DNA of 64,000 bases from Bdellovibrionia bacterium. Lineage in GTDB: Bacteria; Bdellovibrionota; Bdellovibrionia; Bdellovibrionales; JAGQZY01. A model generated the notes under the pieces. That model was not told where the DNA came from and searched no databases. It saw only the letters and a program-made list of their open reading frames with translations. Every line of letters begins with the position of its first letter. The stretch's first letter is position 1. Where the stretch lies: positions 319,758-383,757 of the forward strand of contig JAUICP010000003.1 in assembly GCA_030427805.1 (NCBI GenBank). The letters run 5' to 3'. This document shows, piece after piece, positions 1-64,000 of this stretch. The position numbers and the translations under genes were made by a program.

Positions 1-32
1 GTGCGGGCGTCTAAAAAAGGGCCACACTTTCA

Positions 33-1031
33 ATGATTTACAGCAAGAAGCTAGAATCCTTTTCGCAGCCATGGCACAATAATCCCATGGAATTAAACGA
101 AAGTTTCAAAATCAGAGTGGGCAGCCTTCTTCCGGATCGTCCTTTGCCATTTGACCTCTTTATTTTTCTGAATAAAAAAATGGTTCACTACTTGCGAAGC
201 GGCGATGAACTTTCTCAAGATAAAATCAATAAACTGGATCGCGCCGATGTTTTCTACGTCCCACTTGGACAACGACAAGATTACAAGAACTTTGTTTACC
301 AACGGCTTAACGAAGACAATTTAAAAACCGAAGTAAAGGCGCAAATTCTTCGCGAAAGTTCTATCACACTCGTCGACGAAATATTTGAAAACCCCGATGT
401 AGGATCCGCTCTCACCGACTCTAAAGAAGTTATTGGCGAATTTGTTAAATTCGTTGATGAGGCCCCGGAGGGACTTTCTCACCTCATTCACTTAAGTAGT
501 CACGATTTTTACACTTATAACCACTCCCTGGATGTGAGCATTTACGCCTTGGGACTCGGTATGGCCGTTGGTTACAAAGGTGAAGAACTGCAAGAATTAG
601 GACGTGGCTCGATCTTTCACGACATTGGTAAACGCCTGGTCGACGTGAATATAATTTGTAAAAACGGAGCCCTCGACGAAGTGGAGTGGGCGCAGATGCA
701 GCAACACCCAACCTTTGGTTTGCAGATTCTCGATGAATACGATGTCTCTGAAGAAATCAAAGCCTGTTGCTTTGAACACCACGAAAACTTTTTGGGCAAT
801 GGATACCCCCAGCAGTTAGATGGCGATGAAATCCACCCCATGGCCAGAATTGTAGCCCTGACGGACACCTACGATGCACTCACAACTAAGCGTTCCTACA
901 ACAAACCGATGCTGCCCCGTGAGGCCATTGAGTTTATGACCGAAAAACTGGCCCAGAGATACGACCCTGATCTTCTCAAGGCCATGAATGAAGTCATGGT
1001 CCGTATGGACAAAGACAAAGCTTCCGCATAA
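33..1031 (+). CDS. HD-GYP domain protein, predicted cyclic-di-GMP phosphodiesterase
   Basis: This 332-residue protein has an N-terminal segment (about 25-115) like the DUF3391-type region that often precedes HD-GYP domains, followed by an HD-GYP domain (about 150-325). Visible metal and catalytic residues are H164, the HDIGK motif at 196-200, H225, the H249-H250 pair, GYP at 257-259 and D278. All expected ligands are present, so c-di-GMP hydrolysis is the likely activity; the residue before the GYP box is L rather than the common D. There is no membrane segment, so it should be cytoplasmic. It stands alone on the plus strand. The start is not fixed by a clear ribosome site; an ATG at 87 is an alternative that would still keep the whole domain. 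Confidence 0.93.
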   Translation: MIYSKKLESFSQPWHNNPMELNESFKIRVGSLLPDRPLPFDLFIFLNKKMVHYLRSGDELSQDKINKLDRADVFYVPLGQRQDYKNFVYQRLNEDNLKTEVKAQILRESSITLVDEIFENPDVGSALTDSKEVIGEFVKFVDEAPEGLSHLIHLSSHDFYTYNHSLDVSIYALGLGMAVGYKGEELQELGRGSIFHDIGKRLVDVNIICKNGALDEVEWAQMQQHPTFGLQILDEYDVSEEIKACCFEHHENFLGNGYPQQLDGDEIHPMARIVALTDTYDALTTKRSYNKPMLPREAIEFMTEKLAQRYDPDLLKAMNEVMVRMDKDKASA

Positions 1032-1086
1032 TAACTTAGCGCATTGCATTCCGTCATTCCCCCTATTGGCCGTGGCGTCCCGACCT

Positions 1087-1115
1087 TTGACAAGGGACCA
1101 CTTCTGCAAAACAAT
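1087..1115 (+). promoter_or_regulatory. Candidate promoter for the cysteine-repeat protein
   Basis: TTGACA at 1087-1092 is followed after 17 bases by AACAAT at 1110-1115, a perfect -35 with a partial -10. A strong GGGGGAGG ribosome site lies before the ATG at 1145. A GACCAC/GTGGTC inverted repeat overlaps the promoter spacer and could be an operator or a leader stem. Confidence 0.45.
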
Positions 1116-1144
1116 GTGGTCATTCTGAAGGGGGAGGTTTCGAT

Positions 1145-1615
1145 ATGTCGAAATGGATAGCAACTTTGATAATGAGTTTGATGTTTTTTCCTATGGTCTC
1201 TGAAGCGGGTCTTTACACCCAATGCCGCGAAAAGGGCTGGGGCGGACAGAGTCACGAAAAATGCGCCAATATTAATGTAGGATACATGCAGTGTCGCAAC
1301 TACAGTTGGAATGGCCAGAGCCACGATGCGTGTGTGAATGCAGGAGCAGGATACCGTGATTGTCGCGAATATGGCTTTTTAAATCAGAGCCATGAAAAAT
1401 GTGTCAACGCTCGCAGTGGATACCGTCTTTGCCGAGAGTATGGCTGGGGACAAAGTCACGACAAGTGCGTAAACGCGGGCCCTGAGTATGTTGAATGTCG
1501 TGAATACGGCTGGGGACAGAGTCACGAAACCTGTATTGAAATTTCAGTTCCCGATGTCAGAGGACCGGAAACGACTGACACGATGGGTGCTCCGGAGACA
1601 GCTCCGCAAGAGTAA
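1145..1615 (+). CDS. Secreted cysteine-repeat protein (five CR..QSH..C repeats)
   Basis: This 156-residue protein begins with a typical signal peptide (1-21, ending in SEAG). The mature part (about 24-136) is five tandem repeats of 22-23 residues, each with the pattern Y-x-x-C-R-x-Y-x-W-G-x-QSH-x-x-C-x-N. The two cysteines per repeat are invariant, giving ten cysteines that could form intra-repeat disulfides after export. The tail is short and rich in Pro, Glu and Thr. I recognise no family. Repeats 4 and 5 are nearly identical, which points to recent duplication. It has its own promoter and terminator, so it is a single-gene unit. A role at the cell surface or in the periplasm is inferred from the signal peptide only. 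Confidence 0.88.
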   Translation: MSKWIATLIMSLMFFPMVSEAGLYTQCREKGWGGQSHEKCANINVGYMQCRNYSWNGQSHDACVNAGAGYRDCREYGFLNQSHEKCVNARSGYRLCREYGWGQSHDKCVNAGPEYVECREYGWGQSHETCIEISVPDVRGPETTDTMGAPETAPQE

Positions 1616-1641
1616 GACGCTCATCTCAACAAAGTTTTTTG

Positions 1642-2304
1642 CTAAGGCCTTTCTTTTGAAAGGCCTTTTTCTATTTGCTGCAATTGCCTTTCAAACTTTT
1701 TCGAAGTACCGAGCGCCTTCATTAACGTTTCGCTATGGCTTTTTTTATAATGATCGGCTTCGAGCCAAAGCTCTTCAAAAATCAAAGACGTGGCCCCATG
1801 AAGACTTGAAGGAAAGGCGCCATCCTCTTTTTCGCCGTAGCTGACAACAAGTCCCCGTTGGTAGAGTTGCTTCATCGCTCGGTTGTAAAATCGAACCATA
1901 TCCTTACCTTGAAGTTCACAGAGGGCCTTAATTTCTTTGGTCGATAAGGGTGAGTTATGTTCCAACTCTTCATAAATCTGCCTCGATTCGCGGGTCAGTC
2001 CAGCAAAGAGATCAAATTGATTTTTTAGGTGTGAGAGATAGGCCGTAAAAACCTCTTTTGAAAAAAAGGTAGCGCGACTCTGATACCATTTGGAGTAGAC
2101 CACTTCTCCCGAGTCGGAAAGTTCCTTCATAAGGTGCCATAGCTTAAAAACGCGTCCATCACCTTCCTCATCCCACTCCCAGCGCATCTGTGTACGAGGA
2201 TGTAGGCAGTACCAAAGGGACATGGGATCTTTCGCATCTTTAATCGGAAAAACTAGGAGTACTCCCCGTTTCTCAATATGTTCAATGGCTTTTGCTTTAC
2301 TCAT
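1642..2304 (-). CDS. Hypothetical protein, possibly winged-helix AlkZ-related
   Basis: This is a 220-residue soluble protein with no signal peptide. The stretch around residues 70-95 (KWYQSRATFFSKEVF) resembles the segment of AlkZ/YcaQ-type winged-helix DNA glycosylases where a Q-x-R-like motif and a following S-x-E occur, and the 110-160 region could be a winged helix. The length is about half that of true AlkZ, so a glycosylase activity is not claimed. The C terminus overlaps the terminator of the convergent cysteine-repeat gene. A promoter-like pair sits only 7 bases before the ATG, so the mRNA may be leaderless. Confidence 0.78.
   Translation of the reverse strand: MSKAKAIEHIEKRGVLLVFPIKDAKDPMSLWYCLHPRTQMRWEWDEEGDGRVFKLWHLMKELSDSGEVVYSKWYQSRATFFSKEVFTAYLSHLKNQFDLFAGLTRESRQIYEELEHNSPLSTKEIKALCELQGKDMVRFYNRAMKQLYQRGLVVSYGEKEDGAFPSSLHGATSLIFEELWLEADHYKKSHSETLMKALGTSKKFERQLQQIEKGLSKERP
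1644..1670 (+). terminator. Rho-independent terminator of the cysteine-repeat gene
   Basis: A 10-bp stem (AAGGCCTTTC / GAAAGGCCTT) with a TTTT loop is followed by T residues. It lies inside the 3' end of the convergent gene on the minus strand, so the last residues of that protein are encoded by the terminator stem. Confidence 0.85.
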
Positions 2305-2311
2305 AGGAGCC

Positions 2312-2340
2312 TATATAAATAAGCTCCCGAGCAACTACAA
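2312..2340 (-). promoter_or_regulatory. Candidate promoter placing transcription start at the ATG
   Basis: On the minus strand TTGTAG (2335-2340) and TATATA (2312-2317) are separated by 17 bases. The -10 box ends 7 bases before the ATG at 2304, which predicts an almost leaderless transcript; no Shine-Dalgarno sequence fits in between. Confidence 0.5.
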
Positions 2341-2356
2341 GAAAATTATGATTTGA

Positions 2357-3169
2357 TTATTCGTCGAGCATTCGAGTGGCTAGATAAGAAGGGCTGATAA
2401 AACCACCAGGGGCGAGATCAGCAAAGCGTGAATGATCGCGAATCTGAAATTCAGGGTTCCAGTTCTCAACTATTTTAAAAATGGCTTTGTGCTCTTCAGA
2501 TTCAATCCAGTCGGTATCGTGGCGAAAGCTCGTTAGAACATTAAATGCCGTAGCTTTGTCGATTGTCCAAGTGTTGGCGTTATTTCTACGCAACTTACTG
2601 AGTGCTAGAGCATTTTCATTTTCAGGGCGAATTCCCCAGGCACTGGTAGTATCACTTCGCTTTAAATTCGCTTCAATGGCGGTCTTCACTCCAGGGAGAA
2701 CGTAAAAATCTAAAGGTAAATAAGCTTCTACTTCGGAGGAGCCCAGGGTTTGGCGACTTCTTGTAAAACTCAAAAGCGCTTGAGCGGCCTTTTGACGAAC
2801 CTTGGAGTGAGTAATGAAATATCTCAGTTCCTTTCCTGTACTCATTTGTACAGAAAGGTGATCACGGGTCACTCTGTAAACATGAAAATCAGAGAGGGCG
2901 CGATAATAGGTTTTCAATTGCTCCCAATTGACGTCTTTGCCCTGAATGGTCAAAATATCTCCGGCTAAAAAATCAGAAACAATTTTCTTCTGACTCGATT
3001 TTTTAACCCTAACTTCTTTCAGTATATTTTTGAGCTCTACCACTTGGATTTTTCGGTCCTCTAAATTGAGCTCTTCGGCACTGCGCTCAGATGAAAGAGC
3101 GATTGCTCCATTGGCACCAAGAAGAATTATTAGAATCATGCTGTAAATCGTTTTTGTAAGTGCTTTCAT
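2357..3169 (-). CDS. Hypothetical secreted protein
   Basis: A 270-residue protein with a signal peptide (about residues 1-24, hydrophobic core IYSMILIILLGANGAIAL). The ATG at 3169 is preferred over the GTG two codons upstream because an AAGGAG ribosome site lies five bases before it. The mature part is mixed alpha/beta by eye with no cysteines, no repeats and no family I can name. It is monocistronic, with a divergent gene on its 5' side. Export to the periplasm or beyond is the only inference I can support. Confidence 0.85.
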   Translation of the reverse strand: MKALTKTIYSMILIILLGANGAIALSSERSAEELNLEDRKIQVVELKNILKEVRVKKSSQKKIVSDFLAGDILTIQGKDVNWEQLKTYYRALSDFHVYRVTRDHLSVQMSTGKELRYFITHSKVRQKAAQALLSFTRSRQTLGSSEVEAYLPLDFYVLPGVKTAIEANLKRSDTTSAWGIRPENENALALSKLRRNNANTWTIDKATAFNVLTSFRHDTDWIESEEHKAIFKIVENWNPEFQIRDHSRFADLAPGGFISPSYLATRMLDE

Positions 3170-3400
3170 ACACACTCCTTATTTCTTCCCCTCTATACCT
3201 TTCGATAATTCAAGCTTCGTGCCCCCCATTCTCAACAGGTTCGATGTCACAAAATAAAACGTATTAAAATGAGACAGAAGTCCCTTTTAGTAAACAGTTG
3301 TTAAGGCTTTTAACAGTGCTGGGACGATAGAGATAACCTGTTGATATATGGCTGGATCTCTTATTGCTTTTAAAGAGAGCGTAGTAAAGAGGGAGGGTTT

Positions 3401-4042
3401 GTGAGACTTTTGTTTTCGAGAGCAATTTTCTTATTTTCTATTGTATTTTCGACCACATTTGCATCTATTCAATTCGCTTCAGCAGAGGCTATTTATTCCG
3501 ATTACGATCCGTTTCAATTGCCAACCATTGGGAGAACTGAGCGCACTCGACCGCAAAGTGATTTACAAGATCCCTTTGAAGGGATCGGCAACGCCTGGAT
3601 TGTCGACGAAGGCTATCAACAAGACCAGGGCACCATGGATTCTCGAGGAGCCGTTAGGGGTTACATTGAATTTCAAAGTCTCGACAATCCCGTTGTTAGG
3701 TGTCTCATCAATAACGGAGTTATAACCGAAGGTCTTTTGGCAAATCCTTCACTCACAAATGGCATAAGGGCCAATGAGCTCGCCGCCTCTGAAGGCAATA
3801 ATTTCACCAACGGTAGTGGCGTTCGACTCTATGGTGATCAACAAAGTGGTTATGTGGTCGATCTGAATTTATTTTACCGCGAAGGATCTAACACGAATGA
3901 GCTTGTCGCCAATGTTCGTCAGTGCTTTCCGGCCGATCATTACTCAGAAAACAAAAATTCAAATAATTCAGGACAACCTCGAGTCATTCCTGCAAGTGCT
4001 CCAGCACCTGTCAGTTATGGCGATGATGGTATCGAAATTTAG
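3401..4042 (+). CDS. Secreted tail-family protein 1 (PRVIPASAPA tail)
   Basis: A 213-residue exported protein starting with GTG, with GGGAGGG immediately upstream. The signal peptide is residues 1-29 (cut after FASA). It is the first of three tandem paralogues. The shared plan is an N-terminal variable part, a core with two conserved cysteines (one in RCL-x3-GV, one in RQCFP), a low-complexity Asn/Ser linker, the motif PRVIPASAPA and a final acidic residue-G-I-E-I end. The pair of cysteines could form a disulfide. Function is unknown. The fixed C-terminal tail at the same place in all three suggests a sorting, secretion or processing signal, which is inference. No known family is recognised. 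Confidence 0.88.
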   Translation: MRLLFSRAIFLFSIVFSTTFASIQFASAEAIYSDYDPFQLPTIGRTERTRPQSDLQDPFEGIGNAWIVDEGYQQDQGTMDSRGAVRGYIEFQSLDNPVVRCLINNGVITEGLLANPSLTNGIRANELAASEGNNFTNGSGVRLYGDQQSGYVVDLNLFYREGSNTNELVANVRQCFPADHYSENKNSNNSGQPRVIPASAPAPVSYGDDGIEI

Positions 4043-4065
4043 AAATGGGTCTAAAGGAGAAACAA

Positions 4066-4695
4066 ATGAATTATCTGATTGTACTTTTATCTTTGACTCT
4101 AAGCCTTGGTGCTAATCTTGCCCAAGCCCAGTCGATCTGGGGAGATAATGGAAATCCATTTTTCGTTAATCCCGACTCTTTTGACCCCGGAAGAGGTGGC
4201 GATGCCCCAAATGCCTACGATGGTATTGAGCTAAAACGCCTTGAAACCCACGAGATGCCAGAGGGAAGTGTTCAAAGGGACCGACTCGGTTACGCCTACT
4301 CCCTCGATTTGCAAATATGGTTCGAGGATATCAATAATCCTATTGCTCAATGTTTAGCCGACGCCGGAGTTTTTCCAGAAGCTTTAATGAACGGGAGTCA
4401 GGAAAGCGTTAAAGCCCACGACCTTCCATTAGCCTCTGAAAACGGTGGTTATGAATTCAATCGTGGTTTTGCCCAAAGGATGCGCCCAGGTGGCGACAAG
4501 GAGTACTTCGATCTCAGTCTTTCGTTTCCGACCGGCTCTGACTACAACTCGGCTGTAGCCAATATTCGAGACTGCTTTCCGCCTGAGTTACTGTCTCAAG
4601 CACCGGCACAGTCAAACCCCACCGCGCAACCTAGGGTTATTCCTGCGTCAGCACCGGCGGTTCAAGCACCAGAGGATGAAGGCGTTGAAATATAA
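4066..4695 (+). CDS. Secreted tail-family protein 2 (PRVIPASAPA tail)
   Basis: Second paralogue, 209 residues from the ATG at 4066, chosen because AAAGGAGA sits just upstream and a standard signal peptide (MNYLIVLLSLTLSLGANLAQA) follows directly. The core repeats the first paralogue's plan: NP-I-x-QCL-x3-GVF with the first cysteine, RDCFP with the second, an Ala/Gln/Pro linker, PRVIPASAPA, then EDEGVEI at the end. The stop overlaps the start of the third gene by one base, so the three are co-translated from one operon. Divergence from the first copy is large outside the core and tail, so this is an old duplication. Confidence 0.9.
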   Translation: MNYLIVLLSLTLSLGANLAQAQSIWGDNGNPFFVNPDSFDPGRGGDAPNAYDGIELKRLETHEMPEGSVQRDRLGYAYSLDLQIWFEDINNPIAQCLADAGVFPEALMNGSQESVKAHDLPLASENGGYEFNRGFAQRMRPGGDKEYFDLSLSFPTGSDYNSAVANIRDCFPPELLSQAPAQSNPTAQPRVIPASAPAVQAPEDEGVEI

Positions 4696-5330
4696 TGGGA
4701 GATCCACGTAAATATAAAGCCTCACTTAAGTTGTGTTCGCTTTTTTTAATACTTTGCTTTTCCTTGAAATCGCAAAAGACTTTTGCCAGTGAAGATCTGT
4801 TTTTCGTTGAACCTTCGCAAAAAGAAGAATCTAGGCAACCCGACTTTAGCGACTTCAACCTCACAGAACGTGACCTAATGACCACCGGAGAGGTGCGAAA
4901 AATCGAAATCGACCTCACTCTCAATAACTTGAGTAACGAGTCCGTGACCTGTCTCAATCGACTTGGTGTTCTTCCCAATCAACTCATTAACACCATGAAT
5001 TCTACGGAACAAAGAGGGGCTCTTCTCCCACCGGAATTCGATGCAGGTCGCGCAGGAGATTTGGCCGAAAACTCTTTTGTGAGCATCCAGAGGGACTCGC
5101 AAACAAATGGAGCCCCCTATAGTTACCACCTACAGATGATCTACAAAGACGAAAGAGAACGAACCTTTGCCGGTGACACTCAAGCTTTCATTACTGAATG
5201 CCTGGGAATTCAGTTTGCCGGCGGAGAGAGTCATCGAAGAAATCAGACCGGCCCATCGGAACCGAGGATTATTCCCGCATCAGCTCCAGCAATACGTCCG
5301 GCTCGCAACAACGACCCCGTCGACATTTGA
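4695..5330 (+). CDS. Secreted tail-family protein 3 (PRIIPASAPA tail)
   Basis: Third paralogue, 211 residues, starting at the ATG that overlaps the previous stop by one base. The hydrophobic signal region covers about residues 11-30 and is preceded by basic residues. The two-cysteine core is present (VTCL-x3-GV and TECLG), followed by a Gly/Ser/Arg linker, PRIIPASAPA and the end DPVDI. It is the most diverged of the three. The gene ends three bases before the convergent rhodanese-like gene, and no terminator hairpin is visible between them. Confidence 0.88.
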   Translation: MGDPRKYKASLKLCSLFLILCFSLKSQKTFASEDLFFVEPSQKEESRQPDFSDFNLTERDLMTTGEVRKIEIDLTLNNLSNESVTCLNRLGVLPNQLINTMNSTEQRGALLPPEFDAGRAGDLAENSFVSIQRDSQTNGAPYSYHLQMIYKDERERTFAGDTQAFITECLGIQFAGGESHRRNQTGPSEPRIIPASAPAIRPARNNDPVDI

Positions 5331-5333
5331 TGA

Positions 5334-6260
5334 TTAACGGACAAATTCTTTGATCCCGCCTTCGAGGTGGGAAACATTTTGGTAACCGAAAGCGATCAAG
5401 GCCATTAATGTGGCGGCAGATCGAATTCCCTTTTCACTAATCAGAATAATATGGGTATCTTCTTTGATTCCAAGACCCTTAAGTGATCGCTTCATTGATT
5501 TTCTGAGCCGCCCATCGTCTCGATAGAACTCTTTCCAAGAAATATTAATCGCGCCAAAGTCCGGAGTGTTCACCATTAAACCGAGGCCCGATTTGCCGAG
5601 GTACTCTTTCTCGTCGCGGACATCGATGATTTTTATTGAATGTTCGGCATGGGAGGCCCCGCGGTGTTCGGTATATTCACCGGCCTTACCCATGAGCTTT
5701 TTAAATTCCTGTTTATTGAGGAAAAGACGTTTTTCGAGCTGGGCTTCCCAAGGTTCAGCATTCTTAATCTTAGCCGTTTTCTCGTTGGACCACGGCCATT
5801 TATTGAGACGACTTTCCGAAACAAACTGAACATTTTTAACGCCCATGGAATAGAGCGCGAATGCAACTCGGCCTTCCTCCCCTTTACCACCAGAACCCTT
5901 TCCGTAGATAATGACGTGAGAGTCCGGATTAATCCCCTTTAAAGCAAGACGTCTTACTAATCGAACGGGATTATTCGACTTGTTCTTAAGACCGTGGAGA
6001 TTATTAAATTCATCGACATTGATGTGAATCGCACCATCCACATGGGATAAGGAGTACTCAAACTGACTGCGCACATCCAAGACAATGGTATTTTCTTTAA
6101 GGGTGATTGGGGTTTTACTCCAATCGTGCAGAGGTTCTAATTTTTTAAGAGCTTCTCGATTTTGAGTGACCTTTGCTTTGGTCTTCTTCGGAGGATGGGT
6201 TTGGCAAGCGCTAAGGCTCAAAAGAATTATGATAAAGCCAATTCCTTGCAGTAATTTCAT
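5334..6260 (-). CDS. Lipoprotein with two rhodanese-like domains, both without catalytic Cys
   Basis: The ATG at 6260 is used because GGAGGTTAGAG lies just before it; it yields 308 residues beginning with a lipoprotein signal whose lipobox is LSAC (Cys19). Two rhodanese folds follow, at about 48-160 (LDVRSQFEYS...HVDGAIHI) and 195-300 (IDVRDEKEY...GGIKEF). The active-site loop that should carry Cys reads YGKGSGGKGEEGR in the first and SEKGIRSA in the second, so neither has the nucleophile. It is therefore predicted to be a membrane-anchored binding or scaffold protein, not a sulfurtransferase. It lies downstream of lysS, separated by a strong hairpin. Confidence 0.9.
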   Translation of the reverse strand: MKLLQGIGFIIILLSLSACQTHPPKKTKAKVTQNREALKKLEPLHDWSKTPITLKENTIVLDVRSQFEYSLSHVDGAIHINVDEFNNLHGLKNKSNNPVRLVRRLALKGINPDSHVIIYGKGSGGKGEEGRVAFALYSMGVKNVQFVSESRLNKWPWSNEKTAKIKNAEPWEAQLEKRLFLNKQEFKKLMGKAGEYTEHRGASHAEHSIKIIDVRDEKEYLGKSGLGLMVNTPDFGAINISWKEFYRDDGRLRKSMKRSLKGLGIKEDTHIILISEKGIRSAATLMALIAFGYQNVSHLEGGIKEFVR

Positions 6261-6287
6261 CTCTAACCTCCTCCATGAAGGATCAAA

Positions 6288-6320
6288 CCCCAACTGACAT
6301 TGAAGAACAAACAGTTGGGG
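6288..6320 (-). terminator. Intercistronic hairpin after lysS
   Basis: A perfect 9-bp stem (CCCCAACTG / CAGTTGGGG) with a 15-base loop lies between lysS and the rhodanese-like gene. On the minus strand only TTTG follows, so it may attenuate rather than fully stop transcription. Confidence 0.5.
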
Positions 6321-6344
6321 GGACTCTTTTACATATTAAACACT

Positions 6345-7817
6345 TTACTTATGCTTCATCGTCGGAAAGAGCAAAATATCGCGAATACTGTGACGATCCG
6401 TTAGAATCATTACAATTCGCTCGACTCCGAGGCCAACTCCGCCGGTCGGAGGCATTCCCGTTTCAATGGCGTGAATAAAATCTTCGTCCATTGGCTGGGC
6501 CTCTTCATCCACAACTCTTTTAGCCTCTTGCTCTTTAAGACGAGCCAATTGATCTTCGGGGTCATTTAACTCTGTGTAGGCATTTCCTATTTCCATGCAA
6601 GCAGCAAAAGGCTCAAAACGTTCAACGAGACCTTTTTTATCTCTGTGCATTTTAGTTAAAGGAGATACCTCAACCGGGTGATCAATCACAAATGTCGGTT
6701 GCCAGAGGTGTTCTTCGGCAGCTAATTCAAAAAGCTCCATGATCATTTCACCACGGCTTTTTGGCTTTTTCATATCGCTACCAAGTTCCTTGGCCTTATT
6801 GTAGATTTCGTCATCACTGGCCGACTCCGGATCGATTCCGGCGTGCTCTTTGACTCCATCGTATACAGAGAGGCGCTTCCAAGGTGTTGTAAAATCAATT
6901 TCTTTTCCTTGATAGTTGACCTTCTCAGAACCCGTGATGGTCTTAGCCAAATGGCAAACAAGTTCCTCGAATTGATCCATCTGATAGTTGTAGTCCGTGT
7001 AGGCTTCGTACCATTCGAGCAAAGTGAACTCAGGATTGTGCGAGCGATCGATACCTTCATTTCTAAAGTTTCGGCTCACTTCATAAACCTTCTCAAAACC
7101 ACCGACCACAAGACGCTTGAGGTAAAGTTCTGGAGAAATTTTCATATAGAGTTTCATGTCCAGAGCACGGTGATGGGTCGTAAAAGGAAAAGCAGCAGCA
7201 CCACCATAAATCGGTTGCAGCACTGGAGTTTCCACTTCGAGGAAGCCTCGATCATCGAGAAAACGACGAATCTCACGAATGATTTGCGAGCGTGTCTCAA
7301 AAACCTTTCGCGATTCAGGATCTGTAATAAGATCTAAATGGCGATGACGATACTTGATCTCCACATCTTGAACCCCGTGGAATTTTTCTGGTAAGGGCTC
7401 TAGAGTCTTACACAAAATCTGAAAGTTCTTACAGTGCAGAGAGAGTTCCCCTTTTTTCGTCTTAAAAACAAAACCCTCAATGCCGACGATGTCGCCGAGA
7501 TCAACGAGTTGAAAGGCTTTTTTTGCCTCTTCACTGATTTCATCTTTTCGCAAATAGACCTGCATATTGCTAGACTGATCTTGAATATTAAAGAAGGCCG
7601 CCTTTCCCATGGGTCTTTTTGTCATCAAGCGACCCGCCACTTTAAAGTGGGTTTCTTCTTTAGCCTCGCCGACTTCAAGATTATCAAAGTCTTTGCGAAT
7701 TTCCGCAAGAACGGTACTACGCTCATAGGTATGAGGAAAAACATCGATCCCCGCTTCGCGGAGTTCATTGAGTTTCCGTCTTTTTTCGGCCCTTAAGGGA
7801 TTTTCTTTTTCGCTCAT
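6345..7817 (-). CDS. lysS: Lysyl-tRNA synthetase, class II
   Basis: This 490-residue protein charges tRNA-Lys with lysine. The N-terminal anticodon-binding OB fold covers about 55-160. Class II motif 2 is seen in NFRNEGIDRSHNPEFT and motif 3 in GLGVERIVMILTD near the C terminus, followed by the typical DILLFPTM end. Length matches the bacterial family (about 490-505). The start codon overlaps the aldolase stop (TAATG), so the two are translationally coupled. Nothing is missing. Confidence 0.98.
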   Translation of the reverse strand: MSEKENPLRAEKRRKLNELREAGIDVFPHTYERSTVLAEIRKDFDNLEVGEAKEETHFKVAGRLMTKRPMGKAAFFNIQDQSSNMQVYLRKDEISEEAKKAFQLVDLGDIVGIEGFVFKTKKGELSLHCKNFQILCKTLEPLPEKFHGVQDVEIKYRHRHLDLITDPESRKVFETRSQIIREIRRFLDDRGFLEVETPVLQPIYGGAAAFPFTTHHRALDMKLYMKISPELYLKRLVVGGFEKVYEVSRNFRNEGIDRSHNPEFTLLEWYEAYTDYNYQMDQFEELVCHLAKTITGSEKVNYQGKEIDFTTPWKRLSVYDGVKEHAGIDPESASDDEIYNKAKELGSDMKKPKSRGEMIMELFELAAEEHLWQPTFVIDHPVEVSPLTKMHRDKKGLVERFEPFAACMEIGNAYTELNDPEDQLARLKEQEAKRVVDEEAQPMDEDFIHAIETGMPPTGGVGLGVERIVMILTDRHSIRDILLFPTMKHK

Positions 7818-8737
7818 TACAGTGAACCTTTATAAACATCCATGACTTCATTGAGAAGAGCTATCGCCTCTTCCTTAGGTCTTTGAAAGGCATTTCGCCC
7901 CATAATACTTCCAAAACCGCCACCGCGTGCGAGTTCTTTTACTTCTTCCATCACATCATCTTTTCCTTTAGCAGCACCACCACTAAAGATAACAACGCGA
8001 CGACCATTAAAGGCTGATTGAATAACGTGTCTGGCTCGATCGCCTAGTTTTTCGATTTTAATTCCTTCAGATTTATAAACCTTCTCAGCTTCTTTTTGTT
8101 CAATATGGGCACTCGGGGGTTTCACCTTAATAAAGTGGGCTCCCATTTGTGCAGCGATTTGCGCAGAGTAAGCAATAACATCAATGGCGGTTTCACCTTC
8201 TTTAGAAAGTTGCTCGCCACGAGCGTAGGACCAGATAACAACGAGAAGTCCTGCATCTTTGGCTTCTTGTGCCGCCGCCCGAATTTCTTCATACATTTCT
8301 TTTCGACGAGATGAACCTGGATAGATCGTGAATCCAATTCCCGCACAACCCAGGCGAAGGGCATCTTTAACTGAAGAGGTCACTGAAGAAATGGGAGATT
8401 CCGAAGAGTAGAGAGTGTCTGAGTTATTTACTTTTAATATCAATGGAATTTCGCCGGCAAAATCCCGAGCTATAGCCTCGATAAAACCAAGTGGTGCTGC
8501 GTAGGCATTACAGCCTGACTCAACCGCGAGTGTCGCGTGGTAAAACGGATCATAACCATCTGGGTTTTTTGCAAAACTTCGAGCCGGTCCGTGTTCGAAC
8601 CCCTGATCGACCGGAAGTATAACGACTTTACCCGTACCTCCCAATTTACCGTGATTGAGGATTCTCGCCATATTGTTTAGAACTCCTGGATTTTCCGATC
8701 CATACCAACTTAATATCTCTCTTACTCTAGGTGTCAT
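7817..8737 (-). CDS. fbaB: Class I fructose-bisphosphate aldolase, DhnA/FbaB family
   Basis: This 306-residue protein belongs to the DhnA-type class I aldolases, which cleave fructose 1,6-bisphosphate through a lysine Schiff base. Seen are the N-terminal PVDQGFEHGP segment, the HFIKVKPP strand with the probable Schiff-base lysine, and the C-terminal phosphate-binding FSGGAAKGKDD and GGGFGSIMGRNAFQRP segments. It acts in cytoplasmic glycolysis or gluconeogenesis. It is the first gene of a two-gene unit with lysS; GGGAAAG upstream of the ATG serves as ribosome site. Confidence 0.95.
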   Translation of the reverse strand: MTPRVREILSWYGSENPGVLNNMARILNHGKLGGTGKVVILPVDQGFEHGPARSFAKNPDGYDPFYHATLAVESGCNAYAAPLGFIEAIARDFAGEIPLILKVNNSDTLYSSESPISSVTSSVKDALRLGCAGIGFTIYPGSSRRKEMYEEIRAAAQEAKDAGLLVVIWSYARGEQLSKEGETAIDVIAYSAQIAAQMGAHFIKVKPPSAHIEQKEAEKVYKSEGIKIEKLGDRARHVIQSAFNGRRVVIFSGGAAKGKDDVMEEVKELARGGGFGSIMGRNAFQRPKEEAIALLNEVMDVYKGSL

Positions 8738-8819
8738 TTGCTTTCCCTTCGAATTTAAAAACCTTCAAAAGTTAGTCATAGAACGCAATGAAATCAAGCC
8801 TTTCCCTCATTCTAGGCGC

Positions 8820-8847
8820 TTGACTTAAGGCTCTGACGCGCGACAAT
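8820..8847 (+). promoter_or_regulatory. Candidate promoter placing transcription start at the ATG
   Basis: TTGACT (8820-8825) and GACAAT (8842-8847) are 16 bases apart, and the -10 box ends 6 bases before the ATG at 8854. The predicted start site coincides with the start codon, so the message would be leaderless. Confidence 0.45.
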
Positions 8848-8853
8848 CAAGGT

Positions 8854-9762
8854 ATGAGCGCTAATAGAGTCCCCTACCGTCGATTCCTAATCTTTTTTGT
8901 CTTTATTCAATGTCTATTTTTTGCCCTCACCAGTCTCTTTGGCTTTAGTTTTTCCTCTGAAATGGAGGATTATCTAGAAACCCAAACCCTCTCGAACCTG
9001 GATTTTTTCGCCAAAGAAAAGATCGAAAAGAGGTTGCGGGAGAACTTTATCTATCTGCAGGAGTTTTCTCCCCTGTACTACGATTCAGGCCCTCAAGCTC
9101 TAGAGAAAAAGGAAGACCTCAGCCGAGTTTTTAAAGACCGAGGGGTTCAGCGCTTGATGCTTTGGACCAGTGAAGGGTCCATAAAAGATTTATTTAGGAG
9201 CGACGATGCCCCCGAAGTTTCGTTTATTAAAAAGGCTTTCGACGCCGAAAAACCCTACTTCTATTTGCGAATTGCTGGGCAGCTCTTTGCACTTGTAAAG
9301 GCCGAAGTCTACGGGGTCAACGGCCGGCAATTTCTCGTCGCCATGAGCCCCATTCAGCTCATCGACTTTATCCCACTCTTTGAACTCACCCAAAGCCAGT
9401 TTGCCGTTTTTAGCATCGGAAGCGAGAAAGAAATTCTCCAGCACTCCCTCAAGCTTTCGGCCCATCACAATTTTAAAACTTGGCTGAGTCAAATTTCTCT
9501 GCCACCAGATACCAGCAAAATGAATCACCTGCACTTGGGAAGTAGTGTTTTTCGCAGCTATTTCGCCCTCATTGGCGTCAGTCCCGACGAAACGGAAAAT
9601 TACTTTATCGCCACCCTGAATGAGAGTGCGACCAACTATAAACCCCTAAAAATCTACCGAGGACGCTTGGTCTTGATTTTTCTTTTCACGGTTATACTTA
9701 GTCTCTATTTTGGCTTCCACTTTTTGAACGACCAAAAATTAAATGAGCCCGAGTCACCTTAA
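8854..9762 (+). CDS. Membrane-anchored sensor-like protein of unknown output
   Basis: A 302-residue protein with one N-terminal membrane segment (about 10-30), a large extracytoplasmic domain (31-268) and a second membrane segment near the C terminus (about 270-288), leaving only a short cytoplasmic tail. This two-TM plan is that of CACHE-type sensors, but no kinase, cyclase or chemotaxis output follows. It could be a free sensor subunit. No family is recognised with certainty. It has its own promoter and faces convergently a DUF366 gene four bases away. Confidence 0.82.
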   Translation: MSANRVPYRRFLIFFVFIQCLFFALTSLFGFSFSSEMEDYLETQTLSNLDFFAKEKIEKRLRENFIYLQEFSPLYYDSGPQALEKKEDLSRVFKDRGVQRLMLWTSEGSIKDLFRSDDAPEVSFIKKAFDAEKPYFYLRIAGQLFALVKAEVYGVNGRQFLVAMSPIQLIDFIPLFELTQSQFAVFSIGSEKEILQHSLKLSAHHNFKTWLSQISLPPDTSKMNHLHLGSSVFRSYFALIGVSPDETENYFIATLNESATNYKPLKIYRGRLVLIFLFTVILSLYFGFHFLNDQKLNEPESP

Positions 9763-9765
9763 GTC

Positions 9766-10341
9766 TTAGAAGGTAATGACTTTTCTGGTCGCCTTTTCAA
9801 TCGAAGTAAACTCATTTGATAATTGGTCAATTAATCGACGCGCAAAATCTTTTGCATCTATTCCAAGGTCATCGAGACATGAAATCGGAACCGGCGCTCC
9901 GGTCTTTTTGATATTCAATGCAAAGTGAATTAAGGAGGAATTCGCAGAGCAACTGGCAATACTCACATTGAGCTTGCCCCCAGCAATATAGATATCATCG
10001 CCTTTTTGCTCAATCTCACTCAGTTTCAAATCGGGTTTTAATTCACCTAAAATTTTAATACATCGAGCTCCAATGAGCCTTTGAAAACAGACAGCTCCAT
10101 GAAGGGGCCAGTGAAAAAGCTCAAGAATAAGGTGAAGCATTTGATCGGATGCAATCCGATCGGAGTTTCTTCGGTCCTCACCGTCAATCAAGTGTTCCGT
10201 TTCTACTTGGCAGGGACCAATCCACGCGAATAGTGAATCCCCTTCAAGTCCCTGCTCGAGATAATTATAGAGGGGCTTTAACTGGCGCCCATCGTAGGTC
10301 ATTTTATCGTCGCTGAAAAGAGTACTTAAACTGACTGCCAT
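9766..10341 (-). CDS. DUF366 family protein
   Basis: This 191-residue protein carries the hallmark segment around residues 38-75 (WIGPCQVETEHLIDGEDRR, then SDQMLHLILELFH) that I associate with DUF366, a family of unknown function. It overlaps the end of queC by 16 bases, so the pair is translationally coupled. That context suggests a role linked to 7-deazaguanine or queuosine metabolism, which is inference. There are no signal peptide or membrane segments. Confidence 0.85.
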   Translation of the reverse strand: MAVSLSTLFSDDKMTYDGRQLKPLYNYLEQGLEGDSLFAWIGPCQVETEHLIDGEDRRNSDRIASDQMLHLILELFHWPLHGAVCFQRLIGARCIKILGELKPDLKLSEIEQKGDDIYIAGGKLNVSIASCSANSSLIHFALNIKKTGAPVPISCLDDLGIDAKDFARRLIDQLSNEFTSIEKATRKVITF

Positions 10342-11009
10342 AATTCATCCCACGGGATTCCCTTGCTCTCTAGGGCCGACTTAAATCTTAAACAAGACTC
10401 GCATTGGCCACAGGGCTTTTCTTCATTGTAATAACAAGGCCACAATTGATTCAACTCAACTCCGAGCCCCATGAGTTGGGTCAAAATTTCTTTTTTATCC
10501 ATTTCAAGGGTGTAAGAGTGAACCTTCACTTTATTCTGCGTCGAAAACAAAAACGAATGACTTAGAGACTGGAGGTACTCTCCGCTATTGTCGGGAAAGG
10601 TTTGCGCCTCTTCTCGATTAAATCCGACTATAATCTGCTCAGCACCCAACCCCTCGGCATAGGCGGCACCAATATTTACAAAAATTCCATTGCGATTGGG
10701 CACCCAAACTTGCGAGGCCGACCAAAGAGATTTCTCGTGACTGTGAATATCGAGATCTTCGGCCTTGGGAATTCGAGCCCCTTCATTGACGAGGGAGGTC
10801 TTCGTAAAGTTTTTAAAAAAGGGCAGTTCGACGACCTCGTGATCTAAACCCAATTTATTGCAGAAATAGGCCGACTGCTTGAGTTCAGGGTCTTTTGCCC
10901 TTTGCCCGTAATCGAAGGTCAGAACTTTAATCACTTCAGAATTTTTATGGGCTAAATGCAGATTCAAAGTCGAATCTAAACCAGAAGATAAAAGCACAAC
11001 GGATTTCAA
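10326..11009 (-). CDS. queC: 7-cyano-7-deazaguanine synthase
   Basis: QueC converts 7-carboxy-7-deazaguanine to preQ0 with ATP and ammonia, in queuosine biosynthesis. The start is taken as the TTG at 11009, because AGGAG lies six bases upstream and the protein then begins directly with the PP-loop strand; this gives 227 residues, the usual length. The PP-loop reads LLSSGLDST (SSG instead of the common SGG). The zinc site is CGQCESC near residues 207-213 with a further upstream Cys. Other window genes of this pathway are tgt and queA. Confidence 0.96.
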   Translation of the reverse strand: MKSVVLLSSGLDSTLNLHLAHKNSEVIKVLTFDYGQRAKDPELKQSAYFCNKLGLDHEVVELPFFKNFTKTSLVNEGARIPKAEDLDIHSHEKSLWSASQVWVPNRNGIFVNIGAAYAEGLGAEQIIVGFNREEAQTFPDNSGEYLQSLSHSFLFSTQNKVKVHSYTLEMDKKEILTQLMGLGVELNQLWPCYYNEEKPCGQCESCLRFKSALESKGIPWDELWQSV

Positions 11010-11082
11010 AAAACACTCCTCATTGGGGCTCGCCACCCATTGAAATAGCAAGAGTCGATGTCATTGTCAGCTGAGGAGTTGA

Positions 11083-11436
11083 TTAATGAAGAAGATCTGA
11101 ATCGTCCGGAGAAGGCTTTCTTGTCCCAGACTTTTTCTTAAAAACCTTTGAAATGGTCTGATCTTTAATTTGTGAGGTCATTTCTGTGGCTTTTTTTACG
11201 ATTTCTCGGGACTGGCTTTTAAGGTGAGCCGAATTTTTTAGGCTCTCTCGCATTTGATCGGCTCGTTCAAGAATCTGCTTACCGATGACGTGCATGATAT
11301 CCAAGTTATCAGATGACTTGATCTTATCGAGAAAAGGATCCAGCTTTGCCGTCTTAAAACTCAACAAATTTTCATCTATTTTGTTAGATTTTTTACCTTT
11401 TTCTTTGGAACTGGAATCCGATTCCGAATGCGCCAT
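11083..11436 (-). CDS. Hypothetical small charged protein
   Basis: A 117-residue hydrophilic protein starting at the ATG at 11436, preceded by GGGAGGGGAA. It is rich in Ser, Lys and Asp, with a central helical stretch (about 40-90) that could form a coiled coil. No signal peptide, no cysteines, no recognised family. It lies between queC and recJ on the same strand. Confidence 0.72.
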   Translation of the reverse strand: MAHSESDSSSKEKGKKSNKIDENLLSFKTAKLDPFLDKIKSSDNLDIMHVIGKQILERADQMRESLKNSAHLKSQSREIVKKATEMTSQIKDQTISKVFKKKSGTRKPSPDDSDLLH

Positions 11437-11558
11437 TTCCCCTCCCGCAATCAAGGAGGCTAGCACCCTTCAACTTAAGTCGCAAGAAAACTGTAAGCGC
11501 CTATAATTATTAAAGAAATCTAAACAATTTCGAATAGCCTATTAGGCTAAAACCTAAT

Positions 11559-13277
11559 CTACTGATCCCACCGGGTCCTTAAATCCGAAATCAAAAGCTG
11601 GAGGCTTTTGCGTCCCGCAAAAAAGTTCCACTGGGGCTCGGCTAAGACTTCAACCTCTACTGGAAGTTCAACATCGCCAATAAATTCTAATCGCGGCTCT
11701 GGAGAAAAAAGTAACCCATTAATGCTCAGGCCCCCCTGCTCGAGCTTCAAACGAAAGTGTCCACCTTTTAAAGACTTTACCTCGGTCAACTTTAAGTTTT
11801 TAAAGAGAAATAGAGGTGTTTCAAAGGATTGCCCGAAGGGTCTCAGTGAATCGAGCCAGGCCATAAACTCTTGGTTTAACTCTTTAAGCTCTACTTCACA
11901 GTCATAGTATCGACAAATCACCTGCTCTTCAGTGTCACTGCTAAAATCATAGGACCTTAAACTCTCTTCAAATGAATTTAAAGCGCTTGGGTCCAATTCA
12001 AATCCAGCAGCTTTTGCGTGCCCTCCAAATTTGCACAAACTCTCTGAGCAGTGATTCAGAACGTCGACTAAATTACCACCCCAATCCTCAGGAGCACGGC
12101 CTGAACCAAGAAGAGCGCCTTCATTTTTAGAAACCACAAAACTCGGTTTACCTGTATTTTGCACGAGGCGAGTGGCAACCAGACCTAAAACACCAGGGTG
12201 AATATCATCACCGCGGGCGAGAACAAAAGATTCATCCTTGTATTGATCAATCTGCTCAAGCGCTTGGTTCTCTGCCGCTTTTTGCAAACGTCTTCTCTGT
12301 TCGTTAATTTCGAGAACTTGATCGACTAATAAATCCGCTTGCGATTGTTTTTCACATAAGAAAAGCTCAATGGCGCGAATATCACTACCCATCCTTGAGA
12401 GGGCATTGAGTTTTGGAGCCATTCGAATCGCTACATCGGAACCCGAAAGTTTTGTTTTCCAAAGACCGAGCCGTTTCATTAAGGTTTGAAGTCCGACTGA
12501 CTCTGTTTGTGCAAGACTGAGAAGTCCATGTTTTACCAAGATTCTATTTTCATGGAGCAAAGGAACCATGTCGGTTAAAGTTCCAATGACAAAGCAATCG
12601 AGCCAGGATTTTGTATTTATCTTCTCTGTGAGGAGCCCTTGCTTTTGCATCTCTGCTTTTAGGGCCAAACAGACGTAGAAAATAACACCGGCACCACAGA
12701 GATGACCCATTTCAGAAGAACATTCCTCTTGATTGGGATTTACGATGGTTAAAGCTTTGGGGAGTACTTCTTGGGGAAGATGATGATCGGTAATGATCAC
12801 ATCCATACCCAGCTCGTTCGCCCGGTCGCAAGCCTCGACGGCGGTAATTCCCAAATCGACTGTTAAGATCAAGTCGACAGACTGTTCTTTAAAGCGCTCC
12901 ATTAAAGAGGCATGGAGACCATAACCATCTTTAAAACGATCCGGCTGAAAATAATCTAAGTTTTCAAAACCCATTTGTTTCAAGGCTTTTAAGCAAAGTG
13001 CCGTCCCTGAAGTCCCATCCATGTCGTAATCGCCATAGATCAGAATTTTTTCCTTATTTTTGAAGGCCTGAATCAGGCGATCGAGGGCCTTGGGAACCCC
13101 TTCCATGAGATGGGGAGAACGTAAATCCTTAAGGCTTTGCGAGAGGACTCCGCTGATAGCATCTTGCGAACGAAATCCGCGACAATACAGAAGACGCAAA
13201 ATAAAGTCAGGCGTATCTAGCTGTAAAAAGTCGGGAGGTACGCTCTCACGCACCTCCCAAGTGGGCTGTTTAGACAA
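11559..13277 (-). CDS. recJ: Single-stranded-DNA-specific exonuclease RecJ
   Basis: RecJ degrades single-stranded DNA 5' to 3' in recombination and repair. This 572-residue protein has the DHH phosphoesterase motifs: YGDYDMDGTSG near residue 80, VDLGI near 145, TDHHLPQE near 165 and the later NPNQEE and GDDIHPGVLG segments; the DHHA1 motif GGHAKAAGFEL is near 420, and a C-terminal OB fold follows. Length fits the family. It is the last gene of the tgt-yajC-secD-secF run, 50 bases after secF. Confidence 0.96.
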   Translation of the reverse strand: MSKQPTWEVRESVPPDFLQLDTPDFILRLLYCRGFRSQDAISGVLSQSLKDLRSPHLMEGVPKALDRLIQAFKNKEKILIYGDYDMDGTSGTALCLKALKQMGFENLDYFQPDRFKDGYGLHASLMERFKEQSVDLILTVDLGITAVEACDRANELGMDVIITDHHLPQEVLPKALTIVNPNQEECSSEMGHLCGAGVIFYVCLALKAEMQKQGLLTEKINTKSWLDCFVIGTLTDMVPLLHENRILVKHGLLSLAQTESVGLQTLMKRLGLWKTKLSGSDVAIRMAPKLNALSRMGSDIRAIELFLCEKQSQADLLVDQVLEINEQRRRLQKAAENQALEQIDQYKDESFVLARGDDIHPGVLGLVATRLVQNTGKPSFVVSKNEGALLGSGRAPEDWGGNLVDVLNHCSESLCKFGGHAKAAGFELDPSALNSFEESLRSYDFSSDTEEQVICRYYDCEVELKELNQEFMAWLDSLRPFGQSFETPLFLFKNLKLTEVKSLKGGHFRLKLEQGGLSINGLLFSPEPRLEFIGDVELPVEVEVLAEPQWNFFAGRKSLQLLISDLRTRWDQ

Positions 13278-13327
13278 CAGCTCCCCCCTCCCGTGAGGCC
13301 TATTTCGTCTGGATAAAACCAGGCTGC

Positions 13328-14284
13328 TTAGGCCGCTTGACTTTTATCGATGTATTTTTGCACCACCAATACAATTGGTGAGGCCACAAATATTGAAGAA
13401 TAGGTTCCGACAAAGACTCCTATTCCCAAGGCTAGAGCGAAATCGGTAATCACTCCCCCTGCCAAGAAATAGAGAGCTAATACGGCAAGCATTGTTGTAA
13501 CCGAGGTAAGAATCGTTCGCGACAACACATCGTTGATAGAACGATTGATAATCACTCCGAGCGGTTTACCTTTGAATACCTCTTCGTTTTCTCGGATACG
13601 GTCGAAGTTAACAATCGTATCGTTCAGCGAGTAACCAATAATCGTTAGAATCGCTGCGAGAATTGTCACGTTCACTTCATGCTCAATAAGAGAAAAGATT
13701 CCGAGAACGACAATGGCATCGTGAAATAAACAAAGAACGGCTCCAGGTGCGTACTTATAATCAAAACGCAATCCGACGTAGATTAAAATCATAATCAAAC
13801 AGTAAAATACGGCGAGTAGACCATTTCTTTTTAACTCGTCACCGATCTGCGGACCGACCGAATCAACTCGACGAATACCATCGGCATTCATGGGCATTTG
13901 TGCCTTGAGCCCTTCAGTCACTTTTTGAATCGTCTCGTTATTCAGCTTGTTAGTTTCTTCTTCAGTCTTACCGGAGGCAGACTCAAAACGAATGAGAAAC
14001 TCATTTTCTTCTCCGAAGGATTGAACCATGGCATTGTCATAGCCCAAACTATCGGTAAAGGCTCTGACCTTGGCCACATCGACAGATTCTGAGAACTGAA
14101 CTTGAACTTCAGTTCCTCCAGAAAAATCAATCCCGTAGACAAAACCCTTCGTAAAAATAAGACCTAAAGAGATGAGAACGGCTACGACAGAAATCCCTGC
14201 CATCAAGCCCGATCGACCAATAAAATCAATCTTCCCGCGTTCAGCATCCGTTTCTGGATTCGATTTATTTTTTGCTTTACTCAC
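13328..14284 (-). CDS. secF: Protein translocase subunit SecF
   Basis: SecF works with SecD in the inner membrane, using proton motive force to help complete export through SecYEG. This 318-residue protein has the first TM (about 24-44), the periplasmic P1-type segment with GIDFSGGTEVQV, then five further TM segments with GYSLNDTIVNFDRIRE at about 215-230 and the later SVTTMLAVLALYF segment. Length is normal. It begins ten bases after the secD stop. Confidence 0.98.
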   Translation of the reverse strand: MSKAKNKSNPETDAERGKIDFIGRSGLMAGISVVAVLISLGLIFTKGFVYGIDFSGGTEVQVQFSESVDVAKVRAFTDSLGYDNAMVQSFGEENEFLIRFESASGKTEEETNKLNNETIQKVTEGLKAQMPMNADGIRRVDSVGPQIGDELKRNGLLAVFYCLIMILIYVGLRFDYKYAPGAVLCLFHDAIVVLGIFSLIEHEVNVTILAAILTIIGYSLNDTIVNFDRIRENEEVFKGKPLGVIINRSINDVLSRTILTSVTTMLAVLALYFLAGGVITDFALALGIGVFVGTYSSIFVASPIVLVVQKYIDKSQAA

Positions 14285-14294
14285 GGCTCGCTCC

Positions 14295-16034
14295 TTAAAT
14301 CGCTAATTTCATTTTTAAACGTTGAACAAGGACATCAACTACTGCTCGACTCACAAAGATCGCTGTGAACATAGAGGTCACAATACCGATAATTAGAGTG
14401 ACAGCAAAACCGCGAACAGGTCCCGTTCCGAAATACATAAGAACGATACAAGTAGCACCCGTCGTGATATTGGCATCAAAAATTGCTGAGAACGCTCGTG
14501 CATAACCCTCGCGAACCGCAGCCGTTAAGGCCGAACCCTTAGCCAGCTCTTCTTTAATTCGTTCAAAGATAATGACGTTGGCATCAACGGCCATACCGAC
14601 CGTTAAAACGATACCAGCTACACCGGGTAGTGTGAGAGTCGCGCCTAAAGAAGTCAAAATCGCAAGTATGAGAAGAACGTTAAAAGCCAAGGCTAAATTG
14701 GCGACGAGGCCAAAGCCTTTGTAATAAATAAGCATGAACACGAGAACGAGAATCGCTCCGAGAAGTCCGGCCATCTTTCCGCGATCGATGGAGTCTTGAC
14801 CGAGTGACGGTCCAACCGTTCTTTCTTCAAGCTGAATCAGATCCGCCGGAAGAGCACCAGCTCTCAAGACCGTAGCGATCACTTTCGCTTCTTGAAAGTT
14901 CTCATCGCGGCCACCGGCACCACCCATAGTGATTTGTCCACTTCCTTGGGTAATAGCACTTTCAATATTTGGTGCAGACTGTACGACACCATCGAGAACG
15001 ATGGCCATACTCCGATTGACATGGTTTCGAGTCAGGTCGGCAAATGGTCCCGTGCCCTTGGCGTTAAATCGAAAACTAACGATCGGTTGGTTACCCTCAC
15101 CAAAAGTAGCACTGGCACTGGCTAGGTTTTCTCCGCCCACTTTATTATTTTCTTCAAGAAGCCATGGAATTCGACCCGCCGCCAGAGTTTTAGCTCCGGG
15201 AGCTTTTTGAAAGTAAACATAGGTGTCTTTTGGCAACTGGCCCGTCTTAGCCAATTCTTCGTTGAGTTTCTTGAGATAATCTTTGTACTCAAGCCCTTCA
15301 TCACCAAACTTAAATCCACCGGTTTCTTCGGCCTTATCAATCATCTCTTGTAGATTGGCAGGTGGCTCTTGGCTGGCAATAATAAAAGCCAGTTTCGCCG
15401 TCCTTTTAATAATGTCTTTGGCGTAGGCCGTCTGCTCACTCTTAAGACCTGGAAGCTGAACAATAACTCGGCTATTCCCCTGGGCAGCAATATTTGGCTC
15501 ACCTAAACCAATGGCATCGATTCTGTTTCGGAGAGTTTCGACCGTTCTTTCAACAATTTGTTTTTTGAGACCACGAATATAGGGTTCAAAGTATCTCGCT
15601 TTAACCGTCGTGTCCGTACTCTCAATCACTTGGAGAATGGGTCGATAGTTGTCTTGGTCCCTCGAAAAGAAGACTTCAGAAATGTACTTTTCAACCAATT
15701 CTACCAATTCGGGGCTTCCCGCATTGATAGTCATTTCGCCTCTGAGAAGGTCTCCGGTCTCAACTGACTGAATTTCTTTTTCGTACTGATTTTTGAAGTC
15801 TGTCTTAAAGGATTCAGCAGAGAACTTCGTTTGCTGACGAATGACATCGTCAACGCCCACACCCATGACGATGTGGAGACCACCTTGAATATCCAATCCA
15901 TAGTTGATCTTGTCTTTACTGACCCAAAAGTCATCTTTACCGAAATTAACGAAATTGGGGAGCGACCACGCAATCCCCGCTAGAAGAACTAGGACCGTGA
16001 TGATAATTCGGGCCCTTAAACTCTCAATAAACAT
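14295..16034 (-). CDS. secD: Protein translocase subunit SecD
   Basis: This 579-residue partner of SecF has an N-terminal TM (8-27), the D1 motif GLDIQGGLHIVMGV, a large periplasmic P1 domain (about 60-400), and five C-terminal TM segments including GMAVDANVIIFERIKEEL, which carries the conserved proton-path aspartate. It starts three bases after yajC ends. Length is between the short and long SecD forms. No missing elements were seen. Confidence 0.98.
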   Translation of the reverse strand: MFIESLRARIIITVLVLLAGIAWSLPNFVNFGKDDFWVSKDKINYGLDIQGGLHIVMGVGVDDVIRQQTKFSAESFKTDFKNQYEKEIQSVETGDLLRGEMTINAGSPELVELVEKYISEVFFSRDQDNYRPILQVIESTDTTVKARYFEPYIRGLKKQIVERTVETLRNRIDAIGLGEPNIAAQGNSRVIVQLPGLKSEQTAYAKDIIKRTAKLAFIIASQEPPANLQEMIDKAEETGGFKFGDEGLEYKDYLKKLNEELAKTGQLPKDTYVYFQKAPGAKTLAAGRIPWLLEENNKVGGENLASASATFGEGNQPIVSFRFNAKGTGPFADLTRNHVNRSMAIVLDGVVQSAPNIESAITQGSGQITMGGAGGRDENFQEAKVIATVLRAGALPADLIQLEERTVGPSLGQDSIDRGKMAGLLGAILVLVFMLIYYKGFGLVANLALAFNVLLILAILTSLGATLTLPGVAGIVLTVGMAVDANVIIFERIKEELAKGSALTAAVREGYARAFSAIFDANITTGATCIVLMYFGTGPVRGFAVTLIIGIVTSMFTAIFVSRAVVDVLVQRLKMKLAI

Positions 16035-16037
16035 CTT

Positions 16038-16355
16038 TTATGCCTCTTCTTTTGCTGATGATGCTACACTGTTTTTTAGACAACGTACTTTTACGCCGTC
16101 TGAAATTTCTAATGTTACCCACTGGTCGGTGATTCCTTCAATAGTTCCGAGAATACCGCTTGTTGTCAATACTGAGTCCCCTCTCTTAAGGTTCGAGAGA
16201 AACTCTTGATGCTGCTTTTGTCTTTTGGTTTGAGGTCGGATCATTAAAAAGTACATTACGACGAGCATGAAAATAAAAGGAACGAGAGCTGTAAAGCCTC
16301 CTGCTCCCCCTTGAGCACCCGCTTCTTGGGCCCAGGCGATTTGACTCCATAGCAT
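16038..16355 (-). CDS. yajC: Preprotein translocase subunit YajC
   Basis: YajC is a small membrane partner of SecDF. The ATG at 16355 is chosen because GGAGGT precedes it and it gives 105 residues, the family norm. One TM segment (about 17-37, ending in FLMIRPQTKRQK) is followed by the conserved cytoplasmic NLKRGDSVLTTSGILGTI segment. Gene order tgt-yajC-secD-secF is the classical one. Confidence 0.96.
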   Translation of the reverse strand: MLWSQIAWAQEAGAQGGAGGFTALVPFIFMLVVMYFLMIRPQTKRQKQHQEFLSNLKRGDSVLTTSGILGTIEGITDQWVTLEISDGVKVRCLKNSVASSAKEEA

Positions 16356-16474
16356 ATATAAACCTCCATTGAACAAACACTGGTTCATCCCATTAAAAGG
16401 ACAGGGAATCAATCAATTGTTCCTTGTTGCGGCAAGACAAAGGCTTCCTGCGAGGTCTTAAAAAATCAAGGATT

Positions 16475-18243
<1,769 letters not shown>

Positions 18244-18552
18244 ACACTTTCCCCTTTTTTAAAATTGCCTCCCTAAAGCAATTTACAAATTGTGCAAAGC
18301 CAGGGCCAAGAGTCAGGTGCTCGGAACGCTCTCCCAGCCATGGGCACCCTTACTTTTTTTTAAATACCAGACAAAAACCGTCTCACTGAGAACGATCAAT
18401 GACGACCGAGTGCATTGAATCTGCGCAAAAAGATCAAATGGAGACCTGCAAATAAAACGTCAGTTCATTCTCTTATTTACATCATTCGAAACGAAGCTTG
18501 CACCTCAATTGAGAATTCACTAAGAGGGTGAAGTCACTAAAGGGGTGGACCT
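18244..18552. other. Divergent intergenic region without a gene
   Basis: This 309-base gap separates two divergently transcribed secreted-protein genes and must hold both promoters. An AATTGC/GCAATT inverted repeat lies near 18265-18285, and GGTGC/GCACC arms are followed by a run of T residues near 18350-18360, a weak terminator-like shape. I see no open reading frame with a ribosome site. Confidence 0.4.
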
Positions 18553-19152
18553 ATGAAAAAATTTGGACTCTTTGCTTTTATCCTAATGCTATCTGTAGGA
18601 GCAAAAGCAAATAAAGATCAAGTCGACTATTCAATACCATTTAATCAATGGGCATCGGATCTTGCGATCATTTGCTCTAATTACGATTTTTCACAGTTTG
18701 GTAAATACGACCTCTATTTTGTCGAAAATAGGCAGGACCTTTTTTATGTTACAACTCTACCGAACTATACCGCCAGGGACTGGAAACCAAAAGTTTTAGC
18801 TGTTTTTCAAACCGATGGAGATCATTGCGCAAAATATGATGTCTCAGAGGCGGCTAGCTTTATTGAAGGCTTTCCACAAGAGCTTCCAATAGGCCTTCCA
18901 TTTCCTCACGCCAATCGAGAACTCTTTAAATGTCGAACTGAAATGTTAGAGCTCAAAGCTCGAGGCTACTCCATCGGGCGTCCTCAAGCTCAATTAAACG
19001 ACGGAAAGACATTCGGCGTCCACATTTATAGATTTCCAATTTTCGATTATTATAACGAGGAACTTTCGTACACGGTTAAATCCTTTTCGAAGGTCGATCC
19101 CATGAGAAATTTGGGCGAGGATTTCGAACACGTTCTTTGTAAATTTCAGTGA
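18553..19152 (+). CDS. Hypothetical secreted protein
   Basis: A 199-residue protein with a clear signal peptide (1-19, ending in GAKA). AAAGGGGTGG lies before the ATG. The mature protein contains four cysteines (IICSN, HCAKY, KCRTE and LCKFQ at the end) and many aromatic residues. It is convergent with queA and leaves a 12-base gap with no hairpin. No family is recognised. Confidence 0.84.
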   Translation: MKKFGLFAFILMLSVGAKANKDQVDYSIPFNQWASDLAIICSNYDFSQFGKYDLYFVENRQDLFYVTTLPNYTARDWKPKVLAVFQTDGDHCAKYDVSEAASFIEGFPQELPIGLPFPHANRELFKCRTEMLELKARGYSIGRPQAQLNDGKTFGVHIYRFPIFDYYNEELSYTVKSFSKVDPMRNLGEDFEHVLCKFQ

Positions 19153-19164
19153 TGTACCTTTGAA

Positions 19165-20184
19165 TTACTTCGTTTTTTCGAAGGCGCAAAGGTCACCATA
19201 GCTAAAAAGACGAAACTTTCTTTCTATGGCAAAAGAATAAGCATTTTTAACGGTTTCTAAACCTGCAAAGGCCCCGACAAGAGCTAAAAGAGTCGATCGG
19301 GGCTGATGAAAATTGGTTAGCAGGCCATCAACAATTTTGTATTTAAAGTCTGAGTGAATAAAAAGATCACTTTCACCAATATAATCGTCATCGACTTTTT
19401 TGAGTAGCCCCGCCCCGTAACTTTCTAGTGACCGAGCCACTGTTGTTCCAAGTGCCCATACTCGACCACCAACTTCTTTTGTCCGCTTAATTTCATCAAT
19501 ACAGGCCTGGGGAATCGAAATATATTCGCTGTGCATTTTGTGCCCTTCAAGACTATCTGCATGAATGGGTAAAAATGTTCCAAGCCCTACATGGAGAGTG
19601 AGTTCAGTAAGAGCCACTCCTCGATCTTTGAGCTGTTCAATGTCTTTTTCTTGAAAGTGAAGGGAGGCCGTTGGTGCGGCGAGGCTCCCCAAGTCTTTGG
19701 CAAAAATACTTTGGTACTCACTCTCATCTTCTTCCCTTTGATGACGCTCTTCTCGAACCTTTTGAATATAGGGAGGAAGAGGCATTTCTCCATGGGCTGA
19801 AAAATAATTGGTATTAATATTTCGATCGAGTTCAATAATTTGCGGCAAAGTGGATGTAATAAGTCGGGCCGTAATCCCATCGGGAAGAGTTTCTTTGCTA
19901 CCCTTCTTCCACCTTCTGGCGGGACAGAGTACCTTCCACCGGTAGCGATCGAGAGCTTCTATGAACAGAATTTCTAAACCGGACTCGGTAAAGACTCTCG
20001 CCTTGATCACTTTGGTATTGTTAAAAACAATAAGGTCTTCAGGGTTAAAACGGGAAAGAAAACTCGACCAAGTCAACTCTTGGGGTTCTCCTTCGTCGTC
20101 GACCCACATCACCCGAGACGGGCGATCTTTATAGGTAGCTACGAGATCTTCGGGATAGTCATAGTCGAGATCGGACAATTTCAT
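19165..20184 (-). CDS. queA: S-adenosylmethionine:tRNA ribosyltransferase-isomerase
   Basis: QueA transfers the ribosyl part of SAM to preQ1 in tRNA, forming epoxyqueuosine. This 339-residue protein has the N-terminal LSDLDYDYPEDLVATY segment, VFNNTKVIKAR, the central insertion, AAPTASLHFQ and the C-terminal LLTNFHQPRSTLLALVGAFAG. Length fits the family (about 340-355). It stands as a single gene here, apart from tgt by two unrelated genes. Confidence 0.97.
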   Translation of the reverse strand: MKLSDLDYDYPEDLVATYKDRPSRVMWVDDEGEPQELTWSSFLSRFNPEDLIVFNNTKVIKARVFTESGLEILFIEALDRYRWKVLCPARRWKKGSKETLPDGITARLITSTLPQIIELDRNINTNYFSAHGEMPLPPYIQKVREERHQREEDESEYQSIFAKDLGSLAAPTASLHFQEKDIEQLKDRGVALTELTLHVGLGTFLPIHADSLEGHKMHSEYISIPQACIDEIKRTKEVGGRVWALGTTVARSLESYGAGLLKKVDDDYIGESDLFIHSDFKYKIVDGLLTNFHQPRSTLLALVGAFAGLETVKNAYSFAIERKFRLFSYGDLCAFEKTK

Positions 20185-20224
20185 AGATGTTCTGATTACA
20201 AGTTAGAGGAAAAAAAGTCTACAA

Positions 20225-20256
20225 ATAAAAAAGGATGGGCCCTATGCTTCCCATCC
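20225..20256 (-). terminator. Terminator of the sigma/anti-sigma operon
   Basis: On the minus strand GGATGGG and CCCATCC pair around a 10-base loop and are followed by TTTTTT. It lies 47 bases after the last gene of the operon, which ends at 20303. Confidence 0.85.
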
Positions 20257-20302
20257 TCACCAAATATTCCCACTCCTAGACCCGAAAGTAATCTAGTCGT
20301 TT

Positions 20303-20713
20303 TTAGTCCCTATTTCGTCTACCACGGCGGCCGCGTCTACGTTTGCGGTCCTTCGTAATTTCTCCCACTGGGTTTTGATCAACAGTATTTCTGTCATTGC
20401 CCTGTGGTGGTTCAATTTCTGATGCAATTCCTGTGGTAATTCCTGACTCGGATCCCTTTTTACCCACAGCTCGTAAAGGGTTTTCGTTGGCTCTATCTTT
20501 GATGGAGCGAACTTCACCGTCAGTGAGTGCTTGCATCTGTTTTTTAATTTTTAATCTCTTGCGAGCTAATTTTGTTTTTCGAGACTTTTTAACCATTTGA
20601 TCAAAAGCCTTGAGATCTTCTTCCCCTGCGAAGATCACTCCTTGAGCGAAGACTGGTAAAGCGAGACCCAAGGCAGCCGCAAATATTAGAATGTGTTTCA
20701 TTGCGCTTTTCAT
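20303..20713 (-). CDS. Small secreted protein with Arg-rich C terminus
   Basis: A 136-residue protein with a signal peptide (about 1-23, ending VFAQG). The mature part has a basic helix near 45-70 and a Gln/Asn/Gly-rich stretch, and it ends in KDRKRRRGRRGRRNRD, a highly basic tail. Such a tail could bind nucleic acid, LPS or an acidic partner; that is inference. It is the last gene of the operon with the sigma factor and the anti-sigma-like protein, starting eight bases after the previous stop. Confidence 0.8.
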   Translation of the reverse strand: MKSAMKHILIFAAALGLALPVFAQGVIFAGEEDLKAFDQMVKKSRKTKLARKRLKIKKQMQALTDGEVRSIKDRANENPLRAVGKKGSESGITTGIASEIEPPQGNDRNTVDQNPVGEITKDRKRRRGRRGRRNRD

Positions 20714-20721
20714 TTTTGTTC

Positions 20722-21249
20722 CTAACTCTCTGTTGCCCTAATAAACTGTAACTTTACCTTTTTCTGGCTCAATACTTTATTATCTTCACTGTAAAACTTA
20801 ACGAGAACTTCCTTTGTTCCCTCAATGTTCGACTTAATCACAAATGGAATAAATTCCCTGTCAAATGAGTCGTCCCAAGCAACCCTCAATGATTGCATGG
20901 TGTTTAGATCCTCCATGGTCTTCGAGTAAAAATAAACCCCCTCCGGCAATTCGATTTCTGCTTCAGCAAACTCTGAAACATTTAATTCCGTCAGTGGAAC
21001 TCGAACTGCGTAAGGCTTATTAACTTCAACTTCGAATCCATCCTGAGATTGCTGAAGCTGAAAGATCCCCAGTGAAACCAATAGAATAGTGAGTGCAAAA
21101 GCTGCAAACCGCCACAAAACCAATCTCCCCCGACTGGCCTGTCGCTCTCTGAGGCGAGCGAGAATCTGACTCTCCACGAAGTCAGGAGCTTGAATCGGCT
21201 CTTTTCTCAACTCTTTATATAAATGTTCAAAATTACTGTCTTTTTCCAT
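20722..21249 (-). CDS. Membrane anti-sigma-like protein
   Basis: A 175-residue protein with a cytoplasmic N terminus (1-42), one TM segment (about 46-64, FAAFALTILLVSLGIF) and an extracytoplasmic beta-rich domain. Position directly after an ECF-type sigma gene and this topology fit an anti-sigma factor. The cytoplasmic part does not show the HxxxCxxC zinc motif of ZAS anti-sigma factors, so if it binds the sigma factor it belongs to another type. The outer domain could sense an envelope signal from the TPR/barrel protein of the same operon. Confidence 0.8.
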   Translation of the reverse strand: MEKDSNFEHLYKELRKEPIQAPDFVESQILARLRERQASRGRLVLWRFAAFALTILLVSLGIFQLQQSQDGFEVEVNKPYAVRVPLTELNVSEFAEAEIELPEGVYFYSKTMEDLNTMQSLRVAWDDSFDREFIPFVIKSNIEGTKEVLVKFYSEDNKVLSQKKVKLQFIRATES

Positions 21250-21284
21250 ATTACACTTCTTATTCTATCTACAAGACGAAGAAC

Positions 21285-21842
21285 TCACCCAGAAGTTTCA
21301 ATTTCTTCAAAAATATTTTTTAGGAGCTTGCGAGCTCTAAATAGGCGTGATTTCAGGGCACTTTCAGATATCTCCAGGATTTCAGAGGCTTCTGAGTAGG
21401 ATCTTTGTTCCAAATCGACACACACAATGATGATTCTCTCCTTTTCTGGGAGTCTTTTAATAGCCTCCTGCAGGATGAAGACCTGGCGCTCCTTATCTGT
21501 GTCAAATTCTTGGTCCTGAATCTCAGGTACTGAGTCTAAGGCCACAGATGATGTGTTTGCCTTCTTTCTCGTGTGATCGATGAATTGGTTTTTGGCGATC
21601 CGAAAGAGCCAAGACTTTAACTGCTCTGGTTTTTTAATGGTGTCTATTTTGGTGAGTAATTTTAAAAAGGACTCTTGTAGAATATCATTTGCGAGCTCAT
21701 GGTTTCTCGTTAAATGAACGAGAAAGCGAAATAAATCGTCTTTATAATGGTTAATGATCTCCCTGAGAGCATTCTGATCGCCATCTTGTGCATGTTCCAA
21801 AAGCTGCTTGATATCAATTGTACTCAAAGATCTATTCCCCAA
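21285..21842 (-). CDS. RNA polymerase sigma factor, ECF-type
   Basis: A 185-residue sigma-70 family protein with region 2 (about 25-95, including the DILQESFLKLLTKI helix and SWLFRIAKNQFIDHTRKK) and region 4 (about 125-180, LPEKERIIIVCVDLEQRSY and the HTH SEASEILEISESALKSRLFRAR). Regions 1 and 3 are absent, as in ECF factors. The gene overlaps the 3' end of the upstream TPR gene by 19 bases and is followed by the anti-sigma-like gene. It probably directs transcription of an envelope or stress regulon that may include this operon. Confidence 0.94.
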   Translation of the reverse strand: MGNRSLSTIDIKQLLEHAQDGDQNALREIINHYKDDLFRFLVHLTRNHELANDILQESFLKLLTKIDTIKKPEQLKSWLFRIAKNQFIDHTRKKANTSSVALDSVPEIQDQEFDTDKERQVFILQEAIKRLPEKERIIIVCVDLEQRSYSEASEILEISESALKSRLFRARKLLKNIFEEIETSG

Positions 21843-23374
21843 TTAAAGGAAGCCCCAAACTTCCAGCGCACAAAATTACTATCGATTCCTACAGAGGATA
21901 CCATAGTTGAGCTTCTGTCTCTATAGGACACATTAAAAGAAATTGAAGCGTCGTAATCAATCTGAAAATCTATATTAGTGTAGAAGTCTAAATTTGTATC
22001 CCGACGAACCTTATCTTCTGGAAAGAAATTGGATTTAAATCGATAGAGACTGTATCGAAGCCCACTCCTTATATAGGCTTTTTCAAAGGTAAAGGTGCCC
22101 GAACCTTCGAATTCAAAGCCCTCGTAAGCCTGTGGGATCTCAAATCCATCTCCATCAAAGGTACCAGCTTCTGTATCTCGATAGCCCCCTTGAAAGTAGG
22201 CTGTCACTTTTGCCGGAACCCTGAGTGAAGTTCCCACGAAAAGCTCTCGCCCTCCCAAGTAGTCGAATTCGTTATTTTGTGCAGTGATCAAATCATAGTT
22301 AACAATAAAGCCAAGACTGGCTTGGGTAAAAGTACGAATGGTGTGACTGAATAGCCCGGTCCGCAGCACATAAGGATCGTAATCAAACAAAGAGTAGTTT
22401 AATTTTGGTGTCAAGTTGAGGTCAACGAGACCGAGTGGAATAACAACAGGTGCCCGAATATCGATATCGGCATAATCCTGGCCATCGAGCTGAGAAAAGA
22501 ACTCTCCGTTCAGTGAAAATACTCCTGCGTAAAGTAGCCCCTTAGAGGTCTGATTAAAGTGCGAATAACTGGCGAGTACCGTCTGTCCGCTAACACCCGA
22601 AGGATCCGCCTTTTCGGTATAGAAATTTGAATTGTACATCTGCTCAATACTGAGCTGTAGTCGATTCCCCTGGCGCTTTTGGCTCCGCTCGATATTAGCA
22701 ATGATCGAATCAATATCTTGAACATTATCGGAAGAGTCATAGCTACTTCTTGCTTTTCGCAAAAAGTAACGACTCCTCTTTGTTAAACCTCTTCTTCTTT
22801 CACTGAGTCCCAAAAGGTACAGGGATTCACCGCTATTGCTCAGTCCATTGGCCCTGCGAAACTTCATAGAAGCCTCTTTGTAATTGCGGCGCTTAAACTC
22901 TTCGATCCCCTGAAGTACAATTTCGTCGTGGAGAATCTCGCGACTGATCTTCAATTCTCGATTGAGGCCTGTGAAGCCTTTTTTAACTCTCAATTTCTTT
23001 AATAGGCGATAGGCCTTCTCGATCTTTGCTACTCGGGCGTAGGCTCTCACTAAATAAATCCGAGCGGGATATTTAAGGGGTGACGAACTTTTATGCACTT
23101 TTAAATAGTACTTAATGGCAAGACTATACTTCTTCACCATAAAAGCAGAGTTTGCCAAATTAAATTGAATGAGAGGTTGGCCGGGATACTTCTTATTAAT
23201 CTCTCTAAATCCTTTAAGGGCTCGTCCCATTTGACCTTCTTGCGCCCACGTTAATGAACTCTGCAAGAGTCGACGACTCCGAGAGTCCATTGGTTGGGCT
23301 CTGGCTTCGTTCACAATAAGAGAAGAGACCAGTAAGAAACTTACCAGTCCCAAAATAAGACGCCTTAAAAACAC
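21824..23374 (-). CDS. Exported TPR protein with outer-membrane barrel-like C terminus
   Basis: A 516-residue protein with a GTG start, a signal peptide (about 1-27, ending EARAQ), TPR-like helical repeats at about 30-215 (GRALKGFREINKKYP, SLAIKYYLKVHK, KEASMKFRRANGLSN) and a C-terminal part of about 290 residues with alternating aromatic beta strands that resembles an outer-membrane barrel, ending in WGIDL. It is the first gene of the sigma-factor operon. A link between envelope assembly and the sigma/anti-sigma pair is suggested by this order. The nearest promoter puts transcription start at or near the GTG. Confidence 0.85.
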   Translation of the reverse strand: MFLRRLILGLVSFLLVSSLIVNEARAQPMDSRSRRLLQSSLTWAQEGQMGRALKGFREINKKYPGQPLIQFNLANSAFMVKKYSLAIKYYLKVHKSSSPLKYPARIYLVRAYARVAKIEKAYRLLKKLRVKKGFTGLNRELKISREILHDEIVLQGIEEFKRRNYKEASMKFRRANGLSNSGESLYLLGLSERRRGLTKRSRYFLRKARSSYDSSDNVQDIDSIIANIERSQKRQGNRLQLSIEQMYNSNFYTEKADPSGVSGQTVLASYSHFNQTSKGLLYAGVFSLNGEFFSQLDGQDYADIDIRAPVVIPLGLVDLNLTPKLNYSLFDYDPYVLRTGLFSHTIRTFTQASLGFIVNYDLITAQNNEFDYLGGRELFVGTSLRVPAKVTAYFQGGYRDTEAGTFDGDGFEIPQAYEGFEFEGSGTFTFEKAYIRSGLRYSLYRFKSNFFPEDKVRRDTNLDFYTNIDFQIDYDASISFNVSYRDRSSTMVSSVGIDSNFVRWKFGASFNWGIDL

Positions 23375-23379
23375 ACCTA

Positions 23380-23385
23380 ATTATA
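23380..23385 (-). promoter_or_regulatory. Perfect -10 box next to the GTG start
   Basis: TATAAT on the minus strand at 23385-23380 lies five bases before the GTG at 23374, flanked by an ACCTA/TAGGT inverted repeat. No Shine-Dalgarno sequence is possible in the gap. No good -35 was found. An internal TTG preceded by AAGGCG is an alternative start. Confidence 0.4.
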
Positions 23386-23457
23386 GGTAACTATTGATAA
23401 AAAATTAATTGCATTTTTTTTGAAACTTTTCGAGAGACCTTCGTCTAGTATACAAAG

Positions 23458-23579
23458 AGACAGCATGGAACTTTGGGATTCCTTAAAAGAATCCCGCTTA
23501 ACAGACTTACAAACTCTTTCCTTCTATTTAACTATACCTTTTTACTACCCCAAGACCCATTTTATGGGTCTTTTTTTTT
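23458..23579 (+). ncRNA. Small RNA candidate A
   Basis: The plus strand between the TPR operon and the metallopeptidase gene shows a full small-RNA plan: a promoter-like region (TTGAAA at 23420, TAGTAT at 23446), a 7-bp hairpin GGGATTC/GAATCCC (23475-23495), a 24-base unpaired stretch at 23519-23542 beginning TCCTTCTATTTAACTATACC, and a Rho-independent terminator (23552-23579). The 24-base stretch is repeated exactly in candidate B at 25303-25326, also just before a terminator. The 5' end is approximate. The promoter spacing is not ideal. No reading frame with a ribosome site is present. Confidence 0.65.
23552..23579 (+). terminator. Terminator of small RNA candidate A
   Basis: AGACCCAT, TTT loop, ATGGGTCT, then nine T residues: an 8-bp stem with a full T tract on the plus strand. 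Confidence 0.92.
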
Positions 23580-23653
23580 GCCCTTTTAGGATTGGTCGCA
23601 CAAAATTTTGGGCTTTGGTCAACTCTGTCTTTAGTCTCATGTCTCTCAGATTT

Positions 23654-25045
23654 TTAATCCTCTACAGGACCACTTGAAGCCGCAGGATCGACTCCACTGC
23701 CATTATCTTGAAAGGGATGGCAGGGATTCACTGGGACTGAACCGGCAAAACGACTACAGCCAAGGTACTCTTGTAACTGAGGGCTACCGCCAAGGATTCG
23801 ATTGAGGCGAACATCGTTGTCCGCATGACCGTGATCACCAACAGTTGAAGCTCCCAAATCGTTACAATAGAGCCCTTGAAACTCTCTTTGCAAGAGTCGG
23901 AGGGATTCCGTCTCGGACAAATTGTTATTACGAAGATATCTAACAGTAGCGGCCACACCGACGTAGTCGGCGGTCAATTCAACCATGCTATTATTAACAT
24001 CGTCAGCAATGGATCTGTGGCCCTGCCCTGAGTGGAGATCTGCACCCAACTCCTCTTGAATACATTGCACATAACTCGGGTGATAATTATCCCTCGATCG
24101 ATCGTGATCAAAAAGATGTCCTAGCTCGTGGTGATTCGAAAAAACGTTCATATGCTCTTGGTTGCTGAACAAAACATAGTTATCCGGGCATCGGAGCATC
24201 CGCCCAGTTCCAGTTTCTATTGAAGCATTATTCACAAATAATCTTCGCGTACTATTACAACTCACCTGATCGCTTGAAGCAAGGTTCAAGCTAGCCCCAC
24301 TGAGACGAGAATCTATTTCATCGGCACTCCCCGCGTACCCTAACTCCATAAGCGTCTCTCGCATATTGTCTCGTTGAGCCGAGAATTGAGCCTGATGTCG
24401 AGCGAGTCCCGCGGCAATTTCCTCTTGAAAGAGGCTTCGCATTGAAGCGGTCAGTTCCTCGTTGATTTGCTCCAGATCAAGTACATTAGTTATTCCGAAG
24501 TCAGTATTAGCTTGATTGAGAAGCGGGTCCGCAGAAACGATCTCCGAAAAAAAAGTCTTTGATTCTTCTGCACTAAATCCATTTATTGCCTGAAATTGCC
24601 TTTGAATCACATGAGCGTATTGACCAATCTCCTTCTCTGGAATCATTAAGTAATCAGTTGCGACTGTATTTGCATATGAATTATACATACCAGTAAAATC
24701 AATTTCACTCTGAGGACGACCCGCAAGCTCTGGAGATAATTCTAAATAGGTTTGGACAATTCGACGACCCAAGTAGAGCCTAAACTCACCGTTAAGCCCC
24801 ATGAGTTCTTCGAGAGTGGGTTCAAAGCCCCTTTCATTCATAAACTCAGCAAAACTAGGATGCCTTTCTTTGAGACGGTCTACGATCTCAGTGATTCGGT
24901 TTCGTAGCGCCGGATCTGTGTTGTTTGAATTTTGATTACAAATAAAAGCCCGTGGATTTTGACAAAATGATTGGGCCGTAAAATTCTGAGCTTGGGAAAT
25001 ATTATGATATAGCAGTACGAAAAGTACTATATATAGGACTCTCAC
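23654..25045 (-). CDS. Secreted putative zinc metallopeptidase (HELGH)
   Basis: A 463-residue protein with a signal peptide (1-19, ending ISQAQ). The zinc motif HELGH is near residue 303, followed by FDHD, and a downstream segment VELTADYVGVAATVRYL near 375 can supply the third ligand (Glu or Asp). The motif and spacing are those of a gluzincin-like peptidase, but the family is not one I can name. The C-terminal region has several cysteines. It probably acts outside the cytoplasm on proteins or peptidoglycan peptides; the substrate is unknown. The gene is flanked by two small-RNA candidates on the opposite strand. Confidence 0.86.
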   Translation of the reverse strand: MRVLYIVLFVLLYHNISQAQNFTAQSFCQNPRAFICNQNSNNTDPALRNRITEIVDRLKERHPSFAEFMNERGFEPTLEELMGLNGEFRLYLGRRIVQTYLELSPELAGRPQSEIDFTGMYNSYANTVATDYLMIPEKEIGQYAHVIQRQFQAINGFSAEESKTFFSEIVSADPLLNQANTDFGITNVLDLEQINEELTASMRSLFQEEIAAGLARHQAQFSAQRDNMRETLMELGYAGSADEIDSRLSGASLNLASSDQVSCNSTRRLFVNNASIETGTGRMLRCPDNYVLFSNQEHMNVFSNHHELGHLFDHDRSRDNYHPSYVQCIQEELGADLHSGQGHRSIADDVNNSMVELTADYVGVAATVRYLRNNNLSETESLRLLQREFQGLYCNDLGASTVGDHGHADNDVRLNRILGGSPQLQEYLGCSRFAGSVPVNPCHPFQDNGSGVDPAASSGPVED

Positions 25046-25257
25046 TCTTCTACTCTCACTCTCTTGACCCTTTTAACTTGCTCTTTTATTTTATGCGACA
25101 ATTTGTAAAGCCTCGAATCCACAGAGCGAAAGTCTCATAATAAGACATGAAAGAGCATTTAAACTCTCTCAAAGGCAAAAGCCGAATCGGAAGAAATAGA
25201 AATCCATTTTTTTAAAAAACTTTCGCAACGATTTCATCGGCGCTCGTCTGATAAACA

Positions 25258-25364
25258 GAGGGCCCGAATCCAAGGCTCTCTTAGAAGTTTTAGCACGAAC
25301 TATCCTTCTATTTAACTATACCTTTTCTACCAATCTGGCCCATGCACATGGGCCATTTTTTTTT
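25258..25364 (+). ncRNA. Small RNA candidate B
   Basis: This is the homologue of candidate A: TCGTCT then GATAAA (25251-25256) as a -10-like box, an imperfect AGAGGCC/GGCTCT hairpin (25258-25279), the same 24 bases at 25303-25326 as candidate A, and a terminator at 25336-25364. Both have about the same length, with a 5' hairpin, an unpaired conserved stretch and a terminator. The hairpins and terminators differ in sequence, so only the exposed stretch has been conserved, as expected for a base-pairing seed. The 5' end is approximate. Confidence 0.62.
25336..25364 (+). terminator. Terminator of small RNA candidate B
   Basis: TGGCCCATG and CATGGGCCA form a 9-bp stem with a two-base gap, followed by nine T residues on the plus strand. 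Confidence 0.92.
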
Positions 25365-25483
25365 GCAGTCGACTGGGGACATAAATTGTCTGCACTGTCT
25401 ACAACCTAGTCAGGCAGAAAAAAAATAATCAAATTCTTGAAACTTTATGACTATGCTTCGTCTTGTCCATAGCAAGGGACTGG

Positions 25484-25525
25484 CACGTATCTACTACTAC
25501 CTTCACAACATTGAGGTGATACGTG
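25484..25525 (+). promoter_or_regulatory. Inverted repeat covering ribosome site and GTG start
   Basis: CACGTATC (25484-25491) is the exact complement of GATACGTG (25518-25525), whose last three bases are the GTG start of the following lipoprotein. Inside, ACCTT (25499-25503) can pair with GAGGT of the Shine-Dalgarno. The folded leader would hide both signals. Confidence 0.5.
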
Positions 25526-26230
25526 TATCAATTAAAGACATCCATTTTAGTATTAGCATTAGGATTCATTCTTGCCGGCTGTAATAATGACAAGAAGTTT
25601 AGTCGCGCCGAAACTTTGCTGAGTAACAGTGAAGAGAGTGTCCTCGAAATTCCAATTGAAATAGATGAAGAGATCGAAGAAAGAGTCGAAGAGACACCTG
25701 AACACATTCCTACGGCAAAAAAAGAAGAAAAAGAATGTAAGAAAGATAAGAAGGGCCCACGAAACTCCCATAGATCGAATCATCGACATGCCAATAGGCA
25801 CAAGAGATTTTCAAATGGCTGTACTAAAGCTCAACTCTCCGACATCAAGCTCTACATCAAAGGACTTATGCTCAAAGACGAGCACGGTGATTTCGAATTA
25901 ATTGATATTGAAAATCAAAAAGATATCATCGGCTTAAAACAAGGGATCGCATTTAAATCTCCACTTGATGGAAACTTTGATCAAATGTACGTCGCCGTCG
26001 ACCTATCGAAGAGTTCGGTTTCCACTTCGCGCGGAGGCATTTTCAAGTTAAAAACTCCTAAAATTAATCACCGAATTATTAAACTCGAAAAACAAAAAAA
26101 TATCAGTTTGCTCAACGGTCAATCCTATAATCTACAACTTGATGTCTCACCCGAGGACAACCTCGTGCAAAACAATGCTCACTGTTTTTTAAAACCTGTA
26201 GTTAATAATAGTGAACTACAGGAGGAATAA
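25523..26230 (+). CDS. Lipoprotein, DUF4382-like
   Basis: A 235-residue protein starting at GTG, with GAGGTGAT upstream. The lipobox is LAGC (Cys20). A Glu/Lys/His-rich linker (about 35-95) leads to a beta-rich domain (about 98-235) that ends with a strand like the DUF4382 C terminus (CFLKPVVNN). A distant relative in this window is the lipoprotein at 30733-31383, with the same domain end (L..G....L.L...C...P). DUF4382 assignment is tentative. It precedes a PilZ-like gene by 31 bases, so the two are probably co-transcribed. Confidence 0.82.
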   Translation: MYQLKTSILVLALGFILAGCNNDKKFSRAETLLSNSEESVLEIPIEIDEEIEERVEETPEHIPTAKKEEKECKKDKKGPRNSHRSNHRHANRHKRFSNGCTKAQLSDIKLYIKGLMLKDEHGDFELIDIENQKDIIGLKQGIAFKSPLDGNFDQMYVAVDLSKSSVSTSRGGIFKLKTPKINHRIIKLEKQKNISLLNGQSYNLQLDVSPEDNLVQNNAHCFLKPVVNNSELQEE

Positions 26231-26261
26231 TATTTTTAAATAGGACACGGATGGGGGATCT

Positions 26262-26825
26262 ATGAACGTCGTAAGAAAGCCAAGTCACCGAAAAAAGGCT
26301 CGAATTAACTTTGAAGAAGCGGATCAAAAGTTTATTGAGATTCAAATTCTTCCTAGTATCGCTAAACACAAGGTTCAACTGTTGAATATCTCTTCAACAG
26401 GAATGGCCGTTAAAATTACACACGATCAACTTGAAAATATTGGTCATCTATCGCCACAAGATATCGTCTATGTCGATCTGCAAGAAATAAATCTCGATGA
26501 TGAACTGCCAGTTCTTGAAATTGTTCGTATTACAGCCTCAAATGAGGGCATTGATGTTGGATTTAGATTTAAATGCCTCACACCGATTTCTGCTAACTAC
26601 CTCGATTCGAAATCAAAAAAAGAAAGCCTCATGAATTTAGTTCTCACCGTCGAAAAAGAGGAAATTCTCAGCTTTAAAAATGCAAAGAAACGAGAAAAGA
26701 ACGTCCCCAAGTGGGAGGCGATCGCCTGCTTTTTGTACGACGTTGTTCATTACTACCGCGGTCAAAAGTTCAAACTCCAAACGATTGACGCTAAAACCGT
26801 GGTGCCAGAGTTTTTTCGTCTCTGA
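26262..26825 (+). CDS. PilZ-like domain protein
   Basis: A 187-residue cytoplasmic protein. RKKAR (residues 10-14) and NISSTGM (about 42-48) match the R-x3-R and D/N-x-S-x-x-G motifs of PilZ, the c-di-GMP binding domain, followed by the usual strands ending in VGFRF near 105. N replaces D in the second motif. The C-terminal 70 residues are unassigned. With the HD-GYP protein at the left end it suggests c-di-GMP signalling in this organism. Confidence 0.75.
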   Translation: MNVVRKPSHRKKARINFEEADQKFIEIQILPSIAKHKVQLLNISSTGMAVKITHDQLENIGHLSPQDIVYVDLQEINLDDELPVLEIVRITASNEGIDVGFRFKCLTPISANYLDSKSKKESLMNLVLTVEKEEILSFKNAKKREKNVPKWEAIACFLYDVVHYYRGQKFKLQTIDAKTVVPEFFRL

Positions 26826-26877
26826 AGAGAATGACTTAATTGAAAAGAATTCTAAGAAGTGTGGCATTTGGTTTCCA

Positions 26878-26904
26878 CAAAAATAGGTCTCGCCCGCGAG
26901 ACCT
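26878..26904 (-). terminator. Terminator of the 38-residue membrane-protein gene
   Basis: A 9-bp stem (AGGTCTCGC / GCGAGACCT) with a two-base gap at 26885-26904 is followed on the minus strand by ATTTTTG. It lies 37 bases after the stop of the small gene and also ends the convergent PilZ-like unit. Confidence 0.7.
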
Positions 26905-26940
26905 ATAAAAGGGGAACTCTAATGAAAAGAGAACTTAAAG

Positions 26941-27057
26941 CTATTTTGAATTAATCCGACTGGGCACTGACTTGAGGCCGAGCAGCCTCAACATAAGTAG
27001 TCCACCAAAACCAATGTATGCCACTGAAAAAGACAGAGTGATCAGAACTTCTGTCAT
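26941..27057 (-). CDS. Very small membrane protein (38 residues)
   Basis: The ATG at 27057 is preceded by GGGAGG (27065-27070), a strong ribosome site. The 38-residue product has one TM segment (MTEVLITLSFSVAYIGFGGL and on) and a basic C terminus. Single-TM proteins of this size often modulate a larger membrane partner, but none is adjacent. It follows a long, structured, non-coding leader and is followed by a terminator, so it is a separate transcription unit. Confidence 0.65.
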   Translation of the reverse strand: MTEVLITLSFSVAYIGFGGLLMLRLLGLKSVPSRINSK

Positions 27058-27247
27058 AGAACCACCTCCCTGTGGATCTCTTGTGAGAGGAGCTGAAAAC
27101 TCATCATGAGTTTCAATCGCTCCCCTCGGTCTGTTTCTTTTTGCAAGGCCTTGCGAATCCTTCGCAAGTCTCGCACTAACTTTTCGTAATTTCTTACGCT
27201 CACCTTCCCCTCCCTGGGTCGGCTGAACCGTCTTGGTTCTGTTTATA
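27058..27247 (-). promoter_or_regulatory. Long structured leader of the small membrane protein
   Basis: About 180 bases upstream of the small gene contain no independent gene but several hairpins: a 7-bp stem at 27151-27167 (TTGCGAA/TTCGCAA), a 12-bp palindrome GCAAGGCCTTGC at 27143-27154 that shares bases with it and so excludes it, and AAACTCA/TGAGTTT at 27097-27113. TATAAA at 27247-27242 may be the -10 box. Mutually exclusive stems are typical of regulatory RNA. I match it to no known riboswitch class. Confidence 0.4.
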
Positions 27248-27383
27248 GGACAGCGGTGGTTCCAATTTGGGTTAGTTTTTTTCAATAAAACTTTCTAATA
27301 CTTATTATTTGGGATCACAGAATGTGAATAAGGGTCTAGTTTGGTGCTATATCCACCAAACTTTTGCATGGAGGCTAATTATT

Positions 27384-28187
27384 CTACTCTCTTAGGCACG
27401 CATTGGCTGCTTCACCGACGTGATTCTTAGCTTTATAGCGGGGAGAAACTCCATCTCTATAGAGTGGCCGATAGCCAAGAATTTCACGATTATCTCCTAG
27501 AGAAAGGCAAACGACCAAAGGGAAGTCATCGAAGGTCGGCTCATTGAGATCGGATTCAGTATAGTCAAAGAAGAGCTTTTTATTAGTATGAGGAAATGAC
27601 TTGGCGATCGTACACCCCACCACGAGGCGCTTTGGTTCATCATCAACACCTTCTTCAGACTCTGCCAACTCCTTAAGTCTTAAGGTATCGACAAATTCTT
27701 CAGGGGGATCAGACTGGCAAAGGTAACTGTGCTTATCGTCTTTATGGCGCAGTAAAGTTGGTTGCCAATTTTCATCGAGAATCTGTAAACCCACTCCAAT
27801 ACTGGGCTGATCATCATTGGCAATTTTCAAAGGCCAATTCAGGCGACGCTCATCCTTTAAAACGGGATGTTCAGCCACAACTTGAATCTCTGTTTCACCC
27901 GCCTTGAGAGGGATTATGTAAACACGGTTTCCCTGGGCTTCGGCATCGATATAGGTTCGACAAATAGATATGTTTTCACATTGAATAGAAAAAATTCGTT
28001 CCACGGACTTGGGATCGAGTCTTTGCGAAAGGGGACGACCTTCGACATCGAGGTCAAAGCTAATAGCCGTATCAAAGTGGGTTTTAAACTCCCTATCTTC
28101 GTAAGGACGAATTGGCCCCTCCCAATGGGGTGCACATGCTGTTAGCAATCCGAGCGATAGAAGGATAACTAGAGGTGAAATTTTCAT
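27384..28187 (-). CDS. Hypothetical lipoprotein
   Basis: A 267-residue protein with lipobox LTAC (Cys18) and GAGGAGGG before the ATG. The mature part has an Ig-like stretch (about 60-125, ending in the KAGETEIQVVAEHP segment) and a second domain with six cysteines distributed over 150-267. Cys pairs suggest a disulfide-stabilised periplasmic protein. No family is recognised. Divergent from the tRNA-Leu gene. Confidence 0.85.
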   Translation of the reverse strand: MKISPLVILLSLGLLTACAPHWEGPIRPYEDREFKTHFDTAISFDLDVEGRPLSQRLDPKSVERIFSIQCENISICRTYIDAEAQGNRVYIIPLKAGETEIQVVAEHPVLKDERRLNWPLKIANDDQPSIGVGLQILDENWQPTLLRHKDDKHSYLCQSDPPEEFVDTLRLKELAESEEGVDDEPKRLVVGCTIAKSFPHTNKKLFFDYTESDLNEPTFDDFPLVVCLSLGDNREILGYRPLYRDGVSPRYKAKNHVGEAANACLRE

Positions 28188-28258
28188 GTTGAGCCCTCCT
28201 CTTTACCCCTAAAATCATCAATTATTTCGTATAATTACACAAGCTTTTTGGACAATGC

Positions 28259-28288
28259 TTGACAGCAAAAGCCGGCCTATGATTATAT
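28259..28288 (+). promoter_or_regulatory. Promoter of tRNA-Leu
   Basis: A perfect -35 TTGACA (28259-28264) is followed after 18 bases by TTATAT (28283-28288), placing the start about 12 bases before the tRNA. Confidence 0.6.
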
Positions 28289-28307
28289 GCTCTCCTACTT
28301 TCATAAT

Positions 28308-28394
28308 GCGCGTGTGCTGAAATTGGTAGACAGGCTAGATTGAGGGTCTAGTGTTCGCAAGGACGTGGAGGTTCAAGTCCTCTCACGCGCACCA
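28308..28394 (+). tRNA. tRNA-Leu, anticodon GAG
   Basis: An 87-base tRNA with a 7-bp acceptor stem GCGCGTG/CACGCGC, a long variable arm typical of tRNA-Leu, the T-loop GTTCAAGTC, anticodon loop TTGAGGG (anticodon GAG, reading CUU and CUC) and an encoded CCA end. Confidence 0.97.
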
Positions 28395-28459
28395 AATCCA
28401 CTCTGTATATTTCATCATTTGAGTTCATCTTGATTTTTTTAAGGGACATGGGGAATACA

Positions 28460-28588
28460 ATGATCGAAACCATTTTAATTAACTGGCTACCACTCTTACT
28501 TTTGTTAGCGCTCGCGGCTACAATCGGACTCAGCGCCTACGCTGTTGTGAGTACAATCTCAAAAGCACTCAACAAACCAAAGAATTAA
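28460..28588 (+). CDS. Very small membrane protein (42 residues)
   Basis: A 42-residue product that is almost all one TM helix (residues 9-32: PLLLLLALAATIGLSAYAVV within it) with a short basic tail ending NKPKN. The ATG at 28460 has GGGG six bases upstream; an in-frame ATG at 28448 is an alternative. It starts 66 bases after the tRNA-Leu, with no terminator visible between, so it may be read through from the tRNA promoter. A short inverted-repeat element begins six bases after its stop. Confidence 0.55.
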   Translation: MIETILINWLPLLLLLALAATIGLSAYAVVSTISKALNKPKN

Positions 28589-28593
28589 TTTTT

Positions 28594-28749
28594 AAACTGA
28601 CCCAGAATCCTGTTGTTCGAAGGCCTTTTTCACTTAGTGATTCCAGCTATTTATCGCAGAGATTCAAAAAAAGAACCCTGAAAACCAATGCAAACTGTTG
28701 GAATAATTGGCGAATTTAAAATATCACCAACACCAATTTGGGTCAGTTT
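28594..28749. mobile_element. MITE-like relic with IS1-like terminal repeats
   Basis: A 156-bp segment bounded by perfect 11-bp inverted repeats AAACTGACCCA (28594-28604) and TGGGTCAGTTT (28739-28749). The same termini bound the IS1-like element at 37382-38559. Beyond the repeat, its left end resembles the right end of that element (..ATCCTGT / ..TTCCTGT) and its right end the left end (TTGGTGTTG / TTGATGTTG), so it is related and inverted. No transposase is inside and no target duplication is evident. Its right repeat supplies the TGA stop of the AAA-type gene. Confidence 0.7.
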
Positions 28750-29327
28750 CTGGTAATTTCCAATAATAACTTATGGGCCTTGTTAAGCTTGTGCATAAAT
28801 GAAGATTCATGGGGAATGAAATGAAAGTTTTCGTGCTGCCCCCATACTTCTCGAAGCTTGAGGTCAAGCTCGACAGCCTCTTTCAGGGTTTCTTTCCGCG
28901 TTGGATTTCCCCCTTCGATACTCATATTTCCCACAGCGGCAGTTTCAAAGAAGACAACGGCATCATAGCGAGCAAGCTCCTTTTCGATAGAGCTATTCAC
29001 CTCTCGAAAAAATTCATCCCGCCCATCGGGCCAATAGATGGCACTATCAAGTGTGCCTCGATCACAAAGGAGGATTCGGTCGTGGTACTTGGCCCCTTGA
29101 ACATCCTCGAGGTTTCTCTGCACGTGGTAGATCGCTCTTTGTGTTGCGCGTCTGGCAAATTCTGATTCATAGCGCGGAAATCCTCCAGAAAAAAGCATCG
29201 TTGCCGCTTCTGGCACCACCACAACAGAATCACCGATCTCGCGCCTCAGTAAATCGACTGCCGTCGTTTTACCGGCCCCGGGGCCCCCGGTTAGCACGAC
29301 TCGTTTAATATGCTTATTATTTGCCAT
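28743..29327 (-). CDS. P-loop ATPase/kinase-like protein (AAA_28 type)
   Basis: A 194-residue protein with Walker A GGPGAGKTT (14-22), the PEAATMLFSGGFPRYES segment, and LLCDRGTLDSAIYWP as a Walker-B-like strand with the D-R pair. This pattern fits the AAA_28 group of small P-loop proteins of uncertain substrate, some annotated as nucleotide kinases or ATP-binding proteins. The stop codon lies inside the terminal repeat of the short mobile relic, so the original C terminus may have been different. Divergent from the CorA gene. Confidence 0.88.
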   Translation of the reverse strand: MANNKHIKRVVLTGGPGAGKTTAVDLLRREIGDSVVVVPEAATMLFSGGFPRYESEFARRATQRAIYHVQRNLEDVQGAKYHDRILLCDRGTLDSAIYWPDGRDEFFREVNSSIEKELARYDAVVFFETAAVGNMSIEGGNPTRKETLKEAVELDLKLREVWGQHENFHFIPHESSFMHKLNKAHKLLLEITRN

Positions 29328-29344
29328 GAAAATGTCCTCAACAC

Positions 29345-29373
29345 TTGTTTTAGGTAAATCAGATCTTTATCAT
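29345..29373 (+). promoter_or_regulatory. Promoter of corA, transcription start at the ATG
   Basis: TTGTTT (29345-29350) and TATCAT (29368-29373) have the ideal 17-base spacing; the -10 box ends seven bases before the ATG at 29381, predicting a leaderless mRNA. Confidence 0.55.
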
Positions 29374-29380
29374 TAATGCA

Positions 29381-30268
29381 ATGACTACAGATACTAAAAT
29401 TATCGATCTCATAAGCCCAAGTTACAAGCAAGATCTCATCAACAATCGCCGGCTCTCCAGCTATATTGACGAAGAGGATTATCAGCTTCTATTTCTTCGA
29501 GCGGTTAAAGCTTTCAATGATGATATTGATTTTCAAACACTGTGTTTTCTTTTTAAAGATGGTGCCCTTTACCATTACGATGCTGAAATAAAAGACTTCA
29601 TGCTAATGAAGCGCGAAAATTCATTTCAAAAGGAAATCACCAAGCTATTGCGACACAATAATAGTATTGTAAAAACCTTCAGTTCCGAAATCGAAAAAAT
29701 GGAAGACAGTCTTTACGACAGAAATTTTTCGAAACACTTTATCGACTTGTGGTTTGACCTTAGAAATGATCTCTCAAAAATCGATCGCTACTACACGCGC
29801 TTTCTCGAGGTTTTTCAAGAGTTCCAGATTAATTCCACCGACAAAAGAAAACTGAAAGCGAGTGATTTTAAGCAAATTGTTTCACTTCTTCAGTTTGAAC
29901 TTTCTAAAATCAAGGATGAACTTTCTCGCCTCGACACTCTTCACCACTACTACCTCTCCATTAAAGGAGATCGCCTGAACCGAAGTATTTTCTTTCTCAC
30001 GGTGGTTTCAGGAATTTTTCTCCCCTTAAATTTAGTGGTTGGTTTTTTCGGTATGAATACAGAAAACTTATTTTTTAAGGACAATCCCCTCGGAACCCAA
30101 TACGTCGTTTATGTTTTAGCGGGACTCGTCGCATTGATGCTCTTCTTTGCACCGATTTTCCGTGTTCTTGACCGATTTTTCCTAAATAGAATTCTCGGGA
30201 GAATCAATATCTATCAAAAGCTCAACCAACGAGTCGATAAGTTCTCAGAAAGTTTCAAAGTTGAATAA
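29381..30268 (+). CDS. CorA-family magnesium/divalent cation transporter
   Basis: A 295-residue protein with a cytoplasmic N domain (1-195, long helices from 85) and two C-terminal TM segments (about 200-222 and 240-262). The family signature GMN is at 224-226 with the sequence GFFGMNTENLF, at the end of TM1 as expected. It should form a pentameric Mg2+ (or Co2+/Zn2+) channel in the inner membrane. The next gene overlaps its stop. Confidence 0.93.
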   Translation: MTTDTKIIDLISPSYKQDLINNRRLSSYIDEEDYQLLFLRAVKAFNDDIDFQTLCFLFKDGALYHYDAEIKDFMLMKRENSFQKEITKLLRHNNSIVKTFSSEIEKMEDSLYDRNFSKHFIDLWFDLRNDLSKIDRYYTRFLEVFQEFQINSTDKRKLKASDFKQIVSLLQFELSKIKDELSRLDTLHHYYLSIKGDRLNRSIFFLTVVSGIFLPLNLVVGFFGMNTENLFFKDNPLGTQYVVYVLAGLVALMLFFAPIFRVLDRFFLNRILGRINIYQKLNQRVDKFSESFKVE

Positions 30269-30614
30269 ATCAGTCATCGCTATCATCATATCTACTTTGT
30301 CCCTTCTCGTGTTTTTTGCAACGAACTGGTTTCTAGATCCTTTTTATTGGATCGCATCCGGCGATATTCAGCGGATTTGCCAAGTCGCCGAAGACTTTGA
30401 TTCCGAGGCCTATGAGGACCCGGCCATGGGAGCCATGGACTTTGCATTGAAAATAGAGAATGCGACCTACTCTCGACATACAAAAGAAATGATGAAAGCA
30501 CTTCACCACGCCGACCCCGAGCAAAAATTCGAGCTTTTTAAGTTAGGAGCATTAGAAGTTGGCGCCACAATCGAAAATTGCGACGCCCTTAAAACTGCCT
30601 GGTCCGGAAAGTAG
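30261..30614 (+). CDS. Small membrane-anchored protein coupled to CorA gene
   Basis: A 117-residue protein that starts with TTG inside the last codons of the CorA gene (eight-base overlap), so translation is coupled. One N-terminal TM (about 4-24) is followed by a helical extracytoplasmic part with two cysteines (ICQVAED and NCDALKT). It may assist the transporter or merely share its message. No family is recognised. Confidence 0.72.
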   Translation: MNKSVIAIIISTLSLLVFFATNWFLDPFYWIASGDIQRICQVAEDFDSEAYEDPAMGAMDFALKIENATYSRHTKEMMKALHHADPEQKFELFKLGALEVGATIENCDALKTAWSGK

Positions 30615-30674
30615 TCAACTTGGCATTAAATTGAAAGATCAAATTCATTCACTTATTCTTTCTTTCATACCTGA

Positions 30675-30709
30675 CAAAAAAATGCCACCCACTCCATGGA
30701 GCGGGTGGC
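30675..30709 (-). terminator. Terminator of the lipoprotein at 30733-31383
   Basis: GCCACCC/GGGTGGC with an inner CTCC/GGAG pairing at 30684-30709, followed on the minus strand by ATTTTTTT. Confidence 0.88.
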
Positions 30710-30732
30710 TGACAGACTAAGAATTACAAACC

Positions 30733-31383
30733 CTATGGCTTTTCACAGCGCGCCCTTAATCGCGGACGCATCATGCAGTTTGGTCCACCAATGAGTAGAC
30801 CTTGATCTCTTTCAAGTTTTAATATTGTTTTAGTGCCAGCTTGGAGCTGGATCGGCTCATCAAGACTCAGCTTTAAACCCGACGACCAAGTACTGGGTGC
30901 TTTAATCTTGAGCATCTTCCCATTTCTAAATTCAACTTCGACAGAAGCCAGTAAAAGTCGAACTTCTTTAGCTTCGATATCTTCACTTGCGGTAAGCTCG
31001 ATACCAGCTTCAAGCTCTGATACATAAAGAACTGTGTCTACAGCTCCTAGAACTTCACCGTTATCACCTTTAAGAACAGCGAGAGAAACTGTGAGACGAA
31101 AGTCTTTAATAAAACTCGGTCCGCACATTCCACCGTTTCCAGGAACCATTCCACCATTACCTGGTTGATTGCCATTGCCTGGATCTGCATCTGGATCAGT
31201 ATCGGTATCGCCTTGCCCGGTCTCGCTATTTTCTTTATCTGGAAGACTGTTATTGCCCTGGCCTGGGCCAACTTTGGAAGCGACATTACCTTCGCTAAAT
31301 AAAATGTCATTCGAACAGGCCGTAAAAGCAAACATGCTAGCGACCATCATTAATATTCGAAGTGCCCCACCTATATGATTCAT
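30733..31383 (-). CDS. Lipoprotein, DUF4382-like
   Basis: From the ATG at 31383 the product has 216 residues with lipobox FTAC (Cys about 22). A Gly/Asn/Asp/Pro low-complexity linker (about 38-85, with GNGGMVPGNGGM) leads to a beta-rich domain (86-216). Its end (LQAGTKTILKLERD, then NCMMRPRLRARC) matches the plan of the lipoprotein at 25523, so the two look like distant paralogues. Function unknown; surface or periplasmic location inferred. Confidence 0.82.
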   Translation of the reverse strand: MNHIGGALRILMMVASMFAFTACSNDILFSEGNVASKVGPGQGNNSLPDKENSETGQGDTDTDPDADPGNGNQPGNGGMVPGNGGMCGPSFIKDFRLTVSLAVLKGDNGEVLGAVDTVLYVSELEAGIELTASEDIEAKEVRLLLASVEVEFRNGKMLKIKAPSTWSSGLKLSLDEPIQLQAGTKTILKLERDQGLLIGGPNCMMRPRLRARCEKP

Positions 31384-31575
31384 AAAACATTGCCCCTGTT
31401 GCACCCTAACTACCTACCCCATTAATGAGCAAATAGGAGGCCAAGCTGAAACGGGTTGTTTTAGATCTGAGTCAAAATCCCTATACAATCGAAAAAATCT
31501 GCCTAATATTTAGACGACTCACTATGATATATACAGCCCAAGAAGAATCTGTTTGCTTTGAGGCAAATGGGTACC

Positions 31576-33981
31576 CTATGAGGCCGCTTTTTCTTCGTTA
31601 TCGATATTGATTTGATTGAGAAAGGAATAGGCTTCTGTAAACAACTGAGAGTGAGAAGCTTTCTTAGTGATCAAACGCGAAAAGAGCTTCTCGACAGAGT
31701 CGAAACTCAATGTTCCTTTTTGATAATCCGCAAGGATGTGACTGACTACCAATATTATGGCTTCGTATTGGACGTCGTTGAGGTCCACAGGCGCTGTTTT
31801 TGCCTTTAACTCATGGATGATCTTTTTGGTTTCACCGATCCAACTGTAAGCTGCTTGAAAGCCGAGATCTTCATCAACAATTTTGAAAATGCGCTCCCGG
31901 TAGGATTCTTCTTCTTTTGATAACTCAGATCGCTCTTTTTGAAAGAGTTCATAAATACCGGCGCTTAAATTGAGACTTTCTTTATGGGGATAGTTAACTC
32001 CAACACCAATACTCGCGGCAAACCAAACGATGGAACCTTCCTCATCCATGGCCTGGGATATAAATCCAGAGAACCCTGTATCAACCAACTTCAACAAGCC
32101 AGAGAGTTGTTGGTTGAGACCGAGACTCGTTCGAACTTGTCTCAATATCAAAGCAATATCCTTTGCTACAGTTTGCATCAACGCAAACTGCTGCTGACTA
32201 AACTCAGATTTACCTCGCGGGTCAGCTACTGTTAGAACACCGACAAAATCATTATCCGTCTTTAAGGGCAACAGCATACATGATTCTGATTTAAAGGACT
32301 CGTTCCGTCTCTGTTGAATACCCAGTTTTTCTTCGAGGTCTTTAAAGTTCCGAACAAGAATGGGAGTTCGATTTTTAAAGACATGGCCTAACAAGCCCTT
32401 ATCTGTTGGGATGACATGGTTCACAAATTGAGTGGAGTTCCATGGACCATAAATAAATTCTGCCTTAAAGGATTTTTTTGAAGCGTGATCCTCTAAAAAA
32501 TAAATAGTAGAGCGTTCAGCTCCCAAAAACTTGCAGATTTTCTCTTGAATTAAATTGATATCGTGATCGAGATTCGACGAATCAAAAATCAGACTTGATA
32601 GGTCCACGAGCAACTGACTCGTTTGATGCCTTTCCATGAGAAGACGCGTGTTCCAGACCGATAGGGAGAGCGAAATAATCAAAACTCCGAGTGTAAACAA
32701 AAAGGGATAAAAGATTCCAACTTGCCTAAGAACTGTCCGCACCTCGGACCCAATAGAAAACTGTGGACTATGGGAGAGGCTATAGATCACCGTCAAAAAG
32801 AGAGAACTCGCTATGAGATAACTAATTGAACGCACGTAGAGATTTAATGTCGAATGTTGGGTTTTTAGGAGTCGACGTTCTAAAGACAAAGAAACCATGT
32901 ACAAAAGCGTAATCAAGCCATAGGCAGAAATGAGTGAATAGGCCAGTTCTTTAATCTCTTGAATTGAGATAACATCGGGATGACTCGCAACCATAGAAAG
33001 ATAAAGCGCGATCCCCGTCACAGTGAGTAGAATATTATTGAAAAACTCGAGTCGCCCCTTTCGATTGACCCGCAAAAAGGCGGACACCATGAGGCCCATC
33101 GAAAATGCAGAAGCGATCAGACCAACAAATACAATAAACTTGTCAGACATCACACTGTAAAGGTAAAACTGCGACTTCAGTAGGTTCGCACTGGAGATCA
33201 CAAAAAAGAGTGAAAAGTAAAGGAACTCAAGAGCTTTCTTCTGATAGAGGAAGTATATTAAACAGCCAATTCCCATTAATAATGCTAAAACTAAAAATAC
33301 AAATCGCAAAACGTGGTGGGTAATGAGGTTTTCTACCAATCGATTAAACCCCGTTGAGAACTCAGAAATATAAGTCCCCCCCAATTCGCTAAGGCTCACA
33401 ATGGCCGGAAGAGTTCTCGCTTTTCGTTGTGCGTGAATAAGTAGAATATTCTTCTTTTCCAGTAGACTCGAGTCGAAACTATACTGGCCAATGATTCCAG
33501 AATAGTTACTCCCCCCAATGAACTTTCCGTTGAGATAAACACGGTGGTAATCAGGAATGAGTCCGAGTACCAAACTCGGGTGAACAAACTGATCGTCCAA
33601 GCGAAAGTGAACCTTGTACCAAACGTTAACGATTCCACTTGAATTAAACTGAAATCGCTCTCTGTCTTCAAGGAGCTTCCAATCACTGTCTCTCAAAAAT
33701 TCCTGGCTCGAATGATCGACTTTTTCCGTCGTCAAAAGGTATTGCCAGCGATTTTGCAGATAGAACTTTTTAAACTGGGGTTTCTGATCCGAAGTATACA
33801 GAGGTGGAACATCGGAAAAGTCGAGACGCTCTGGCTGGTAATCGTTAGAATTTAACTTAAGGCGAAAGAACAATGAGAGAAAAATTAAACAAACACCCAG
33901 GGCGAGAAAAATGGCCGAACGAAATATCAGACGCTCTCTGTTTTTGACTCTATGATTTTCAATCGGCTTCATTGAATTCAT
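31576..33981 (-). CDS. Seven-TM receptor with GAF domain (7TMR-DISM-like)
   Basis: An 801-residue protein. An N-terminal TM (about 20-41) precedes an extracytoplasmic jelly-roll-like domain (42-220, with VYLNGKFIGGSNYSG), then seven closely spaced TM segments (about 222-440), then a GAF domain (about 470-620, ERSTIYFLEDHASKKSF and GVLTVADPRGKSEFS). The last 170 residues are not assigned; no kinase, cyclase or GGDEF output is seen. The plan is 7TMR-DISM-like. It is divergent from another multi-pass receptor with a cyclase-like end and the two probably share a promoter region. An ATG three codons in (33972) is an alternative start. Confidence 0.88.
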   Translation of the reverse strand: MNSMKPIENHRVKNRERLIFRSAIFLALGVCLIFLSLFFRLKLNSNDYQPERLDFSDVPPLYTSDQKPQFKKFYLQNRWQYLLTTEKVDHSSQEFLRDSDWKLLEDRERFQFNSSGIVNVWYKVHFRLDDQFVHPSLVLGLIPDYHRVYLNGKFIGGSNYSGIIGQYSFDSSLLEKKNILLIHAQRKARTLPAIVSLSELGGTYISEFSTGFNRLVENLITHHVLRFVFLVLALLMGIGCLIYFLYQKKALEFLYFSLFFVISSANLLKSQFYLYSVMSDKFIVFVGLIASAFSMGLMVSAFLRVNRKGRLEFFNNILLTVTGIALYLSMVASHPDVISIQEIKELAYSLISAYGLITLLYMVSLSLERRLLKTQHSTLNLYVRSISYLIASSLFLTVIYSLSHSPQFSIGSEVRTVLRQVGIFYPFLFTLGVLIISLSLSVWNTRLLMERHQTSQLLVDLSSLIFDSSNLDHDINLIQEKICKFLGAERSTIYFLEDHASKKSFKAEFIYGPWNSTQFVNHVIPTDKGLLGHVFKNRTPILVRNFKDLEEKLGIQQRRNESFKSESCMLLPLKTDNDFVGVLTVADPRGKSEFSQQQFALMQTVAKDIALILRQVRTSLGLNQQLSGLLKLVDTGFSGFISQAMDEEGSIVWFAASIGVGVNYPHKESLNLSAGIYELFQKERSELSKEEESYRERIFKIVDEDLGFQAAYSWIGETKKIIHELKAKTAPVDLNDVQYEAIILVVSHILADYQKGTLSFDSVEKLFSRLITKKASHSQLFTEAYSFLNQINIDNEEKAAS

Positions 33982-34085
33982 ATAGTACTATCGGCAATTT
34001 ACGTGTTAATATTGATAAAGACTGGACCAATGTTGAGTGCAATTTATTGATTAAAATCTACACCCAGTTCCATCAAGGATGAGTC

Positions 34086-36059
34086 ATGAATTCTTTTATA
34101 AAAATGTACCTACAATTTAGTGAAAAGTACCTTCCAAAGCTCTATATAACCTGCTTTGTTCTGAGTTTGATTGCACTCCTCGGTCTGGTTTCAATAGAAA
34201 GTGAGAGACTTCTTAGCTCGTCAACCAACCTGCCCCTGACTAAGGGCCAGATCATTTTGGAAATACTTCCGGCTAAACTCGAAAAAGCTGAAAACTCAGT
34301 CAGAGAAATTCACCTCATCGAAGACGAGCTCTCATTGAACCAATCGAGTCAAAGTTCGATGCGCCTGAGTTTCGAGATCCCTTCCGAAACCCTACTTCAA
34401 GCGCAGAAATTGAAATTAAATAACCTCTGTTTGGGCCAGTTCCTGGGCATCGTCAAAGTGTTTTATGAAACAAAAGATATCTATGGGCGCGAAAACGCAA
34501 AAACACGCTTTCCTCTCTGTATCCCCATCACCAATATTCAAGTCATTGAAGAGGAGTTTGCACAATTCGTAGTCTATACCCATCCGACAAATTCAACGAT
34601 CGGTACACGGGCCCGAGTTAGTATTCGAGATTACTTTGGCTTTGTCTCCAGTGAACGTTTCAGCGAAATTCAAGAATCATTCTATTTCAGATTTGACCTG
34701 TATCCCTACCTTCTTTCACTGGTTTTTTTAATCCTAGGATTGGTATTCTACCTCACCTATCGCCTCCAAACCGCTTGGAAGGACTCTCTGACTCTTAGTG
34801 GCTTCTTTTGGATCGAATCCTTACTGTCGGCCTTACAAACAAATTCTCTGTTTCAGTTCATTGCCGATGACCTGTGGATTCGCGCACTCCTTGCCCTTAG
34901 AGTTTTTGAATGTTTCGCCGTTCTCAGTCTTGCGCTCCGCTTTGCCCGTCATAATCGCCCTTGGATTTCAGGACTAAACCTCTTCGTATTCTCATCAACA
35001 CTTATTTACTTGATATTTGCTGAAGATGTCGTCATTCAAAGTCAAATATACATTGTATCTAACTACCTTCTACCCGTGACTCTATTGAGCTCGGCAATAC
35101 TTCTCTTTTTTAGAGCCCTTCAGCTAGACCCCCTTGCCGATGGAAGCCAACGCCTCGGACATCGACAGGATCGTCTCATCGGATTCGGAACAGCCTATGT
35201 CGTTATTGCTGTCATTTCGTTTTTCTTTGGAAGAAGTGAAGAAATCAATTTGTTTTCTAGCCAGCTCAATCAAGCCTTCTATATTTTCTTCGGAATTTTG
35301 TACGGACAAATAATTTACAAGGAGCTTGCTCGAGTCAATGTGGGAAGCTGGCAAAACCCCAAGAGCGAATACCATCAAATCGAAAACAGCATAGAAGCTC
35401 TTTCTGGCTGGGTTTTTATGATTGACCTCAAAAAATCTGAAATTCTCTTTCGAAAAGGAGCCAACTTCGGCCAAGGAGGACAGCTTGTTCTCGACTGCAT
35501 CTCGCAAATATGGCGACTCCTCAACGAACAGGGAGCAATTGTTCTCCAATGTGAAGGTGATTCAGTACTCGCCTTCTTCAAGGCTGATGAAAACCTCAAT
35601 CTCAAAAAGGTTTTAAACACGATCAATAAACTCAATGGTCTCATTATTAATTACGAATCTGAATTACAAAACCGCTCTATTTTCCGTGAAGGCGAAATCC
35701 AACTTAAATTTCGATCGGCCCTTTGCCCCGGAGAGATTCGTCCCGTTTTTCGCGAGTTAGAAGGGCAATCCATCCCAAGTTGGGCTGAAGCTGGTTCGAC
35801 AAACCCCTTTGTGGAGTGCTCTCGACTCCTCGAAGCCGATCGGGATCTCCCCGACTCACTCAAAGCACTTTCGACTTTGATCATTGCAGAAGAGATCATT
35901 GCTAAAGAAATGAACCATCTCAACCAAGAGGGCTTCCCGGTGTTTCTTAAGCCCTATATCACCAAGTCCGGAAAGAAAACAAAGATCACCGTATTTACTC
36001 CGCGACTCTCAAGTTCGGTCTTTCCTGAGAACGAACAGAATGAGTACCTCGATCTGTAA
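34086..36059 (+). CDS. Multi-pass receptor with degenerate class III cyclase-like domain
   Basis: A 657-residue protein: one TM (about 17-38), an extracytoplasmic domain (40-205), about seven TM segments (207-415) and a cytoplasmic domain (425-640). The last part follows the class III nucleotide-cyclase order: a first metal-Asp region (VFMIDLKKSEI), the GDSVLAFF strand with the second Asp, then FRSALCPGEIRP and a region like VNxAxRLE (FVECSRLLE) where the usual Asn is lost. It may be a weak or inactive cyclase or a binding domain. AAGGATGA precedes the ATG. Divergent from the GAF receptor. Confidence 0.85.
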   Translation: MNSFIKMYLQFSEKYLPKLYITCFVLSLIALLGLVSIESERLLSSSTNLPLTKGQIILEILPAKLEKAENSVREIHLIEDELSLNQSSQSSMRLSFEIPSETLLQAQKLKLNNLCLGQFLGIVKVFYETKDIYGRENAKTRFPLCIPITNIQVIEEEFAQFVVYTHPTNSTIGTRARVSIRDYFGFVSSERFSEIQESFYFRFDLYPYLLSLVFLILGLVFYLTYRLQTAWKDSLTLSGFFWIESLLSALQTNSLFQFIADDLWIRALLALRVFECFAVLSLALRFARHNRPWISGLNLFVFSSTLIYLIFAEDVVIQSQIYIVSNYLLPVTLLSSAILLFFRALQLDPLADGSQRLGHRQDRLIGFGTAYVVIAVISFFFGRSEEINLFSSQLNQAFYIFFGILYGQIIYKELARVNVGSWQNPKSEYHQIENSIEALSGWVFMIDLKKSEILFRKGANFGQGGQLVLDCISQIWRLLNEQGAIVLQCEGDSVLAFFKADENLNLKKVLNTINKLNGLIINYESELQNRSIFREGEIQLKFRSALCPGEIRPVFRELEGQSIPSWAEAGSTNPFVECSRLLEADRDLPDSLKALSTLIIAEEIIAKEMNHLNQEGFPVFLKPYITKSGKKTKITVFTPRLSSSVFPENEQNEYLDL

Positions 36060-36230
36060 AATTTTCCTGATTCCAAATTGGAACCTAATTATTTTTCTAT
36101 TTAGCTCCATTCTTTAAAAAAGACCGTGAAAAACTTTTTTTAACCAATGGAGTTTTGCCATAAGCCCCCTCCTTCTTGGACAAAACCCCATTTTTTTTTA
36201 ATGATTGGGATCGGTTAGAGGAGGATATTA

Positions 36231-37385
36231 ATGGGGAGAAACCTTTATTCGGTTTCAATGGTATTTCTACTCGTATTATTCACGATCGGTTGCGAAACGA
36301 AATCAGTTGATTCGAATTCGGACCCAAAAGAAAACCAAGTTGAATTAGCGACAAATTATGACTCTGCTTTGAGAGAAGATTCTTTCTTGTCTTTGGAAGA
36401 GGCTCGCTCCCTTTACTTTTCAACCGGGGCAATGGCCTGTGATGAAATCAATCGCGATTACAGCTTTGACATTATTCAAGTACTCAAATCCAAGAGACAA
36501 CTCATTGCTCAAGATAGCCCTAAATCCGAATCCTCTGAAGATACCGACTCTAGAGGGCCTCGCGACGTTGTTATTCGCGATAGCTGGGCGAAACTTCACA
36601 CATTCTTCAGCCGCAATAGAAATTCTAAAAGTGCTCAACTTTGGCAGAAAATCTATAGAAGAGCTACAACACTCTATTTCGAAGATAGTAAAAGAATTCG
36701 CGGGCAATCCCACCCTCTTCTCTATAAAGACAATCGTGAAACCTTAGAAAAGGCTTTGAGAGAGGTTCAAACTTGCCTCGATTTAGACTCGTGTCACATC
36801 TACGATTTTAGCCGCCGAAGCATATACTTCTTTAAAGAGGGCCCCCGTCACAGAGCTCTATGGAACGACTACTACAATAATATCGGAACAGATCGGTCAA
36901 AGGTCGCACTCAGTGATTTAGAATCTTTATTACTCAAAGATTTAAATCACTATGTTTTTCAAAAAAATGATTCCGTAGAACTTAAAAACCAAAGAGAACT
37001 GCACATTAAGCTCAATCTCCAAGGTTTGGGTGAAGACGGTATTGAACAGCTTAACAGGGCCCTTGATGAGTGGAGCTACGGAGAACACCACATTAGCTTT
37101 AGCCACGACGAATCTGGAGCGAAAATCATTGATAACAAAATCCAGGGCGGGCGCTCTTTCTATAATCGCTCTCAAAACACGATTGTTCTACGCCAGGGCT
37201 GGAATCACAAGACCCTAGCCCACGAACTGGGTCACCTTATTGGTTTTCCTGATAAGTATTATTCAAGTTTTAACAATATCGAGTGTTTCTACCAGTTTGA
37301 GTTTAACACTTCCGATATCATGGCTTCGTCTCAATCTGGAAATGTCGGCTTCAAACATTGGTCAGAGATTCAAACTAATTATTAA
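36231..37385 (+). CDS. Lipoprotein zinc metallopeptidase (HExxHxxGxxD)
   Basis: A 384-residue lipoprotein (lipobox TIGC, Cys about 21). The zinc motif is HELGHLIGFPD near residue 328, with Asp as third ligand, and DIMASS further on forms a Met-turn, so it is metzincin-like. The insertion sequence enters in the last codons: the ORF ends TNY-TAA, where the TAA lies in the left end of the IS. Joining across the IS restores TNY-TAG, so the protein is unchanged. GAGGAGG is upstream of the ATG. Substrate unknown. Confidence 0.88.
   Translation: MGRNLYSVSMVFLLVLFTIGCETKSVDSNSDPKENQVELATNYDSALREDSFLSLEEARSLYFSTGAMACDEINRDYSFDIIQVLKSKRQLIAQDSPKSESSEDTDSRGPRDVVIRDSWAKLHTFFSRNRNSKSAQLWQKIYRRATTLYFEDSKRIRGQSHPLLYKDNRETLEKALREVQTCLDLDSCHIYDFSRRSIYFFKEGPRHRALWNDYYNNIGTDRSKVALSDLESLLLKDLNHYVFQKNDSVELKNQRELHIKLNLQGLGEDGIEQLNRALDEWSYGEHHISFSHDESGAKIIDNKIQGGRSFYNRSQNTIVLRQGWNHKTLAHELGHLIGFPDKYYSSFNNIECFYQFEFNTSDIMASSQSGNVGFKHWSEIQTNY
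37373..37381. repeat. Target-site duplication, left copy
   Basis: AACTAATTA, identical to 38560-38568 at the other end of the IS. Nine bases is the usual duplication length of IS1-family elements. Confidence 0.9.
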
Positions 37386-37453
37386 CTGACCCAGTTTGAT
37401 GTTGAGGGCCAGATTCGTAGCGCCTGGTACCCCTAATGCAGTATCTATAATCC

Positions 37454-38338
37454 ATGAAGAGATACTGCCCCAATTGCCCCCAACGCCACTTAGAAATTCG
37501 AAAACACGGATTTTTTAGACGAAAGTCAGACTATAAATTCATACAACGATTTAAATGTATTCGTTGCGATGCCACTTTTTCTATGGCTTCAACTCAAAAA
37601 TGCATCCACCAAAATAAACGGCACCTGAATTCGATGATCCTCAAACTTATCGCCAGCAAGAACTCCCAGAGACGAATCGCCCTTCTTCTGGGCATTAGTA
37701 AAAATACAGTCGCTAAGAAAATTAGTTTTCTAGCCCGGATCGCCCGAGAAAAAAATCGACAGCAATTAATCCAAAGTTCGTCAGTTCAAGAAATTATTTT
37801 CGATGATATGGAAACCTTCGAACACAGTAAAATGAAACCTCTCAGCATTACAGTTGTCGTAGAAAAGTACACTCAAAGAATTTTGGGAGCCAGAGCTTCC
37901 ATTATGCCCGCCAAGGGCCTACTTGCAAAAAGGTCTCGAAAAAAATATGGCAGAAGAAAAGATCAAAGACGCATAACGAGAGAGCGCCTTTTCCAGGACC
38001 TTAAAAACACCGTTGGATCTCCTGTTACGATCGAGTCCGATCAAAATCCCCATTACATTAAAAGTGTTACTCGACATTTCCCCAAGGCAGAATACATTCA
38101 GTATTTAGGAAGAAGAGGATGTGTCGTTGGTCAGGGTGAGCTCAAAGAAGGAGGCTTCGACCCTCTTTTTTATCTCAATCACACCTGTGCCATGATTCGA
38201 GATAACTTGGGATGTTTGGTAAGAAGGACCTGGTGCACATCCAAAACAATTGACCATCTTCAAGATCGTCTTGATATCTACACCAATTTTCACAACAACT
38301 TCCTACTGAAAAGTCGAAAGAAAGTAGCCCACGCTTAG
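37454..38338 (+). CDS. IS1-like transposase, single reading frame
   Basis: A 294-residue protein with an N-terminal zinc ribbon (Cys5, Cys8, Cys35, Cys38), a helix-turn-helix at about 60-95 (RRIALLLGISKNTVAKKI), and a DDE catalytic domain: candidate acidic residues are D117/D118, D196 and E229 or E232. The C-terminal part (NHTCAMIRDNLGCLVRR, then T-x-C-T-S-K-T) resembles IS1 InsB. Classical IS1 makes its transposase by frameshifting of two ORFs; here it is one continuous frame. The ATG is near a TATAAT box at 37446-37451, which is unusually close for a leadered message. Confidence 0.9.
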   Translation: MKRYCPNCPQRHLEIRKHGFFRRKSDYKFIQRFKCIRCDATFSMASTQKCIHQNKRHLNSMILKLIASKNSQRRIALLLGISKNTVAKKISFLARIAREKNRQQLIQSSSVQEIIFDDMETFEHSKMKPLSITVVVEKYTQRILGARASIMPAKGLLAKRSRKKYGRRKDQRRITRERLFQDLKNTVGSPVTIESDQNPHYIKSVTRHFPKAEYIQYLGRRGCVVGQGELKEGGFDPLFYLNHTCAMIRDNLGCLVRRTWCTSKTIDHLQDRLDIYTNFHNNFLLKSRKKVAHA

Positions 38339-38356
38339 TTCAATTTATAAATTGAA
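38339..38356. repeat. 18-bp perfect palindrome inside the IS
   Basis: TTCAATTTATAAATTGAA follows the transposase stop directly. No T tract follows, so it is probably not a normal terminator; it could be a protein-binding site or weak transcription stop. Confidence 0.6.
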
Positions 38357-38559
38357 TCCAAATTCTTTGTTTGAAGGATGAGGAGAATCATTCTTTGTGG
38401 AAAGTATTATGGGGGTTCATTTTTAGGGCTCTTGCCAGCCGGATGCGACCCGGGCAAGAAGGGCAGGAGCCCGGCCCTAGAAATGGACTCCTAGAATACT
38501 TGGAACAACTAGAACCTGATTCTCCTCGTTCCAAAAACACAGGAATATGGGTCAGTTTT

Positions 38560-38568
38560 AACTAATTA
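38560..38568. repeat. Target-site duplication, right copy
   Basis: AACTAATTA, matching 37373-37381. It is followed by CTAG, which restores the original stop TAC-TAG of the metallopeptidase gene when the IS is removed in thought. Confidence 0.9.
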
Positions 38569-38578
38569 CTAGTTCCTC

Positions 38579-39367
38579 TTAAAGAAAGTCCCTGGCATCA
38601 AATACAGAGTCCAAAAACTTTTTAAACTGGCTCGACATATAGGAACGGCATTGAGCCTCATTTTTATTACTTCCAGCATCGAGCAAGAAACTCGACATTG
38701 CACAATAATTCACGACGTACTGATTATATTCTAATAGGGCTTTGGAAGTTCTTCGATCCAAGTCGTTAGTAATTTCTTTAGCCCGACTCGCTCGATAGTA
38801 TTTCTTCATAAAGTGGTGGTAATGATTTACGAGAGGCTGCAAGTCTTGTAAAGGCTCAGACCGCTCCCCCTGTCTTAAGCGAAACTGAGGGCACGAATCA
38901 AAGAGTTCCACAAGAGCATTCCTCTTGGTTAATCGCTTTTGATGACAGGAGTAGGTATCCTGTAAATATTCACGAAGTCGCGCTTTCACTAAAAAACGGC
39001 AATTTAAAAGTGCCACATCAAAACCCGATTGAGAGTACATATAAGAGTTCGAAACCTGACAGAGATTCTCAGTAAAGGTTTCGAAGGATTTAAAAAAAGA
39101 TTCGGTATAGTAGCGAACCATCTCACTATTCTGCGTGAGGTAGGGAAAGTACTGCTGGTAAAGCACGCGATCGATACTCGCCTCAGCGCTTTGAGCACAT
39201 GACTGAAACCCAAGGTTGGATTGCGAATGGTTGATGCAAGAATTATAGTTTTTTCTAAGGTCCCTCGAGAGCTGTTGATCATTGGAAGCGACGGCCGTAG
39301 CCATTCTTCCAAGTAGGCAGGTCGACACGACAATAATTGATACGATACGCAGACTGATATGAATCAT
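38579..39367 (-). CDS. Hypothetical secreted protein
   Basis: A 262-residue protein with a signal peptide (about 1-27, ending TAVASN). The mature part is mostly helical, with eight cysteines and many Tyr and Phe residues. It ends 11 bases from the right target duplication of the IS, so it escaped damage. No family is recognised. Confidence 0.83.
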   Translation of the reverse strand: MIHISLRIVSIIVVSTCLLGRMATAVASNDQQLSRDLRKNYNSCINHSQSNLGFQSCAQSAEASIDRVLYQQYFPYLTQNSEMVRYYTESFFKSFETFTENLCQVSNSYMYSQSGFDVALLNCRFLVKARLREYLQDTYSCHQKRLTKRNALVELFDSCPQFRLRQGERSEPLQDLQPLVNHYHHFMKKYYRASRAKEITNDLDRRTSKALLEYNQYVVNYCAMSSFLLDAGSNKNEAQCRSYMSSQFKKFLDSVFDARDFL

Positions 39368-39442
39368 TTACACCCCCATAAGCACCTAGGTACTTTTCAA
39401 CACTCGAGGGTATGTCAAAGCAAGCTCAGTGCCAGAAGGCGC

Positions 39443-40216
39443 TCAAGATTCGCTGAGAATTTTAAAGGCGGAGCGGAACAGGTCAATTTGCGACTCCGTA
39501 GCGCTCGCGTAGTGAAATTGAGGCTTCCAGGTGCCATCAACAAGGGTGTCGCTAATGACGAAACCACAGGAGACATCAACCCCTCTAAATTCGGCAACCG
39601 CATAGATCGAGGCCGCCTCCATTTCGACACATAGGACATCGGAATTTCTATAGGTTTCAACGTCGGTCTTCATCTCTCGAAAGGGCGCAGCCGTCGTCCA
39701 AGAGGTCCCCAGACTGCACTCTTTTCCCAGACGCTCCAGTTCAGATCGCCACTTCGATGTTTGCTGGCTCGAAGATTCCACTTCTTTTTTTGGATCGAGG
39801 TAATGATAGGAAACTCCGTCATCGCGAATGGCATCTTGGCCAAGAATAATATCTCCAACCTTCAGACTGGGCTGTATCGCTCCAGCGGACCCAATAAAGA
39901 AGAAACGCTCAACCCCACTGGCAATTAATAGCTCGAGAATCATCGTGGTCGATGGTCCGCCAAAACCAAAGTCACCACAGAGGCCGATCGGTCCTTTTTC
40001 GGTCTCTTTTATATAAATACCAGGGCGAAATCGGTCTTTCTTTTCGGCACCAACTTCTTCAACACAACTGCGGAAGACGTGATTTTGAAAAAACAAAATC
40101 ATCCCTTGCTCGGGGGGATGTTCGATACCTCGTCCCCTTTGCACAAGGTAATCGAGTTGATCCGAAGGCTTTACAAGGGGACTGTCTTCAATTTCTGTCT
40201 GATCGTTAGAACTCAT
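39443..40216 (-). CDS. Nucleoside phosphorylase family protein (PNP/UDP type)
   Basis: A 257-residue protein of the PNP_UDP_1 family, which cleaves nucleosides with phosphate. Seen are the phosphate/sugar-binding GDFGFGGPSTTMILELL near 75-92, FFIGSAGAIQPSLKVGDIIL near 100-120, and VEMEAASIYAVAEFRGVD near 195, with the conserved M-E pair that binds ribose. Purine versus uridine preference cannot be told. The start overlaps the DUF3501 stop (ATGA). Confidence 0.92.
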   Translation of the reverse strand: MSSNDQTEIEDSPLVKPSDQLDYLVQRGRGIEHPPEQGMILFFQNHVFRSCVEEVGAEKKDRFRPGIYIKETEKGPIGLCGDFGFGGPSTTMILELLIASGVERFFFIGSAGAIQPSLKVGDIILGQDAIRDDGVSYHYLDPKKEVESSSQQTSKWRSELERLGKECSLGTSWTTAAPFREMKTDVETYRNSDVLCVEMEAASIYAVAEFRGVDVSCGFVISDTLVDGTWKPQFHYASATESQIDLFRSAFKILSES

Positions 40217-40770
40217 AGGTCGGTGTGCAAATCCTCTTTCAAGTGATCTCTCAACTGAGAAGAAAACTTATAATCCAATTCGACACCTGGCAGAGTCACT
40301 TTCAAGCCCTGGGGAATATCAACTCCCACTTCAAAGTGAAAAAGTATGGATCGACTATCTCGATCGAGCTCGTCGGGATAAATCATTTTGCCAGGGATCG
40401 GCCTATTATCCTCAGTGTACAATGAGACATGTTCAGGCAATTTCTTCCAGGCCATTAACTTTTCTGCCCGCTCTTTACTATCTGTAAAACTAAAGTTGAG
40501 GCGACAACAAAGAGATCCTTGATCTGGAATAAACCGGTTGATATCGGCCATTTCCGCCTCGATTAAATCGTCTCTAGTAATGTCTTGATCTTTTAAAAGA
40601 ACCTGCAATTCCCAAAGTAAAATCTCTGGATTGAGAAACTGAAACTCAAGGTGACTTCTCGCTGGAATTTTTCGCGATCGAATCAGTTCATCGATCTTTC
40701 TTTGTTTTCCAGCAAATTGCTCGGTGAAATCAGAGTTATTTAGTAGTTCATCTTTCTTTATTTTACGCAC
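40213..40770 (-). CDS. DUF3501 family protein
   Basis: A 185-residue soluble protein with the DUF3501 pattern: N-terminal MRKIKKDELL, ELIRSRKIPARSHLEFQFLNPE and the central LWELQVLLKDQD. DUF3501 is often found next to rubrerythrin or heterodisulfide-reductase-like genes, but here it is coupled by an ATGA overlap to a nucleoside phosphorylase. Function unknown. Confidence 0.88.
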   Translation of the reverse strand: MRKIKKDELLNNSDFTEQFAGKQRKIDELIRSRKIPARSHLEFQFLNPEILLWELQVLLKDQDITRDDLIEAEMADINRFIPDQGSLCCRLNFSFTDSKERAEKLMAWKKLPEHVSLYTEDNRPIPGKMIYPDELDRDSRSILFHFEVGVDIPQGLKVTLPGVELDYKFSSQLRDHLKEDLHTDL

Positions 40771-40878
40771 GGGAACTTCCTAAAAAAGAGTATAGTTTGT
40801 TAGCTCAATCTTAATACGATCACTGGCAAAACCAAACGATTTAGAGGCGGTCTAGGCAATTAACGCTGAGCTTAAACC

Positions 40879-41922
40879 CTAGAAATCCACATAATGCCCC
40901 ATCGAAAAGTCACTGGAGACCCAATTTTCAATGGCCTTGACCCATCGAGGATGACTATTGAGGCAAGGGATCATTAAATAATCCTCACCACCGTGATCAA
41001 GGAAGGTCTCACGGCCCTCTTGTCCAATCTCTTCGATCGTTTCTAAGCAGTCTGCGGTGAAGGCTGGGCAAACAACAGCTAGGTTTTTAACCCCCGATAT
41101 TGCCAGCTCCTTAATCCTATTTTCAGTCGACGGCTCCAACCATCTACTGGGCCCCAATCGACTCTGAAAACTAGTGCTCGCTCGCTCCTCATCCCAAGAA
41201 AAATGTTTGAGCAGACCTCGAGTCGTTTCTTCGCAATGAAAGCGGTAGCAATTGTAATTCGCTTCACAGGCTTTTTCGCAACACTGCGGGAGCTTATCAC
41301 AATGATTCTTTGTAGGGTCCGTCTTCTTGACGTGACTAACGGGCACACCGTGGTAAGAAAATAAAAGGTGGTCTGCTTTAAAGGTTCTTAGAGATTCATC
41401 AATTAACTGCGACTTGGCCGCAAGATACTCTTCTTCGGCGTAAAACCGATCGATCACTTTGAGTTTTATCTGGCTCCCTTTGCTACTCAATAACTCTTTG
41501 ACCTTTTCTACTGTAGTTCGAATCGTCGATTCCGCGTATTGAGGATAAAGGGGTAAGAGAATTATTTCTTCGGCCGATGTCTGCAAAATAGAATCGATTT
41601 GGCTTTCAAGACTCGGCTTTCCGTACCTCATACCCAAATAGACATCAATCTGCCCTTGCAATTGCTTTTTAAGGGCATTGTACAAATCCTGACTATTAAA
41701 GAGCAAGGGCGACCCGCGGTCCGTCCAAATCTTCTTGTAATTCTCTGCACTGGCCGAAGAGCGACGAGGCACTATGAGTAAGTTGACAAGGGCCCAACGA
41801 ATTGGGGCCGGCATGGTCAAAACAAAAGGGTCCGATAAAAATTCTCTTAGATAGGGGCCGACGGCCTCCGCGGTTGGAGCTTCTGGAGTTCCAAGGTTTG
41901 TTAACAATAGAGCTGATTTCAA
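40879..41922 (-). CDS. hemH: Ferrochelatase
   Basis: HemH inserts Fe2+ into protoporphyrin IX, the last heme step. This 347-residue protein has the LLTNLGTPEAP start, LPLYPQYAEST, the active His191 in SYHGVP, and a C-terminal segment with the acidic FTADCLETIEEI. An insertion at 205-230 carries six cysteines (208, 214, 215, 219, 225, 230), as in ferrochelatases known to hold a [2Fe-2S] cluster. It is the last gene of the heme operon and overlaps hemY by four bases. Confidence 0.96.
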   Translation of the reverse strand: MKSALLLTNLGTPEAPTAEAVGPYLREFLSDPFVLTMPAPIRWALVNLLIVPRRSSASAENYKKIWTDRGSPLLFNSQDLYNALKKQLQGQIDVYLGMRYGKPSLESQIDSILQTSAEEIILLPLYPQYAESTIRTTVEKVKELLSSKGSQIKLKVIDRFYAEEEYLAAKSQLIDESLRTFKADHLLFSYHGVPVSHVKKTDPTKNHCDKLPQCCEKACEANYNCYRFHCEETTRGLLKHFSWDEERASTSFQSRLGPSRWLEPSTENRIKELAISGVKNLAVVCPAFTADCLETIEEIGQEGRETFLDHGGEDYLMIPCLNSHPRWVKAIENWVSSDFSMGHYVDF

Positions 41923-43121
41923 AACTCACTCTCCCCAATTTTTGCAGCCAAGGTTTTTGCTCGACTGAGTATCTTAGAAAGTCCGATTTCACCCAAGTAA
42001 TTTCCGACCACATAGGGTGACTTATGATTGAGTAAATCTTTGCGCAAAAAGGTTTCAAGATCTTTATTATAGACCGGAAGGGCATCTGGCCAAGCATAGA
42101 ATTTCGAACCGACAAGTTGGGCTTCTGGTGCAAATCGACTCCGATCGGCGAGAATATTCTCAATCACATCCTCTTTGGGCCGATCAACGTAGGATTCCGG
42201 CAATATGTAGGTTTCTGATCGGTAATCACTCCGATGAGAAAATATATCAGTATTAAAAAGAACACCTAAACTATTGAACGAGTATTCCGAGGGCAACAGA
42301 CAGCCAAAACCTCGCGGTTCCCGGCCCGTCGGTTTAAAAAAACAGGTAACACTGAGAATGCCAGCACACTTTAGATTTTTCATTTCCTCGGCGACGGGCG
42401 AGTCGAAAGATTCAAGTAACTTCTTTGCCGCTGTAAGCCCCGTAGCTATAACAGAAACATCACCTGTGTCTTGAGTCATATTTACTGAATTGAGGTGGAT
42501 AATTCCGCCCTGGGATTCTATTGAATGAACGAGTCCTTGTATCAGCTCTCCCATTCCTCCCTTAAAAGAAAGGGTGCCTTTGAGTTCAGTTCGACGAGCT
42601 TTCTTTTTACCGAAAAGGGACTGCATTAATAAAGTCGCACTTAACTGCCCGGTATTCGCTCCATAGATCCCCTGAAATCCAGTCAATATCACACCGTGGG
42701 CAAAGGACTTACTAAAGTTTCTTTCTGCCCACTCCTGAAGGGTCTCGAACTCTTTTGGCCGAATTGCGGAACTCTTTAAAAGGTAGCGAAGGGTAAAGAG
42801 AATTAATCGGGGCCACTCCGTCAGCTTCACAGGAAAAGACATGAGGTGGCCCCTAAAAATATATCTTTTCTTATTAACTGCTAATGGCTTTAGAAATTTG
42901 ATCCCAATATCTTCGCAAAGCTCAACGAGGTCATCCGAAGCGAGCAGCCCGTTCGCAGCAGACTCCGTATGTCCCCACTCGGTTGTATGGCTTCCTAAAA
43001 GCCCGCCACAAACTCCTGACTTTTCTCGAACTTCAACAGGTATTCCTCGCTTGAGAAGAAAGTGCGCTAAACAAAGACCAGAAAAACCAGCTCCATATAT
43101 GACCACTTTCTTTTTATTCAC
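41919..43121 (-). CDS. hemY: Protoporphyrinogen oxidase, HemY/HemG-II type
   Basis: A 400-residue FAD-dependent oxidase expected to turn protoporphyrinogen IX (or coproporphyrinogen) into the porphyrin with oxygen. The N-terminal dinucleotide fold is IYGAGFSGLCLAHFL with a following E-V-R-E. The middle has FQGIYGANTGQLSATLL and FKGGMGELIQGL, and the C terminus VGNYLGEIGLSK. It is shorter than most HemY (about 450-470). Both ends overlap neighbours (ATGA), showing tight coupling with hemN and hemH. Confidence 0.93.
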   Translation of the reverse strand: MNKKKVVIYGAGFSGLCLAHFLLKRGIPVEVREKSGVCGGLLGSHTTEWGHTESAANGLLASDDLVELCEDIGIKFLKPLAVNKKRYIFRGHLMSFPVKLTEWPRLILFTLRYLLKSSAIRPKEFETLQEWAERNFSKSFAHGVILTGFQGIYGANTGQLSATLLMQSLFGKKKARRTELKGTLSFKGGMGELIQGLVHSIESQGGIIHLNSVNMTQDTGDVSVIATGLTAAKKLLESFDSPVAEEMKNLKCAGILSVTCFFKPTGREPRGFGCLLPSEYSFNSLGVLFNTDIFSHRSDYRSETYILPESYVDRPKEDVIENILADRSRFAPEAQLVGSKFYAWPDALPVYNKDLETFLRKDLLNHKSPYVVGNYLGEIGLSKILSRAKTLAAKIGESEF

Positions 43122-44335
43122 GGGCTCTCCAGGCGATCAGTCATTGCAAGGGCTAGAAAGTGTCTCCACGTCGAGTCAGTAATCAATGGATCGGGAATGC
43201 CCAAGGACTTCCAGTCGATTTGGTCTTTTTCTATGGTACCTAAGAGATTTAAGAACTCGCCGTGCTTTTTTTCTTGGTCTTCAGAAAACAACACGACCGA
43301 GTCCTGAACAGGGTTCTTTCTTTCGAGTTCTCGACTGTAAACGGGAATATTTTTATGGTTAGTCCAAAAACCGCGCGGAAATTGACTGAGTGAACCGACA
43401 CCCAAGCCTAAAATTCCAGGAGTTTTAGAGAAACTCGGGCCACTAATATCCAAACTTTGAAAGCCCTGACTGATCTGTTCTTGATGACGAGTCCAATATC
43501 CAAACCCTAATGCAACATACCCGAGCCGACTCAACTCTTGAATCCATTGAGTCTCTAAGTCAGCCACAAATTCAGGAGCAGGAATATCCGACTCCTTATA
43601 AAGCCTTTGATTCTCCTTGATCCATGGAACTTTAACAAAGTGATTCAAGGTCACCGCTTGAGGTCGATATTCTTCAATGAGTTTAAGGTTCGCCGTGAAG
43701 CTATCTTCCGTTTGAAAAGGAAGACCCAATAAAAATTCAAAATTAAGTCGATCAAAAGTATCTGAATCGAGACCTTTTAAAAACTCTTGGATCTCGATGG
43801 TGGAATTTCTTTGTATGCCTCCGAGAACCTTGGGGTTCGTGTCCAGAATGGCCAAACGAAATTGACTCAAACCGTAGTCCTTTAAAAAGTCGATGTACTC
43901 TTGATCCAGACATCTCCAATCTAACTCAATCAGAGTATCATCAAAGCGATGATCTCTTTCGATTTCTAAAATATGGAACAGTTTTTTAAAATTCTTAATC
44001 GAAAAAAAGTTTGGTGTTCCCCCTCCAACGACGAGACGAGAGACGTTTAATCGACTCACCCCTAATTGCTCAAGGAGACTCTCTTTTTCAAAGCTCAAGT
44101 ACTTAAGGTATTTTTCTTCCCAAGAATGGTCTCCGGTGATCGAGGTATTACAAGCACAAAAACTACACATTCTTTCGCAAAAAGGAATGTGAACATAAAG
44201 AGAATTTTCGACAAAGGCCCCGTCCAACTTTTCAAGAAGTTCGTCAAAGGAGACGTTCTTACTCTCGGCCAGGGAACTGGGGTATATCGAAAGGCGCCTT
44301 TTTGCTTTTTGATTCTCAATGATACTTGAAATCAT
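43118..44335 (-). CDS. hemN: Oxygen-independent coproporphyrinogen III oxidase, HemN-like
   Basis: A 405-residue radical-SAM protein. The cluster motif reads CERMCSFCACN near residue 53, the C-x3-C-x2-C-x-C pattern of HemN (not the HemW form, in which the last Cys is absent). GGGTPNFF and LIELDWRCLDQEY are the next conserved segments. It decarboxylates coproporphyrinogen III to protoporphyrinogen IX without oxygen. It is shorter than typical HemN (about 450), so part of the C-terminal domain is reduced. The gene starts two bases after hemE. Confidence 0.93.
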   Translation of the reverse strand: MISSIIENQKAKRRLSIYPSSLAESKNVSFDELLEKLDGAFVENSLYVHIPFCERMCSFCACNTSITGDHSWEEKYLKYLSFEKESLLEQLGVSRLNVSRLVVGGGTPNFFSIKNFKKLFHILEIERDHRFDDTLIELDWRCLDQEYIDFLKDYGLSQFRLAILDTNPKVLGGIQRNSTIEIQEFLKGLDSDTFDRLNFEFLLGLPFQTEDSFTANLKLIEEYRPQAVTLNHFVKVPWIKENQRLYKESDIPAPEFVADLETQWIQELSRLGYVALGFGYWTRHQEQISQGFQSLDISGPSFSKTPGILGLGVGSLSQFPRGFWTNHKNIPVYSRELERKNPVQDSVVLFSEDQEKKHGEFLNLLGTIEKDQIDWKSLGIPDPLITDSTWRHFLALAMTDRLESP

Positions 44336-44337
44336 AC

Positions 44338-45375
44338 TTATTTAAAGAACTCCCGCAATCTCTGCACGAAGTACCGAACATTTTCGTTAGGAGACTTGGG
44401 CAAAACCCCATGCCCCAGACCGGCGACCCAACCTTTTCTTTCTTGATCCGATAACTTTGCAATATGGGTAAAGAATCGCTCCACTTCAATCTTAAAAGCC
44501 TCATGCGGCAGAAACAAAAGTGTTTGGTCAAAATTTCCTTGGATAAATCCAGGTCTGTTTGCGTTTTCCAATTGCTTTTTAAGATCAAAACGGTGATCGA
44601 ATCCCACTCCCGCTAAATTGGATTCACGGGAAAATAGAGGATGTTCGTAGTGATCCTGGGTCGTTCCCTTCGAGTAATAGCCCAATCGCTTTGGAAAATT
44701 CTCAGCTATTTTTTCGATATGGGGGAGAACATGGCGCAGATAAAGGGCTGGTGATAATTCGCCGGCCGCCGTATCCATCACCATAACGACTTCTGCTCCC
44801 GCATCGAGCTGAAGTTTAATGTTTTCAATCAAAAATACGGTCATTATTTCGGCAAACTTCTCGTAGAGTTCGAAATATCTTTTACTTTCTATCAAATGAC
44901 CTTTGTGGGAACCGTCGACAGCGTAGGCAAAAAGAGTCCACGGGCCACCGACAAAACCAATGAGGGATTTATCTTCAGGCAGTCGTTCTCTGGTCTTTAT
45001 AACCGCTTCAGCTTGAAACTCCATGCCCTTAACGGCCGTTATTGGATCTTTGAGCTGGCTCATAGTTTCTGGTCGAAGTTGCCACTCTAAACTTGGCGCT
45101 GGATTGTAATCCAAACCCATTCCCAAACAATCCAGCGGAAACAACAGGTCACTAAAAAGTATTGAAATATCAAAGTCAAAGTCTTCGATGGGCCCTAAGG
45201 CAACTTCAGCTGCAATATCAGGCTTCTTACAGAGCTCGATGAAAGAATACTTTGCGCGCAGCTTTTGGTAGTGCTCGTGATAACGACCTGCTTGGCGCAT
45301 AAACCATACCGGCGGGGTCGCCTGTGGAATAGAGTGGATTGCATTTTCAAATCGCTTATTCGCTATCTTCATCAT
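44338..45375 (-). CDS. hemE: Uroporphyrinogen decarboxylase
   Basis: HemE removes four carboxyl groups from uroporphyrinogen III. The start is the ATG at 45375 or the next one at 45372 inside the end of the response regulator gene; AAGGTG lies upstream, and this gives 345-346 residues, the family length. Signature segments are PVWFMRQAGRY near the N terminus, ILFSDLLFPLDCLGMG, and GFVGGPWTLFAYAV. It overlaps the response regulator gene by about 20 bases. Confidence 0.96.
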   Translation of the reverse strand: MMKIANKRFENAIHSIPQATPPVWFMRQAGRYHEHYQKLRAKYSFIELCKKPDIAAEVALGPIEDFDFDISILFSDLLFPLDCLGMGLDYNPAPSLEWQLRPETMSQLKDPITAVKGMEFQAEAVIKTRERLPEDKSLIGFVGGPWTLFAYAVDGSHKGHLIESKRYFELYEKFAEIMTVFLIENIKLQLDAGAEVVMVMDTAAGELSPALYLRHVLPHIEKIAENFPKRLGYYSKGTTQDHYEHPLFSRESNLAGVGFDHRFDLKKQLENANRPGFIQGNFDQTLLFLPHEAFKIEVERFFTHIAKLSDQERKGWVAGLGHGVLPKSPNENVRYFVQRLREFFK

Positions 45376-46045
45376 ACTTAACACCTTGCCATTGATATCC
45401 GATACCACGAATAGAGCGAATAATGTCAGCCTGCTGATCGCCCAGTGCTTGTCGTAATCGGACAATTGAATTGTCTACAGTTCTCAAAGATGGAAACTGA
45501 TTCTCACCTAATATTTGATCCAAAATTTCTTCGCGACTGACCACCTTAGGAGAGTGATCAATCAAGAATTTTAGAAGTTCGAAATCTCGTTTAGAAAGAT
45601 ATTGCTTATCCTCACCTTGAAGCTGAACAGAAAGTTCCTCGAAATTGATCTCAACATTCTCTAGCGTCAATGTCCGTGGCGACCTCTTATGGGCTTTAAG
45701 AACGTGATCAACTCGCAACAGGAGTTCTTTAAAGTGAAATGGTTTGGGAATAAATTCTTCAGCTCCTAATTCAAAGCCTTCGAGTCTATTTTCGGCCGTA
45801 TTCATTGCCGTCATAAAAATAAATGGAATATCGAAATTATCCTTAATCCAATGGGCCAAATCTAGTCCCGTACCATCGGGTAAGCCTATGTCGAGTATGA
45901 GGAGATCAAAATTGGACTGATTAAGAAGATCTTTGGCATCAGCAACCGTTTTCTTCCAGTCGACAAGAAAAGAATTTTGCTCCAGTAAATCGACGAGCGC
46001 TTCACCGAGGGAGGGGTCATCTTCGACTAATAATACCCGAATCAT
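45356..46045 (-). CDS. OmpR-family response regulator in the heme operon
   Basis: A 229-residue regulator: receiver domain (1-118) with D9-D10, phospho-accepting D52, T79 and K101, and an OmpR/PhoB winged helix (about 128-225, with RDFELLKFL and VDNSIVRLRQALGD). It is encoded between hemE and its histidine kinase, overlapping the kinase stop by four bases. The probable target is the 11-bp-spaced TGTCACA repeat upstream of hemA, by family analogy. Confidence 0.95.
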   Translation of the reverse strand: MIRVLLVEDDPSLGEALVDLLEQNSFLVDWKKTVADAKDLLNQSNFDLLILDIGLPDGTGLDLAHWIKDNFDIPFIFMTAMNTAENRLEGFELGAEEFIPKPFHFKELLLRVDHVLKAHKRSPRTLTLENVEINFEELSVQLQGEDKQYLSKRDFELLKFLIDHSPKVVSREEILDQILGENQFPSLRTVDNSIVRLRQALGDQQADIIRSIRGIGYQWQGVKYDEDSE

Positions 46046-46929
46046 GAGCCTCCCTTCTGACCGAGCGATAACTTTGATACAAAGCCCCGTCCTCCGGGTT
46101 CAGAGTCAAACTGCAATCCTCCACCCATTTGCAAAGCTAGGTCTCGCGCGAGAAAAAGGCCAATTCCGCTTCCCTCGGATTTCTCCGAGTCCCACAACTG
46201 CTCTCCGAGTAGTTCCAGATTTCCTTCGAATCCCTTTCCCCGGTCGTAAAACTCAATGACTACTTTTCCGGCATCCTCACTGATCTCGACAAAAACTTTA
46301 TTCACTTGAGCATGCCTAACTGCATTTTGTACGAAATTTTTCATGATAATCTCTAGGGCTCGTCGATCGACATTGACCTTGGCCGAACCCTTGACCTCGA
46401 ACTCAATCTCGGGCCACTGAATTTTCAAACTCTCAATTATGTTTTCGAGATCAACTTCTTGTAGAAATAATTTATGGGCCCCCGGACGCGAAAACAGTAA
46501 TGAGTTTTCTAATTGCAACTCCAGTCGGACCGTATCTTGAATCAGTCTCCGCGCATCTTTATTAGTGTTAGGGTCATTGGCCGTTTTTGCCTCAAGTGAT
46601 TCGGCACGAAGCCTAAGGCTGGATATGGATGTCTTTAGATCGTGGGTGAAAGCCGCAAAAAATCGTTTCAGTCGAGTCGACCTCTTTCTCTCGAGAAAGA
46701 TATAGTAGAGAAGACCCATCCCTCCAGCAATCAGTAAGAAGAACAGAAAAGTTCCCTCTTGAATCAGCATGCGGTGCTGCCTGGCCACCTTGGCTTCTGG
46801 GTCACCGAGGATCTCAGTAATTCGATTTAATTGGTCCAAGCTAAAGATGAGCCACCAAGTTGCCAAAGACAAACTCGTTACAATCCAAAGGACGGCGGCT
46901 ACAATCTGCAGGTTTCTGCTAAACTTCAT
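46042..46929 (-). CDS. Sensor histidine kinase in the heme operon
   Basis: A 295-residue kinase: two TM segments (about 9-30 and 58-77) with only a 28-residue loop outside, the phosphorylated His96 in FTHDLKTS, N box NFVQNAVRHA, and the ATP-binding YDRGKGFEG and GSGIGLFLARDLALQMGGG motifs. The very short sensor loop means the signal is likely taken in the membrane or from a partner protein, as in intramembrane-sensing kinases. The start overlaps the end of hemL by 11 bases. Confidence 0.95.
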   Translation of the reverse strand: MKFSRNLQIVAAVLWIVTSLSLATWWLIFSLDQLNRITEILGDPEAKVARQHRMLIQEGTFLFFLLIAGGMGLLYYIFLERKRSTRLKRFFAAFTHDLKTSISSLRLRAESLEAKTANDPNTNKDARRLIQDTVRLELQLENSLLFSRPGAHKLFLQEVDLENIIESLKIQWPEIEFEVKGSAKVNVDRRALEIIMKNFVQNAVRHAQVNKVFVEISEDAGKVVIEFYDRGKGFEGNLELLGEQLWDSEKSEGSGIGLFLARDLALQMGGGLQFDSEPGGRGFVSKLSLGQKGGS

Positions 46930-48205
46930 AGACCTCTTCTACGGACTTTTTGATTATTTGCGTAGCTTCACTCAATATTTCAGGAGTATGGGCATGGGAC
47001 AGAAATCCAACTTCATAACCGCTTGGAGCTAAATAAAGTCCGTGGTCGAGACACTTGTGGAAGATTTTCTTAAATTGTTCTCCATGACCTTCTGGAATGT
47101 CTCCAAGGGACCTTGGAATATCCGCCTCTCCACCGTACATCCAAAAAAGTGATCCTTTTCGCAAAAGTCGAATGGGTAGTTTCTTTTCTTCAAAAAACGA
47201 ATTGAGATCCTCTTCGAATTCGCGACCTCGTCCGTCTATTGATTTAATCACTTTCTCCTTTTCAACTTTTTGGAGAGTGGCAAGTCCTGCCACCATTCCC
47301 ACTGGATTGGCACTGAGGGTTCCCGCTTGGTAAACCGGGCCACTCGGGGCAACCATATTCATAAGGTCTTCTCGTCCACCATAACAGCCAACGGGAAAGC
47401 CTCCACCTATTACCTTTCCGTAGGTGACTAGATCAGGAACAACTCCTAAATCTTCAGCCATACCGCCCATTTTGATTCTAAATCCCGAAATCACCTCATC
47501 AAAGAGAAGCAGAGATCCATTCTCTTTACACTTCTGAGCAATTGCCTGAATAAACTCTTTTTTCTGCTGAAGAAGTCCGAAGTTTGCTGGCAATGGCTCG
47601 AGTGCTACCATCGCAATCTCACTTCCGAATTCATCCATCAGCTTATTGAAGCTTTCTATATCATCTAGAGGGCACACTAAAGTATTCGAAGCTTGCTCTT
47701 GAGAAACTCCAGCAGAGTCACTCGCAGCCAAACCCGCCAATCCACTACCGGCCTTAACCAGCATCGAGTCTACATGACCGTGATAACACCCTTCGAATTT
47801 TAAAATTTTAGATCGACCTGTTGCTGCTCTCGCCAAACGAAGGGCACTCATCACAGCCTCTGTCCCCGAGTTAACGAATCGAAGTTTCTCAACCCAGGGA
47901 ATGCGGTGGGTAATCCACTCAGCCAATTCCAGTGAATAGGGCTCGCAAGCACCAAAGGTCCATGCTTTGTGAAAAATGCTACTCACAGCTTCAGCAACAT
48001 CCGGATCGCGGTGACCTAAAATGAGAGGGCCAAAGGACTGACAGAAATCAATATAGCGCTTACCTTCAACGCTGTATAAATAGGCCCCTTCAGCGCGTTC
48101 AAAAAACAGGGGTGAACCGCCTACAGACTTAAAGGCTCGTACCGGACTGTGGACTCCACCAGGTGCTACTTTTTGACTACGCTCAAATAATTCTTGAGAA
48201 TTCAT
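46919..48205 (-). CDS. hemL: Glutamate-1-semialdehyde 2,1-aminomutase
   Basis: HemL makes 5-aminolevulinate from glutamate 1-semialdehyde with PLP. This 428-residue protein shows PGGVHSPVRAFKSVGG at the N terminus, FVNSGTEAVMSALRLAR, FEGCYHGHVDSMLV, LLFDEVISGFR and the PLP lysine in YGKVIGGGFPVG. Together with hemA it shows that ALA is made by the C5 route. It overlaps the hemC-hemD stop by four bases. Confidence 0.97.
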   Translation of the reverse strand: MNSQELFERSQKVAPGGVHSPVRAFKSVGGSPLFFERAEGAYLYSVEGKRYIDFCQSFGPLILGHRDPDVAEAVSSIFHKAWTFGACEPYSLELAEWITHRIPWVEKLRFVNSGTEAVMSALRLARAATGRSKILKFEGCYHGHVDSMLVKAGSGLAGLAASDSAGVSQEQASNTLVCPLDDIESFNKLMDEFGSEIAMVALEPLPANFGLLQQKKEFIQAIAQKCKENGSLLLFDEVISGFRIKMGGMAEDLGVVPDLVTYGKVIGGGFPVGCYGGREDLMNMVAPSGPVYQAGTLSANPVGMVAGLATLQKVEKEKVIKSIDGRGREFEEDLNSFFEEKKLPIRLLRKGSLFWMYGGEADIPRSLGDIPEGHGEQFKKIFHKCLDHGLYLAPSGYEVGFLSHAHTPEILSEATQIIKKSVEEVYEV

Positions 48206-49713
48206 GAGTTTTTCTCCTCGCGTTGTTGAATATGCCTTAGCCAGTGCCCAAAACTCAAAAATGGGTAGGCTTTTATTCCTTGGCTCTGCAAATAATTATA
48301 GGTGGCCCCTGCTCCACAGGCGTGGACGACGTTCCCGGGGTCCTTGATCTTATGCTTTAGTGACTTATAAACCGAAATGCTCGGCCAATAAACATGGGTC
48401 ACCTCAGAGAGGTTGACTTCAATTGAGTTCGAAATCAATTCATAGGTAGCAATTGTCGTCGGAGCTTCGACACCATTGTGACTCAGTTTTATCCAGGCTG
48501 GTTTTAAACCGAGTATAAACTGAATATCTTCACTTTCTTGCTCTCCGAGGCTCTCGGCGCAACCACTGACCCAATGCCCTCTTTGGGCGAGCTTCTTCCA
48601 CGTCCGCAATCCAGCCGCCCAAATCAAGGAACGCTTATCAAGAGGCCACTCGTCTGGAAGTGCCGTTGATTTCGCAATCCAGACCTGCGCCACTCCAGAT
48701 TGAAAATTCTCTGGATAGGGAATTCTCAATCGGCTTCGCGTAAACAAAGACTTAAAGTCCTCTGGGTTTTGTGGCCACAGCCTGCTCAGGTCTGTGGGCA
48801 GTGGCATCTCTCCACTTGTTAAAATCTCTTCTTTGTCGAGAACTTCTCCATCATCGGTTTTACCTTTTAAGAAACGGACGACGCCATAGTCTCTCTGAAA
48901 CTGACTCACTCCAATTTTCTGATGGCAACCTCCGCCGAAAGATTTGAGAGTTTCTCTCTCCCATAGAACATCTTCATAGGTTTCAATACAGTGTATCTTT
49001 TTAAAGTAGGGGCCAAGCTCGGCCTCACGACTTTTTTTAATTTCTATGGCGAGTGCTCCCTGGGCAGCTGCCGCCGGGTTCAAGCATAATGGCAAAACCA
49101 TAAAGTGACATTCACTTAACACCTTTCGAATGTCTTTTTGTACCGGATGAAACTCCTCTTGATGGGCCGATAGAAGTCGATCCAAGGCCGCTTTTGCGAG
49201 CACCAATCCATCCGCATCCTTATTTTCCATGAATTTTTTTAAACGGGTAGGAATGTTTCCGCGAATATCACTAAACTCTAACTTCTCACACGGAAAGGGT
49301 AATAGCTCGGGCAAAAATGCTGACATGTTATAGATTCTACGTGGTGAAGATGTCAGAACATTCAACTGAGGTTTATCAAAAGATGACTTTTTAAAAAGAA
49401 AAAGGTCTCGCATATCTTCGCGCACTTGTGTGGCAATGATCATAGTTTCGGGACGCTCTTCGGTCGGCAAGTCCTTCCAAGAATGAACAATACAATCTGA
49501 ATTTTCAGCTAAAAGATCGTCGACAAAGTCTTCAGTAAAAACACCTTTTTCTGGCATTTTCCAAAGAGGATCATCGAGGTTTTGATCACCGAGACTCGAT
49601 TTAAATTGAAAATTGATTTCTAACTCAGGAAAGTGATTTTTTAGGGCATCACCGACTCTAAAAGCTTGAAGGCGAGCTAAATCACTTTTTCTAGAAGCTA
49701 TGTTAAGGCGCAT
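48202..49713 (-). CDS. hemC: Hydroxymethylbilane synthase fused to a HemD-like domain
   Basis: A 503-residue fusion. The N-terminal part (1-about 300) is HemC: IASRKSDLARLQAF, HSWKDLPTEE (77-86), TSSPRR, RGNIPTRL and the dipyrromethane-binding Cys263 in GGGCHQKIG. The rest (about 300-503) has the size and position of uroporphyrinogen-III synthase, with weak HemD-like features (VYWPSISVYKSLKHK, HACGAGATYNYLQSQG). HemD diverges fast, so the fused domain probably closes the ring to uroporphyrinogen III. The gene overlaps hemA by 16 bases and hemL by four. Confidence 0.93.
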   Translation of the reverse strand: MRLNIASRKSDLARLQAFRVGDALKNHFPELEINFQFKSSLGDQNLDDPLWKMPEKGVFTEDFVDDLLAENSDCIVHSWKDLPTEERPETMIIATQVREDMRDLFLFKKSSFDKPQLNVLTSSPRRIYNMSAFLPELLPFPCEKLEFSDIRGNIPTRLKKFMENKDADGLVLAKAALDRLLSAHQEEFHPVQKDIRKVLSECHFMVLPLCLNPAAAAQGALAIEIKKSREAELGPYFKKIHCIETYEDVLWERETLKSFGGGCHQKIGVSQFQRDYGVVRFLKGKTDDGEVLDKEEILTSGEMPLPTDLSRLWPQNPEDFKSLFTRSRLRIPYPENFQSGVAQVWIAKSTALPDEWPLDKRSLIWAAGLRTWKKLAQRGHWVSGCAESLGEQESEDIQFILGLKPAWIKLSHNGVEAPTTIATYELISNSIEVNLSEVTHVYWPSISVYKSLKHKIKDPGNVVHACGAGATYNYLQSQGIKAYPFLSFGHWLRHIQQREEKNS

Positions 49714-50606
49714 AAATCGTCCCAGCCAAAAGGTCTAAACTCAATCTCATTAGCACGTTTTGCCGTTAAGTTTAATATCTCTTTTTGCGCTTGGGCACGA
49801 TAAATTTTTTGTTTCTCTTTATTGGCGGATATTTTTGCAAATACCCCCTTCAAATCAATAACACTTACATTTTCAATTGCGATGGGATCCTCTTCGCACT
49901 CCCCTCTTAAATCGATAATTAGATCAAACTTTAAAGAGCGCGTATTCATCCAGGCCGCGATATCAGCTGAACTCAGGGGCGCAGCGATAACTAAAGCCAG
50001 GGACTCATCACGAATAGATTCTTTTTCGAGTAAAGACGAAAGCTCCAGACGAGGAAACTCATTGACCAGCCCTTGAACTTTTTCTGGCGATCGAGCGTGT
50101 ATCACGAGCTTTCCTTCAACCTTTGACAACCATGGAAGCATTTCTTGAACTAATTGTCCGGCACCAATGATGTGAATATTCTTTAAATCCTTAACTTCTC
50201 TACGAACAGCACTGCCGTAGGATTGAGAACCTCCACCGTGAAGGTGTTTTTTGCGAACGACTTTTGCGTCTTGGGACAACTGACGAAATAATTTGTTAAA
50301 GCGGCTCTTCCACAATGCCTCAGGTATTTCAAACTCACTCGAGGCCTGCTTAAATTGCCCAAAAACTTCAGTTTCACCGAACAAGGGTGAATGAAGACCA
50401 CTAATGACTTCAAGAATTCGTTGATAGGCAGGTGCGCCATGAAGAACTTCTACATCCTTATCCTCGGGCCACTCGAAAGACCAATCCTTCCAACCAATGG
50501 TTAAGGACCGCAAACAGGTCTTCATCACAAACCAAGGGTTTCCCTTTGGTTCAATAGCCGTTCCCGATGATTTTCTATGGATGAGCACAAGATCGTTTAT
50601 CAACAT
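49698..50606 (-). CDS. hemA: Glutamyl-tRNA reductase, short form
   Basis: HemA reduces glutamyl-tRNA to glutamate 1-semialdehyde. At 302 residues it is about 120 shorter than usual. The N-terminal catalytic part is compressed: KTCLRS (Cys31, Arg33) sits where STCNR is expected. The hinge motif ISGLHSPLFGETEVFGQFKQ is clear at about 68-87, and the NADPH fold begins IHIIGAGQLVQEM near 143. The C-terminal helical dimerisation domain is nearly absent. It leads the heme operon and overlaps the hemC fusion by 16 bases. Confidence 0.92.
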   Translation of the reverse strand: MLINDLVLIHRKSSGTAIEPKGNPWFVMKTCLRSLTIGWKDWSFEWPEDKDVEVLHGAPAYQRILEVISGLHSPLFGETEVFGQFKQASSEFEIPEALWKSRFNKLFRQLSQDAKVVRKKHLHGGGSQSYGSAVRREVKDLKNIHIIGAGQLVQEMLPWLSKVEGKLVIHARSPEKVQGLVNEFPRLELSSLLEKESIRDESLALVIAAPLSSADIAAWMNTRSLKFDLIIDLRGECEEDPIAIENVSVIDLKGVFAKISANKEKQKIYRAQAQKEILNLTAKRANEIEFRPFGWDDLCALT

Positions 50607-50638
50607 ACTTTCAACTTACTTTAGATTGAGTTTCAAAG

Positions 50639-50660
50639 TGTCACAGAACTGTCACAAGAA
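50639..50660. promoter_or_regulatory. Direct repeat, candidate operator of the heme operon
   Basis: TGTCACA occurs at 50639-50645 and 50650-50656, exactly 11 bp apart, 33 bases before the hemA start. Two direct heptamers spaced by one helical turn are the form of PhoB/OmpR-family sites (Pho box CTGTCAT-x4-CTGTCAT). The cognate regulator is likely the one encoded at 45356-46045. Confidence 0.5.
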
Positions 50661-50736
50661 CGGACTTTTCAGAAAAAGTAGGTAATTCAACGCGTTAGAA
50701 CTCAGGCTTTTCGGGGTTATTCCACCCGAATTGTCT

Positions 50737-50742
50737 TATAGT
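50737..50742 (+). promoter_or_regulatory. -10 box next to the ATG of the following gene
   Basis: TATAGT ends eight bases before the ATG at 50751, and no Shine-Dalgarno is present, suggesting a leaderless or near-leaderless message. The -35 region (GGGTTA) is poor. Confidence 0.4.
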
Positions 50743-50750
50743 GATACATT

Positions 50751-51668
50751 ATGAGGCATTGTCTATTGATTGTACTATTGTTTTTGCTGTCCGCTTGTGA
50801 CCAGGGTGGGAAGCGAATTGAAGTTCGCAAAGGGGGTGACCCTGCTGCGTCAAAGGCCCGAAACCTCGCTCTTGTCCAACAAAGCCAGATTTCCGAACAA
50901 ATCTTTCAGATTCAAAAAGCAAAACGTTACCTGAGCCTATTGCTCAACCCACCCAAAGAGGCCATTCAAATTCAGTGCTTGAGGATCACTCCCCTTTCGG
51001 AGTCCCTTTTAAGACTCCAGTACGACTGCTTGTTTGAAACCCAGTCCTTTTCGAGTCGAGAAAAAATATTTGCTCTCTTAAGTGGAGATGAACTTTTAGA
51101 TCTCAACGAAAAGAAATTAAACTCTGACAACCTCAAACTCTATTTGCGAAACTTAAGACAACCCGAAAAAAACTTTGCGGAATTCAGCGTTGACCGAAAG
51201 TGGGAAGTTCTTGAAGAAATCACAGAAGGCAACTCTCAATACGTAAGGCTCTATCACTCGTGGACCCTAGAGAGAAGTCGAAAGAACCCCCGCTTTTATC
51301 GCAATGAATATGCCATCCAACAAATGCTTGTCTTTCACATGGACACACAAACAAAGCGCCTCCTCAGCCTCGAACATCCAGTGCGTAGCGAAGCCCATTT
51401 CAATTTAGAAATTCGCGGAAACTCGCCGCAAAAAACCTATTCTGGAGTTCAGAGCATGACATCGACAGATCGCCTGCTCTTTAAAGGTCCCTGTTCGATG
51501 CCCGTTGGTGATTGGGAGTTCGAACTGAATATTGAACAAACCACCACTAAAAACAAAGGCCTACTCAGGGTGGGTGAAGCGCAAATTCAAGATCGCAAAA
51601 GCGGGAAAAGATGGTCCACTTTTAATGGTTGTTTTTCGAACTACTCCAGGGACTGGATTGATTTTTAA
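50751..51668 (+). CDS. Hypothetical lipoprotein
   Basis: A 305-residue lipoprotein (lipobox LSAC, Cys16). The mature part is beta-rich and charged with a few cysteines (IQCLR, YDCLF, GPCSM, NGCFS) that may pair. It is divergent from hemA and overlaps the start of the sirtuin gene by one base (TAATG), so the two are coupled. No family is recognised. Confidence 0.84.
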   Translation: MRHCLLIVLLFLLSACDQGGKRIEVRKGGDPAASKARNLALVQQSQISEQIFQIQKAKRYLSLLLNPPKEAIQIQCLRITPLSESLLRLQYDCLFETQSFSSREKIFALLSGDELLDLNEKKLNSDNLKLYLRNLRQPEKNFAEFSVDRKWEVLEEITEGNSQYVRLYHSWTLERSRKNPRFYRNEYAIQQMLVFHMDTQTKRLLSLEHPVRSEAHFNLEIRGNSPQKTYSGVQSMTSTDRLLFKGPCSMPVGDWEFELNIEQTTTKNKGLLRVGEAQIQDRKSGKRWSTFNGCFSNYSRDWIDF

Positions 51669-52396
51669 TGGGTCTTGAAAGTCTTGCTCAAAGCCTAAAA
51701 AATTCCACTCGTGTGGCCGTATTAACCGGTGCTGGCATTAGTGCCGAAAGCGGTGTTCCTACGTTTAGGGATCCCGGTGGAATTTGGGCCAAGTTTCGTC
51801 CCGAGGAGTTGGCGAGCATGGACGCCTTTTTATCCCACCCAGAACGGGTTTGGGAGTGGTATCACATGCGCCGCAAAACAGTGCACGAAGTAAAACCCAA
51901 CCCTGGCCATGAAGCCCTCGTTCAACTCGAAAAACTCATTCCTGAATTTCAACTCATCACTCAGAATGTCGACGACCTTCACAAGCGTGCCGGTCAAAAG
52001 AACATTCTAGAGCTTCACGGCAACCTGACCCGAAGCTACTGTGTTTCTTGCGGAGAACCGGCCTCCCCCGAATACCTCAATCAATTCGAAAAAGAGATTC
52101 CCATTTGCCCTGCCTGTGGCGACAAGCTCCGCCCGGATATTATTTGGTTTGGAGAAATGCTCAACCCCGATATTCTCAATTCTGCAATTGAGGCGGCCCG
52201 AAACTGCGAAGTATTCTTGGTGGCAGGAACCTCGGCTCTGGTTTACCCCGCGGCTGGACTCCCCCTAGAAGCTCTCAATAAGGGTGCTCAGGTCTTTGAG
52301 TTTAACCTGGAAGAAACGGCCATCAGCCATCTGGTTCACGGCCATTTCCCGGGCCCCTGTGGCGAAAGCCTCCCCCAGCTCCTATCTTTGCTTTAA
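51668..52396 (+). CDS. cobB: NAD-dependent protein deacylase, sirtuin
   Basis: A 242-residue sirtuin. Motifs: TGAGISAESGVPTFRD, the WYHMRRK segment (Tyr and Arg in the YxxR form that marks class III sirtuins able to take succinyl or malonyl groups), TQNVDDLHKRAG, the catalytic His in ELHGN, zinc cysteines CVSC and CPAC, and VAGTSALVYPAAGLP. It removes acyl groups from protein lysines in the cytoplasm. Co-translated with the upstream lipoprotein gene, though a functional link is not evident. Confidence 0.95.
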   Translation: MGLESLAQSLKNSTRVAVLTGAGISAESGVPTFRDPGGIWAKFRPEELASMDAFLSHPERVWEWYHMRRKTVHEVKPNPGHEALVQLEKLIPEFQLITQNVDDLHKRAGQKNILELHGNLTRSYCVSCGEPASPEYLNQFEKEIPICPACGDKLRPDIIWFGEMLNPDILNSAIEAARNCEVFLVAGTSALVYPAAGLPLEALNKGAQVFEFNLEETAISHLVHGHFPGPCGESLPQLLSLL

Positions 52397-52544
52397 AAGC
52401 CAGGTCTTGTCATAGCCCATGCTATTCTTGTGATTTCGGTGACTTACCCACCCCTGTATCATTTTATATATTTTTATTATTTTCTTGCATAACTGTATGT
52501 TCTTTTATATACTCTTATTCATTGATCACAAAGGATATATAAAA

Positions 52545-52988
52545 ATGGTATTTCAAACACACCACGAAACAATTGACGTAAACTCTAAAGCCCGCCAGTG
52601 GGTCCGCGCCGAAGAGGGCGGAATGATTGCTGGAGTCGCCAAAGGGCTCGCCGATTCATTTGGCCTAGAGCCTTGGCTGGTTCGAACTCTTTGGGTCGCC
52701 TCAGTTCTCTTACTCGGTACTGGTCTTCTCGTATACGTCGTTCTCGCTTTCACCCTTCCGCGTAGAGATCGATATGAAGAGGCCCTAGAAAAGAAGATGG
52801 TTCTCGGTGTTTGCGGACGAATCACTCGACGCACCGATGTTGAAATCGGCGTAGTCAGATCGCTGGCCGTGGCTCTCGCCTTTCTTTCACTCGGGGCCAC
52901 CGTCGTCGGTTATTTAGTACTGTACTTTTTGATGCCCGACAGTCAGTTTGTTCCCATCGAGACTAAGGCACGAAAAGCGAAGCATTAA
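52545..52988 (+). CDS. Protein with two PspC-like domains
   Basis: From the ATG at 52545 (AAAGGA upstream) the product is 147 residues. It holds two PspC-like units in tandem: EEGGMIAGVAKGLADSFGLE with a TM (about 28-72) and KKMVLGVCGRITRRTDVEIG with a TM (about 83-128). Each PspC unit has a short amphipathic helix and a membrane segment. PspC takes part in membrane stress response in phage-shock systems, but no psp partners lie near. Confidence 0.88.
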   Translation: MVFQTHHETIDVNSKARQWVRAEEGGMIAGVAKGLADSFGLEPWLVRTLWVASVLLLGTGLLVYVVLAFTLPRRDRYEEALEKKMVLGVCGRITRRTDVEIGVVRSLAVALAFLSLGATVVGYLVLYFLMPDSQFVPIETKARKAKH

Positions 52989-53094
52989 AAAAGGCTTAGA
53001 GATTTCTTTGTCTTCTTATCAGCTCCTAAAGTGACAGTCCCCGAAGTCTTTGCTATTATTAAGTCTCATTAACTCTTCGACTTCGGGGTGCTTT

Positions 53095-54015
53095 ATGATT
53101 TTCTCATCAAGCCGTTATCAATACTTAAGAGACGAAATTTGTGGAATTACAGGGCTCCCTGCCGGTGAGATCGAAGCTTCCACATTTCCCGATGGAGAAC
53201 GCTATCGGCGAATTCTTACTTCGGTCGTCGGCAAAAACGTGGTCCTTATCGGAGGCACCGTCGATGACAGTGAAACTCTCGAACTCTATGACCTGGCCTG
53301 CGCCCTTGTAAAATATGGCGCTTATACTATTAGCCTCCTCATCCCCTACTTTGGTTACTCTACAATGGAGCGCGAGATTCTTCAGGGTGAAGTCCTGCCG
53401 GCCAAGACGAGAGCACGACTTTTTTCTGTTATTCCCGCAGCCCCCGGTGGCAACAATGTTATTCTCTTAGACATTCATGCTCCGGGCCTCCCCCACTATT
53501 TTGAGGGAGATGTTCGAGTTCGCTCTTTAACCAGTCATGACCTCATGGTCGAAGCCACTGAACAAATCGCTCTCGACAATTTTGTCATTGCCTGCACAGA
53601 TTCGGGGCGAGCTAAGACTGTTGAAAAACTGGCTGAGAGCCTGAATACATCCGCAGTCTTTGTCTTTAAAAAGCGAATTGATGGGCAAAACACCGAGGTC
53701 AAAGCCGTCGCCGGCGAAGTTAAAAATAAAACCGTAGTTCTTTACGACGATATGATTCGCTCTGGAAGCTCTCTTATTGAAGCAGCAAAACAACTCAAGG
53801 ATTTTGGAGCGACAAAAATCATAGCCCTCGCGACCCACGGGCTTTTCCCCGGAAACGCCACAGAAAAAATTAGGGACTCTAAACTCTTTGATAAAGTCTA
53901 TGTCACAAACTCCCATTGCCGTGTGAATCAACTGACCGACGACGATGGGATCGAGGTCATTAGTGTCGCACCAATGCTCGCAAAGGCCCTACGAAACCAG
54001 CACACAAAAACTTAA
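53095..54015 (+). CDS. Ribose-phosphate pyrophosphokinase-like protein
   Basis: A 306-residue protein from the ATG at 53095. It follows the PRPP-synthetase fold: TFPDGERYRRI near 28, a DDSETLEL segment, the HAPGLPHYF region and the PRPP-binding loop LYDDMIRSGSSLIEAA near 220. The flexible catalytic loop, usually with R-Q-D/E-R-K, reads STMEREILQGEVLPAK, so it differs from the housekeeping enzyme. It could be a variant PRPP synthetase or a regulatory paralogue. It is monocistronic. Confidence 0.88.
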   Translation: MIFSSSRYQYLRDEICGITGLPAGEIEASTFPDGERYRRILTSVVGKNVVLIGGTVDDSETLELYDLACALVKYGAYTISLLIPYFGYSTMEREILQGEVLPAKTRARLFSVIPAAPGGNNVILLDIHAPGLPHYFEGDVRVRSLTSHDLMVEATEQIALDNFVIACTDSGRAKTVEKLAESLNTSAVFVFKKRIDGQNTEVKAVAGEVKNKTVVLYDDMIRSGSSLIEAAKQLKDFGATKIIALATHGLFPGNATEKIRDSKLFDKVYVTNSHCRVNQLTDDDGIEVISVAPMLAKALRNQHTKT

Positions 54016-54116
54016 TTAAAAAATACTTGCCCTAGCGAGTCGGTCTGTTAAAAACTACTTGAACTCTAAATGAAAATGAATTGATATCAGGCAATTCACA
54101 ATGAGGAGAAAGAGCT

Positions 54117-54500
54117 ATGAAAAATGAAAGTAGCCGTCGTGAGTTTTTAAAGAAGTCACTCCTAACTGCTGGTGCCACTGGCCTAGCTATGAGTAGCCTT
54201 TCAACAAAAGCTCAGGCTGAAGCTAAGAAAAAATACAATATGCTTGAAGAGTCTGACCCCCAGGCAAAAGCCCTCGGGTACTTTAAAGATGCGGCAAAGG
54301 TTGATACTAAAAAATTCCCCAAAAGAGCGACTCCTGAGGCAAAGAAAACCCAGTTTTGTAATACTTGTGCCCTTTACAAAAACGTTGAAGGGACTGGTAA
54401 AGACGAAGTGGGAACTTGCACTCTTTTTATGGCACCAAAACTTCGCCATGTAAAAGGTTTGGGCTGGTGTAACTCTTGGGTAGCAAGACCTGCCAAGTAA
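54117..54500 (+). CDS. High-potential iron-sulfur protein (HiPIP)
   Basis: A 127-residue protein with a twin-arginine signal (SRREFLKKSLLTAGATGLAM) for export of the folded, cofactor-loaded protein. Four cysteines in the pattern C-x2-C-x16-C-x15-C at the end (FCNTCALYKN, GTCTLFM, GWCNSW) bind a [4Fe-4S] cluster. It acts as a periplasmic electron carrier, probably to a terminal oxidase or reductase. AGGAGAAAG before the ATG is a good ribosome site and a terminator follows. Confidence 0.96.
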   Translation: MKNESSRREFLKKSLLTAGATGLAMSSLSTKAQAEAKKKYNMLEESDPQAKALGYFKDAAKVDTKKFPKRATPEAKKTQFCNTCALYKNVEGTGKDEVGTCTLFMAPKLRHVKGLGWCNSWVARPAK

Positions 54501-54525
54501 GGTTCTTACAGATATCTGTTTTTTT

Positions 54526-54557
54526 AAAAAAAGGTCGGACTCACCGACCTTTTTTTT
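54526..54557. terminator. Bidirectional terminator after the HiPIP gene
   Basis: GGTCGG-ACTCA-CCGACC with A and T tracts on both sides serves the HiPIP gene and the convergent lipoprotein gene ending at 54617. Confidence 0.9.
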
Positions 54558-54616
54558 GGGGATTCAAGAAAGATCTTCAACTCCATGTTGAACTCTTTAA
54601 TTCAAGTTTCCTTATC

Positions 54617-55732
54617 CTATCGTCCGACAAAACCTAGAATTTTTTCAGCAGAATAATGGGGATAGCCTTCACAATCGAAGTCTGTGGTCGAGAAGTACTT
54701 CTTTTGTTCCGAGCTTTTACAACGATAAAGAGCTCGATCAAAATCTCTGGTTTTAATTCTTGAAAGGTATTTAAATGCGCCAATCTGGTGGGCCGAGTTA
54801 ATCTCACATTGGGGATCCGTAGATTCAAAACGGTTAAACTGAAGGTTGTCATAACAACTATACAAGGTCAGCATATTACCAAGGTTAAAAATAGAAATGG
54901 AGTAGGAGTCCACTTTCTCCCAGCCCTCAGCCTCACCGTCGACACTCAAGTAGTAACTGGATCCTTGAATGGACTTATAGCGATTCAACTCATGGTCTCG
55001 ATAATCATGTTGCTCTAAGTTGCCTTTTTGATTTTCGCTGACATAACCCAAGACACCTTCAATCTCAAAGCCGAGAGCTTCATCACATTCTGACGAATAC
55101 AGTGTTGTTAAGTAGGATTGGTTTTTCTTATTATAGCAACGAATCAGTCGAGCTCTTGCTCCATTAGTATATTGGCTCGCGATGAATCCAAGGGCTCCTT
55201 TGTTCTTGACAAAACTTCGCTCTGGATTCGGCTCACAAAGTTCGTCCGTCGAAAGGTAATGGGAGTTTGCCTCGGTGTCGAGGCAGAGGTAAAGCCTGCG
55301 CGAGTCTTCTAATTGTCTGTAAAATAAATTAAAGGCGATTCCCTCAAAGAGAACCTCATCGGCGATTTTCTGATCACGAGCGAGATACTGTGAATTCCCA
55401 AAAACAAAGCGACCCGTTTGAAAATAGAAATAGCGAAAGACCGGCTTTAAACTTTCTTCTGAATAATCTTGAATATTCTGATTCATGGGAGGGTTAATTA
55501 TATATTCGGCCAAGCGCGCCCTGGTAAGATCGAGTTCACCCTCGTTAGCAAGGTTCTGAAACTGATCAAACTGACTATTCAGTTGTTCTTCTGAAGGTTG
55601 TTCAGAGTTAAACTCAATGAGCAAACCTTCGTGGGAAGGTCCCCCACAATTTTGAAACATTAAGAGAGTGAAACTAGCCGCAATAGCTAGAATGACAAAA
55701 GCTTGCCTCTTACTGTCTTTTAAAAATACCAT
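54617..55732 (-). CDS. Lipoprotein with four CxC-type repeat modules
   Basis: A 371-residue lipoprotein (lipobox-like MFQNC, Cys29). After a helical region (40-125) come four modules of about 55 residues, each with the pattern L-Y-x-C-Y/L ... Y-x-S-T ... C-D/E ... L-G-F/Y-V/I (LYLCLDTEAN, LIRCYNKKNQ, LYSCYDNLQF, LYRCKSSEQK). The pattern is like DUF5648-type surface repeats. The first and last cysteines of each unit may form a disulfide. Surface binding is a guess. Confidence 0.83.
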   Translation of the reverse strand: MVFLKDSKRQAFVILAIAASFTLLMFQNCGGPSHEGLLIEFNSEQPSEEQLNSQFDQFQNLANEGELDLTRARLAEYIINPPMNQNIQDYSEESLKPVFRYFYFQTGRFVFGNSQYLARDQKIADEVLFEGIAFNLFYRQLEDSRRLYLCLDTEANSHYLSTDELCEPNPERSFVKNKGALGFIASQYTNGARARLIRCYNKKNQSYLTTLYSSECDEALGFEIEGVLGYVSENQKGNLEQHDYRDHELNRYKSIQGSSYYLSVDGEAEGWEKVDSYSISIFNLGNMLTLYSCYDNLQFNRFESTDPQCEINSAHQIGAFKYLSRIKTRDFDRALYRCKSSEQKKYFSTTDFDCEGYPHYSAEKILGFVGR

Positions 55733-56097
55733 CGACCAACCCTAGTACAATCTACTATTCTCACAACCCCATGCCTTTATTGATAGTCTATTTACGCAAC
55801 TGTTTCAGATCAAAACAAAGACTTCCTTATACCCTCTAGAAGCGGCACTTTGCTTGCGAGGTATTCCTACATTTGTTTTTTGTTATGTTTTCAAAAACTT
55901 GCCTTTAAAAACCACGGGAAAACCCCATTAAACTTGTTATTTTATACTCTTACTTCATGTCGTCAGAACTCTGATAAAAAATTGCGCTCCTTTGACAGAG
56001 AACTACCCTTCTGCTTATTCTCTCAAAGCTTTCGCCGAGGGGGGCTAAAGCATTTCAACTTTGTTGGGGAACAAAGTTCACAATTAGGAGGGGAACT
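55733..56097. other. Intergenic region upstream of the Gly/Pro-rich gene
   Basis: This 365-base gap between divergent genes has a -35-like TTGACA at 55993-55998 with a poor -10, AT-rich stretches and a perfect hairpin at 56057-56078. A reading frame at 55850-56155 on the plus strand lacks a ribosome site and overlaps the next gene, so it is not called. Confidence 0.4.
56057..56078 (+). promoter_or_regulatory. Perfect leader hairpin before the Gly/Pro-rich gene
   Basis: AACTTTGTT, GGGG loop, AACAAAGTT: a 9-bp stem that ends nine bases before the AGGAGGGG ribosome site. It could stabilise the mRNA or regulate its translation. Confidence 0.55.
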
Positions 56098-56967
56098 ATG
56101 CTTTTCAGAAGAAAAGCAAAAGGCTTGCTATTATCTACAGCATTGCTTTTGCTAGCCAATTTTTCATATGCACAAGAAGTTAATAAACACTTAGAAGACG
56201 AAGCCGGTTTTTACGATATCTCTTCGGTAGAGATTGTTGAAATCCAGGGCTTTGCCGATCCTTTGGGACCGATTGCACCTGGGGCCGACGATGATGATGG
56301 TCCCGTCAAACCTTTTCCACCGGTGCCCACACCTCCTGGTGGTGACGATGACGACGACACGACAAGTCCTTTTCCTCCTGGCGGTGGAACCTTTCCTCCT
56401 GGCGGCGGTACTTTTCCTCGTCCCAATCCTTTTCCGGGTGGCGGAACCTTTCCTGGAGGTGGCTCTATTTTTAGACCGACCTATGGAAATCAATGGCTAA
56501 TGATTGGACAATTGGTTTATCAATTAGTTAGAGAAAATGAACCCGTCGCCAACTCCGATACCGAACGCTTCTCAGTCATGCCGATTGAGGCGAACCAGTG
56601 GGAAAAAATGGAAGGCTGGACCGGCCCCCATGTCCGCACTTTTAATTTGCGAGCTAAGAATGGTTTCGGAATGAACGTCGTGAATTTTCAGTACCAAGTC
56701 ATTCTCTATGCCAATGGCTCTCTCGAAGACAAAGGCTCTTATGTCGCTAATCTACAAATCGTTCCACAGTTTGTAGATATCAGTTGGGGCTTTAAATTTG
56801 ACAGTGATGTTGAAGTAGGTGACGTCATGAACATGGGCACTGTTGAAGACCCCATCGTCGGTGTGCACATGCAGATCCAGTGGAAAATTCATTCTATGTT
56901 AAAACACAGTCAAGGGATTGACTCGTTTTTTGTTCGGGGAGATTCTGAAATTCAAAAGATACCTTAG
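56098..56967 (+). CDS. Secreted Gly/Pro-rich repeat protein
   Basis: A 289-residue protein with a signal peptide (about 1-25, ending SYAQE). Residues 53-125 are low-complexity: poly-Asp stretches (DDDDG, DDDDDT) and repeats built on PFPPGGGTF and PGGGTF. The C-terminal 165 residues form an apparently folded domain (VRTFNLRAKNGFGMNVVNFQ and following). Asp clusters could bind Ca2+. A strong AGGAGGGG ribosome site and a leader hairpin point to high expression. Function unknown; surface or secreted location inferred. Confidence 0.87.
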   Translation: MLFRRKAKGLLLSTALLLLANFSYAQEVNKHLEDEAGFYDISSVEIVEIQGFADPLGPIAPGADDDDGPVKPFPPVPTPPGGDDDDDTTSPFPPGGGTFPPGGGTFPRPNPFPGGGTFPGGGSIFRPTYGNQWLMIGQLVYQLVRENEPVANSDTERFSVMPIEANQWEKMEGWTGPHVRTFNLRAKNGFGMNVVNFQYQVILYANGSLEDKGSYVANLQIVPQFVDISWGFKFDSDVEVGDVMNMGTVEDPIVGVHMQIQWKIHSMLKHSQGIDSFFVRGDSEIQKIP

Positions 56968-57032
56968 GAATTCACTATTGTGTTTTAACCACTGGATGGT
57001 ATCAAGGCTCACGGACGAGCCACTTCTTTTTA

Positions 57033-57908
57033 CTAGAACAGATAACCCAGTCCGAGAGTCAAAGCTAAGCCTTGATTGAAAACCCACTCTTGATCAGATT
57101 CAGTGAGAGAAATGACACCGTGGTAAAGCTGTCCTTCGACATTGGCGGACCAGTTTTTATTGATACGGACATTCGCACCCATTCCAACACCCATAAGGAC
57201 ATCGAAAGAGCTGATTTCTTCACTAAGAATTTCGTCTTGATCCGTAGAGGTTGAAAAGAAACTACTTCCACTGAGACGGTTGTCAGTAACAACCTCTTTG
57301 CTCATGGCAAAGGCAGGGATAATTCCGATTTTTGCAAAAAAGCTCGTCTTACTATAATCCGTTAAATAGTACTTAGCGAATATTGGGAGTCCAATGTATT
57401 CTACGTTGATCTCTCCACCGCTCGAGTTCCCGCCAGGAACGAGGGCACCAATATCACCAGTGGCGGCACCCGCCATATAAAAACTTAAACCCGTTTCGAT
57501 GGTGAACTGTCGCATCCCTAAATTAAGTTCTGTCAGAACTCCACCTAAAGCACCAGTTCGACCTTTAAAATAATTCACTTCATCTTGGGAGTCATCGAGA
57601 ACGAAGTTAGCATCACCACCACCTAAGCTGAAAACACTGAAGCCGGCTTGGGGCTGAACTCGCAAGAAAAAGTGATCGTCTTTTTTTACTTTTTGGAGAC
57701 TGACTCTCTCTGTTGCATAAAAGTCAGGCGCTTGGGATCGAGATCTCTTGCGTGCCGAACGGCTACGACTCTTCGATCGCGACTTCTTGGACTTTTTGAG
57801 CGTCTTTGACTTTTGCGATTTAGATTTAGGAGGAGCTACCCACCATTGAGCATAGGACTCAGAGATAAGGCTAAAACTGACGATAAAAATTAGGGCTATC
57901 ACTCGCAT
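57033..57908 (-). CDS. Outer-membrane beta-barrel protein with Ser/Arg/Lys-rich linker
   Basis: A 291-residue protein with a signal peptide (1-20, ending SYAQ). After it, residues about 26-60 are Ser, Lys and Arg rich (KSKKSRSKSRSRSARKRSRS). The rest (80-291) is a beta-barrel type domain of alternating aromatic strands ending in LGLGYLF, with an aromatic C-terminal residue as BAM substrates have. It resembles an OmpA-type or porin-type eight-strand barrel. The basic linker is unusual and could bind LPS or a periplasmic acidic polymer. Confidence 0.86.
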   Translation of the reverse strand: MRVIALIFIVSFSLISESYAQWWVAPPKSKSQKSKTLKKSKKSRSKSRSRSARKRSRSQAPDFYATERVSLQKVKKDDHFFLRVQPQAGFSVFSLGGGDANFVLDDSQDEVNYFKGRTGALGGVLTELNLGMRQFTIETGLSFYMAGAATGDIGALVPGGNSSGGEINVEYIGLPIFAKYYLTDYSKTSFFAKIGIIPAFAMSKEVVTDNRLSGSSFFSTSTDQDEILSEEISSFDVLMGVGMGANVRINKNWSANVEGQLYHGVISLTESDQEWVFNQGLALTLGLGYLF

Positions 57909-57990
57909 GTTATCACTCCTCTAAAGAAGAAAATTCTATAGATAGTGAATTGCAAGGCTGATGCCGCCTAGAGCATCCCCGTAGGAGCCG

Positions 57991-58019
57991 ATGAAGTGTC
58001 AACTCTGTTGACACTTCAT
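57991..58019. repeat. Perfect 13-bp inverted repeat after the esterase gene
   Basis: ATGAAGTGTCAAC, TCT, GTTGACACTTCAT. It starts 13 bases after the esterase stop on the minus strand and has no T tract, so it is not a normal terminator. Confidence 0.6.
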
Positions 58020-58032
58020 GCGCAAAGACGCC

Positions 58033-58986
58033 CTAGAAAAAGGAGTTTTGTCTCTTGTGAGGACTCACAAACATCCAAATGAGGCGGCTGGCGTTGGGAC
58101 CTTCAGGATCAGAATATTGCTCTCCCGCCTTACCTCCGGACCAAGCATGATCCATGCGATCGACAATGAGAGAACTCAAAAATGGATACTGCCCTCGATT
58201 GTAGCTTATGAGAGTCGCTTGCTTAGGAGCGTCCTTGATGTCGCGAGTCGCGAAGACTTCATCGCTTACACTGCCATTGATTTGACGGTCATCGAAGAAA
58301 TCGTTGTAAATTGCAAATTGTTGAATCAAAACTTGGGAGTGCCCCATGGCAACGATTGTGTCATTCAACCCATGCACGGCAAAGACTGGGATTGTTCTCC
58401 CTTTTTCACCGACGCAATTGATCGCCTTTTCAGCCAGAGTTTGTGGATTCAAACGCTGTGGATTGCGCATCACCGATTGCGCTTCACCGACAGAGGTTGC
58501 CGCAGCAAAAGCCAAACCAGAATGTACGGCACCAGCGGCAAAAAAGTCACTATAACAGCCCATTAGATTCGCAGCCATTCCTCCGCCCGCGGACAATCCC
58601 GCCACATAGACTCTTTGTAAATCGAGAGGCACCTGTTCGGCGGCCAAACCAATGAGATCGAGTATCACTTGCATTTCGTTATTTGCAGTACGCTGGTGGT
58701 TAGCTGGCTCAAACCAATTCCAACATTTTAGAGGGTTATTCACTCGACTCTGATCAGGATAGATAACTACAAAACCATTTTGCTCAGCCACCTGATTCAT
58801 TTGTGTTGAAACCGCAAATGTTTCTCCCGTTTGTAAACAACCGTGGAGCATGACCATTACCGGTGCGGGCTGTTGAATATTTTGTGGGATGTAGAGCCTT
58901 TGGTCTTCCATTTCCAACCATGGAAACTGCGCTAAAGCGGTATGACTCATAACAAATACGACGAGACTGAAAATTACGGATTTCAT
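58033..58986 (-). CDS. Secreted PHB-depolymerase-type esterase
   Basis: A 317-residue protein from the ATG at 58986 (GGAAGGGG upstream), with a signal peptide (1-19). The alpha/beta hydrolase of the PHB depolymerase family shows MLHGCLQTGETFA, CWNWFEP, the nucleophile in GLSAGGGMAANLM, the catalytic Asp in GLNDTIV and the His in MDHAWSGG. It should hydrolyse polyhydroxyalkanoates or other esters outside the cytoplasm. No neighbours share the pathway. Confidence 0.92.
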   Translation of the reverse strand: MKSVIFSLVVFVMSHTALAQFPWLEMEDQRLYIPQNIQQPAPVMVMLHGCLQTGETFAVSTQMNQVAEQNGFVVIYPDQSRVNNPLKCWNWFEPANHQRTANNEMQVILDLIGLAAEQVPLDLQRVYVAGLSAGGGMAANLMGCYSDFFAAGAVHSGLAFAAATSVGEAQSVMRNPQRLNPQTLAEKAINCVGEKGRTIPVFAVHGLNDTIVAMGHSQVLIQQFAIYNDFFDDRQINGSVSDEVFATRDIKDAPKQATLISYNRGQYPFLSSLIVDRMDHAWSGGKAGEQYSDPEGPNASRLIWMFVSPHKRQNSFF

Positions 58987-59171
58987 AGTGATTCCCCTTC
59001 CTAGACCTTTGAACATAGTCCAAGGAAATCATTCCGTAAACGCACAAAAAACGCGGCCGACGGGCGTTAAGTGCTTGAAATTATTAAAACTGCTTATTTC
59101 TTTAGCGCAATATTTTGTTAGGGTACTGTTGGCAAGAGGAAATGCCAGATCCACTGAAGCAAATTGGCGCT

Positions 59172-60068
59172 TTAGAGTTCAAAGAGCTTTTCTTTAACCA
59201 CGGATCCACGCTTCGTGAACTCAGTCTCCCCCAAACGCCAAATCTTTATGTAGTTGTAAAAAGGAGCGTGGGAATAGAGATGGTGAACCAAGTGGTAGTT
59301 TTGATAAAGAAAAATCGGCGTGAGAATTTTTGGAGTACGAACATTGGTCGCCGTGTATTGATTCGTCTGCAACTCGGGGTCGTGGGGATGATGGGGCAAG
59401 TAGTTAAAAAACAGAGCCAAAAAGAAGACGCTCAAAAAGGCAGGAACTAACCAAAAATACAGTACAAACCAGTCATAACCAATATTCCAGAGGTACACAG
59501 CAAGTCCTACATTGAGAAACAAGTGAACTACATTGTCGATACGATACTTCCAAGGGAGCTTACGTCGTCGACTCCAATAAACCCCGTAGTAATAAAGACT
59601 CTGCGTGAGCCAGCGCAAAGGCAAAAACGACTTAGCACTATACATGTCCGGGTCTTTTTCGGGATGATTCGTGTAACGATGATGTTCTAAATGGATGAAG
59701 CGAAAGGCCTCAAAAGGTGAAAATAAAAAACTACCTGAAATCCATCCCACCGTTTTATTAATGGCCTTATTACTTGAAATACAGTTATGCACGGCTTCGT
59801 GCAGACACGTGTAAATTAAATAGCAGGCGACTGTACTCGATAAAACTCCGACAAATAAAGGGATGAGTCCTTGGGAGTAAAGGTAAGCTGACCCACCGGT
59901 TAAAATAAATCCACTGACAAATAAGACCATGGCAGGAAGACTGATTTTTGGGGAATTACAAAGCTCTACTATTTGTTTTTGCACCAACCGGTCTACCGGG
60001 CCAAATCGTTTTTTAGAAGATTGAGGAGCTGTTGTAGAAGTCATAAACTGATTCGTTTCCATGGTCAC
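59172..60068 (-). CDS. Membrane fatty acid desaturase/carotenoid-type hydroxylase
   Basis: A 298-residue di-iron membrane protein with three His boxes: HEAVH near 89, HLEHHRYTNH near 125 and YHLVHHLY near 258. Four TM segments surround them. The family includes acyl-lipid desaturases and beta-carotene ketolases or hydroxylases; the substrate is not clear from sequence. AGGTGACC before the start is the ribosome site. Monocistronic. Confidence 0.92.
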   Translation of the reverse strand: MTMETNQFMTSTTAPQSSKKRFGPVDRLVQKQIVELCNSPKISLPAMVLFVSGFILTGGSAYLYSQGLIPLFVGVLSSTVACYLIYTCLHEAVHNCISSNKAINKTVGWISGSFLFSPFEAFRFIHLEHHRYTNHPEKDPDMYSAKSFLPLRWLTQSLYYYGVYWSRRRKLPWKYRIDNVVHLFLNVGLAVYLWNIGYDWFVLYFWLVPAFLSVFFLALFFNYLPHHPHDPELQTNQYTATNVRTPKILTPIFLYQNYHLVHHLYSHAPFYNYIKIWRLGETEFTKRGSVVKEKLFEL

Positions 60069-60251
60069 CTATTCGACAATAGTTTCAAATTTTAGCGACT
60101 CAACTCGACGTTAATTGACGTTCAAGTCCCTAATTGTCCGCAAAAGAAACAAGGATCTCCCTTGTTCTAAAAAGGACTCGATGAGAGCCCTCGGACACGT
60201 TTTATAGAAAAACTATTTACAAATGAAATGCCAAAAGGAAGCTTCGCACCC

Positions 60252-61661
60252 TTACATTTGGCGGGCGCGTTTATCCACAGCAAGAGCGGCCTCACGCATG
60301 GTTTCTGCGAGTGTTGGGTGGGCATGAAAGCTGCGCGCCAAATCTTCAGCACTTCCACCAAACTCCATGGCGACGACGGCTTCTGCAATGAGCTCAGAAG
60401 CATTGGGGCCAGTAATATGAACCCCTAGAAGTTTATCCGTTTTTGCGTCGGCCAATATTTTTACGCGACCATCGGTCATTCCGAATGCTTTAGCTCGGCC
60501 GTTGGCACTAAAAGGAAACATTCCCGAGTTGTAGCTGATTCCAGCATCTTTTAACTCTTGCTCGGTCTTACCCACTGAGGCTACTTCCGGCCAGGTATAA
60601 ACAACACCTGGGACGGTGTCGTAGTTAACGTGACCATAACCAGTGGCTAGATACTCAGCCACAGCAACACCCTCTTCTTCGGCCTTATGGGCCAGCATAG
60701 CCCCTTTTATAACATCGCCAATTGCAAATATATGGGGTTGGCTGGTTTGTAAATGCTCATTAACTTCAATACGCCCGCGATCGTCGGTTTGAATTCCGGC
60801 ATTTTCGAGGCCCAACTTATCGGTGTAAGCTCTGCGACCGACAGCCACAAGAACGCGGTCTACCTCAAAACTATCTTCACCACCCTTTTTCATATCCTCA
60901 TAGCTAACAACAACTTTATCGCCCTTAACTTGGGCACCAGTTACCTTCGAAGAAAGCTTAAACTCCATTCCTTGCTTCTTAAGAAAACGTAGAATGTCCT
61001 TAGAAAGTTGGATGTCCATTCCTGCAATTAATCGATCTGCAAATTCAACAACAGTCACTTGGGAGCCGAGTCGACTCCACACCGAGCCTAACTCTAAACC
61101 AATAACTCCACCACCAATGACACAAAGACTCTTGGGCACTTCTGAAAAACTGAGAGCGCCCGTCGAATCCACAATTCGATCGTGATCAAATTTAATATGT
61201 GGTAGTTCAACCGGAGTTGATCCTGTAGCGATCATAATTTTGTCAGCGCCAATTTCTTCGGCACTTCCATCTTTTTTTGTAACGACAACCATATGAGCAT
61301 CCTTGAGAGAGCCATGGCCCTCAAAAGTTTCAATTTTATTTTTTTGAAAGAGTCCTTTCACTCCACCGGTCAAATCAGAGACAATTTTTTCTTTTCTCTT
61401 CATCATATTTGGAAGATTGAGTTTAAGATCAGCAATATCTATCCCGTGCTCTGAAAACTCTTTCTTTGCGGCGGCAAAGTGTTCACTGGATTGCAGGAGG
61501 GCCTTAGAAGGGATGCAACCAACATTAAGGCAGGTTCCGCCAAATGTCGGGTCCTTTTCTACGACAGCTGTTTTCAAACCCAATTGTGCAGCACGAATCG
61601 CTCCGACATAACCACCAGGGCCCGAACCAATAACTACTAAATCAAACTTCTTATCAGCCAT
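60252..61661 (-). CDS. lpdA: Dihydrolipoyl dehydrogenase (E3)
   Basis: A 469-residue flavoenzyme that reoxidises dihydrolipoyl groups with NAD+. FAD fold VIGSGPGGYVGAIRAAQLG, redox pair in GGTCLNVGCIPSK, NAD fold CVIGGGVIGLELGSVW and the active His-Glu in HAHPTLAETMREA. Start and stop fit the family. It follows odhB by two bases, as the third subunit of the 2-oxoglutarate dehydrogenase complex. Confidence 0.98.
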   Translation of the reverse strand: MADKKFDLVVIGSGPGGYVGAIRAAQLGLKTAVVEKDPTFGGTCLNVGCIPSKALLQSSEHFAAAKKEFSEHGIDIADLKLNLPNMMKRKEKIVSDLTGGVKGLFQKNKIETFEGHGSLKDAHMVVVTKKDGSAEEIGADKIMIATGSTPVELPHIKFDHDRIVDSTGALSFSEVPKSLCVIGGGVIGLELGSVWSRLGSQVTVVEFADRLIAGMDIQLSKDILRFLKKQGMEFKLSSKVTGAQVKGDKVVVSYEDMKKGGEDSFEVDRVLVAVGRRAYTDKLGLENAGIQTDDRGRIEVNEHLQTSQPHIFAIGDVIKGAMLAHKAEEEGVAVAEYLATGYGHVNYDTVPGVVYTWPEVASVGKTEQELKDAGISYNSGMFPFSANGRAKAFGMTDGRVKILADAKTDKLLGVHITGPNASELIAEAVVAMEFGGSAEDLARSFHAHPTLAETMREAALAVDKRARQM

Positions 61662-61663
61662 TA

Positions 61664-62896
61664 CTAAATCTCCAAAAGGATCCTTTGCGGATCTTCAATA
61701 CAATCTTTAACTCGAACAAGAAACGAAACGGACTCTTTACCGTCGACAATTCTGTGATCGTAGGAAAGGGCCACGTACATCATCGGACGAACTTCAACTT
61801 GGCCATTGACCACAACGGCTCGTTCTTCGATTTTGTGCATTCCCAAAATCCCGACCTGTGGAGGCGTAAGAATGGGAGTCGACATCAGTGAACCAAAAAC
61901 ACCACCATTTGTAATAGTGAATGTCGCACCACTGAGGTCATCGATTGTAATTCGACCTTTTCGAGCCTTTTCCGCATACTCTTTTATTTTTAATTCGATT
62001 TCGGCCACCGACATTTGATCCGCATTTTTTATCACTGGAACCATTAAGCCCTTAGGGGTACTCACTGCAATCCCGACGTTATAAAAATTGTGGTAAACGA
62101 TATCCGTTCCATCGATTTCAGCATTGACGGCTGGATACTCTTTGAGAGCTTCGATACAGGCTTTAACAAAAAGACCCATAAAACCAAGGCGAATGCCGTA
62201 TTTCTTTTCAAACTTATCTTTGTACTCCGAGCGAACAGCCATAATTTGCGACATATCGATCTCGTTAAATGTAGTGAGGATCGCCGCCGTTTGCTGGGCT
62301 TCAACCAATCGCTCTGCGATGCGCTTGCGAATGGTTGTCATCTTTACCCGCTCGCTCGTACCCTTCGCCGCAGGAGTTTGTACTGCAGGCGTTGACTTGG
62401 TTTCCTGGGGACTCGGAGAATTGGTGGCCGCTTCCATGATATCACCCTTGGTAAGGCGACCGCCTCGCCCTGTGCCACTTACCGTACTTGGATCTACACC
62501 TGTTTCAGCCACCGCTCTTGAAACCGCAGGGCTCAGATGCTGTTGTAATTCCGGACTGGCTTGAGGACCACCATGACTTCCATTTGAAGATGCAGCCACT
62601 GGAGCGGCCTCCTCACTGGTATTTTTGGGCGGCGCTGACTTAGGTTCTTTGGGAACCTGAACGCTGGTATCGATCACGCCAATTACAGTTCCGACTTGAA
62701 CCGTTTCATCGGCTTCAACTTTATGTTGGAGTTTGCCGTCGGCCTCGGCAACGACCTCCATACTCGCCTTATCTGTTTCGAGGACCAAGAGGACATCATC
62801 GCGCTTAACCAGGTCACCATCTTCCTTGATCCATTCTGCAAGAATGGCTTCGGTCACTGATTCACCGGCTGCTGGTACTTTAATTTCAACTGACAC
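61664..62896 (-). CDS. odhB: Dihydrolipoyllysine succinyltransferase (E2)
   Basis: A 410-residue E2: lipoyl domain (1-77) with the lipoylated Lys in [10 protein letters not shown], a Pro/Ala linker, the E1/E3-binding domain (about 117-150, [19 protein letters not shown]), a second linker and the catalytic domain (180-410) ending with [18 protein letters not shown], where the catalytic His is. It transfers succinyl groups to CoA in the TCA cycle. It starts 18 bases after odhA. Confidence 0.97.
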
Positions 62897-62913
62897 TGTT
62901 TATCTCCTTGTTC

Positions 62914-64000
62914 CTAGAAACAATTATCAATAATTTGGTTTTGTTCCTGCATGTGGATCTTTGGATTTCCCGTAGCAGGAGAGGCGCGGAAGGTCCGTCC
63001 CTCATATTTTAATTCAACATCTTTCATGCCGTTGGCATCGAGGCTCTCTCTGATAAACGGAGAAATGTAACGCCAAGATCCCATATTTTTTGGTTCTTCC
63101 TGCGCCCAAATAACCGATTTCAATCCCTTGTATCGCTTTAACTCCGACACCAAAAAGTTCTCAGGATAGGGGTAAAGCTGTTCCACTCGAACAAGTGCAA
63201 CATGTTGTGCGGCAACCCCCAGTGATTCCTTTTTCTCGAGAAGTTCATAGTAAAGTTTCCCTGAAACCAGAACCACACTGTTCACTTTTTTCGGATCCGC
63301 TTCTTTATCACCAATAACTTCAGCAAAGAAACCATCGGTAAGATCGGAAACCGGCGAAACAACCCGTGGATGTCTCAACAATGACTTCGGAGACATAATT
63401 ACGAGTGGCAATCTGAAATCGCGACGCATTTGTCTGCGCATGGCGTGAAAGAGCTGGGCTGGTGTTGTTAAGTTACAAACCTGCATATTCTGCTGGGCAC
63501 ATAATTGTAAGAAACGCTCAAGCCTTGCACTACTGTGCTCGGGCCCTTGCCCCTCGTATCCGTGTGGAAGTAAAAGTGTCAAACCACTCATGCGCATCCA
63601 CTTTTGTTCTGCACTGGCAAGAAACTGATCAATAATGATCTGCGCACCGTTGGCAAAGTCACCAAACTGGGCTTCCCAAATTGTTAAGAACGTTGGGTCA
63701 GAAGACGAATTACCATACTCAAAACCGAGAACACCCATCTCCGAGAGGAACGAGTTATAGACACAGAACTCTTTATCTTCGCGAAGAGTTTTCAGCGGAT
63801 TGTACATCTCCCCCGTATTTTGATCGAAGAAGCAAGAATGTCGGTGGGTAAAAGTTCCTCGAATACAATCCTGGCCCGAAAGTCGAACTGAGTTACCCTC
63901 GAGAATTAACGAACCATAGGCGAGAAGCTCCCCCATTCCCCAATCCACCATTTTGGTTTCTTCGACCATCTTCTTGCGCGTATCAACAAGGCGCTGAAGT
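62914..64000 (-). CDS. odhA: 2-oxoglutarate dehydrogenase E1, 5' end outside the window
   Basis: The C-terminal part (about 362 residues to the window edge) of the thiamine-diphosphate E1. Segments MVDWGMGELLAYGS, RGTFTHRHSCFFDQNTGE, EYGNSSSDPTFLTIWEAQFGDFANG, LLPHGYEGQGPEHSSARLER and VIWAQEEPKNMGSWRYI are all classical SucA/OdhA sequence. The reading frame stays open to base 64000, so the first two thirds lie beyond it. It heads the odhA-odhB-lpdA operon. Confidence 0.97.
   Translation of the reverse strand, partial: LQRLVDTRKKMVEETKMVDWGMGELLAYGSLILEGNSVRLSGQDCIRGTFTHRHSCFFDQNTGEMYNPLKTLREDKEFCVYNSFLSEMGVLGFEYGNSSSDPTFLTIWEAQFGDFANGAQIIIDQFLASAEQKWMRMSGLTLLLPHGYEGQGPEHSSARLERFLQLCAQQNMQVCNLTTPAQLFHAMRRQMRRDFRLPLVIMSPKSLLRHPRVVSPVSDLTDGFFAEVIGDKEADPKKVNSVVLVSGKLYYELLEKKESLGVAAQHVALVRVEQLYPYPENFLVSELKRYKGLKSVIWAQEEPKNMGSWRYISPFIRESLDANGMKDVELKYEGRTFRASPATGNPKIHMQEQNQIIDNCF

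What the first reader, a model, noticed from the sequence alone, without database searches (positions are those of the whole stretch)
23420..25364. Twin small-RNA candidates sharing an exact 24-base exposed stretch
Two intergenic plus-strand units (about 23458-23579 and 25258-25364) share the same plan: a -10-like box preceded by TCGTCT, a 5' hairpin, an identical 24-base stretch (23519-23542 and 25303-25326, beginning TCCTTCTATTTAACTATACC) and a strong terminator. Hairpin and terminator sequences differ while the unpaired middle is identical, which is what base-pairing small RNAs look like. They flank one secreted metallopeptidase gene. I know of no described family with this core.
Basis: partly seen in the sequence, partly recalled or inferred. 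Interest (0 to 1): 0.68.

Follow-up and report, generated by a model that had tools for sequence, protein, structure and literature searches.

The report
Twin sigma-linked small RNA genes
Two small non-coding RNA genes with the same 24-base core sit beside a stress-type sigma factor that probably switches them on, much like the envelope-stress small RNAs of E. coli, but in predatory-lineage bacteria that lack the usual RNA helper protein Hfq.

Summary
A 24-nt stretch, TCCTTCTATTTAACTATACCTTTT, is identical at 23519-23542 and 25303-25326. Each copy sits between a 5' hairpin and an intrinsic terminator, and 3 mismatches find no other copy in the window. The 4.5-Mb genome has no other real copy: the one further 3-mismatch match lies in a coding sequence. 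One other species (same genus) has both units in the same places. The transcribed parts differ there at 4 of 232 sites, against 47 of 298 in neighbouring intergenic DNA (Fisher P = 8e-9). All four changes are in loops or unpaired positions, or keep a pair as G-U. The core is absent (<=2 mismatches) from 367 other genomes of the phylum, from Rfam and from viral contigs.

TCGTCT is itself the -10 element of an ECF-sigma promoter (AAC-N15-CGTCT), present at both units and before the next lipoprotein gene. An ECF sigma gene with a putative anti-sigma gene lies about 1.6 kb away, in the operon that diverges from unit 1.

Best reading: paralogous sRNAs made by an ECF sigma and sharing a base-pairing core, analogous to MicA/RybB or FoxI/FoxJ. 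No Hfq was found in the order. Target prediction was not better than chance, so the base-pairing step is inferred.

The parts
23424..23446 (+). ECF-type promoter of sRNA 1: (TG)AAAC -35 element, 15-nt spacer, CGTCT -10 element (AACTTTTCGAGAGACCTTCGTCT)
   Evidence: invariant in G004 over 23420-23456; exact GAAACTT-N13-CGTCT occurs only twice in G000, both in this locus
23455..23580 (+). sRNA 1 (about 125 nt): short leader, 5' hairpin GGGATTC/GAATCCC (about 23474-23496), core, terminator
   Evidence: anatomy; 1 substitution in 124 nt against G004. The 5' end is inferred from promoter spacing, not measured
23519..23542 (+). shared core, copy 1 (TCCTTCTATTTAACTATACCTTTT), mostly unpaired
   Evidence: 0 substitutions in G004
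23552..23580 (+). intrinsic terminator of sRNA 1
25227..25249 (+). ECF-type promoter of sRNA 2: AAC-N15-CGTCT (AACGATTTCATCGGCGCTCGTCT)
   Evidence: in G004 both elements kept while three spacer bases changed (25241, 25243, 25244)
25257..25364 (+). sRNA 2 (about 108 nt): 5'-terminal hairpin GAGGGCC/GGCTCTC (25258-25280), core, terminator
   Evidence: 3 substitutions in G004: two in loops, one C-G to U-G
25303..25326 (+). shared core, copy 2; last 16 nt (TTTAACTATACCTTTT) predicted open, nt 3-8 paired with 25284-25289
25336..25364 (+). intrinsic terminator of sRNA 2
25441..25463 (+). third ECF-type promoter (AACTTTATGACTATGCTTCGTCT), upstream of the lipoprotein gene
   Evidence: only spacer bases differ in G004
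25523..26230 (+). lipoprotein-like gene (GTG start, lipobox AGC), likely regulon member
21285..21842 (-). ECF sigma factor (closest model SigM subfamily, below that model's cut-off; over cut-off for sigma70-ECF)
   Evidence: Pfam Sigma70_r2/r4_2; TIGR02937/TIGR02950
20722..21249 (-). putative anti-sigma factor: N-terminal cytoplasmic part, one transmembrane helix, C-terminal domain
   Evidence: position after the sigma gene, topology read from sequence, weak match to a putative anti-sigmaE model E=0.011
21824..23374 (-). TPR / predicted outer-membrane protein, first gene of the sigma operon, divergent from sRNA 1
23654..25045 (-). secreted HExxH metallopeptidase-like gene lying between the two sRNA genes; not in a known family

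Best explanation
The locus encodes two paralogous small RNAs that are the non-coding output of the neighbouring ECF sigma factor. When an envelope signal releases the sigma from its putative membrane anti-sigma, RNA polymerase starts at the AAC-N15-CGTCT promoters of sRNA 1, sRNA 2 and the adjacent lipoprotein gene. Each RNA ends at its own terminator. Both carry the same exposed C/U/A-rich core, of which the last 16 nt (UUUAACUAUACCUUUU) are open in both predicted folds, and which would pair with ribosome-binding regions of a shared set of mRNAs to repress them without Hfq. Shown by sequence and conservation: two structured, conserved, non-coding units with matching promoters and terminators beside an ECF sigma gene. 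Inferred: transcription, dependence on this sigma, base-pairing as the mechanism, and the targets.
For: Identical core, only two copies in each genome. Both units conserved in the sister species with 4/232 changes against 47/298 in flanking intergenic DNA, P=8e-9, all four in loops or unpaired positions or kept as G-U. Outside the core the two paralogs have diverged, so the core is the part kept between them. AAC-N15-CGTCT at both units and at the lipoprotein gene; spacer bases change while the elements stay. Exact GAAACTT-N13-CGTCT occurs only twice in 4.5 Mb, both here. ECF promoters are described as AAC at -35 and CGT at -10 (PMC8103513). ECF sigma gene plus anti-sigma-like gene adjacent; the sigma ortholog (E<=1e-100) and the sRNAs are both limited to the same two genomes. 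No sigma-70-type promoter at the units. Precedent: sigmaE-dependent sRNA pairs with similar seeds and shared targets (PMC11005410).
Against: No expression data. Predicted pairing of the core with 1,120 initiation regions (28% of the genome) is not stronger than for shuffled cores, and exported proteins are not enriched. Two of the better predicted sites (window about 3169(-) and the metallopeptidase leader) are broken in the sister species. The sigma operon itself shows no matching promoter, although autoregulation is usual for ECF sigmas. The relaxed promoter motif is not enriched genome-wide over its control. Conservation rests on one close species.
Confidence: 0.68

Rival explanations
1. 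The two units are real sRNAs, but the shared core is a binding site for a protein (a sponge or RNA-chaperone site) rather than an antisense seed.
For: The core is identical in two otherwise diverged RNAs, no targets emerge above chance, and no Hfq was found to assist pairing.
Against: A 24-nt invariant single-stranded stretch is longer than typical single-protein RNA motifs, and it is not repeated within an RNA as in CsrB-type sponges. Pairing sRNAs without Hfq are known in other bacteria (general knowledge).
Confidence: 0.15
2. sRNA 2, and perhaps sRNA 1, are leader or attenuator transcripts acting only in cis (unit 2 upstream of the lipoprotein gene; unit 1 facing the 3' end of the metallopeptidase gene).
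For: Unit 2 lies 160 bp upstream of the lipoprotein gene on the same strand, and its terminator could be conditional.
Against: The lipoprotein gene has its own conserved ECF-type promoter downstream of the terminator. Unit 1 has no downstream gene on its strand. The terminators are strong and show no alternative antiterminator pairing in the folds.
Confidence: 0.08
3. The core is a DNA-level element (binding or recombination site) or a leftover of a recent duplication without RNA function.
For: The metallopeptidase gene between the two copies is a mosaic, strongly diverged in its middle between the two species, as recombination would give.
Against: The whole transcribed units, not only the core, are conserved, with changes in loops and unpaired positions. 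The copies are in the same strand and position relative to promoter and terminator. Paralogous units differ widely outside the core, so the duplication is old.
Confidence: 0.05
4. The units encode short peptides.
For: In unit 1 a frame MELWDSLKESRLTDLQTLSFYLTIP... runs through the core.
Against: That frame runs past the terminator in unit 1. In unit 2 the same frame has a TAG 12 nt before the core and no start codon between.
Confidence: 0.02

Closest known systems
MicA / RybB / MicL (sigmaE-dependent sRNAs of enterobacteria)
   Same: Small intergenic RNAs with an ECF-sigma promoter and intrinsic terminator, more than one per sigma, thought to form the repressing arm of an envelope-stress sigma (PMC8103513).
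   Different: No sequence relation (no Rfam match). The shared core is internal, just before the terminator, whereas MicA/RybB seeds are at the 5' end (own knowledge). The genes sit beside the sigma operon. No Hfq found. Targets unknown here.
FoxI / FoxJ of Fusobacterium nucleatum
   Same: Two sRNAs under one ECF sigma (sigmaE) with similar seed regions and overlapping targets (PMC11005410).
   Different: Fox seeds are C-stretches and similar, not identical; here a 24-nt A/U/C-rich core is identical and the two genes are neighbours. No sequence relation.
VrrA / MicV of Vibrio cholerae
   Same: Two sigmaE sRNAs sharing targets (cited in PMC11005410).
   Different: Different sequence, host with Hfq; the shared-seed detail is own knowledge and was not checked here.
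Attack-phase sRNAs and merRNA of Bdellovibrio bacteriovorus
   Same: Intergenic sRNAs of the same broad bacterial group, three of them under an alternative sigma (FliA) (PMC3627812).
   Different: Other sizes, promoters and lineage; no relation in sequence (core absent from 367 other genomes of the phylum); merRNA holds a c-di-GMP riboswitch.

Membership tests
ECF-sigma-dependent base-pairing sRNA (functional class) | Promoter with ECF -35 AAC and -10 CGT(C) at normal spacing | tested here: met
   AAC-N15-CGTCT at 23424 and 25227, kept in the sister species
ECF-sigma-dependent base-pairing sRNA (functional class) | A cognate ECF sigma with anti-sigma in the genome | tested here: met
   ECF sigma 21285-21842(-); the anti-sigma assignment is weaker (E=0.011, position and topology)
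ECF-sigma-dependent base-pairing sRNA (functional class) | Short non-coding transcript with intrinsic terminator, conserved | tested here: met
   (prediction and conservation; transcription itself not tested)
ECF-sigma-dependent base-pairing sRNA (functional class) | Transcription depends on the sigma | not testable with these tools
   needs a sigma mutant or overexpression
ECF-sigma-dependent base-pairing sRNA (functional class) | Single-stranded seed complementary to target mRNA initiation regions | tested here: inconclusive
   core largely exposed, but no excess of pairing over shuffled cores in 28% of the genome
MicA/RybB (enterobacterial Hfq-dependent sRNA families) | Sequence/structure match to the Rfam model | tested here: not met
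   no Rfam match in the window other than a tRNA
MicA/RybB (enterobacterial Hfq-dependent sRNA families) | Acts with Hfq | tested here: not met
   no Hfq (PF17209) in the genus or in 60 genomes of the order, while controls ring
CsrB/RsmY-type protein sponge | Several repeated GGA hairpin-loop motifs in one RNA | tested here: not met
   one core per RNA, no repeated motif within a unit

The most novel reading that the evidence does not exclude
A lineage-specific ECF sigma whose main output is local and non-coding: a self-contained module of sigma, anti-sigma and twin sRNAs with an identical internal core, regulating envelope mRNAs without Hfq in a predatory-bacteria lineage.
Probability: 0.3. 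Interest if true: 0.65.

Novelty: new member of a known kind. Interest (0 to 1): 0.5.

Why it matters
sRNAs as the repressing arm of an envelope-stress sigma are known from Hfq-bearing proteobacteria and from Fusobacterium. This would be a further, apparently independent case in Bdellovibrionota, where no Hfq was found in the order, and the first reported for this lineage as far as the library searched shows. Because sigma, anti-sigma, both sRNAs and one lipoprotein gene are neighbours, the circuit can be tested in one cloned fragment. The identical core in two diverged RNAs marks exactly which bases to mutate.

Tried and rejected
(1) Dispersed repeat: rejected; two copies only, and the third fuzzy copy (G000 C6:398648) lies in a coding sequence. 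(2) mRNA 3' end: rejected, own promoters. (3) Small ORF through the core: rejected on frames. (4) Genome-wide regulon by motif: GAAACTT-N13-CGTCT with one mismatch gives 21 hits against 38 for the reversed control, mostly inside ORFs, so no further regulon members are claimed. (5) Distant homologs by covariance model over 143 genomes: none outside the genus (the automatic model had only 6 base pairs, so it is weak). (6) Targets: duplex energies, contiguous complements and the 16-nt open part, each against shuffled cores: no excess. The best single candidate, a lipoprotein at G000 C6:616037 with near-continuous pairing over its Shine-Dalgarno (-23.4 kcal/mol), is fully conserved in the sister species, but 23% of shuffled cores do as well. 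(7) Control of the metallopeptidase between the units by the core: the pairing site in its leader is changed in the sister species.

Full report
WHAT IS THERE. The 24-nt stretch TCCTTCTATTTAACTATACCTTTT is identical at 23519-23542 and 25303-25326. Allowing 3 mismatches finds no other copy in the window. In the 4.5-Mb genome it finds one further match, inside a coding sequence. Each copy lies in an intergenic unit read on the + strand: promoter-like elements, a 5' hairpin, the core, and a strong intrinsic terminator (23552-23572 and 25336-25355).

CONSERVATION. The only other genome of the genus available (G004; the same 13-kb contig appears in GTDB as a Bdellovibrionia MAG, JAUHWN010000124.1) carries both units in the same places. 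Over the transcribed parts 4 of 232 positions differ. In the adjoining non-transcribed intergenic stretches 47 of 298 differ (Fisher P = 8e-9). The four changes are an unpaired base in unit 1, two loop bases in unit 2 and one C-G to U-G change in the unit-2 5' stem (with the folds). Between the two units in one genome the rest of the RNA has drifted while the core has not. The terminator stems keep CCCAT/ATGGG with the flanking pairs changed on both sides (A-U to G-C, A-U to U-A; read). This is the pattern of an old duplication whose core is held by function. Between species the core is no more conserved than the rest of the RNA (0 of 48 against 4 of 184); its special status comes from the paralog comparison.

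DISTRIBUTION. With up to 2 mismatches the core is absent from 367 other genomes of the phylum. A covariance model finds nothing outside the genus. Rfam has no match, and viral contigs none. The ortholog of the neighbouring sigma factor is also confined to these two genomes among 60 of the order; the next best matches have E around 1e-30.

PROMOTERS AND SIGMA. Both units have AAC, 15 bases, CGTCT: 23424-23446 and 25227-25249. A third such site, 25441-25463, stands 59 bases before the start codon of a lipoprotein-like gene. The stricter form GAAACTT-N13-CGTCT occurs exactly twice in the 4.5-Mb genome, both in this locus. AAC at -35 and CGT at -10 are the hallmark elements of ECF-sigma promoters (PMC8103513). 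In the sister species the elements are kept while spacer bases change at unit 2 and at the lipoprotein promoter. No sigma-70-type promoter is predicted at the units. The divergent operon next to unit 1 encodes a TPR/outer-membrane-like protein, an ECF sigma (Pfam and NCBIfam; best model SigM subfamily but below its cut-off) and a protein with anti-sigma topology (weak model match). The sigma operon's own promoter region has no such motif, and the one-mismatch motif is not enriched genome-wide over its control, so the regulon beyond this locus is undetermined.

HOW IT PROBABLY WORKS. By analogy with MicA/RybB (PMC8103513) and with FoxI/FoxJ, a sigmaE sRNA pair with similar seeds and shared targets (PMC11005410), the two RNAs would be the repressing arm of this sigma, pairing through the core with mRNAs. 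In unit 1 most of the core is open. In unit 2 bases 3-8 are predicted paired, leaving UUUAACUAUACCUUUU open, so this 16-nt part is the likeliest seed. No Hfq was found in the genus or in 60 genomes of the order although the search finds it in control genomes; pairing would have to proceed without it or with another chaperone.

WHAT DID NOT WORK. Target prediction on 1,120 genes from 1.26 Mb of the genome gave no excess over shuffled cores by energy, by contiguous complement, or by enrichment of exported proteins. The strongest single site, at the ribosome-binding site of a lipoprotein gene at G000 C6:616037, is fully conserved in the sister species, but about a quarter of shuffled cores find something as strong. 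It is a lead, not a result. Two other candidate sites are altered in the sister species.

VERDICT. It is a new sequence family of a known kind. The base-pairing mechanism and the targets remain unproven.

Noticed in passing
window 23654-25045 (-): The metallopeptidase-like gene between the two sRNAs is a mosaic: its ends match the sister species at about the level of the flanking DNA (roughly 93%), while about 1.1 kb in the middle (23811-24938) is so diverged that blastn does not align it (36% differences over the gene); the flanks are syntenic. This suggests replacement or rapid diversification of the central part.
   Followed up: partly
G000 C3:289221 (+), locus L067: A paralog of the metallopeptidase (124 of 490 aligned residues identical, same NFTAQ.FC start after the signal peptide) about 55 kb away; its leader holds TAGAAGGAA, complementary to the 5' part of the core.
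   Followed up: partly
window 25441-25463 (+): Third ECF-type promoter, almost the same as that of sRNA 1 (TGAAACTTT...CTTCGTCT), in front of a lipoprotein-like gene (25523-26230).
   Followed up: partly
window 20722-21249 (-): The putative anti-sigma gene is the most conserved coding stretch of the locus between the two species (7 of 528 bases differ, against 30 of 558 in the sigma gene).
   Followed up: no
order-level genomes: No Hfq (PF17209) detected in any of 60 genomes of this order, including complete ones.
   Followed up: partly
window 28308-28391 (+): A tRNA gene, the only Rfam match in the window.
   Followed up: no
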